A stretch of 38,583 nucleotides of DNA from Beijerinckiaceae bacterium (lineage in GTDB: Bacteria; Pseudomonadota; Alphaproteobacteria; Rhizobiales; Beijerinckiaceae), in NCBI GenBank assembly GCA_025458025.1, contig JALOTF010000018.1, positions 1 through 38,583 on the forward strand, in the 5' to 3' direction. The notes under the pieces were generated by a model. The model was not told the origin of the DNA and searched no databases. It worked only from the letters and a program-made list of their open reading frames with translations. Below are positions 1-38,583 of the stretch, piece after piece (within the stretch, counting starts at the first letter, position 1; every line of letters begins with the position of its first letter). The translations under genes and the position numbers were made by a program.

Positions 1-105
1 CCGAACCTGCGCGAGAACATCTTCCCCACGCGCCCCCGCGCGGATCTCATCCTGCGCAAGGGCCTCAGCCACACCATCGAGGAAGTGGCGCTGCGGAAGT
101 TGTGA
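1..105 (+). CDS. coaA: Pantothenate kinase, type I, C-terminal 34 residues (partial)
   Basis: Only the last 34 codons and the TGA stop are in the window; the gene begins upstream. The visible peptide reads [10 protein letters not shown], then RADLILRKG, and ends with [11 protein letters not shown]. This closely follows the C-terminus of bacterial CoaA (NL.E.I.PTR.RA.LI...H.VE.V.LRK). CoaA phosphorylates pantothenate, the first and regulated step of coenzyme A synthesis, in the cytoplasm. The last enzyme of that pathway, coaE, lies 6 kb to the right but in a separate operon. The ATPase core is outside the window, so the call rests on the tail alone. Confidence 0.85.
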
Positions 106-125
106 TATGATAGATGTCTTGTTTA

Positions 126-491
126 TCAGACATAGACATGCTTGCTATTATAATTGAAATATTCATTCGAAAAATAGAAACTTAGAAATTCTAGCGCTTC
201 TTCCCACGTTGCAAACTTGTTCGCATTAACAATTTTATTAATGTAATCGATGATTGTCTTTGGCTCGTATTTCTCAAGCACCAAAATGCGGGATAGGAAT
301 GTGCCGGATTTAACTTTTTCCATTTGAATGATGCTCGCAACATTCAAATGGAAAAATATCCCTCCATCATCCCCCTCAAACCCGATGCAAATAGTCACCA
401 CACATTCAAAACCATAGATATTTTCAGGGACCCAATCCTCCAAGAAATCGCCGTCAATGTCGATGCTATGAACAACTAACTTTTTTGCCAC
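126..491 (-). CDS. Imm8-family immunity protein, orphan
   Basis: A 121-residue cytoplasmic protein with a GTG start at 491; AAGAGG lies about 7 nt upstream. No signal peptide or membrane segment is seen. The pattern fits the Imm8 immunity family of polymorphic toxin systems as I know it: an N-terminal SIDIDGD, then W-x-PEN, a central CIGFEG..GG-x-FF strand, ILVLEKYEPKTIIDYI, and a C-terminal WEEALEFLSFYFSNEY. Known Imm8 members neutralise contact-dependent or secreted toxins. No toxin gene is next to it: coaA converges on one side and a sugar kinase lies on the other. I counted 93 G+C in bases 181-420 (39%), against 40 of 60 (67%) in bases 541-600, which suggests recent transfer. The family call is from pattern memory, not a profile search. 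Confidence 0.65.
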   Translation of the reverse strand: MAKKLVVHSIDIDGDFLEDWVPENIYGFECVVTICIGFEGDDGGIFFHLNVASIIQMEKVKSGTFLSRILVLEKYEPKTIIDYINKIVNANKFATWEEALEFLSFYFSNEYFNYNSKHVYV

Positions 492-522
492 AGCTACGCC
501 TCTTGAGAGTTATGCGAGACAC

Positions 523-1518
523 TCACAGCAGCCCGTTTTCCTGCGCCAGCACCTTCAGCGAATGCGCCGGCCGTGCGCCGAGCTTCTGGATGACATGGCT
601 CGCGGCCAGTGTGCCCAGCCGCCCGGCCTTTTCGTAACCCAGGCCCGCCGTGTAGCCGAACAGGAAGCCGGCCGCGAAGGCATCGCCCGCGCCGGTGGCA
701 TCTTCCAGCGTCTCGATCGGGTAGGCCGGTACGGCCACCGTTGTCTTGCCCTCGATGATCACCGCGCCCTTTTCCGAGCGTGTGACGGCCGCGCGCTTCG
801 CACGGCCTCGCAGGGCTTCCAGCGCGGTATCGAAATCGGCCGTTTCATACAGCGCTTTCAACTCGTGCTCGTTCGCGAAGACAAGATCGACCATGCCGCT
901 ATCGATGAGCTGGCGGAACTCGCTGCGGTAACGATCCACGCAGAAGCTGTCGGAGAGAGTCAGCGCCACTTCACGACCGGCAGCATGTGCGAGATCCGCC
1001 GCCTTGCGGAAAGCGAGCTTCGCAGCCGGCGGGTCCCATAGATAGCCTTCGAGATAGGTCACGGCGGCGGCCTGCACGGTGGCAGGATCGATATCGGCCT
1101 CGGTGAGGTCCTGGCACGCCCCGAGGAAGGTGTTCATCGTGCGCTCGCCATCTGGCGTGACCAGGATGAAGCTGCGCGCGGTGGCCTTGCCATCGACCGC
1201 CTGGCGGGTGCCGAAAGCCACGCCCGAGGCCACGATGTCATGCGCGAAGAGATCGCCCACGGAATCGGCCTTCACCTTGCCGATGAAAGCGCTTCGCGCG
1301 CCGAAAGATGCGGCACCGACACCGGTATTCGCGGCGGAACCGCCGGAGATGATCGTGGCCGGGCCCATCGCGGCATAGATCGCCTCGGCGCGATCCTCGT
1401 CGATGAGCGTCATCGAACCCTTCACAACGCCCTGTTTCTGCAGGAAATCCTCCTCGCAGCGGGCGATCACGTCAACAATCGCATTGCCGATGGTGAGGAC
1501 GTCATAGGTGCGGGACAT
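523..1518 (-). CDS. PfkB-family carbohydrate/adenosine kinase
   Basis: A 331-residue cytoplasmic ribokinase-superfamily enzyme that phosphorylates a sugar or nucleoside hydroxyl with ATP. The N-terminal strand runs straight into GNAIVD. The di-glycine substrate hinge ISGGSAANT is at residues 57-65, and the C-terminal PfkB signature DATGAGD at 273-279 ends in the catalytic aspartate. In alphaproteobacteria this family is usually annotated as adenosine kinase, which would salvage adenosine to AMP; substrate cannot be read from the sequence. I place the start at ATG 1518 (MSRTYD), where homology begins. The frame stays open further upstream through the smr region, but that extension is arginine/cysteine-rich shadow sequence. 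It follows smr in the same direction with a 55-nt gap. Confidence 0.85.
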   Translation of the reverse strand: MSRTYDVLTIGNAIVDVIARCEEDFLQKQGVVKGSMTLIDEDRAEAIYAAMGPATIISGGSAANTGVGAASFGARSAFIGKVKADSVGDLFAHDIVASGVAFGTRQAVDGKATARSFILVTPDGERTMNTFLGACQDLTEADIDPATVQAAAVTYLEGYLWDPPAAKLAFRKAADLAHAAGREVALTLSDSFCVDRYRSEFRQLIDSGMVDLVFANEHELKALYETADFDTALEALRGRAKRAAVTRSEKGAVIIEGKTTVAVPAYPIETLEDATGAGDAFAAGFLFGYTAGLGYEKAGRLGTLAASHVIQKLGARPAHSLKVLAQENGLL

Positions 1519-1573
1519 GGGAATTTCCGGTTCACGAGGGGTCGCGAGGGGATGGCCGAGCAGAAGCGGCACG

Positions 1574-2128
1574 TCAAGCCTTGTCGAACCGACGGGCGCG
1601 CCGCAGGCGCACATAGAGCGCACCTTCACCGCCATGGCCGGGCGCGGAGGCTTCATAGCCCAGCACGATGGTGCGCAAGGCAGGGTCAGCCAGCCAATGC
1701 GGCACGAGGCGGCGCAAGACGCCCCGTTCCTCGCCGCGCGCATCCACTCCACCCCCCTTGCCGGTGATGACCAGCACGAGCTTCGCGCCGCGATGATGCA
1801 TCGCATAGAGGAATTCGAGCAGATCGCGATGCGCCTCCGCCTGTCGCAGGCCATGCAGGTCGATCCGGCCATCCAGCGGTTGCAAGCCGCGTGCGACATC
1901 GCGGCGGGCGCGACGATCCAGCGGCGCAAGCGGGGGAATCGGGCGCGGTTCGACCTTCTTTGGTGGCTTTGAGACGGGAATCGCTGGCGTTACGGGCGCG
2001 GGAACGGGGGCTGGAGGCTCCTCCGGCAGTTCGGGCAGCGTGCGCCCGGGCAAGGGCTTCGCCTGCCGTGCCACATAGTGCCAGACGTGCGCGTCCTCCG
2101 TGGTCAATTCACGCTTCCTGCGCCGCAT
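1574..2128 (-). CDS. Smr domain protein (MutS2-type C-terminal nuclease domain)
   Basis: A 184-residue protein with a basic N-terminus, a proline-rich linker at about residues 30-70, and a C-terminal Smr domain from about 87. The domain shows DLHG at 90-93, TGKG at 122-125 and HGGEGALYVRLR near 165-176. These are the hallmark Smr motifs, found in small stand-alone proteins and at the end of MutS2. Smr domains bind DNA or RNA and some nick nucleic acid. The cellular role of the alphaproteobacterial stand-alone form is unclear. The ATG at 2128 is 3 nt after the mltA stop, so the two are probably co-transcribed. Confidence 0.85.
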   Translation of the reverse strand: MRRRKRELTTEDAHVWHYVARQAKPLPGRTLPELPEEPPAPVPAPVTPAIPVSKPPKKVEPRPIPPLAPLDRRARRDVARGLQPLDGRIDLHGLRQAEAHRDLLEFLYAMHHRGAKLVLVITGKGGGVDARGEERGVLRRLVPHWLADPALRTIVLGYEASAPGHGGEGALYVRLRRARRFDKA

Positions 2129-2131
2129 GGG

Positions 2132-3355
2132 TCATTCCCCTCGCGGCCAGAGAACAATGAAACGCATGGAATCACGCACGAGCCCCGCGCGCTGCCCGGC
2201 TTCAGCGCCGGACCCCATGAAAAAATCCCCGCGCGCCGGGCCAACAATCGCCGAGCCGGTATCCTGCGCGATCATCAGCCGATCCAGTGGAGCGCGCGGA
2301 CCTTCGGGCGTGAGCGGGGCGGATTCGATCCAGACCGGCAGGCCATAGGGCCAGATGGTGCGATCCACGGCGAGGCTGCGTCCCGTGGTGAGCGGCACGC
2401 CTGCGCCGCCCACGGGCCCGCGTGCGGGATCGAGCATCGGTTCGAGCGCGAAGAAGATGTAGGAGCGGTTGCGCTCCATCAGCGCGCGGCCGCGCGCCGG
2501 GTCAGCCCGCAGCCAGCCCATCAGCCGTTCCAGTGACATCTCCGGCAGGGGAATCTTGCCCTGCTCCACGAGAATGCGCCCGATCGATGTATAGGGATGC
2601 CCGTTCCGCCCGGCATAGGTGAGGCGGGCGCGAGTGCCATCCGTGAGCGTGAGGCGCGCCGAGCCCTGCACCTGCGTGATGAAAAGCTCGGCTTCATCCC
2701 TCAGCCATGCGATTTCGAGGCCCTGCCCCGCCAGTGCGCCGGCCCAAATGGCGCCTCGATCGGGATAGATCGAGTAAACACCCTCGCTCACGCGAGCAGC
2801 GGCATAAACCGCGTCGATGTCCGGCGGGCGCGGCTCGTCCTGCGCAAAGGTCACAAGATCCGCTGGGCGGCCGAGCACCGGCACGGGAAACGCCGCTGAT
2901 TTGTCACGCGAAGCCTCGATTTCCGGCTCGAAATAGGCGGTGAGGAAGCCGTTTCCGGCTTTCGGCTGCACCGCGAAGAGCTGAAAATGCTGCTCGAAGA
3001 AGGCGCGTGCCGATGCGCTGTCGGCAATGGGCTCGGCCAGCGTCTTCCGGCAGATGTTCACGAGAATATCTGGCGGCTTCACGCCCAGCCGTTGCGCCGG
3101 CGCGCCCTCGGCCAAAGGCTTGCAGGTCTCGAGAAAGGCGCGGAAGGCCGCGCTCGCATCATCGCGCGACCAGCCGGGCAGATCGGAGAAGCGAAGCGGC
3201 CGCAGGTCGGCCTGTTCGGCCAAGGGCGGCAGGCTGCGTGAAGGATCGGCCGCGGCAAGGCTGCTCATCGCGAGAAGCCCCGCAGCAGCAAGGCCGGCGG
3301 CCTCAAGCCGCCTCGGTCGCCACCAGCCGCCAGTTCGGATCCCGCGAGCTGACAT
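2132..3355 (-). CDS. mltA: Membrane-bound lytic murein transglycosylase A
   Basis: A lytic transglycosylase that cleaves the MurNAc-GlcNAc bond of peptidoglycan in the periplasm, forming 1,6-anhydro-MurNAc ends. The mature part carries the MltA domain (GNGFLTAYFEPE through TQVQGSARLTL) and the C-terminal 3D domain with AQDTGSAIVGPARGDFF, which holds the catalytic Asp. The start is uncertain. ATG 3355 gives 407 residues with a basic n-region, a hydrophobic LEAAGLAAAGLLAM stretch and an AAA-like cleavage site, but overlaps the Tim44-like gene by 53 nt. ATG 3268 would delete most of the signal peptide. No lipobox cysteine is seen at the cleavage region, so it may be periplasmic rather than a lipoprotein. 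Confidence 0.88.
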   Translation of the reverse strand: MSARGIRTGGWWRPRRLEAAGLAAAGLLAMSSLAAADPSRSLPPLAEQADLRPLRFSDLPGWSRDDASAAFRAFLETCKPLAEGAPAQRLGVKPPDILVNICRKTLAEPIADSASARAFFEQHFQLFAVQPKAGNGFLTAYFEPEIEASRDKSAAFPVPVLGRPADLVTFAQDEPRPPDIDAVYAAARVSEGVYSIYPDRGAIWAGALAGQGLEIAWLRDEAELFITQVQGSARLTLTDGTRARLTYAGRNGHPYTSIGRILVEQGKIPLPEMSLERLMGWLRADPARGRALMERNRSYIFFALEPMLDPARGPVGGAGVPLTTGRSLAVDRTIWPYGLPVWIESAPLTPEGPRAPLDRLMIAQDTGSAIVGPARGDFFMGSGAEAGQRAGLVRDSMRFIVLWPRGE

Positions 3356-4010
3356 CGCGCGCGAAGGTCCAGATATCCGTGACATCGGTGACCTTTTCCG
3401 GGTTGCCATCGATGACCACGCCCTGTGCATCCCGCGTGGCGGTGATGAGCTTGGAGAGGAATTTCACCGTGACCTGCGCCGTCTTCGTGCGCAGGAGGGC
3501 ATCGGAGAATTCCGCCTTGTCGATGGAAACGAACTGCGTTTCTACCTTTTCGTTGCGGCTTTCGCGATCCTTGATCGCGCCTTCGAAGCCCTCATAGACC
3601 TCCGCCGAGAGCAAATCCTTCAGCGTGCGGCGATCACCTTGCGCGAAAGCGGTCACGATCATCTCGTAGGCAGCACGCGCGCCACCGAGGAACTCGCGCG
3701 GATCGAAGCTGGAATCGCTCTGCATGATCTGGACGAGGCCGGGGAAAGCCGGCGAATCCGCCGGCACCACACCCGCCAGGCGCGCTTCCGGCTCGGCCGA
3801 TGGCTGCGGGCCGCGCGCGGTGGGCAGCGGCACGACATTACTGTTGCTCGCGCCCGGCGCGGCGGGATCGTTCGCCTGCTCGCGGCGAATCATCATGTCC
3901 TGCGGGGGTTTCTCGGTGCCTGTGCGTTGGCCCAGAACCGAGCGCAGCTTGTAGATGACGAAAATCGCCAGCCCGAGGAAAACAAGCGTGAGAACGTCGA
4001 AATTCTGCAT
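3303..4010 (-). CDS. Tim44/TimA-domain inner-membrane protein
   Basis: A 235-residue protein with one N-terminal membrane segment (about residues 5-20, LTLVFLGLAIFVIYKL), a polar linker, and a C-terminal Tim44-like domain from about residue 95 to the end. Mitochondrial Tim44 tethers the import motor. The alphaproteobacterial homologues (TimA, often called Tim44 domain proteins) are membrane-anchored and have a poorly defined role. The ATG at 4010 (MQNFDV) is preferred; a TTG at 4034 would add eight residues with no better ribosome site. It is divergent from fxsA and leads mltA-smr on the minus strand. The pairing of this gene with fxsA-secB is conserved in Hyphomicrobiales. Confidence 0.82.
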   Translation of the reverse strand: MQNFDVLTLVFLGLAIFVIYKLRSVLGQRTGTEKPPQDMMIRREQANDPAAPGASNSNVVPLPTARGPQPSAEPEARLAGVVPADSPAFPGLVQIMQSDSSFDPREFLGGARAAYEMIVTAFAQGDRRTLKDLLSAEVYEGFEGAIKDRESRNEKVETQFVSIDKAEFSDALLRTKTAQVTVKFLSKLITATRDAQGVVIDGNPEKVTDVTDIWTFARDVSSRDPNWRLVATEAA

Positions 4011-4153
4011 CGAGGAGCACCTGCACACACGCAAGACCGCAGGGTATCGCCCATTGGTTCTTGCTTCACGCTCCCCATATAGGGTGTTCGAATGCGCGGC
4101 GCCATACCCGAATAGGCAGCCAGATGCACGGAAAACGCGGCGAAAGGAACCGC

Positions 4154-4642
4154 ATGAGCCGAATTCCCGATCCTGAACCCGGCAATGCGAGTCTGGCGCG
4201 CGGTGTGCAGGGTTTCGTGCTGCGACCCGGATTATGGCTGCTGCTATGGATGGCGCTGGAAGGCGCGCTTTTCGTGCTCCTGGCTCAGAAATGGGGTCTG
4301 AGCACAGTCATCCTCGCGGCGATCGGCAAGAGCGCGCTCGGGCTCTTCGCGCTGGTCTGGCTCACGGGGCGTTCGCTTCTGAAGGTTTCGGCACCGGGCT
4401 TCCGGCTGATCCAGCTCGAGCGGCTGGGCACGGGGATGATGCTGGCCCTTGCGATAATGATGCCCGGCTTCGTGCTCTCGCTCCTGGCGCTGGCGCTTCT
4501 CGCGCCGGGCCTGCGCGCGGCGTTCTTCCGGCGGGCCGCGCCGCCGCGCCGCGAGGATGTGGTTGATCTCGAACCGGGTGAATGGCGGGAAATCCCCTCC
4601 GAGGAGCCGCGATTGCCGCAGGAACCCACGAACCGGCCTTGA
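4154..4642 (+). CDS. fxsA: FxsA family inner-membrane protein
   Basis: A 162-residue protein with three to four hydrophobic helices: LWLLLWMALEGALFVLLA, ILAAIGKSALGLFALVWL and LALAIMMPGFVLSLLALALLA. A short arginine-rich, acidic cytoplasmic tail follows. FxsA (PF04186) was named for relieving F-plasmid exclusion of phage T7 in E. coli; its normal role is unknown. ATG 4154 is chosen because AAAGGAA lies 4 nt upstream and homology begins there; in-frame codons further upstream belong to the divergent promoter region. It precedes secB by 103 nt in the same direction. Confidence 0.82.
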   Translation: MSRIPDPEPGNASLARGVQGFVLRPGLWLLLWMALEGALFVLLAQKWGLSTVILAAIGKSALGLFALVWLTGRSLLKVSAPGFRLIQLERLGTGMMLALAIMMPGFVLSLLALALLAPGLRAAFFRRAAPPRREDVVDLEPGEWREIPSEEPRLPQEPTNRP

Positions 4643-4745
4643 GGCGCGCGCGCCTTCCGTGTAAGCCGGCCAGCGATTTGAATGGCAGGTGGAGCCGGCG
4701 CGGGCCGCGTTCCGCCGCATGACCCACAAGGACAGGACCAGAACC

Positions 4746-5204
4746 ATGGCTGAAGGAAATGGCGGCATGCCGCAGCTCGATGCGCTCGCGCAGTATGTGA
4801 AGGACCTGTCCTTCGAGAACCCGAATGCGCCGCGCTCGCTGCAGCCGAAGCAGGCTCCTCCGGCCATCAATGTTCAGGTGAACGTGAACGCCAAGGAACT
4901 CGGAGACGACGAGTTCGAGGTTGATCTCTCGCTCGATGGTTCGGCCGGCGAAGGCGATGAGGTGATCTTCCGCTTCGAGCTGGTGTATTCCGGCATCTTC
5001 CGCCTTGTGAACATCCCGGCCGAGCACAAGCATCAGGTGGTGATGATCGAGTGCCCGCGTATGCTGTTCCCCTTCGCTCGCGCGATCGTGGCGAATGCGG
5101 TGCGCGATGGCGGCTTCCCGCCCTTCCTGCTGCAGCCGATCGATTTCGGCGCGCTCTATCACCAGCGCATGTCGGAAGTGCAGGGCGCCAGCGCCCGCAA
5201 CTGA
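4746..5204 (+). CDS. secB: Protein-export chaperone SecB
   Basis: A 152-residue cytosolic chaperone that forms tetramers, keeps preproteins unfolded and hands them to SecA. SecB features are clear: [13 protein letters not shown] at about residues 16-28, the central [10 protein letters not shown] strand, [22 protein letters not shown], and the [13 protein letters not shown] motif that contributes to SecA and substrate contacts. The length is normal for alphaproteobacteria. ATG 4746 is preferred over an in-frame GTG at 4689, which would add 19 unrelated residues. It ends 4 nt from the convergent dnaQ stop, and its terminator hairpin lies inside dnaQ. Confidence 0.95.
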
Positions 5205-5208
5205 AGCC

Positions 5209-5943
5209 TCATGCGGGAGGCGGCGCTGCTGCCGCCTTTTCCGCCTCGACCCAATAGGCCTTCCAGAGCGCCTTTTCGCCCATTTCCGCCACGAAGGCGC
5301 GATGCTGGGCGCGCTCTTCTTCCGTGATCAGATGGATGGCCGAAAGCTGGGCGCGCTGATGAGCGCGCTCCGCGCCATCGGTGGCGCTGCGGCTGTCATC
5401 CTCGGATGAGGCGCCCAGAAGCAGGCTGGATTGCTTGCCGCCCGTGAGTTCCGCATAGACTTCCGCGAGAATTTCCGCATCGAGCAACGCGCCATGGCGC
5501 GTGCGGCGGCTGTTATCGATGCCATAGCGGGCGCAGAGCGCATCAAGCGAGTTCTGCTGGCCCGCATGCTTGCGCCGGGCGATGGCGAGCGTATCGATAA
5601 CGCGATCCGCCGAGAGCGGGCCCTTCTTCAGCCGCTTCAGCTCGGCATTGAGGAAGCCCATATCGAAGCTCGCATTGTGGATGATCAGCGGATCATCCCC
5701 GATGAAGGCGAGGAATTCGTCTGCGATCTGCCGGAAAACCGGCTTGTCCGCGAGGAAGGCGTCCGAAAGGCCGTGCACCGCGAAAGCCTCGGGCGACATG
5801 GGCCGCTCGGGATTGATATAGCGGTGGAAGACCTGGCCGGTGACGAAGCGATTGACGATTTCCACGCAGCCAATTTCCACCAGCCGGTCACCGCGCAGGG
5901 GATCAAGACCAGTCGTTTCGGTATCGAGTACAATCTCGCGCAT
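5209..5943 (-). CDS. dnaQ: DNA polymerase III epsilon subunit (3'-5' proofreading exonuclease)
   Basis: A 244-residue DEDDh exonuclease that proofreads for DNA polymerase III. ExoI is DTETTG at residues 7-12, ExoII is HNASFDMGFL, and ExoIII-epsilon is RTRHGALLDAEILAEVYAEL with the catalytic His and Asp. The segment after about residue 170 is less conserved and would hold the polymerase-alpha contact; it ends in an alanine/proline tail. It is the last gene of the ppsR-maf-aroE-coaE-dnaQ cluster, with 15 nt between coaE stop and its ATG. It converges on secB. Confidence 0.95.
   Translation of the reverse strand: MREIVLDTETTGLDPLRGDRLVEIGCVEIVNRFVTGQVFHRYINPERPMSPEAFAVHGLSDAFLADKPVFRQIADEFLAFIGDDPLIIHNASFDMGFLNAELKRLKKGPLSADRVIDTLAIARRKHAGQQNSLDALCARYGIDNSRRTRHGALLDAEILAEVYAELTGGKQSSLLLGASSEDDSRSATDGAERAHQRAQLSAIHLITEEERAQHRAFVAEMGEKALWKAYWVEAEKAAAAPPPA
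5219..5240 (+). terminator. Intrinsic terminator of secB inside the dnaQ 3' end
   Basis: GGCGGC (5219-5224) and GCCGCC (5231-5236) form a perfect 6-bp stem around a 6-nt loop, followed by TTTT (5237-5240). It starts 15 nt after the secB stop and lies within the last codons of the convergent dnaQ gene, where it encodes an alanine-rich stretch. The T tract is short. Confidence 0.5.
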
Positions 5944-5958
5944 GGGTCCGCCCGGAAT

Positions 5959-6549
5959 TCAGAACAGGCGCGGGGCCAAAGCCCGCAACAGGGCCTGAAG
6001 ATCGCTCCGCGCAGCCGGAAAACCCCGGCTAGTTTCCAATATGGCATGGGCGCGCCGGCGTTTCTCGCTGTCCGGCATCTGGCGCTTCAGAAGGGCGTGG
6101 AAAAGTTCTTCGGTCATGCCAGGCCGGGCGAGAACACGCTGTTTTTGAATCGCAGGCGAAACGGTAGTCACGAGCACGGCATCGCAGCGCTTTTCGCCCC
6201 CGATTTCGTAGAGAAGCGGCACATCGAGCACGATGAGCTTGTGCCCGGCGCGTTTCGCTGCGGCCAGCGCCTTCTCTTCTTCCTCGCGCACGAGAGGATG
6301 GACGATGGCTTCGAGCTTTCTGAAGCGCTCGGCCTTGCCATCGAGGGCGGCGGCCAACTTTTTGCGATCCACCTGACCATCCGTGACCGTGCACGGGAAG
6401 GCCTCTTCGATCAGCGGTGCCGCGCGCCCGGAATAGAGCGCGTGCACGGTCGCATCGGCATCATGAACCAGCACGCCGAGGTCGCGCAGCATATTCGCCG
6501 TGGCGGATTTTCCCGTACCGATCGAACCGGTGAGGCCGAGCCGGAACAT
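5959..6549 (-). CDS. coaE: Dephospho-CoA kinase
   Basis: A 196-residue P-loop kinase that phosphorylates dephospho-CoA at the ribose 3'-OH, the last step of CoA synthesis. The P-loop GSIGTGKS is at residues 8-15. The substrate-binding VHDADATVHALY, the IVHPLVREEEE helix and VLDVPLLYEIGGEKRCDAVLVT complete the family pattern. Length is typical. The ATG at 6549 is 6 nt after the aroE stop. An essential enzyme grouped here with shikimate and proofreading genes only by conserved order. Confidence 0.95.
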   Translation of the reverse strand: MFRLGLTGSIGTGKSATANMLRDLGVLVHDADATVHALYSGRAAPLIEEAFPCTVTDGQVDRKKLAAALDGKAERFRKLEAIVHPLVREEEEKALAAAKRAGHKLIVLDVPLLYEIGGEKRCDAVLVTTVSPAIQKQRVLARPGMTEELFHALLKRQMPDSEKRRRAHAILETSRGFPAARSDLQALLRALAPRLF

Positions 6550-6555
6550 CGCGCG

Positions 6556-7398
6556 TCACTTCGGCAAATGCGCGACGATATGCGCGCGCAGGGCCTCGGT
6601 GACTTCTGGCTTCCGGCCGAACCATTTCTCGAAGCCCGGAACCGCCTGATGCAGCAACATGCCGAGTCCGTCGAGCGTGCGCAATCCGCGCGATTTCGCG
6701 GCGGCGAGAAGCGGGGTCTCCAGCGGCACATAGACGATATCCGCGACAATCGCGTGGGCCGGCAGGCGGGAAAGATCGAGCGAGAGCGGCTCCTTGCCCT
6801 GCATGCCGAGGCTCGTGGTGTTGATCACGAGATCGAAGTCGGCGAGCGCGCCATCTTTCGCGTCCCAAGGCACGATATCGACCGGGGCATGCGGCGCAAC
6901 TTTCTTCAGGTCGGCCAAAAGCTTGCCGAGCCGATCTTCGGAGCGGTTGGAAAAGGCGAGGCGCAGCGGTTTCCGCTCCAGCAGCGGCATGGCGAGGCCA
7001 CGGGCCCCACCGCCCGCACCGAGCAGCAGGATGTGTCGGTTGGTCTCGTCCCAGCCGGGATGGACGGCATCGAGATGCGCGACGAAACCGAGACCATCGG
7101 TGTTGTCACCCCAGATCTCGCCATTTTCGAACCAGATCGTGTTCACCGCTTCTAGCGCCGAGGCCCGCGACGTGGTGTGCGTGCAGGCATGGAAGGCCGC
7201 TTCCTTGTCGGGAATCGTGACATTGCAGCCGGCATAGCCGCGCGCGGGCAGATTGCGCAGGAATTCTGCGACATGCTCCGGCTGCACTTCCTCGCGGCCA
7301 TATTCGCCCGCAATGCCATATTCCTTCAGCCAGAAGCTGTGCAGCAGCGGCGAGCGCGCCTGCGCGACCGGCGAGCCAATAACGAGTGCGCGCTTCAT
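6556..7398 (-). CDS. aroE: Shikimate dehydrogenase (NADP+)
   Basis: A 280-residue cytoplasmic enzyme that reduces 3-dehydroshikimate to shikimate with NADPH in chorismate synthesis. The N-terminal GSPVAQARSPLLH binds shikimate. NVTIPDKEAA holds the catalytic Lys65, and LLGAGGGARG is the Rossmann dinucleotide loop followed by FSNRSEDR, which contacts the NADP phosphate. The C-terminal DGLGMLLHQAVPGFEKWFG helix is typical. The ATG overlaps the maf stop by 4 nt, suggesting translational coupling. Confidence 0.95.
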   Translation of the reverse strand: MKRALVIGSPVAQARSPLLHSFWLKEYGIAGEYGREEVQPEHVAEFLRNLPARGYAGCNVTIPDKEAAFHACTHTTSRASALEAVNTIWFENGEIWGDNTDGLGFVAHLDAVHPGWDETNRHILLLGAGGGARGLAMPLLERKPLRLAFSNRSEDRLGKLLADLKKVAPHAPVDIVPWDAKDGALADFDLVINTTSLGMQGKEPLSLDLSRLPAHAIVADIVYVPLETPLLAAAKSRGLRTLDGLGMLLHQAVPGFEKWFGRKPEVTEALRAHIVAHLPK

Positions 7399-8036
7399 GC
7401 CTCGATCTCCTTCGCCCCAGTCAGAACACCCGCCTCGCGCAGCGCATAGAGCACCCCGAAGAGCGGCAGGCCGAGAATGGTCGCGTGATCGCCCACGATC
7501 TCGGAGAAGAGATGCGGGCCGAGCCCCTCGATCTCGTATCCACCCACGGTTTCAGTGACCCTCGACCCCATGACGTCGAGATAGCGATCGAGAAACGCGT
7601 CGTCAAAAGCCCGCATGATCAGGGTGGCTGAGGAAATGCCGGCCCAGAGCACGGTTTCGCCGCGTCGCAAAGCGGATGCGGAATGAAGATGATGCGCCTT
7701 CCCGCGCAGACGGGCGATCTGCGCGCGCGCAGCGGTTCGGTCCACTGGTTTCATGAACAGCGAGCCATCAAGATCCAGCGTCTGGTCTGCGGCGAGCACG
7801 AGACGATCAGGGTGAAGCCGCGCCACGGCTTCTGCCTTTGCATGCGCGAGGGCGATGGCGATTTCCGCTGGGGTCGCCCGGTTTTCGAGCAGCGTTGCGG
7901 CGATGGCCTTTTCATCCACGCGTGGCTTGATGATCTCCAGCGGCACGCCGCAGGATTCGAGTAGCAGGCGACGCGCCGCACTGCCGGAAGCGAGAACCAG
8001 CGGCTCTTGACCGAGCCAGAACGGTGACATTGTCAT
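7395..8036 (-). CDS. maf: Maf-like nucleoside triphosphate pyrophosphatase
   Basis: A 213-residue Maf/Ham1-fold house-cleaning enzyme that hydrolyses non-canonical or modified NTPs. [18 protein letters not shown] at residues 12-29 matches the family S-x-x-R-x-x-L-L motif. [19 protein letters not shown] (catalytic Asp/Gln region) and GGYEIEGLG follow. Which Maf subclass it belongs to (dTTP/UTP or m7GTP type) I did not settle. The ATG overlaps the ppsR stop and the stop overlaps the aroE start, each by 4 nt. A second ATG two codons in is also possible. Confidence 0.9.
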
Positions 8037-8866
8037 TGCGCGATGAGACCCAGCCGATGCGTGCGGTGCAGATCGATGATCGCCGCTGCCGTTTCCTCGA
8101 TGGATCGCCGTGTCACGTCGATCACTGGCCAGTTATGGCGATCGAAGAGCCGGCGCGCGCGCAGAATTTCGTCCGTCACGGATTGCTTGTCGGTGTAGGT
8201 CGCATCCTTGTCATCCGCATTGAGCGCGAGAAGGCGGTTCTGGCGGATCTGCACGATACGCTCGGGCGAGGCCACAAGCCCGACGACCAAGGGGCGGCGC
8301 AGCGTTTCCAGCTCGGACGGTGCCGTCACGCCGGGCACAAGCGGCACATTCGCGGTCTTGATGCCGCGATTGGCAAGATAGATGCTCGTCGGCGTCTTGG
8401 ATGTGCGGCTCACGCCAACCAGAACCACATCGGCCTGTTCGAGATTGTCGAGCATCTGGCCGTCATCATGCATCATCGTGAAGTTTAGCGCGTCGATGCG
8501 GCGGAAATATTCGGTCGAGAGCGTATGCTGGCCACCGATACGCGGTGTCATGGCCACGCCGAGATAGGACTGGAACAGCCCTACAATCGGATCGAGCACG
8601 GACATGCTGGGGCAGCCCATCTCCTCGCAGGCCGAGCGCAGACGCTCCGAGAGATCTTTCTCGACCAGCGTGAAAAGCACGATGCCCGGCTCGTTCTCGA
8701 TTTCGGAGATCACGCGATCGAGCTGCCGCATGTTGCGCACGAGGGGATAGACATGCTCGATCGGCGAGATGCCTTGATACTGCGCGGTGGCTGCACGGCC
8801 CACGGTGATGAGCGTCTCGCCGGTGGAATCCGACACGAGATGCAGATGAAAGAAACTGCGGCCCAT
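8033..8866 (-). CDS. ppsR: Pyruvate, phosphate dikinase regulatory protein (DUF299, kinase/pyrophosphorylase)
   Basis: A 277-residue bifunctional regulator. Family members phosphorylate (ADP-dependent) and dephosphorylate a threonine of pyruvate phosphate dikinase or PEP synthase. The start [13 protein letters not shown] and the P-loop-like [18 protein letters not shown] at about residues 154-171 are diagnostic, as is the C-terminal [16 protein letters not shown]. This is the orthologue of Rickettsia RP001, which flanks the replication origin opposite hemE in Caulobacter and Rickettsia. It heads the minus-strand cluster; its promoter must lie in the origin region. No PPDK gene is in the window. 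Confidence 0.93.
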
Positions 8867-8917
8867 CGCGTTCCGTAACTGTCTGGATTCGCCGGTCTCT
8901 CCGGCTTGTCTACGGAC

Positions 8918-8926
8918 TTCTCCACA
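8918..8926 (+). promoter_or_regulatory. DnaA box, one mismatch
   Basis: TTCTCCACA differs from the consensus TTATCCACA only at the third base. It is the best DnaA-box match that I found in the ppsR-hemE gap. Confidence 0.45.
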
Positions 8927-9009
8927 GGCCTGTTGTCAAGCCGGGAAAGAAGGGCCGGAAACGGGCTCATCGCCCGGCCGCCCCTGCGGCATGCGGGAAA
9001 ACCTGTCTT

Positions 9010-9092
9010 CCGGATTCACAGACCCGCGAGCGGGATAGCGTTCGGAGCGCAAGGGATGGAATCCGGGATATTTCCGAAGCTTGTGAATCCGG
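9010..9092. repeat. 11-bp inverted repeat in the origin region
   Basis: CCGGATTCACA (9010-9020) and its exact reverse complement TGTGAATCCGG (9082-9092) are separated by 61 bp. Each arm contains TTCACA, a degenerate DnaA-box core. Spacing is too long for a terminator; paired protein-binding sites are a likelier reading. Confidence 0.5.
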
Positions 9093-9214
9093 CTCTGAAG
9101 CGCTTTTCTTTTCAAAGCTTTGTGCCAGCCCTGTTCCGGACAGGTTGTGGATGGCTGGCCCGGAGAGACGAAGGGCGCTGTGGACGGAACTCGTCTTTCG
9201 CTCTAAGCCCCTCT

Positions 9215-9249
9215 AAGAGAAAAAGAAAAGAAAGAAAGACTCTTTTCTT
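9215..9249. other. Polypurine A-rich tract and AT hairpin, candidate DNA-unwinding element
   Basis: Bases 9215-9239 are 25 purines in a row, mostly A. AAGAAAAGA (9223-9231) pairs exactly with TCTTTTCTT (9241-9249). This is the most AT-rich stretch of the gap and lies 20 nt upstream of the hemE start. It could be the unwinding element, part of the hemE leader, or both. Confidence 0.35.
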
Positions 9250-9268
9250 GGTTTAAGGGGATTTGGGG

Positions 9269-10288
9269 ATGGATGGATTGCGTGGGGTGTTTGCAGGCCG
9301 GGTTGAAGCCGTGCCGCCGGTTTGGCTCATGCGGCAGGCGGGTCGCTATCTGCCAGAATATCGCGAGGTTCGTGCAACCGCCCGGGATTTCCTGTCCTTC
9401 TGCTACACGCCGGAACTGGCCATCGAAGTGACCTTGCAGCCGATCCGGCGCTTCGGCTTTGATGCCTCGATCATCTTCTCGGATATCCTCGTGATCCCCG
9501 ATGCGCTGGGACAGCGCGTGCGCTTCGTTGAGGGCGAAGGCCCCCGGCTTGATGCGATCGAGACGCCGGAAGCGCTACAGGCTCTCGCAACCACGCTCGA
9601 CGAGGAGAAGCTCCAGCCGGTCTATGAGGCTCTTCGTGGCGTGAGGGCGGCCCTTCCCGCTTCCACCTCGCTCATCGGCTTCTGTGGGGCGCCATGGACG
9701 CTGGCGACCTATATGATCGCGGGTCAGGGCACGCCGGATCAGGCGCCCGCGCGGCTCTTTGCCTATCGGCATCGTGCGGCCTTCGCGATGTTGATCGACC
9801 GGCTGACCGAGAGCTGCATCACGCATCTCTCGAACCAGATCGATGCCGGTGCGGAAATCGTGCAGATCTTCGATTCCTGGGCCGGCCCTTTGCCCCTGCG
9901 CGAATTCGAGGATTGGTGCGTCGAACCGGTTGCGCGCATCACGAGGGCCATCCGGGCACGCTACCCGCATGTGCCAGTCATCGCTTTTCCCCGCGCCATC
10001 GCGGGCAGCCTCAAGGGCTTTGTCGAGCGCACCGGCGTTCAGGCGATCAGCGTCGATACCGCTGCACGGCTTGCCGAAGTCCGCACAAGGCTGCCCTCGC
10101 ATATCGTCACGCAGGGCAATCTTGATCCGCTCGTGCTGATCGCGGGCGGTGAGGGGCTCGATCGTGCGGTGGATGACATTCGCGCGGCCACCGACGGGTT
10201 GCCACATGTGTTCAATCTTGGTCACGGCATCTTGCCGCAAACTCCGATTGCCCATGTCGAGCGCATGCTGGAGCGCATCCGTCGATGA
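9269..10288 (+). CDS. hemE: Uroporphyrinogen decarboxylase
   Basis: A 339-residue cytosolic enzyme that removes four acetate carboxyls from uroporphyrinogen III to give coproporphyrinogen III. The N-terminal signature [17 protein letters not shown] (residues about 17-33) carries the substrate-binding arginines. [12 protein letters not shown] and [15 protein letters not shown] hold further conserved active-site residues, and the C-terminal [12 protein letters not shown] is typical. ATG 9269 is chosen because AAGGGG lies 8 nt upstream; a TTG two codons earlier is unlikely. It overlaps hemJ by 4 nt (ATGA). It is the first gene right of the predicted origin, as in Caulobacter. Confidence 0.96.
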
Positions 10289-10710
10289 TCGATCTCTGGA
10301 TCAAGACCTTGCATGTCCTCGCCATCATCTCGTGGATGGCGGGGTTGCTCTATCTGCCGCGCCTCTTCGTTTATCATGCGGATGTTGCGGTCGGGTCTGA
10401 ACAGGATCGTCTGTTTCAGGTCATGGAGCGACGGCTCTATCGCTACATCATGCGTCCCGCGATGATCGTGGCCTGGATCACCGGGCTATGGCTGGCCTGG
10501 TCCAGTTTCGGTTTCACGGGCGGGTGGCTGCATGCCAAACTCGCCTTCGTTGTTCTGCTGACGGGTCATCACGGCTTTCAGGGCCGCTGGCTGAAGGATT
10601 TCGCTGCTGGCGTGAATGCCCGCCCGGGCCGCTTCTTCCGCATTCATAACGAGATCCCCACGCTGCTGATGATCGGCATCGTCGCTTTCGTTATCGTGAA
10701 GCCGTTTTAA
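10285..10710 (+). CDS. hemJ: Protoporphyrinogen IX oxidase HemJ (UPF0093)
   Basis: A 141-residue inner-membrane protein that oxidises protoporphyrinogen IX to protoporphyrin IX, the step before iron insertion. Four hydrophobic helices are visible, with the N-terminal [25 protein letters not shown] holding conserved His10 and a second His near residue 25, and [14 protein letters not shown] at the C-terminus. Histidines of this kind bind heme b in characterised HemJ. The ATG overlaps the hemE stop (ATGA), so the two heme genes form a coupled operon. Confidence 0.92.
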
Positions 10711-10780
10711 GTCCGGGTCTTGTGAAGCACGCCGAAAGGCGCTAATCGATTAGAAGAATCCTCTGCTTCTCCCCCGATCT

Positions 10781-10818
10781 GCGGCGAAGCGGGCATGGAT
10801 TTGGTCGCCGCTTTTTTT
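10781..10818 (+). terminator. Hairpin plus T7 upstream of rho (hemEJ terminator or rho attenuator)
   Basis: GCGGCGA (10781-10787) pairs perfectly with TCGCCGC (10805-10811) around a 17-nt loop, followed at once by seven T (10812-10818). It lies 71 nt after hemJ and 113 nt before rho. It would end hemEJ transcripts; if rho is transcribed from upstream of it, it could attenuate rho. Confidence 0.6.
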
Positions 10819-10930
10819 CGGCATAGGCCCCAGGGTCGTGCCCCCGGCGAACCGGACCGCAAGAGACGGACCGCCATCATCTTCCCAACCTCGGGCTGTC
10901 TCCGGCCCGCCCCCGATAAGGTATTTTTCC

Positions 10931-12196
10931 ATGCCCGAGATCAAGCTTCAGGATCTCAAAACCAAATCTCCCACCGAATTGCTAAATTTTGCCGAGGAAC
11001 TCGAGGTTGAGGGCGCCAGCACCATGCGCAAGCAGGAGCTGATGTTTGCCATCCTCAAGCAACTTGCGGCCCGCGATACCGAGATCATCGGCGAGGGCGT
11101 TGTGGAAGTTCTGCAGGATGGCTTCGGCTTTCTTCGCTCGCCCGATGCGAATTATCTCGCTGGTCCCGATGATATCTATGTGTCACCCACACAGATCCGG
11201 AAGTTTTCGCTTCGTACGGGCGATACCGTTGAAGGCCTCATCCGGTCGCCGCGGGATGGCGAACGCTATTTCGCTCTGCTGAAGGTCAACACGATCAATT
11301 TCGAGGATCCCGAGAAGGCCCGGCACAAGGTCCATTTCGACAACCTCACACCGCTTTATCCGGATCAGCGGCTGAAACTCGAAACGATCGACCCCACAAA
11401 GAAGGACATGTCCTCGCGGGTGATCGATATCGTCTCGCCGATCGGCAAGGGCCAGCGCGCGCTGATCGTTGCGCCGCCGCGCACCGGCAAGACCGTGCTG
11501 CTGCAGAACGTCGCGCAATCCATCACCGGCAACCACCCGGAATGCTATCTGATTGTTCTGCTCATCGACGAGCGGCCGGAAGAAGTGACGGATATGCAGC
11601 GCTCCGTGCGCGGCGAAGTCGTGTCCTCCACCTTCGATGAACCCGCGACGCGCCATGTTCAGGTCGCGGAGATGGTCATCGAGAAGGCCAAGCGCCTTGT
11701 GGAGCATGGCCGTGACGTGGTGATCCTATTGGATTCGATCACCCGTCTGGGGCGCGCCTATAACACGGTCGTGCCGTCTTCCGGCAAGGTGCTGACCGGT
11801 GGTGTGGATGCCAACGCGCTTCAGCGCCCGAAGCGCTTCTTCGGCGCCGCGCGTAATATCGAGGAAGGCGGTTCGCTGACCATCATCGCCACCGCGCTGA
11901 TCGATACCGGCAGCCGCATGGATGAAGTGATCTTCGAGGAGTTCAAGGGCACCGGCAACTCGGAAATCGTGCTGGATCGCAAGGTTGCAGACAAGCGCGT
12001 TTTCCCGGCTCTGGATATCCTCAAATCCGGCACCCGCAAGGAAGAGCTGATCACCCCGCGCGACCAGCTGCAGAAGACCTATGTCCTGCGCCGCATTCTT
12101 AATCCGATGGGTCCGCAGGATGCCATCGAGTTCCTGCTCGACAAGCTTCGCCAGACCAAGACGAATGGCGAGTTCTTCGATTCCATGAACACCTGA
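10931..12196 (+). CDS. rho: Transcription termination factor Rho
   Basis: A 421-residue hexameric RNA helicase that ends transcription at C-rich, G-poor sites. The N-terminal helical domain ([20 protein letters not shown]) is followed by the cold-shock-like primary RNA-binding site with GFGFLRSP near residue 60, the secondary-site/Walker A region [12 protein letters not shown] at about 180, Walker [17 protein letters not shown], and the Q and R loops. ATG 10931 is where homology starts. Length is normal, without the N-terminal insertions of high-GC actinobacterial Rho. Confidence 0.96.
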
Positions 12197-12220
12197 CGAG
12201 GCGGAGGCCGTGGCGGCGCG

Positions 12221-13522
12221 ATGGAAACTGAGACCATTTTCGCGCTGAGCAGCGGCGCCGCGCGTAGCGGCGTTGCTGTGATTCGCGTCTCCGGTCCCGC
12301 TGTCCCGCAGGTCCTTTCGGCCTTTGTTGCAACACCCGTGAAGCCGCGTGAGGCGGCTTTGCGGTTGATCCGGGATCCGCGCGATGGTTCGCTGCTGGAT
12401 CGCGGATTGGTCCTGCATTTTCCTGCCCCGCATTCCTTTACGGGCGAAGATGTCATCGAATTCCAGGTGCATGGGTCGCTGGCGGTGATGCGCCAGCTTC
12501 TCGCGCGTCTGGCCGATATACCCGGACTTCGCCCTGCGCTTCCGGGCGAATTCACCCGGCGGGCCTGGCTGGGCGGGCGCATGGATCTCCTTGAGGTCGA
12601 GGCGCTGTCGGATACTCTCGCGGCCGAGACCGAGATGCAGCGCAAGCTTGCGCTTGAGGGATCACGCTGGCTTCGGTCCCAGACGACGCAATGGCGGCAA
12701 AGCTTGATGCAGTTGCGTGCCTTGGTCGAAGCTCAAATCGACTTCTCCGATGAGGGAGATGTTCTGCATCGACTCGATTCGGAGACGGAACAAGAAATTC
12801 ACGCTCTTGCCAGGACTTTTCGGGAGGCGGCCGACAGCTTTCGAAATGGTCAACGGGTGCGCACCGGATTCCGGGTTGCCATCCTTGGCCCGCCCAATGC
12901 CGGCAAATCCAGCCTGATGAATGCACTGGCGGATCGCGACGTCGCCATCACATCACCTATACCTGGTACCACACGCGATGTGATTGAGACTGTTCTCGAT
13001 CTTGACGGGTTTCCCGTGAACCTCATGGATACAGCGGGTTTGCGGGAGCAGACCCTCGACCCCATTGAAGCCGAGGGTATGATTCGATCCCGGCAGGCCG
13101 GCGACGCGGCTGATCTTGTCATTTGGGCCTCTCCATTCGATTCGCCGGCGTTACCACCTGACCCATCCTTTCTGGTCGTGCACACCAAGTCCGATCTGGA
13201 TGTCGCCGCTCCGGCAGATCGGCTCTGTGTATCCGCTATCACAGGCGCCGGAATCGATTCGCTTACGAAAGTAATTCGGGAACGGGCCGGCTTTATTTCA
13301 GATCGAGGCTTTGAGGGCTTGATTGCGCATGAGCGTCACGCATCTTGCCTCCTGCAGGCGGCCAATGCTCTGGGGAATGCGGCTGTCCATGCCGGGCCGA
13401 CACTTGATCTTCGCGCCGAGGAGCTTCGCTTGGCTTGCGATTCGCTTGACTCGTTGGTCGGACGCGTCAGCCCCGACGAGGTGCTCGGTGAAATCTTCAG
13501 CCGTTTCTGTATAGGGAAGTGA
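12221..13522 (+). CDS. mnmE: tRNA U34 modification GTPase MnmE
   Basis: A 433-residue GTPase that works with MnmG to put the 5-aminomethyl-type group on wobble U34 of several tRNAs. The N-terminal tetrahydrofolate-binding domain starts with TIFALSSGAARSGVAVIRVSG. The G domain has G1 GPPNAGKSS, G2 TTRDV, G3 DTAGLRE and G4 TKSD, where NKxD is the classical form. The C-terminus ends in FCIGK with the catalytic cysteine. It is directly followed by its partner mnmG, 3 nt away. Confidence 0.95.
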   Translation: METETIFALSSGAARSGVAVIRVSGPAVPQVLSAFVATPVKPREAALRLIRDPRDGSLLDRGLVLHFPAPHSFTGEDVIEFQVHGSLAVMRQLLARLADIPGLRPALPGEFTRRAWLGGRMDLLEVEALSDTLAAETEMQRKLALEGSRWLRSQTTQWRQSLMQLRALVEAQIDFSDEGDVLHRLDSETEQEIHALARTFREAADSFRNGQRVRTGFRVAILGPPNAGKSSLMNALADRDVAITSPIPGTTRDVIETVLDLDGFPVNLMDTAGLREQTLDPIEAEGMIRSRQAGDAADLVIWASPFDSPALPPDPSFLVVHTKSDLDVAAPADRLCVSAITGAGIDSLTKVIRERAGFISDRGFEGLIAHERHASCLLQAANALGNAAVHAGPTLDLRAEELRLACDSLDSLVGRVSPDEVLGEIFSRFCIGK

Positions 13523-13525
13523 GAG

Positions 13526-15424
13526 ATGTTTCACGTGAAACACGACTCTGGCATGACGCCGGCCCGTTTCGATGTGGTGGTGGTTGGAGGCGGGCATGCA
13601 GGAACGGAAGCCGCCGCGGCTGCGGCCCGCATCGGCGCTTCGGTCGCGCTTATCACGCATCGCTGGGAGAGCGTCGGTGTCATGTCATGCAACCCAGCCA
13701 TAGGCGGGTTAGGCAAGGGGCATCTCGTTCGGGAGATTGACGCTCTTGACGGCCTGATGGGTCGGGCAATTGATCGCGCGGGTATCCATTTCAAAATGCT
13801 CAATCGCTCCAAAGGGCCAGCCGTGAGGGGACCGCGTGCCCAAGCTGACCGAAAATTGTATCGTCAAGCCATCCAGGATTTGCTGTCGGAAATCCCAAAT
13901 CTTCACCTGATCGAGGGAGAGGTTGTTGATCTGCAGGTTATCGGTGGCGCGGTTTGTGGTGTGGAGCTTGCGGATGGCCGTCTCGTCAGCAGTGCATCCG
14001 TCGTTTTGACTACCGGCACATTTCTGCGAGGTGTTATTCATCTTGGAACCGAACGCACAGCTGGCGGACGAATTGGCGAGGCTGCGGCAGAGCGATTGTC
14101 CCAGCGATTGCTGGCGCTTGGTCTTCCACTGGGTCGGCTGAAGACAGGGACGCCCGCGCGTCTGGATGGTCGTACTATCGACTGGGCGGCCTGCGAGCAG
14201 CAACTTGGTGATGATCCGCCGGAGCCCTTCTCGGTTCTGACAGACCATATTACCAATCGACAGATCGCTTGTGGCATAACATATACCAGCCCGGAAACGC
14301 ACCGCGTTATCCGGCAGAACCTTCACAGATCGGCAATGTATGGCGGCCAGATTGAAGGTCGCGGTCCACGCTATTGTCCGTCCATCGAGGACAAGGTTGT
14401 CCGCTTTGCCGACCGTGACCGTCATCAGATCTTTTTGGAACCAGAGGGACTGGATGATCCTCTAGTCTATCCCAATGGGTTGTCGACGTCGCTTCCGACG
14501 GATGCGCAGGATGCTCTCTTCGCATCCATTCCTGGTTTGGAGAAGGCCAGCATCATTCGCTATGGCTATGCCATTGAGTATGATTACGTAGACCCGCGCG
14601 CGCTTCATTCCTCGCTGGAACTGAAGGTCCTGCCGGGCCTTTTTTTGGCCGGCCAGATCAACGGGACGACCGGCTACGAGGAAGCGGGCGCCCAAGGGTT
14701 AGTCGCTGGTCTCAATGCCGCGCGTATGGCTGGTGGATCCGCCGTTATCGAGTTCGGCCGTGCGCAGTCCTATATCGGTGTCATGATTGATGATCTGACC
14801 CGTTTTGGTGTAACCGAGCCTTACCGCATGTTTACATCGCGAGCGGAGTTTCGTCTCACGCTGCGGGCAGATAACGCTTCGGAGCGCCTGACTGGTCTTG
14901 GCATAAATCTTGGCCTTGTCGGCAGTAAACGGGCTGTTTGGTTTCAGGCGGCGCGGGACGCATTGGACGCTGTTCGTGCCCGGCTGATGGCTCTGAGTGT
15001 GACCCCCAATATAGCGAATGCGGCTGGCATCTCTGTCAATCGAGATGGGGTACGGCGGAACGGAATGGAATTACTGTCTCTACCAAATGTGACCTTCACT
15101 GATCTTGTTAGCTTCGATTCGGAACTGAAATCAGTGGCACCGGGGCTGCGCGAGAAGCTCGAAGTTGAGGCTCGATATGCGGTCTATCTCGAACGCCAGC
15201 AGAGGGACATTGAGCGTTTGCAGCGTGATATGGAACTGCGGATTCCGGAAGACTTCCGATATGGCGAACATTCAGGGTTTTCCGGTGAACTCCGGAATAA
15301 GCTCGAATTGATTCGACCCCGTTCCATCGCAGAAGCAGCTGCCATTGAGGGTATGACACCGACGGCTTTGGTTTTGCTCTCGGCGTTGATTCAGAAGAGC
15401 AAGGCTCGAAGCGATGTCGCCTGA
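13526..15424 (+). CDS. mnmG: tRNA U34 modification enzyme MnmG (GidA)
   Basis: A 632-residue FAD protein, partner of MnmE in wobble uridine modification. The FAD-binding Rossmann motif [13 protein letters not shown] is at residues 17-29, followed by the GidA signatures [22 protein letters not shown] (about 52-73) and [13 protein letters not shown] (about 91-103), with the second family block [16 protein letters not shown] near 372-387. The first six codons are made of the parS site, so residues 2-6 probably reflect parS and not enzyme function; homology starts at about residue 14. The gene overlaps rsmG by 11 nt. GC in sampled lines runs from 42 to 62%, lower than in most of the window. Confidence 0.95.
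13527..13542. promoter_or_regulatory. parS: parS site 1 (perfect 16-bp palindrome), over the mnmG start codon
   Basis: TGTTTCACGTGAAACA is an exact match to the conserved chromosomal parS sequence, the ParB loading site. It begins at the T of the mnmG ATG and runs through codon 6, so it encodes FHVKH at the N-terminus of MnmG. It is about 4.3 kb from the predicted origin and 3.4 kb from parB. Confidence 0.95.
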
Positions 15425-16052
15425 GACAGTCTCCGAGCAGCATGCGAAGGCGGATCTTGTCGACCGCCACGGTGTTTCACGTGAAACACTTGCGCGGCTG
15501 GAGACCTATGTGGATCATCTTCGCCACTGGCAGAAGACCACCAATCTTGTGGCGCCGTCTACCTTGAGCCAGATCTGGTCGCGTCATATTCTCGATTCAG
15601 CGCAGCTTTTGTCGCTCGTGCCAGATGCCAGGACCTGGCTTGATCTTGGCTCGGGCGGAGGATTGCCGGGCCTTGTTCTCGCCTGTCAGTTGAAAGAACT
15701 CGGCGGTTCCGTGGATCTTGTCGAAAGCAACAGCAAGAAGGCGGCCTTCCTGCGTCATGTTGTGACCTCGTTGTCGCTGCCGGCCCGCGTGCATTCTGGG
15801 CGGATTGAAACTGTGATGCCGAGCCTCCCAAAGTTCGACGTCGTGACAGCGCGTGCGCTCGCCACCTTGAGTGATCTACTTGGATACACCAATGAGCTGT
15901 TGAAAAGCGGGACTATCGGACTCTTTCCCAAGGGTCGCGACTATGCCGCGGAGTTGACCGAGGCCTGCAAGCGCTGGCATTTCTCATACGAGCTGCACGC
16001 GAGTCGAACGGAGCCTGAGGCGCGGATCATCCGGATCACTGCCTTGTCCTGA
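15414..16052 (+). CDS. rsmG: 16S rRNA (guanine527-N7)-methyltransferase RsmG (GidB)
   Basis: A 212-residue SAM-dependent methyltransferase that makes m7G527 of 16S rRNA; loss of this mark gives low-level streptomycin resistance in other bacteria. The helical N-terminus ([19 protein letters not shown]) leads to [10 protein letters not shown] and the SAM motif [16 protein letters not shown] at residues 75-90, then [15 protein letters not shown] and [17 protein letters not shown] 15414 overlaps the mnmG end by 11 nt. The parS site falls in the first helix, where the VSRET peptide is well tolerated. Confidence 0.95.
15473..15488. promoter_or_regulatory. parS: parS site 2 (perfect 16-bp palindrome) inside rsmG
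   Basis: A second exact TGTTTCACGTGAAACA, 1946 bp from the first. It covers the last base of codon 20 through codon 25 of rsmG and encodes VSRET. It is 1.4 kb upstream of parB. Confidence 0.95.
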
Positions 16053-16073
16053 CGGCTTCGACAATCGCTGCAG

Positions 16074-16880
16074 ATGCTGGAGAGACGGATGAAGCCTCGG
16101 GTTCTGACAGTCGCCAACCAGAAGGGCGGAGTGGGCAAGACTACCACTGCCATCAATCTGGGAACCGCTCTTGCTGCGATTGGCGAACGCGTACTGCTGA
16201 TCGACCTCGATCCGCAGGGCAATGCATCCACAGGGTTGGGTGTTCACAGCGCGGCTCGGGCGCATTCGAGCTATGATGTGCTTCTCGGGGAGATGAGCCT
16301 CGCCGAAGCGGCGCAGCCCACGGATGTACCCCGTGTTTCCATTGTTCCGGCGACGATGGATCTGCTCGGGGCGGAGATCACGCTCGCCGGCCAGCGCGAC
16401 CGTACGCACAAGCTGCGTGCCGCAATCGAAAAGCTTGGGCCTGAAGCGCCGTTTTCCTACATCCTGATCGATTGTCCGCCTTCCCTGAACCTGCTGACCA
16501 TCAATGCGCTTGCCGCATCCGATGGCGTGCTGGTGCCGCTGCAATGCGAATTTTTCGCACTGGAGGGCCTTAGCCAGCTTCTCAAGACCGTTGAGCAGGT
16601 GCGCAGCTCGGTGAATGCCGAGCTTGAGATCTATGGCGTGGTCCTGACCATGTTTGATCCGCGGAATAATCTCGCGAACCAGGTTATCCGTGATGTGCGC
16701 CAGTTCCTCGGCACCAAGGTGTTCGAGACTGTCATTCCACGCAATGTGCGCGTCTCCGAGGCCCCATCTTTCGGCAAGCCGGTCTTGCTGTATGATCTCA
16801 AATGTGCGGGCAGCCAGGCCTATCTGAAGCTTGCCTCCGAGGTGATCCAGCGTGAGCGTCTGCTGCAGGCAGCCGAGTAA
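16074..16880 (+). CDS. parA: Chromosome-partitioning ATPase ParA
   Basis: A 268-residue deviant Walker A ATPase that binds DNA non-specifically and moves ParB-parS complexes after replication. The P-loop KGGVGKTTT is at residues 17-25 with the signature lysine, followed by LLIDLDPQGNASTGLG (A') and ILIDCPPSLN (Walker B). Two starts fit: ATG 16074 (used) or ATG 16089, five codons in, with GGAG closer upstream. It follows rsmG by 21 nt and precedes parB by 12 nt, the classic origin-proximal order. Confidence 0.95.
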   Translation: MLERRMKPRVLTVANQKGGVGKTTTAINLGTALAAIGERVLLIDLDPQGNASTGLGVHSAARAHSSYDVLLGEMSLAEAAQPTDVPRVSIVPATMDLLGAEITLAGQRDRTHKLRAAIEKLGPEAPFSYILIDCPPSLNLLTINALAASDGVLVPLQCEFFALEGLSQLLKTVEQVRSSVNAELEIYGVVLTMFDPRNNLANQVIRDVRQFLGTKVFETVIPRNVRVSEAPSFGKPVLLYDLKCAGSQAYLKLASEVIQRERLLQAAE

Positions 16881-16892
16881 GCGAGGGCAGAT

Positions 16893-17789
16893 ATGAGCGA
16901 CGAAATTTCCAGGAATCGCCTTGGTCGTGGTCTTGCTGCGCTGCTCGGGGATGTCGGTGCCGAAGCGACCGCCGAGAAACGCCTGAAAAGTCAGCGGCGT
17001 GTGCCGATTGAGTTCCTTCGGCCGAGCCCGATGAACCCGCGTATTCATTTTAATGACGCGGAACTGGATGAACTCGCTCAATCGATTCGTGAGCGTGATA
17101 TTATTCAGCCCATCGTTGTGCGCGGTGTGCCGGGCGTGCCGGATGCCTTCGAGATCATCGCTGGCGAGCGCCGTTGGCGTGGTGCGCAGCGGGCTGGTCT
17201 CCATGATGTGCCGGTGGTCATCGTCGAGGCGGATGACAAGCAGGCCCTGGAACTGGCGATCATCGAGAACGTCCAGCGTGCGGACCTCAATGCTCTAGAA
17301 GAGGCCAAGGGCTATGAGGCGCTCATCGCGCAGTATCAGTATACGCAGAGCGATCTCTCGCAGATTCTCGGCAAGAGCCGTAGTCACGTCGCCAATACCT
17401 TGCGGCTTGCGCGGCTGCCGGAGGGTGTGAAGCAAAAGCTTAGCACGGGTGCGCTTTCTGCTGGCCATGCGCGCGCACTTCTCTCTGTTTCGGATCCGGA
17501 ACTCGTTGCAAAACGTATTGTGGATCAAGGGCTTACTGTGCGTGATGTCGAGCGCATCGCCCAAAAGGAAGCCGAGGGCGAAAGCCCACGTGCGCCCCGC
17601 GCGCGTGAGAAGGATGCTGATACGCGCGCGCTCGAGTTGCGCCTGTCTGATCTGCTTGGACTTGCAGTCAGCATCGATCATCGCGGCGAGAAGGGCGGAG
17701 CGATTACCATCCGCTATCGCACTTTGGAGCAGCTGGAGGCTTTGAGCCACCGGCTCGCCGTGTCAGCGGCTGCCCCGGCGCGCAGCTAG
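16893..17789 (+). CDS. parB: Chromosome-partitioning protein ParB (CTPase, parS-binding)
   Basis: A 298-residue CTP-dependent DNA clamp that loads at parS and spreads. The N-terminal NRLGRGLAALLGD is the ParA-contact peptide. The CTP-binding domain shows PSPMNPRIHF, IIQPIVVRG, IIAGERRWRGAQRAG and ENVQRADLNALEEA. The helix-turn-helix (TQSDLSQILGKSRSHVANTLRL) is at about residues 150-172, with LSAGHARALL after it. The C-terminal dimer domain ends near LEQLEALSHRL. The last 27 nt overlap the 3' end of convergent holA. Confidence 0.96.
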   Translation: MSDEISRNRLGRGLAALLGDVGAEATAEKRLKSQRRVPIEFLRPSPMNPRIHFNDAELDELAQSIRERDIIQPIVVRGVPGVPDAFEIIAGERRWRGAQRAGLHDVPVVIVEADDKQALELAIIENVQRADLNALEEAKGYEALIAQYQYTQSDLSQILGKSRSHVANTLRLARLPEGVKQKLSTGALSAGHARALLSVSDPELVAKRIVDQGLTVRDVERIAQKEAEGESPRAPRAREKDADTRALELRLSDLLGLAVSIDHRGEKGGAITIRYRTLEQLEALSHRLAVSAAAPARS

Positions 17790-18785
17790 GGCCACGGCCC
17801 AGAGCGCCCGCGCAACGATTGTTTCCTCAAGGGACGCACTGGCGCGGGCCTGTGCCTGTGCCGTGCTTAGCGTTTCTAGTGCCCGACCGAGGCTGCTGGT
17901 GGACCATGTCTGGGCCTGCCGGCGGATGCGGGCCTCGCGCCTGAAGAACAGCCGCTCTTGCTTTACAGCCTGATCTAGCATGTTCTCGGATTTCGCGCGC
18001 ACAAGGCGATGCAGGGTCTGCACATGGCCCAAAGCAAGGGTGAGAACGGCCGAAGCCGATGTCCCGTCCCGCAAGCAGCGCTGCATGGCTGGCTCGATGC
18101 CGGGCAGATCGCCCTCGAAGGCAACATCAATCGGCTCGGATGCGGAGCTGGCGGAGGCATCGGCGAGCACCGCATCGATATCCGCGATTTCGACCCGGTT
18201 CTGCCCGAGGCAATAGAGTGCGAGCTTGTCGACCTCCTGCATGGACAAGGATTGATCAGCGCCGAGCAAATCCACGAGGTGGGAAGCTGCCTCGGGGCTG
18301 AGCGTCAGCCGGTCGGCTTGCAACCGGGCCTGTGCGGCCTGTTCGAGATCGCGGGCTTCCAGCGGGTAGCAGGCGATGACTCCCACAGCCGGATTCGATT
18401 CGCATGCGTTTCGAAGCGCATGGGACTTTGCCAATTCATCGGCGTGCAGAATGACCGATGAAGCAGGGCTGCCAACCTCCAGCAGCGCCTGCCAGATCGC
18501 CTTGCTGAGCTTGCCGGCATGGCGCACGATGATCACGCGTTTGTCGCCGAACATCGAAATCGCCTGTGTTTCATCCGCCAGGCGCGCAGGGTCGGCGTTC
18601 AGCGTTTCCGCTTCGAGCTCCACGCGATTGAGCAGATCGGAGGACGCCCCGAGAATGGCTTCTGCAAGCGCCCGCACGCGCAGACGGGCTAGGCCCTCGT
18701 CGGGTCCGTGGATCAGCAGGATCCGAAACTCCCCGCCGCCGCGCGCGATGAGACGATCGACATCCCCGGGACGGATGACGCTCAT
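17763..18785 (-). CDS. holA: DNA polymerase III delta subunit
   Basis: A 340-residue clamp-loader subunit that opens the beta sliding clamp. The N-terminus (ILLIHGPDEGLARLRVRALAEA) resembles the family's nucleotide-binding fold without a working P-loop. FGDKRVIIVRHAGKL, ASSVILHADEL, and LSLSMQ/LALYCLGQ-type segments fit HolA of alphaproteobacteria. The C-terminal collar ends with a helical ALWAVALAARR. It follows lptE and leuS on the minus strand with 3 nt between lptE stop and holA start reversed in order (leuS, lptE, holA are read in that sequence). Confidence 0.88.
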   Translation of the reverse strand: MSVIRPGDVDRLIARGGGEFRILLIHGPDEGLARLRVRALAEAILGASSDLLNRVELEAETLNADPARLADETQAISMFGDKRVIIVRHAGKLSKAIWQALLEVGSPASSVILHADELAKSHALRNACESNPAVGVIACYPLEARDLEQAAQARLQADRLTLSPEAASHLVDLLGADQSLSMQEVDKLALYCLGQNRVEIADIDAVLADASASSASEPIDVAFEGDLPGIEPAMQRCLRDGTSASAVLTLALGHVQTLHRLVRAKSENMLDQAVKQERLFFRREARIRRQAQTWSTSSLGRALETLSTAQAQARASASLEETIVARALWAVALAARRGSR

Positions 18786-18788
18786 GGA

Positions 18789-19400
18789 TCAGCCGGTTTC
18801 GTCACCGGGGTCGCGGGCAGGAGGCTCCTCCCACGGATCGATGGGCTGCGACAGGGCAGGTGCAGAAGATGTCGCACGCGGCGCCGCGCCATTGGAGAGC
18901 GCGCCGATGATGATGAGACGCAACCGCTCAGCGAGGGCTTTGCCCAGCCGTTCTTCCGCATCCCGCTGGGCGCGAATGGTGGCGAAGCGCTGGCTGGAGC
19001 GATCGTAATTCGCGGAACCGAAGGTCTTGCCCGAGGCACGGATGGACCCGTTGGTGGTGTCCTTCAGTTCATAGGTCGCTTCCGCCTGAAGCGTCACGCT
19101 TTGCGGGCGGGCGGTTGCGGCATCAATGATGCTGGTGGCACCGGTCTGCTGGGTCTTCACGGTCAGCAGGTAGCGTGTGCCCTTGGCCGGCTCGCCGTTG
19201 GTCAGCAGGTAATCCAGCTCGGATTTGAGGCTGTAGCCAAGATGGCCCTCGATGGGCGCCACCGAGACCTGCGCGAGTTCCTGCGCGATCGACCCGCCGC
19301 CAATGCCCAATTGCGGCGCATGGACCGGGCGGAGGCAGCCAGCTAATGCGCCCGCTGCCACACCGAGAATCGCCAGTCGAAAAACAGCCCGCCGGATCAT
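18789..19400 (-). CDS. lptE: LPS-assembly lipoprotein LptE
   Basis: A 203-residue outer-membrane lipoprotein that plugs the LptD barrel and helps place lipopolysaccharide in the outer leaflet. A lipoprotein signal peptide is clear: basic MIRR, hydrophobic LAILGVAAGALAG, and lipobox LAGC with Cys22. The mature part carries RPVHAPQLG followed by LptE-like strands and a C-terminal proline/aspartate-rich tail. The position between leuS and holA is the standard one (leuS-lptE-holA), which supports the call since LptE sequence is poorly conserved. Confidence 0.85.
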   Translation of the reverse strand: MIRRAVFRLAILGVAAGALAGCLRPVHAPQLGIGGGSIAQELAQVSVAPIEGHLGYSLKSELDYLLTNGEPAKGTRYLLTVKTQQTGATSIIDAATARPQSVTLQAEATYELKDTTNGSIRASGKTFGSANYDRSSQRFATIRAQRDAEERLGKALAERLRLIIIGALSNGAAPRATSSAPALSQPIDPWEEPPARDPGDETG

Positions 19401-19406
19401 CCGCCC

Positions 19407-22013
<2,607 letters not shown>

Positions 22014-22140
22014 GGATCAGGCTTAAGGCTCTGGAAGGGCGCGATTTCGCGCGGGAAACATGCGCGCTATGGACAATATTCCCGCTTTGCGGTCAACGGA
22101 GATTCCCCGCGTGGGCGGTTCAATTTTCGGAGCATCGGCC

Positions 22141-22818
22141 ATGGATGAGGCGCATCAGGACGTGATTGAGGCGCTAGCCCGCGTGAAGGGCGAGGTCGCT
22201 CGCGCCGAGAGGGATCACGGCCGGAAAGCGGGCAGTGTCACCCTCGTCGCCGTCTCGAAGACCATGCCGGCTGAGCGTATCCGCCCGGCGCTTGTCGCGG
22301 GCCAGCGTGTGTTTGGCGAAAACCGTGTGCAGGAGGGCAAGGAGAAATGGCCCGGCTTGCGCGCGGAATTCTCAAGCATTGAACTCCACCTCATCGGGGC
22401 GCTGCAAACCAACAAGGTCAAGGAGGCCGTGGCGCTGTTCGATGTGATCGAGACTGTTGATCGTGAAAAGCTCGTGGTGGAACTCGCGAAGGAAATCGCC
22501 CGCGTGGGCCGCGCACCGAAGCTCTATGTGCAGGTGAATACCGGTTCCGAACCGCAGAAGGCCGGCATCTTGCCGGGCGAGGCCGATGATTTCATCCGCC
22601 TCTGCCGCGAGACACATGGCCTGATCATTTCGGGCCTGATGTGCATTCCGCCAGCGGATGAGCCACCCTCTCCACATTTCGCGCTGTTGTGCGAGATCGC
22701 CCGGCGCAACGGCATCACCACGCTCTCCATGGGCATGAGTGCGGATTATGATCCCGCGATCCAGCTGGGCGCAACGCATGTGCGCGTGGGCAGCGCGATT
22801 TTCGGCGCGCGGCACTGA
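22141..22818 (+). CDS. YggS family pyridoxal-phosphate homeostasis protein
   Basis: A 225-residue single-domain alanine-racemase-fold protein that binds PLP without known catalysis and buffers cellular PLP. LVAVSKTMPAERI holds the PLP lysine; FGENRVQEGKEKW, LHLIGALQTNKVK, VNTGSEPQKAGI, GLMCIPP and LSMGMSADYDPAI are the family blocks, ending in VRVGSAIFGAR. ATG 22141 is chosen, with GGAG about 9 nt upstream; in-frame codons before it have no family match. It is divergent from leuS and converges on the transpeptidase gene one base away. Confidence 0.93.
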   Translation: MDEAHQDVIEALARVKGEVARAERDHGRKAGSVTLVAVSKTMPAERIRPALVAGQRVFGENRVQEGKEKWPGLRAEFSSIELHLIGALQTNKVKEAVALFDVIETVDREKLVVELAKEIARVGRAPKLYVQVNTGSEPQKAGILPGEADDFIRLCRETHGLIISGLMCIPPADEPPSPHFALLCEIARRNGITTLSMGMSADYDPAIQLGATHVRVGSAIFGARH

Positions 22819-22819
22819 A

Positions 22820-23350
22820 CTAGCCGAGGATAATCCGGGTTTTCGGCGAGAGGCGGCTCATCACGAAATCGATTCGGTTGCGGAATACGCCGATGCAGCC
22901 TGCCGTGGGGCCACCCTCATCCCGCGCGAGGTGCAGGAAAATGGCGCTGCCCTTGCCTTGCCGCCGCGGACGGCGGTTCCAGTCGAGCTCAAGAACCACG
23001 TCGTAGAGGTCGTCCTTCCGCATCATGTCCTCGTGGCTCGCAGCATAGGGTTTCTTCACGAGGCGGTTGTAGTTGCGGTCGCCGGGCACCTCGCACCAGC
23101 CATCGCCGGGGCGGATGGGCCGTAACGGTACCCGTGTCATCGGCGGCAGGCGCTTGTCCTGCCGCCAGAAGCCACGCACGGCCCGGAGGGTCGCACGTGG
23201 AGAGGCGCCATCGCCCTCGACCTTGCGATCCGTGATGCCCGTGCGGCCGATTCGGCAGCGTAACGTTACCGGTCCAAGCGTGATGCGGGCGATATGGCGC
23301 ACCCCGCCGGGTACGGCGCGGACGGTGATCCGGGAGAGCGGGCGCAGCAT
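22820..23350 (-). CDS. L,D-transpeptidase (YkuD domain) family protein
   Basis: A 176-residue protein whose C-terminal half fits the YkuD fold: GWCEVPGDRNYNRLV, then FLHLARDEGGPTAGCIGV with His140 and the nucleophile Cys152. Such enzymes make 3-3 crosslinks or attach proteins to peptidoglycan in the periplasm. No signal peptide is visible from ATG 23350. Starts further upstream give a longer N-terminus that is arginine-rich and still lacks a good signal peptide, and they would overlap the divergent response-regulator gene. Export is therefore unexplained, or the start is wrong. The stop lies one base from the yggS-type stop. Confidence 0.75.
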   Translation of the reverse strand: MLRPLSRITVRAVPGGVRHIARITLGPVTLRCRIGRTGITDRKVEGDGASPRATLRAVRGFWRQDKRLPPMTRVPLRPIRPGDGWCEVPGDRNYNRLVKKPYAASHEDMMRKDDLYDVVLELDWNRRPRRQGKGSAIFLHLARDEGGPTAGCIGVFRNRIDFVMSRLSPKTRIILG

Positions 23351-23507
23351 CGTCTTGAAAACTCCGGATAAGTCGAACACAAACGCTGAATTCCGCGTGA
23401 GAACGCGCGTGAACTCTTCCCCAAAGCGTCGCCGCTTGCAATCGTGCGCGCGGGGATGCGGCGGGTTGCGCCGCGATGAGGCTATTTTCGCTGAAAGCAG
23501 GTTTCGC

Positions 23508-24194
23508 ATGAGTTCCGTTCGCAAAATTCTGGTCTGCGACGACGACAATGATCTCCGGGGTGCGCTGGTCGAACAGCTCGGCCTCTATGACGAATTTCAG
23601 GTGAAGGACGTTGATAGTGCCACGGCTGCCGTGCAGCAGACCAAGGGCGACCATTTCGATCTCGTGATCATGGATGTCGGCCTGCCGGATATCGATGGCC
23701 GCGAGGCCGTGAAGATCATGCGCAAGAACGGCTTCAAGAGCCCCATCCTCATGCTCACGGGGCATGACGGCGAGGCGGATACCATTCTCGGCCTCGAAGC
23801 CGGTGCCAATGATTACGTCACCAAGCCGTTCCGCTTTGCCGTGCTCCTCGCGCGCATCCGTGCGCATCTGCGCCAGCATGAATCGAGCGACGACGCGATT
23901 TTCCAGGTCGGCCCCTACACCTTCAAGCCGGGCCAGAAGCTGCTGGTGACCGACAAGGGCTCGAAGATCCGCCTCACCGAGAAGGAGACGGCGATCATCC
24001 GCTTCCTCTACCGCGCGGGGCAGCGGGTCATTCCGAGGGATGTGCTGCTGCAGGAGGTGTGGGGCTACAACTCCAACGTCACCACGCATACGCTGGAAAC
24101 GCATATCTATCGCCTGCGCCAGAAGATCGAGCCCGATCCCGGCCGTGCGCGGCTTCTCGTGACGGAAAGCGGCGGCTATAAGCTGGTCCCGTGA
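23508..24194 (+). CDS. OmpR/PhoB-type response regulator, no adjacent kinase
   Basis: A 228-residue two-domain regulator. The receiver has the acidic pocket CDDDND at 10-15, phospho-acceptor Asp56 in DLVIMDVGLP, LTGHDG with the switch Thr, and YVTKPF with the conserved Lys. The winged-helix DNA-binding domain covers about residues 130-228 (IRLTEKETAIIRFLYR, VWGYNSNVTTHTLETHIYRLRQKIE). ATG 23508 is where the receiver starts. No histidine kinase is next to it; a cyclic-nucleotide-binding protein gene follows 12 nt later, and the L,D-transpeptidase is divergent from it, so a cell-wall target is possible but unproven. Confidence 0.9.
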   Translation: MSSVRKILVCDDDNDLRGALVEQLGLYDEFQVKDVDSATAAVQQTKGDHFDLVIMDVGLPDIDGREAVKIMRKNGFKSPILMLTGHDGEADTILGLEAGANDYVTKPFRFAVLLARIRAHLRQHESSDDAIFQVGPYTFKPGQKLLVTDKGSKIRLTEKETAIIRFLYRAGQRVIPRDVLLQEVWGYNSNVTTHTLETHIYRLRQKIEPDPGRARLLVTESGGYKLVP

Positions 24195-24206
24195 GGTTAG
24201 GGCGCG

Positions 24207-24647
24207 ATGCGGCTTGATGATGTCATCTTCATTCTGAAGGCTCTCCCGCTTTTCCGGCGGGTCGAGCCCGAGGCGTTGCGCCTTCTCGCCTTCTCGGCCA
24301 CGCGGCGGCAACTGCGCGCGGGCGACATCCTGTTCCGCAAGGGTGACCTTTCGGATGGCGGGTTTCTCGTGCTCGACGGCGAGATCGTGCTCGATGCGGC
24401 GGATGATGGCGCGCCATCGCCGCATGTCTTCCGCGCGGGTACGCTGATCGGGCAGGCCGCACTTTTTGCGCCGATTGACCGCCCTGCCACCGGCCTCGCG
24501 CGCGAACCCTCGCAATTGCTGGTTTTCACGCGCGAACTCGTCGCGCGCGTGCTCGATGCCCATCCGCGCAGCGCTCTGGCTTTGCGGGATGCCGTGGCGG
24601 ATGAGGCGCGCCGGCTTTCCGGAACGCTGTCGAAGCTTGCGATCTGA
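24207..24647 (+). CDS. Cyclic nucleotide-binding domain protein, single domain
   Basis: A 146-residue cytoplasmic protein made almost only of a Crp-like cNMP-binding domain: LPLFRRVEPEALRLLA, LRAGDILFRKGD, GGFLVLDGEIVL and the phosphate-cassette-like region GTLIGQAALFAP. There is no helix-turn-helix or other effector domain. The cassette is not the canonical G-E-L-A-L with an arginine, so ligand binding is uncertain. It is probably co-transcribed with the response regulator 12 nt upstream and may act as its partner. Confidence 0.82.
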   Translation: MRLDDVIFILKALPLFRRVEPEALRLLAFSATRRQLRAGDILFRKGDLSDGGFLVLDGEIVLDAADDGAPSPHVFRAGTLIGQAALFAPIDRPATGLAREPSQLLVFTRELVARVLDAHPRSALALRDAVADEARRLSGTLSKLAI

Positions 24648-24656
24648 CGCCGCTGA

Positions 24657-25472
24657 TCAATCCCGCTCGAGGGTCAGCGTGATGGGAACATGGTCCGAAG
24701 GGCGTTCCCAGCCGCGTGTTTCCTTTCGAATCGCGCCCGAAACGAGCTGATCTTTCAGGCCGCGCCCCAGCCAGATGTGGTCGAGCCGCCGGCCCTTGTC
24801 TGCCGCCGCCCAATCCGGCGAGCGATAGCTCCACCAAGAATAAAGCTTCTGCGGTTCCGGCGTGAGCACACGGAAGGCGTCGCACCACTCGCCCTCGGCG
24901 ATGGCCGCTTTCATGGCATCGGTCTCGACCGGGGTGTGGCTCACAACATCGAGCAGCTGCTTGTGGCTCCAGACATCGTGTTCCAGCGGCGCGATGTTGA
25001 GATCGCCCACCAGAACGGAGCGTGGCACGGCCTTGCGCTGGCCTTCCGAAAACAGGCGCAACTCCTCCACGAAGGCGAGCTTGTGCGCGAATTTCGGATT
25101 GGCTTCGGGATCGGCAATGTCGCCGCCCGCCGGCACGTAGAAATTGTGGATCTGGATCGCGGAAGCGCCCTCGCCGATTTCCACCGCGATATGCCGGGCA
25201 TCGGGCTTCGCGCACATCTCGCGGGCACCAAGCGGGCGGATGGGCTCGCGCGAGAGGATCGCAACGCCGTTATAGCCCTTCATGCCGATGAAGGCCTGAT
25301 GCCCATAACCGGCGTTGGCGAAGGCGCCGGTCGGGAAGACGGGATCGGGGCATTTTGTTTCCTGAAGGCACAGCACATCGGGCTGGTCCTCGGCCAAAAA
25401 CCGCAGGACCTGATCGATTCGCAGGCGAACCGAATTGATGTTCCAGGTGGTGATGCTGAGCGTCTTCGCCAT
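24657..25472 (-). CDS. xth: Exodeoxyribonuclease III
   Basis: A 271-residue Mg-dependent AP endonuclease and 3'-5' exonuclease of the EEP family, used in base-excision repair. The N-terminal ITTWNINSVRLR, LCLQETKCPD with catalytic Glu, the GDLNIAPLEHDVW block with catalytic Asp/Asn, WWSYRS, RLDHIWLG, and the terminal SDHVPITLTL with Asp-His are all present. It converges on the cNMP-binding gene and is read away from lolA with a 69-nt gap. Confidence 0.94.
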   Translation of the reverse strand: MAKTLSITTWNINSVRLRIDQVLRFLAEDQPDVLCLQETKCPDPVFPTGAFANAGYGHQAFIGMKGYNGVAILSREPIRPLGAREMCAKPDARHIAVEIGEGASAIQIHNFYVPAGGDIADPEANPKFAHKLAFVEELRLFSEGQRKAVPRSVLVGDLNIAPLEHDVWSHKQLLDVVSHTPVETDAMKAAIAEGEWCDAFRVLTPEPQKLYSWWSYRSPDWAAADKGRRLDHIWLGRGLKDQLVSGAIRKETRGWERPSDHVPITLTLERD

Positions 25473-25541
25473 GCCGAAATCCTTGTCGCGCGCCCTCCTT
25501 AGCGGAGAGCGTGGGTGAAAGCGATGGCGAAGGGCGTTGCC

Positions 25542-26285
25542 TCAGTTCGGATTGATGATCTTCTGCTCCTCGATGACGAAGAGCGAACGATCCGGATTGG
25601 CATTGGTGTTGAGGTTCGAGAGCATCACGCGCGTATCGAACCCTTGTGGGTCCGTGACGGTCCATTCCTTCAGCGCGTAGGTCTGCCCGTCGAACACCAC
25701 GCGGATCTTCGAAGTGCCGCCGATGGTGGATTTGTCTTCCAGGAAAAGCTGCACGTCATCGCCGGCGCGCTTAAGATCCTTCACGGTGGAATCCTTGGCG
25801 ATGTCGATCCGCTGCGCGAGCAGGAATTTCAGCGGGGTCTGACCGATGAAATAGACATCCTGCGTGCGGAGCTTGCGATCGCGGATCGCGACCGAACGTC
25901 CATCCGCGACGATCTCGAGTTGCGCGGGCGGGTGATATTCGAAGCGCATGCGGCCCGGACGCAGCAGGTAGAGGATGCCGCCGTAATTGCGACCATCCGG
26001 CGCGATCTGCACGAAATCGGCCTGGAAGCCACGCAAACCGTTGAAATAGGCGTTGATGCGATCAAGGCTCGGTGGGGGCAGATCCGCCGGCTTCGGCGCA
26101 TTGGCGGGCGTGGTCGCCGGACGCGCGGGCGAGGGGGGCGGATCGGCCCGGAACTGCGTGTTCGGAGCGGTGCGCACAGGCGGCGTCGGCAGGGCCTGCG
26201 CCAGCGCACTCGCGGCACCGAGCAGTACAAAGCCCGCCGCGATTGCGGTGCGCGTGAGGGCTCGGAAAGGGGCCGTCTTGGTCAT
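25542..26285 (-). CDS. lolA: Outer-membrane lipoprotein carrier protein LolA
   Basis: A 247-residue periplasmic chaperone that carries lipoproteins from LolCDE to the outer membrane. A Sec signal peptide is visible (TRTAIAAGFVLLGAASALAQA), followed by a proline/alanine-rich segment of about 45 residues before the LolA fold begins at INAYFNGLRGFQADFVQ. GILYLLRPGRMRFEY and FLEDKSTIGGTSKIRVVF follow. The linker is longer than in E. coli LolA. ATG 26285 is preferred to GTG 26300. The position next to ftsK and xth is common in alphaproteobacteria. Confidence 0.9.
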   Translation of the reverse strand: MTKTAPFRALTRTAIAAGFVLLGAASALAQALPTPPVRTAPNTQFRADPPPSPARPATTPANAPKPADLPPPSLDRINAYFNGLRGFQADFVQIAPDGRNYGGILYLLRPGRMRFEYHPPAQLEIVADGRSVAIRDRKLRTQDVYFIGQTPLKFLLAQRIDIAKDSTVKDLKRAGDDVQLFLEDKSTIGGTSKIRVVFDGQTYALKEWTVTDPQGFDTRVMLSNLNTNANPDRSLFVIEEQKIINPN

Positions 26286-26350
26286 GGAATTCCGGATCAC
26301 TCGATTACCCGCTTCCTAGCCGCATCCTGTGGCGGAAGAACGGCGGATAA

Positions 26351-28978
<2,628 letters not shown>

Positions 28979-29091
28979 CGAATGCCGTCCCGGATTCTCG
29001 GGTTCGAGCCAGCGGAACGCGGGCTCGCCAATCTCCGGTTATCGAGCAATCGGGTTAAGGCTCTGTTTGCAAAGCAGCGTTTGCCGCACGC

Positions 29092-29120
29092 AAAAAAAGG
29101 CGGACCGGTGAGGGTCCGCC
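29092..29120 (-). terminator. Intrinsic terminator of glnK-amtB
   Basis: GGCGGACC (29099-29106) and GGTCCGCC (29113-29120) form a perfect 8-bp stem with a 6-nt loop. On the minus strand it is followed by seven T (complement of A7 at 29092-29098). It lies 57 nt after the amtB stop. Confidence 0.85.
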
Positions 29121-29176
29121 TTCAGTCTCGGCGGGGCGGGCGGAGGAAGGCGCCGGCCCAACCTTTGAACTTGATC

Positions 29177-30646
29177 TCAGAGGTTGTAGGCGCGCTCGCC
29201 GTGCTCGGCGATGTCGAGGCCTTCGCGCTCCTGATCCTGCGGGACGCGCAGGCCGATCACCAGATCCACCACCTTGAAGAGGATGGCGGAGACGATGCCG
29301 GAATAGAGCAGCGTGAAGGTCACGGCCTTGATCTGGGCCCAGACCGCTGTGCCCATCTCGTAGGTGCCCACGGTGAGTTCACCCGGCTTGGTGGTGTAAT
29401 CGGGGATGCCGACGCCGCCGAGCGCGGTGTTCACGAGGATGCCCGTAGCGATGGCGCCGACAATGCCACCCACGCAGTGGATGCCGAACACATCGAGGCT
29501 GTCATCGTAGCCGAGCGCGTTCTTCAGCGTCGTGCAGGCGAAGTAGCAGACCACACCCGAGACGAGGCCCAGGACGATGGCGCCCATCGGGCCAGCGAAG
29601 CCCGAAGCCGGGGTGACAGCGACGAGGCCGGCGACCACACCCGAGGCCAGACCGAGCAGCGAGGGCTTGCCCTTACCCATCCACTCGATGACGAGCCAGG
29701 CGAAGCCGGCTGCCGCGGTGGCGACGAAGGTGTTCACGAGCGCGATCACTGCACCGGCCGAGGCCTCGAGGTTCGAACCGGCATTGAAGCCGAACCAGCC
29801 CACCCAGAGGAGCGCCGCGCCAATCATCGTCATCGGGAGCGAGTGCGGCGCCATCAATTCGCGGCCATAACCGATACGCTTGCCGATCATGATGCAGCCG
29901 ACGAGGCCAGCGATGCCCGAGTTGATATGCACCACGGTGCCGCCCGCGAAATCCAGCGCGCCCCACTTGAAGAGCATGCCGGCATCGGCGGTCACTTCAT
30001 CGAGCTTCGCCTGCGCGGCGGTCTTGGCGGCGGCATCGGTGGCGGAAGCCACGGCCTTCGCGGCGTTGCCCAGCGCGTCCGGACCGGCCCAGTACCAGAC
30101 CATATGCGCCATCGGGAAATAGACGATGGTGACCCAGAGTGCCGTGAAAACCAGCAGCGCCGAGAACTTCATGCGCTCGGCGAAGGCACCGACGATCAGC
30201 GCCGGCGTGATGCAGGCGAAGGTCATCTGGAAGGCGACATAGACGAGTTCGGGAATGACGACGCCATTCGAGAAGGTGGCGACGGTCGATTCCGGCGTGA
30301 CACCCTTCAGGAAGATCTTGTCGAAGCCGCCGACGAAATCATTGAGGCTGCCGCCGGCCGTGAAAGCCAGCGAATAGCCATAGGTCACCCAGATCAGCGA
30401 GACGAGGCAGACCGTGGCCAGGACCTGCGTGAGCACCGAGAGCATATTCTTCGAGCGCACGAGGCCGCCATAGAACAGCGCAAGGCCGGGAATCGTCATC
30501 AGCAGCACGAGAATGGTCGAAACCATCATCCAGACGGTATCGGCCTTGTTGGGCGTCGGCGCGGCCTCAGCGAGCGCCGGCATCGCCGAAAGCGCGAGGA
30601 GGCTCATCGCTCCGGCCACGCCCATCATTGAACGCTTGGACATCAT
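29177..30646 (-). CDS. amtB: Ammonium transporter Amt
   Basis: A 489-residue trimeric inner-membrane ammonium channel. A cleavable signal peptide (MSLLALSAMPALAEA) is followed by eleven hydrophobic segments. The pore twin-His motif is represented by FPMAHMVWYW and DVFGIHCVGG. An Ala/Lys-rich loop of about 40 residues between the first histidine helix and GALDFAGGTVVHINSG is longer than in E. coli. The C-terminal cytoplasmic tail (DQEREGLDIAEHGERAY) contains the conserved sequence that contacts GlnK. It follows glnK by 47 nt and ends before a strong terminator. Confidence 0.95.
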   Translation of the reverse strand: MMSKRSMMGVAGAMSLLALSAMPALAEAAPTPNKADTVWMMVSTILVLLMTIPGLALFYGGLVRSKNMLSVLTQVLATVCLVSLIWVTYGYSLAFTAGGSLNDFVGGFDKIFLKGVTPESTVATFSNGVVIPELVYVAFQMTFACITPALIVGAFAERMKFSALLVFTALWVTIVYFPMAHMVWYWAGPDALGNAAKAVASATDAAAKTAAQAKLDEVTADAGMLFKWGALDFAGGTVVHINSGIAGLVGCIMIGKRIGYGRELMAPHSLPMTMIGAALLWVGWFGFNAGSNLEASAGAVIALVNTFVATAAAGFAWLVIEWMGKGKPSLLGLASGVVAGLVAVTPASGFAGPMGAIVLGLVSGVVCYFACTTLKNALGYDDSLDVFGIHCVGGIVGAIATGILVNTALGGVGIPDYTTKPGELTVGTYEMGTAVWAQIKAVTFTLLYSGIVSAILFKVVDLVIGLRVPQDQEREGLDIAEHGERAYNL

Positions 30647-30693
30647 TGGTGGCTCCAGATTTGTCGAGAAACGATCGACGGAAAGGGGTGGGA

Positions 30694-31369
<676 letters not shown>

Positions 31370-32242
31370 TCAGAAGCGCGAAGGCTCCGGCTGGATCACC
31401 CGCACCAGACCTTCCTGCATGGCCGAGGCGATCAGCCTGCCTTCCTTCGTGAAGATCATCCCGCGCCCGAGGCCGCGCGCATGGCCGGCCCAAGGGCTTT
31501 CCTGCGCATAGAGCAGCCAGTCATCGGCACGGAAATCCTCGTGGAACCACAGGGCGTGGTCGAGGCTCGCCGGCATCACATCTGCATCGGAGACGCTCTT
31601 GCCATGCACCACCATCGCGCTGTCGAGCAGCGACATGTCCGAGGCATAAGCGAGCACGGCCGCGTGGGTCGCGGGGTCATCCGGCAGCCTGCCCGTCGCC
31701 CGGAACCAGAGGTGATGATGCGTGGCCTTGCTGCGCCGGTCGAAAAAGCCGGCCGGGTCCACCGGGCGCACCTCGATCGGGCGTTCACGCCGCCAGTAGG
31801 CCGCGCGGCTGGGCGGCAGAGTGTCAAGATAGAGCTTCTTGAGGTCCGCTTCGCTGGGCAGATCATCGGGGCCCGGCACCTCCGGCATGGTCGCCTGATG
31901 GTGCAGGCCGGGTTCTTCTGCGTGGTAGGAGGCGGACATGGCGAAAATCGCCTCGCCCTTCTGGATCGCCACCACGCGGCGCGTGGTGAAGCTGCGGCCA
32001 TCGCGGATGCGCTCGACCTCGTAGATGATCGGGATGGAGGGGTCGCCGCCGAGCAGGAAATAGCAATGCAGCGAATGCGGCCGGCGGCCTTCTACCGTGC
32101 GATTCGCGGCCACCAGAGCCTGCGCCACGACCTGCCCGCCATAGACGCGCTTCCAGCCGATGAGCGGCGAGTGCCCGCGGAAGAGGTTCACTTCCAGCCG
32201 TTCGAGATCAAGGATGGAGAGAAGGGTATCGACAGGCGTCAT
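31370..32242 (-). CDS. tesB: Acyl-CoA thioesterase II
   Basis: A 290-residue double-hotdog thioesterase that hydrolyses acyl-CoA to fatty acid and CoA. The N-terminal half has LEVNLFRGHSP and VYGGQVVAQALVAA with the hotdog helix, then LLGGDPSIPIIYEVERIRDGRSF. The C-terminal half has SDMSLLDSAMVVHG, ASLDHALWFHEDF and WLLYAQESPWAGHARGLGRG with the catalytic triad region. ATG 32242 is preferred since homology starts there, although no good ribosome site is visible; ATG 32326 would add 28 residues. It is divergent from the ubiquinone hydroxylase gene. Confidence 0.93.
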   Translation of the reverse strand: MTPVDTLLSILDLERLEVNLFRGHSPLIGWKRVYGGQVVAQALVAANRTVEGRRPHSLHCYFLLGGDPSIPIIYEVERIRDGRSFTTRRVVAIQKGEAIFAMSASYHAEEPGLHHQATMPEVPGPDDLPSEADLKKLYLDTLPPSRAAYWRRERPIEVRPVDPAGFFDRRSKATHHHLWFRATGRLPDDPATHAAVLAYASDMSLLDSAMVVHGKSVSDADVMPASLDHALWFHEDFRADDWLLYAQESPWAGHARGLGRGMIFTKEGRLIASAMQEGLVRVIQPEPSRF

Positions 32243-32363
32243 CGGAGGTCCGGGTAGCAGGAGGGGAGCGATTCTTGCGCCGGCGGATTGTGCTGCGTCA
32301 AGTCGCGCGGTCATGCGGGTTGGCATGGCTGCCCGCGCGCGCTACGTCGGGGAAACAGGAGAC

Positions 32364-33584
32364 ATGGCCATGGCGGAGCGGATCCTCATTGCGGGCGCAG
32401 GCCCGGCTGGTGCAGCCACGGCGCTCGCCATGCTGCGTGCGGGTCTGCCGGCGACTGACCTCGCCGTGCTCGACGCCATGGCGGGTATGGAAGCCAAGAC
32501 GCGCGGACCGGATTCGCGCATTCTCGCGCTGAATGCCGGCTCCTGCCGTTTGCTTCAGGTGCTCGGCGTGTGGCCTGCGCTTGAGGCCGAGGCGCATCCC
32601 ATGCGCTCGATTGCCTTGTCGGATACCGCGCTCGAGGCCGATATCCGCCCTCTCAGCCTCGGATTCGAGGCGGATGAGGATGAGCCGCTCGCGTATCTCG
32701 TGCCGCTGGGCCTCTTGCAGAACGTTTTGCGGCAGGCCTTGGCGGAGGCCGGGGTGACCATCCGGCCCGAGATCATCCGCTCTTTCCGCGAAGACGGCGA
32801 TGGTTTGCTCGTGGAAACGAATCGCGGCCGGCAATCGGTGTCGCTGCTGATTGGCGCGGATGGCGCGCGTTCCGCCGTGCGGCGCATGGCTGGCATTCCC
32901 GTGCATGGCTGGGCCTATGGGCAGGTCGCGATCACCGGCATCGTCGAGCATTCCGGCGAACATCGAGGCGAGGCGGTGCAGCATTTCCTGCCTGGCGGGC
33001 CTTTCGCGCTGCTGCCGCTGGATGAAGGGCGATCCTCCATGGTCTGGAGCGAGCGCGCCGAGGTCGCGAAGCGCATGCTCGCCCTGCCGCCCGAGGATCT
33101 GCGCGCGGAGATCGACCGTCGCGCGGCGGGCTGGCGCGGCACGATCACCGGAATCGGGCGTATTTCCAGCCATCCCCTGTCGCTGGGGCTGGCGCGGCGG
33201 TTTGTGGGTCCGCGCGTCGCGCTCGTGGCGGATGCCGCGCATGTCGTGCATCCCCTCGCGGGGCAGGGTCTCAATCTTGGTTTCGGGGATGCCGCCACGC
33301 TCGCAGAACTTGTGATCGAGCATCTGCGTCTCGGGTTGGACCCCGGTGATCCAGCCTTGCTCGAAACCTATCAGGCGCGGCGTCGCCCCGCAGCGGCGGC
33401 CATGGCGGCGGCGACGGAGGGGATGAACCGGCTCTTCTCGAACGCGGTTGGCCCCTTGCGCGTGCTGCGCGATGCCGGGCTCAACCTCGTGAACCGCTCG
33501 GATCGGCTGAAGACGATGTTCCGGCAGGCTGCTGCCGGGCGTGGCGCGCATGAGCCGCGGCTGATGCGCGGCGAGCCGATCTGA
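32364..33584 (+). CDS. UbiH/UbiF/COQ6-family FAD monooxygenase
   Basis: A 406-residue flavoprotein hydroxylase, probably adding a ring hydroxyl in ubiquinone synthesis. ILIAGAGPAGAATALAML is the FAD Rossmann loop, LIGADGARSAVRRMAGI the DG motif, and ALVADAAHVVHPLAGQGLNLGFGDA the GD/ribose motif with the family-specific HPLAGQGLNLG. Which ring position it modifies cannot be read; alphaproteobacteria often use UbiL- or UbiM-type enzymes with mixed specificity. AGGAG lies 2 nt before ATG 32364 and 8 nt before ATG 32370, so the second may be the real start. It converges on the Trm112-like gene, 16 nt away. Confidence 0.9.
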   Translation: MAMAERILIAGAGPAGAATALAMLRAGLPATDLAVLDAMAGMEAKTRGPDSRILALNAGSCRLLQVLGVWPALEAEAHPMRSIALSDTALEADIRPLSLGFEADEDEPLAYLVPLGLLQNVLRQALAEAGVTIRPEIIRSFREDGDGLLVETNRGRQSVSLLIGADGARSAVRRMAGIPVHGWAYGQVAITGIVEHSGEHRGEAVQHFLPGGPFALLPLDEGRSSMVWSERAEVAKRMLALPPEDLRAEIDRRAAGWRGTITGIGRISSHPLSLGLARRFVGPRVALVADAAHVVHPLAGQGLNLGFGDAATLAELVIEHLRLGLDPGDPALLETYQARRRPAAAAMAAATEGMNRLFSNAVGPLRVLRDAGLNLVNRSDRLKTMFRQAAAGRGAHEPRLMRGEPI

Positions 33585-33600
33585 TCCGTCGGGTGGATTG

Positions 33601-33810
33601 TCAGTCCAGCCGGCGCGCTTCCTCGGGCAGCATGATAGGGATGCCATCTCGCACCGGGTAGGCGAGCTTCGCGGGCCGGCTCACCAGTTCCTGCCGCACG
33701 GCATCATAATCGAGCGTGGCCTTGGTCAGCGGGCAGACCAGTAATTCGAGCAGTTTCGGATCGACGCTGCGCTCGGGGCCGGATTGGGTATCGGTCATCG
33801 CATCGCTCAT
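33601..33810 (-). CDS. Trm112/YcaR-like small protein
   Basis: A 69-residue protein with the Trm112 pattern: [20 protein letters not shown], then [26 protein letters not shown]. The family usually has a zinc-knuckle fold, though this member keeps only one Cys. Eukaryotic Trm112 activates methyltransferases; the short bacterial form has no settled role. GAGGAG lies upstream of ATG 33810. It is read after the LON-domain gene with 26 nt between, so likely in the same transcript. Confidence 0.87.
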
Positions 33811-33836
33811 CGAAAGCTCCTCGGATCGTGTGCTTC

Positions 33837-34505
33837 TTACTGCAGGCGCGGCTCTTCGTCACCGTCCTTGCGGGCGATATCCATCTCGGTGATGGCGATG
33901 AGCATCTCCGCGCGATCCTTCAGCGTTTCCGCTTCCAGCAGCGCCTGCTTCTCGCGCACGCCATAGGGCGACATCATCGAGAGGCCGTTCACCAGCGCTT
34001 CGTTCCCGGCCTGCTCGATGGAACTCCAGTCGATCGGCACCTTGTTCGCATCCGAGAACTTGCGAAGTGCGGCGAGCATGCCCTCGCGATTGACCTCATT
34101 CTCGCCCGCGCCGGGGCTGCGATCGGCCGAATAGGGCGTAAAATCCACCTGCGCTTGCCGGAAGGGCGTGATCACCGACAGTTCTTCCACGATCCGGAAA
34201 CGGCTGGTGCCCGTGAGCTGGATGAGGTAGCGGCCATCGCCGGTCTCGGCGAATTGTGTGATGCGCCCAGCGCAACCCACAGCATAGATCTGCGGCAAGC
34301 CGATGCGATCGACCACGCCCGGATCGGGCTGGATCATGCCGATCATCCGGCTGCCGGCCAGCGCGGCATCGACCATCGCGAGATAACGCGGCTCGAAAAT
34401 GTTCAGCGGCATCTGTCCGCGCGGCAGCAGAAGCGCGCCGGGCAGCGGGAAGAGCGGTAGCGTGTCCGGGAGCATAAGGCCCGAGGTGCTCGACGAACTG
34501 GGCAT
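33837..34505 (-). CDS. LON substrate-binding domain protein
   Basis: A 222-residue protein that has only the N-terminal (substrate-recognition) domain of Lon and no ATPase or protease part. [34 protein letters not shown] at about residues 16-49 is diagnostic, followed by [38 protein letters not shown]. The second half is helical. Such proteins are common in alphaproteobacteria and have unknown targets. GGAGG lies 5-7 nt upstream of ATG 34505. It follows the thioredoxin-TPR gene by 19 nt. Confidence 0.9.
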
Positions 34506-34524
34506 CTCGCCTCCTCCCGGTATC

Positions 34525-35403
34525 TCAGGCGAACAGGGTGGCGGAGAGGCGGCGGCGACCGGCCACCGTGGCATCATCCTGATTGCCCCAGGCCTCGAAG
34601 AATTGCAGCAGCTGCTTCCGCGCGCCGTCCTCGTTCCACGTGCGATCCTTCTTGATGATCGCGATCAGGGCCTCCACGGCCTCTTCCTTGCGGCCCCGCG
34701 CATTGAGCGCGAGCGCGAGATCGAAGCGCGCCTGATGATCGAGCGGACTGGCCTCGACCTGCTTCTGCAGGGTGTTGAGATCGCCCAGAGCCTCGACCTG
34801 CTTCGCGAGATCGAGGGCCGCGCGCGCGCCGGCAATGGCGGGGTGCTCGGTCTTGTCGGCCGGCACGCGGGCCAGCATCTGCTCGGCCTGCATCAATGCA
34901 CCACCGAGAATTTGCGCGCGGATGAGCCCGCCGAGGGCGTCCATGTTCTCCGGCTCTTCCGCGAGGATCCCGGCAAAGAGCTCCATCGCGCCGGCTGCAT
35001 CCCCGCTTTCGAGAAGCGCCTGCGCTTCCGCGAGCAAGGCGGCGAGATCCGCTCCTGCCGGGCCCACGAGACGCTCGATGAAGCCCTTGAGCTGGCTTTC
35101 GGGCAGGGCGCCCATGAAGCCATCCACCGGCTGCCCGCGCTGGAAGGCAAAGACCGCGGGGATCGACTGCACGCCGAGCTGCCCCGCGATCTGCGGATGC
35201 TCATCGATGTTCATCTTCACGAGCTTCACCTTGCCCTTGTAGCTCGCCACCACCTTTTCGAGCACAGGCGTGAGTTGCTTGCAGGGCCCGCACCAGGGCG
35301 CCCAGAAATCGACCAGCACCGGCTGCTGCATCGATTCCATCAGCACATCCTGCCGGAAATCCTTGGTGGTCGTGTCTTTTACGAGGGCGGTGGCTTCGGT
35401 CAT
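34525..35403 (-). CDS. Thioredoxin-TPR co-chaperone (CnoX/YbbN type)
   Basis: A 292-residue cytosolic protein. The thioredoxin domain (about 1-125) has WAPWCGPCKQL with the redox pair Cys38-Cys41, and the cis-Pro loop VQSIPAVFAF. The rest is helical TPR-like repeats (AEAQALLESGDAAGAMELFAGILAEEPEN and onwards). E. coli CnoX lacks the CXXC pair; here it is intact (SXXC in E. coli), so redox activity is likely. It heads the thioredoxin-LON-Trm112 group on the minus strand. Confidence 0.92.
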   Translation of the reverse strand: MTEATALVKDTTTKDFRQDVLMESMQQPVLVDFWAPWCGPCKQLTPVLEKVVASYKGKVKLVKMNIDEHPQIAGQLGVQSIPAVFAFQRGQPVDGFMGALPESQLKGFIERLVGPAGADLAALLAEAQALLESGDAAGAMELFAGILAEEPENMDALGGLIRAQILGGALMQAEQMLARVPADKTEHPAIAGARAALDLAKQVEALGDLNTLQKQVEASPLDHQARFDLALALNARGRKEEAVEALIAIIKKDRTWNEDGARKQLLQFFEAWGNQDDATVAGRRRLSATLFA

Positions 35404-35493
35404 GGCGCGGAACCTTATTCTTCCGGCCGCAAGCGGCCTTTGTGATCTTATGTGGAATTCAAGCGGGGCGGTTGCAACCCGCCTTGCGCGATT

Positions 35494-36021
35494 TCAATCG
35501 GCCTGTTCGGGCGTCAGCACCCGATGCGGCAGTTCCATCACCTGCACCGCGTGCCCCGTGGCCGCGATATAGGCCAGCAGATCCTCCCGCTTCAGCGCCG
35601 TGGTGCGCGAATTGATGAGCGGGTGCACGTTGATGATCTCGTGATCAAGCAGACGCTTCTCGAGGATGAAGGTGACGAGGCCCGCCTTGTCGTTCACCAG
35701 AGCCAGCGGCGTCACGGAGCCCGGTTCCACGCCGAGATGCTCGCGGAGCAGTTCCGCATTTGCGAAGGAGAGCCGGCCCTTGGTGCCGAGCAGCTTGCTC
35801 GTGGCGTTGAGGTCGATGGGGCTGTCTTCCTCGGCGGTGATCAGGAAGAAGCGGTCGGCCTTGTCCTTCGTGAACAGGTTTTTCACGTGCCCGCCGGGCA
35901 GGGTGCCGCGAAGCTCCTGCGATTCCGCCACCGTGAAAACTGGCGGGTGCTCCACCGTGCGGCGGGTGATGCCGAGTTGATCGAGCAGGGTATAGGCGGG
36001 GGCGGAAGGGTCGGCGCTCAT
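35494..36021 (-). CDS. ProX/YbaK family prolyl-tRNA deacylase-like protein
   Basis: A 175-residue trans-editing domain protein. VEHPPVFTVAES, GGHVKNLFTKDKADRFFLI (catalytic Lys region), KLLGTKGRLSFANAELLREHLGVEPGSVTPLAL and FILEKRLLDHEIINVHPLIN are typical of the prolyl-tRNA synthetase-associated (PrdX/ProXp-ala) family, which hydrolyses Ala mischarged on tRNA-Pro. ATG 36021 starts the conserved part. It follows no clear operon: 90 nt separates it from the thioredoxin gene downstream. Confidence 0.9.
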   Translation of the reverse strand: MSADPSAPAYTLLDQLGITRRTVEHPPVFTVAESQELRGTLPGGHVKNLFTKDKADRFFLITAEEDSPIDLNATSKLLGTKGRLSFANAELLREHLGVEPGSVTPLALVNDKAGLVTFILEKRLLDHEIINVHPLINSRTTALKREDLLAYIAATGHAVQVMELPHRVLTPEQAD

Positions 36022-36122
36022 GCGGTTCGGTCCGGGATGATGATGCGGCCCGTTCTTTGCCCGCTTGCCGCCGGAAAGCCAAGCCCCGAGGGCATTCCCG
36101 CACTTTGCCACAAAAATGCCTC

Positions 36123-36151
36123 TTGCCTTTTTGTCGGCTCCTGTTCTAAAG
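36123..36151 (+). promoter_or_regulatory. Probable promoter of tRNA-Gly
   Basis: TTGCCT (36123-36128), 17 nt, then CTAAAG (36146-36151) resemble housekeeping -35 and -10 elements of alphaproteobacteria. The predicted start, near 36158, is about 24 nt before the tRNA. Confidence 0.45.
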
Positions 36152-36181
36152 ACCGCGCATCGGCGGCAACGTCGAATGGAT

Positions 36182-36256
36182 GCGGGTGTAGCTCAGGGGT
36201 AGAGCACAACCTTGCCAAGGTTGGGGTCAAGGGTTCGAATCCCTTTACCCGCTCCA
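36182..36256 (+). tRNA. tRNA-Gly (anticodon GCC)
   Basis: A full cloverleaf: acceptor GCGGGTG pairs with TACCCGC (one G-T), D arm GCTC..GAGC, anticodon stem CAACC/GGTTG around loop TTGCCAA with anticodon GCC, and T arm AGGGTTCGAATCCCT. CCA is encoded (36254-36256). It reads GGC and GGU codons. Confidence 0.97.
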
Positions 36257-36289
36257 GTTTCTCTCCAGAAACAAACAGGCATGAAAACG

Positions 36290-36311
36290 GGTCGCTTCGG
36301 GCGGCCTTTTT
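36290..36311 (+). terminator. Terminator after tRNA-Gly, possibly two-way
   Basis: GGTCGC (36290-36295) and GCGGCC (36301-36306) pair with one G-T around TTCGG, then T5 (36307-36311). On the other strand the hairpin is followed by CGTTTT, so it may also stop the convergent phosphatase gene. A weaker hairpin, GTTTCT-CTCC-AGAAAC, lies at 36257-36272. Confidence 0.6.
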
Positions 36312-36344
36312 CGTTTCTGGGCTCTGTTTTGTGGTTTTCCGGAT

Positions 36345-37067
36345 TTATTCGCGGCGCAGCAGCTTATCGGCCACGAGGCTCGAGAGCGGGCGCGGGCGGA
36401 ACTCACGCGCCAGACGCGCGGGGTCGTAATCCTCCTGCACCCAGGCGAGGAAGCTCTTGCCCTTTGCTTCTCCCTCGTCGCGGAAGGCTTCGAGGAAGGC
36501 ATCGAGGATGCCGGTCTGGGCATAGCGGAAATGGAGCTTCCGCAGCGTGAGTTCCTGCATCGCGCGCTTCGAGTCCGCGCCTTCCACCACCAGAAGATAG
36601 AGCGCGGCGAACAGACCGGCGCGGTCTGCGCCGGATTTGCAATGCGCGAGGATGGGATAGTCGAGGCTTGCGAAAAAGCCGGGCAGGGCCAGCAAGGTCT
36701 CGCGATCCGGTGCCTCGCGCGAGCGCAGCACAAGATCGACGACCGTGAGGCCCAACCGTTCCGCGGCATCCTTTTCAAGTTGCCATGCGCCGTGGGCGCG
36801 CCCGCCGCGCAGGTTCACGATGGTGCGCAGGCCCCTCGCCTTGAGCTTCGCCAGATCGCGAGGCGAGGGCTGTGCCGAGCGCCAGACCTGCTCACCCACA
36901 TGATGCTTGTTGAGATGCAGTAGGCGCAGCACGCCGTGATCAACGAGCAGCAGATCCGCCCAGGCGCGCACCCGCTCGCGGAATGACCGGATCGGCCGAT
37001 TCCAGCGGGCTTCGCGTTTCTGGAGGCGGGCAATGTAATAGGCGTCGCTGCGTTCCGGGGCGGGCAT
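36345..37067 (-). CDS. Tyrosine/dual-specificity protein phosphatase
   Basis: A 240-residue cysteine-dependent phosphatase. The P-loop [10 protein letters not shown] has the nucleophile Cys143 and Arg149 (C-X5-R). Upstream [29 protein letters not shown] is the typical start of the DSP fold in bacterial members. The N-terminal 50 residues are basic and unassigned. Substrate is unknown; it could be a phosphoprotein, phosphoinositide or other phosphate ester. ATG 37067 is chosen from the start of the plausible protein; the frame stays open far upstream as a shadow of ppa. It is divergent from ppa. Confidence 0.83.
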
Positions 37068-37235
37068 GGCGCTGCGGATAGCATCGCGGCGCGGGCTTTG
37101 CAAAACGGCATGCTCTGCGGGCGATGTCGCGCGGGCCTTCGCGCCTATATGAACCTTATTCCATGGTTCGTCTTGCTGCACTGCGGCAAGATCGCTAGAG
37201 AGCCGTCCACTGCAGAGCTTTTCCGGAGCCCCACG

Positions 37236-37769
37236 ATGAGACTCGATGCCATCGCCATCGGCAAGAACCCGCCCGAAGACATCAACGTCGTCGTGGAAGT
37301 GCCAATCGGCGGCGAGCCGATCAAGTATGAGATGGACAAGGAAGCCGGGACCATCGTGGTCGATCGCTTCCTCTACACGCCCATGCGCTATCCCGGGAAC
37401 TACGGCTTCGTGCCCCATACGCTCTCGGAAGATGGTGACCCGATCGACGTGCTCGTGGCGAATACGCGGCCGATCATCGCCGGTGCGGTCATCAATGTGC
37501 GCCCCATCGGCGTGCTGATCATGGAAGATGATGGCGGCGGCGACGAGAAGATCATCGCCGTGCCCTCGCCCAAGCTCACGCAGCGCTATGCGCATGTGCA
37601 TAATTACACCGACCTGCCGGAGATCAGCTGGAAGCAGATCGAGCACTTCTTCCTGCACTACAAAGATCTGGAGCCCGGCAAATGGGTGAAGCTGAAGGGC
37701 TGGGGCGATGCCGCCATGGCCAAGAAGCTCATCCTCGAGGCGGTCGAGCGCGCCAAGAAGGCGAAGTAA
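37236..37769 (+). CDS. ppa: Inorganic pyrophosphatase
   Basis: A 177-residue soluble family I enzyme that splits pyrophosphate to two phosphates with Mg2+, driving biosynthetic reactions. The signature DGDPIDVLV has the metal ligands Asp66, Asp68 and Asp71. [34 protein letters not shown] and [17 protein letters not shown] are further active-site blocks. CGGAG lies upstream of ATG 37236. The IS element begins 4 nt after its stop, so any native terminator has been pushed away. Confidence 0.96.
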
Positions 37770-37772
37770 CTA

Positions 37773-37788
37773 CGTCGTGTGGACAAAC
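37773..37788 (+). repeat. IS left terminal inverted repeat
   Basis: CGTCGTGTGGACAAAC pairs with the right end (GGTCGTGTGGACAAAC on the opposite strand); only the outermost base differs. Confidence 0.88.
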
Positions 37789-38132
37789 GGGATTCCCAAA
37801 TCGCCTGATATCTGATTCAACGCTGTTCTTTGGGGAGGGCAGCGGTGCTTCGCGGATTGATGAGCGACGAACGCAGGGCGGGCGGCAGCCGCTGGACCAT
37901 CGGCGGGTGCTGGACGGGGTCCTCTATGTGACGCGCACGGGTGTGCCATGGCGTGACCTGCCGCCCGAGCTCGGGAACTGGAACTCGGTCCACCGGCAGT
38001 ACCGGCGCTGGACCGAAGCCGGCGTCTGGGACGTGATGCTGGCGGCGCTCTCGGACAGCGAAGCCTCTGATAACACGCTGCAAATGATGGATTCTACCAT
38101 TGTCCGGGTGCATCAGCACGCAGCCGGCGGAA

Positions 38133-38139
38133 GGGGGGG
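38133..38139 (+). other. G7 slippery run, candidate programmed -1 frameshift
   Basis: Seven G follow AA and are read AGG-GGG-GGA. A -1 slip here leads directly into GIQRNGIGRSRGG, the family continuation. Some IS427-group elements make transposase by frameshifting, so it may be a native signal and not damage. Confidence 0.55.
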
Positions 38140-38564
38140 ATTCAGAGAAACGGTATTGGCCGTTCGCGCGGCGGGCTCACGACCAAGGTTCATACCCGAG
38201 CGAATGCGGAAGGGCTGGCGGTCGGATTCCACGTGACGCCTGGACAGGCGTCCGACATGACGGCCTACGACGATCTCATGGCCGAGGATGCGCCACCGCC
38301 GGACGCGATGCTCGGCGACAAAGGTTACGACAGTGACGCCATCCGATCCGACCTCGAACGGCGCGGCATCGACCCGGTGATCCCGTCGAAGTCGAACCGA
38401 AAAGTACAGCGGACGATCAACAGGGTGACCTACGCGATGCGCAACCGCATCGAGCGCTTCTTCAACAAGATCAAGCACTCACGCCGCGTGGCGACCCGCT
38501 ACGACAAGCTCGCGTCCAGCTTCCTCGGCTTCGTGCAACTCGCAACCATTCGATGCTGGATCAG

Positions 38565-38580
38565 GTTTGTCCACACGACC
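38565..38580 (-). repeat. IS right terminal inverted repeat
   Basis: Reverse complement of the left repeat at 15 of 16 bases. It also encodes the C-terminal VHTT of the transposase; the TAG stop (38581-38583) uses the duplicated TA. Confidence 0.88.
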
Positions 38581-38583
38581 TAG

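Follow-up and report, generated by a model that had tools for sequence, protein, structure and literature searches.

How an alphaproteobacterial origin of replication that is devoid of CtrA sites couples replication to the cell cycle is the question raised by the locus described here. No instance of a response regulator controlling an origin has been studied better than the block imposed by CtrA (PMC4468827), and it is already known that some predicted alphaproteobacterial origins are without CtrA sites (PMC1914354). A preliminary description of a 402-bp intergenic gap in a Beijerinckiaceae bacterium proposed that this gap is oriC, and that it seems to lack perfect DnaA boxes as well as CtrA sites. 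The window that we analyzed is one whole contig (C1, 38,583 bp) of the 153-contig, 3.29-Mb draft genome of this bacterium. We compared it across a sample of 17 genomes of its genus, its own included, and with 58 genomes from the same family but outside of the genus.

The gap lies between divergent ppsR and hemE genes and is linked to parABS

The gap occupies positions 8867 to 9268 of the window. It is flanked on the left by ppsR (8033 to 8866, minus strand), which encodes a DUF299/kinase-pyrophosphorylase protein (Kinase-PPPase PF03618, E 8.5e-92), and on the right by hemE (9269 to 10288, plus strand, with its ATG at 9269; URO-D PF01208, E 3.5e-108). These Pfam matches confirm the coordinates, the identities and the outward orientation of the two genes as originally described. 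The same divergent ppsR-hemE gap was present in 15 of the 17 genus genomes, which are all those in which hemE was found; hemE was unmatched in the other 2. Outside of the genus, a readable ppsR-hemE gap was present in 48 of the 58 family genomes. In the other 10 (G022, G023, G033, G065, G066, G067, G078, G081, G087 and G096) the start of ppsR was not seen before hemE, and some of them may no longer have the two genes side by side; the contig of G065 starts 576 bp before the hemE match.

Gene order 3' of hemE is a UPF0093 gene, rho, mnmE, mnmG, gidB, parA (16074 to 16880, plus strand; PF13614, E 4.5e-58) and parB (16893 to 17789, plus strand; PF02195 and PF17762). Two perfect parS sites (TGTTTCACGTGAAACA, plus strand) were found, one at the start of mnmG (13527 to 13542) and one inside gidB (15473 to 15488), whereas the chance expectation for the window is 0.05 even when up to two mismatches are allowed. 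With both parS sites and parAB located 4-9 kb from the gap, the proposed proximity of parABS holds. A search of the whole window against Rfam at gathering score returned a tRNA at 36182-36253 as its sole match, and no known RNA in the gap comparable to CcnA of the Caulobacter origin. The first 1000 positions of the window, located at the contig end, have a G+C content of 0.539, clearly below that of the neighbouring stretches.

Strand skew changes near hemE in three of four relatives

We measured strand skew in four same-genus relatives with long contigs (G003, G004, G009 and G013). Raw, uncorrected GC skew was rejected as an origin test because it was too weak, being suggestive in G003 and showing nothing clear in G004. 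The measure used was third-position GC skew (GC3) with gene direction regressed out. At hemE, this corrected skew turned from negative to positive in G003 (t 4.5), G009 (t 6.8) and G013 (t 6.5), with a t of 0.4 in G004. AT skew changed as well. A joint GC and AT scan placed the change point 25 kb from hemE in G003, 11 kb in G009 and 14 kb in G013, and 92%, 99% and 98% of the respective bootstraps were within 50 kb of hemE.

An origin at dnaA is a common arrangement in other bacteria, and would leave the gap as an ancestral relic only. The dnaA gene is located about 205-209 kb from the gap in G003 and G004, and G004 showed no clear skew change, its best point in the joint scan having a low score and lying 187 kb from hemE. 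In G003, however, the change in corrected GC3 skew is better supported at hemE (t 4.5) than at dnaA, 205 kb away (t 1.95), and AT skew likewise gave t -6.5 at hemE compared to -4.1 at dnaA. The sequence preceding dnaA contained no perfect DnaA box in any of 16 genomes of the genus, while both parABS and the footprint of DnaA-type sites discussed below are at or near the gap. Taken together, these observations make an origin at dnaA extremely improbable.

Weak DnaA boxes and an unstable duplex characterize the gap

Alignment of the genus gaps revealed conserved elements amid otherwise diverged sequence. Element A, on the ppsR side (8910 to 8941, plus strand), has a consensus of roughly CAACCGACTTnTCCACAGnCCTGTTGTCAAG and contains the one-mismatch DnaA box TTCTCCACA (8918-8926). 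On the hemE side there are two weak DnaA boxes with a TCCACA core, both on the minus strand. The first, CCATCCACA (9146 to 9154), fits the Caulobacter DnaA consensus [TC][TCG][AG]TCCACA as quoted in PMC2877005, and the second, CCGTCCACA (9179 to 9187), corresponds to conserved element C, CTGTGGAnG. A purine tract precedes hemE.

The one-mismatch box and the weaker cores named in the preliminary description are therefore present, although the single box alone is within chance and proves nothing, since the window holds 8 copies of TTATNCACA at a tolerance of one mismatch compared to 6.7 expected. The gap contains three TCCACA cores, whereas other stretches of equal size in the window hold at most 2. 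Among 99 stretches sampled from the four relatives (1.77 Mb), only 1, a repeated segment of G013, had at least three TCCACA per 402 bp. Tandem repeated segments with four TCCACA cores, apparently including a tRNA gene as judged by eye, were observed near position 1255 of L197 (G013:C13:21255). Across the 15 homologous genus gaps, TTATCCACA with one mismatch was found 21 times compared to 0.5 in dinucleotide shuffles. The Caulobacter-type pattern YBRTCCACA likewise occurred 21 times in the 6,453 bp of these gaps, compared to 0.27 expected from its density in the genus genomes, and was absent from 3 of the 15.

The perfect DnaA box TTATCCACA was found neither in the gap of the window nor across the 15 genus gaps, nor in the whole 3.29-Mb draft genome. 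The lack of perfect boxes in the gap was thus described correctly; its interpretation as a departure from Caulobacter was wrong, because Cori itself has only weak boxes, namely moderate G-boxes and very weak W-boxes (PMC4468827). We also considered genome-wide avoidance of perfect boxes. The 17 genus genomes contain 25 copies of TTATCCACA compared to 188 of the reversed pattern, and Markov models, applied to sampled stretches of four relatives, predict 0.6-3.7 copies of TTATCCACA per genome. Summed over these relatives, 4 copies were seen compared to 6.8-11.1 expected. The same models predict 9.0-15.6 copies of the reversed pattern, of which 41 were seen, and this underprediction indicates that they are rough. 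We rejected avoidance as an explanation, as base composition accounts for most of the scarcity, leaving room for a mild deficit.

Within the gap, duplex stability is lowest in element D (9210 to 9257), an AT-rich purine/pyrimidine tract and candidate unwinding element. Just 0.13% of the 40-bp stretches in the window are as unstable, and the stability minimum is at a like place (112-119 bp before the segment end) in 12 of the 15 genus gaps, and elsewhere in 3. We searched with elements A to D by nhmmer against 49 gaps from named Alphaproteobacteria, which comprise 80 loci minus 29 without a readable ppsR-hemE pair and minus L001 and L002, which repeat genus genomes. Top scores were 8.3-16.1 bits, mostly weak, yet the matches outnumbered those in shuffled gaps, with elements B and D scoring best. 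As element D directly precedes the hemE start codon, it could serve hemE expression, as would be expected if the gap were an ordinary long divergent promoter region of ppsR and hemE. The skew change, parABS and the clustering of DnaA sites all argue against such a promoter-only role, which we regard as very improbable.

The gap has five GANTC (CcrM-type) sites, at 8886, 9013, 9059, 9085 and 9238 (spanning 8886 to 9242), compared to about 0.9 predicted from the density of the window itself. We dropped this enrichment as evidence for an origin because genus-wide counts are close to those in shuffles: 38 sites over the 15 genus gaps compared to 37.1, which is no excess. The 49 other gaps did show an excess (182 compared to 100.9). 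In the window as a whole (1-38583), GANTC is strongly under-represented, with 84 sites compared to 210 in shuffles. Such under-representation is expected in genomes with CcrM-type methylation.

Based on the skew change near hemE in relatives together with parS and parAB, we conclude that the 402-bp gap is very probably oriC. In addition to parABS and the skew change in 3 of the 4 relatives, the assignment is supported by synteny with divergent flanks, by the genus-wide footprint of enriched, conserved DnaA-type sites, and by the weak-duplex tract.

Perfect CtrA sites are lacking from the probable origin throughout the genus

We searched the gap for the CtrA motif TTAA-N7-TTAA, and found none in the window's gap with up to two mismatches allowed. 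Perfect copies were likewise absent from all 15 genus gaps, in which one-mismatch copies numbered 2, compared to 0.8 expected. The proposed lack of CtrA sites in the gap, by which its control would differ from that in Caulobacter, is hence supported across the genus, although CtrA may act at degenerate sites in the gap. One or two perfect copies per gap were present in 34 of the 48 readable gaps from other genera of the family, and 4 of the 10 genomes without ppsR before hemE carry a perfect site in the up to 720 bp taken there. Among the 49 gaps of named Alphaproteobacteria, 13 had a perfect site, while shuffles had a mean of 0.0. The two comparison sets overlap, as L004, L005, L016 and L023 are apparently the same contigs as G030, G089, G034 and G093, respectively. 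The CtrA gene was found in 17 of 17 genus genomes, with 81% identity to the typed Caulobacter CtrA, indicating that the regulator has not been lost from the genus. The GcrA gene was also found in all 17.

A CtrA-like site is conserved upstream of dnaA

Our first lead came from sites close to dnaA among the TTAA-N7-TTAA matches listed in the genus. A perfect site was present upstream of dnaA in 11 of the 16 genus genomes with sequence there, and in 12 of 17 once the genome of the window was added. Five close relatives (G002, G011, G012, G013 and G015) have a one-mismatch TTAA-N7-TTTA at a like place. In the window's own genome, contig C15 ends with rpsT, followed by the perfect site and sister-like sequence, while dnaA starts near the end of C74; we infer from the relatives that rpsT and dnaA are adjacent across these two contigs, which would bring the count to 17 of 17. 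A pattern derived from sister genomes failed to match the dnaA site in this genome, the spacer of which differs, while the general pattern matched.

Conservation of the dnaA site is confined largely to its half-sites: in nine chosen representatives, modal identity was 0.99 in the half-sites, 0.57 in the spacer, and 0.62 and 0.51 in the two flanks. The site precedes the most upstream start codon of the dnaA frame by about 220-310 bp, save for G001, in which the distance is 46 bp and the frame is open further. All 17 genomes have a TTGC whose hexamer ends 16 or 17 bp ahead of the site; G001 has a nearer TTGC as well, and its 16-bp one was read directly from the sequence. The left half-site would accordingly occupy the position of the -10 element in a putative TTGC-(16/17)-TTAA promoter. 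A promoter so far upstream would fit with the long dnaA 5'-UTRs discussed in PMC4414408, in which the 5'-UTR of S. meliloti dnaA was probed out to -372.

Outside of the genus, a perfect site was found within the up to 700 bp examined before dnaA in 7 of 55 family genomes (the 58 minus 3 with too little sequence before dnaA). Since the site of G069 is far upstream and that of G075 falls within a long opposite-strand reading frame, some of these seven may have no role as dnaA promoter sites. When up to one mismatch was tolerated, 29 of the 55 had a site in these 700 bp. One-mismatch sites are thus common by chance, and we give weight to the five in the genus solely for their position. The genomes G033, G029 and G074 have 27, 16 and 15 Bac_DnaA-domain matches, respectively, with the true dnaA included and most of them low-scoring; we take the extra matches to be IstB-kind transposon ATPases rather than further dnaA genes.

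CtrA input may have shifted from the origin to dnaA

Viewed together with the origin, the dnaA site leads us to favor, with moderate confidence, the hypothesis that the gap is a hemE-ppsR type oriC whose CtrA input has moved to the dnaA promoter. DnaA would load onto few weak boxes, namely the one in element A on the ppsR side and the two on the hemE side, and the loaded DnaA would then open the purine tract just before hemE. CtrA~P would no longer block the origin itself, and would limit initiation via transcription of dnaA. At dnaA, CtrA would probably act as a repressor, since the left half-site falls at the putative promoter -10.

Alternatively, the gap may be a plain hemE-type oriC from which CtrA control was wholly lost, with the dnaA site representing a promoter element or the site of another regulator, unrelated to the loss. 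Several findings point this way, and were counted against a shift of CtrA input: across the genomes of the genus the motif shows no enrichment (206 copies compared to 309 of the reversed pattern, a rough control), and perfect sites were found in 0 of 17 ctrA promoters (one locus being only 286 bp), with one-mismatch sites at -151 to -158 in 8 genomes. Furthermore, predicted origins without CtrA sites are known from E. ruminantium (as long as fewer than two mismatches are tolerated) and from one Wolbachia (PMC1914354). Complete loss is more difficult to reconcile with the retention of both half-sites in the nine representatives while the spacer changes, with the shared position of the dnaA site in all 17 genomes, and with the CtrA gene in each of them. 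We therefore view it as a plausible but distinctly less likely explanation than the transfer of CtrA input to dnaA.

If CtrA input was indeed transferred, then the genus may have undergone a swap, by loss of the oriC site and gain of the dnaA-promoter site, such that CtrA brakes DnaA synthesis rather than the origin; similar swaps may exist in other genera. We advance this broader interpretation, drawn from genome comparison, only tentatively. Outside of the genus, a dnaA site was present in 5 of the 14 genomes that lack an oriC site compared to 2 of the 32 that have one (Fisher p 0.02, with kinship ignored). The genus makes up one side of a branch in the HemE tree, meaning that the loss and the gain count once each, and the two may be one coincidence on one branch. 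A pair test for correlated evolution on this tree comprised only 2 to 4 independent pairs. Two genomes of another genus (g2), G017 and G083 (L350 and L273), share the CtrA-like TTAACCGTTTATTAA before dnaA and are without a perfect CtrA site at oriC, representing a possible second case. If true, relocation of the CtrA site to the initiator gene in this genus would illustrate the rewiring of origin control, and the two short DNA sites involved make the idea testable. In the literature searched, which was largely without subscription papers, we found no Beijerinckiaceae dnaA promoter described as having a CtrA site.

Comparison with known systems

Like Cori of Caulobacter crescentus and oriC of Rickettsia prowazekii, the origin described here is located between hemE and the DUF299 gene, and it shares with Cori the weak DnaA boxes, the AT-rich tract and the linkage to parABS (PMC1914354, PMC4468827). 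In contrast to the gap of the window and those of its genus, Cori contains five CtrA sites. Within the family and its near kin, the origins of Methylocystis, Methylocella, Methylobacterium and Chelatococcus composti have the same flanking genes and a similar gap size. Gaps from other genera of the family differ in that most of them (the 34 of 48 noted above) carry perfect CtrA sites, while those of Chelatococcus sambhunathii and Lichenibacterium have no perfect site either.

The predicted origins of Ehrlichia ruminantium and the pseudoscorpion Wolbachia are similar in having no CtrA site at the consensus used in PMC1914354, although E. ruminantium differs in that a tolerance of two mismatches yields two putative sites. 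In the portion of that paper available to us, we found nothing on a CtrA site before dnaA in either organism. Brilli et al. 2010 scanned the promoters of cell-cycle genes, dnaA included, for CtrA sites (PMC2877005), and the portion of their paper available to us yielded no report of a conserved dnaA CtrA site in Beijerinckiaceae. The site upstream of dnaA resembles those of CtrA-regulated promoters of Alphaproteobacteria, in that it is a TTAA-N7-TTAA palindrome positioned at a likely promoter.
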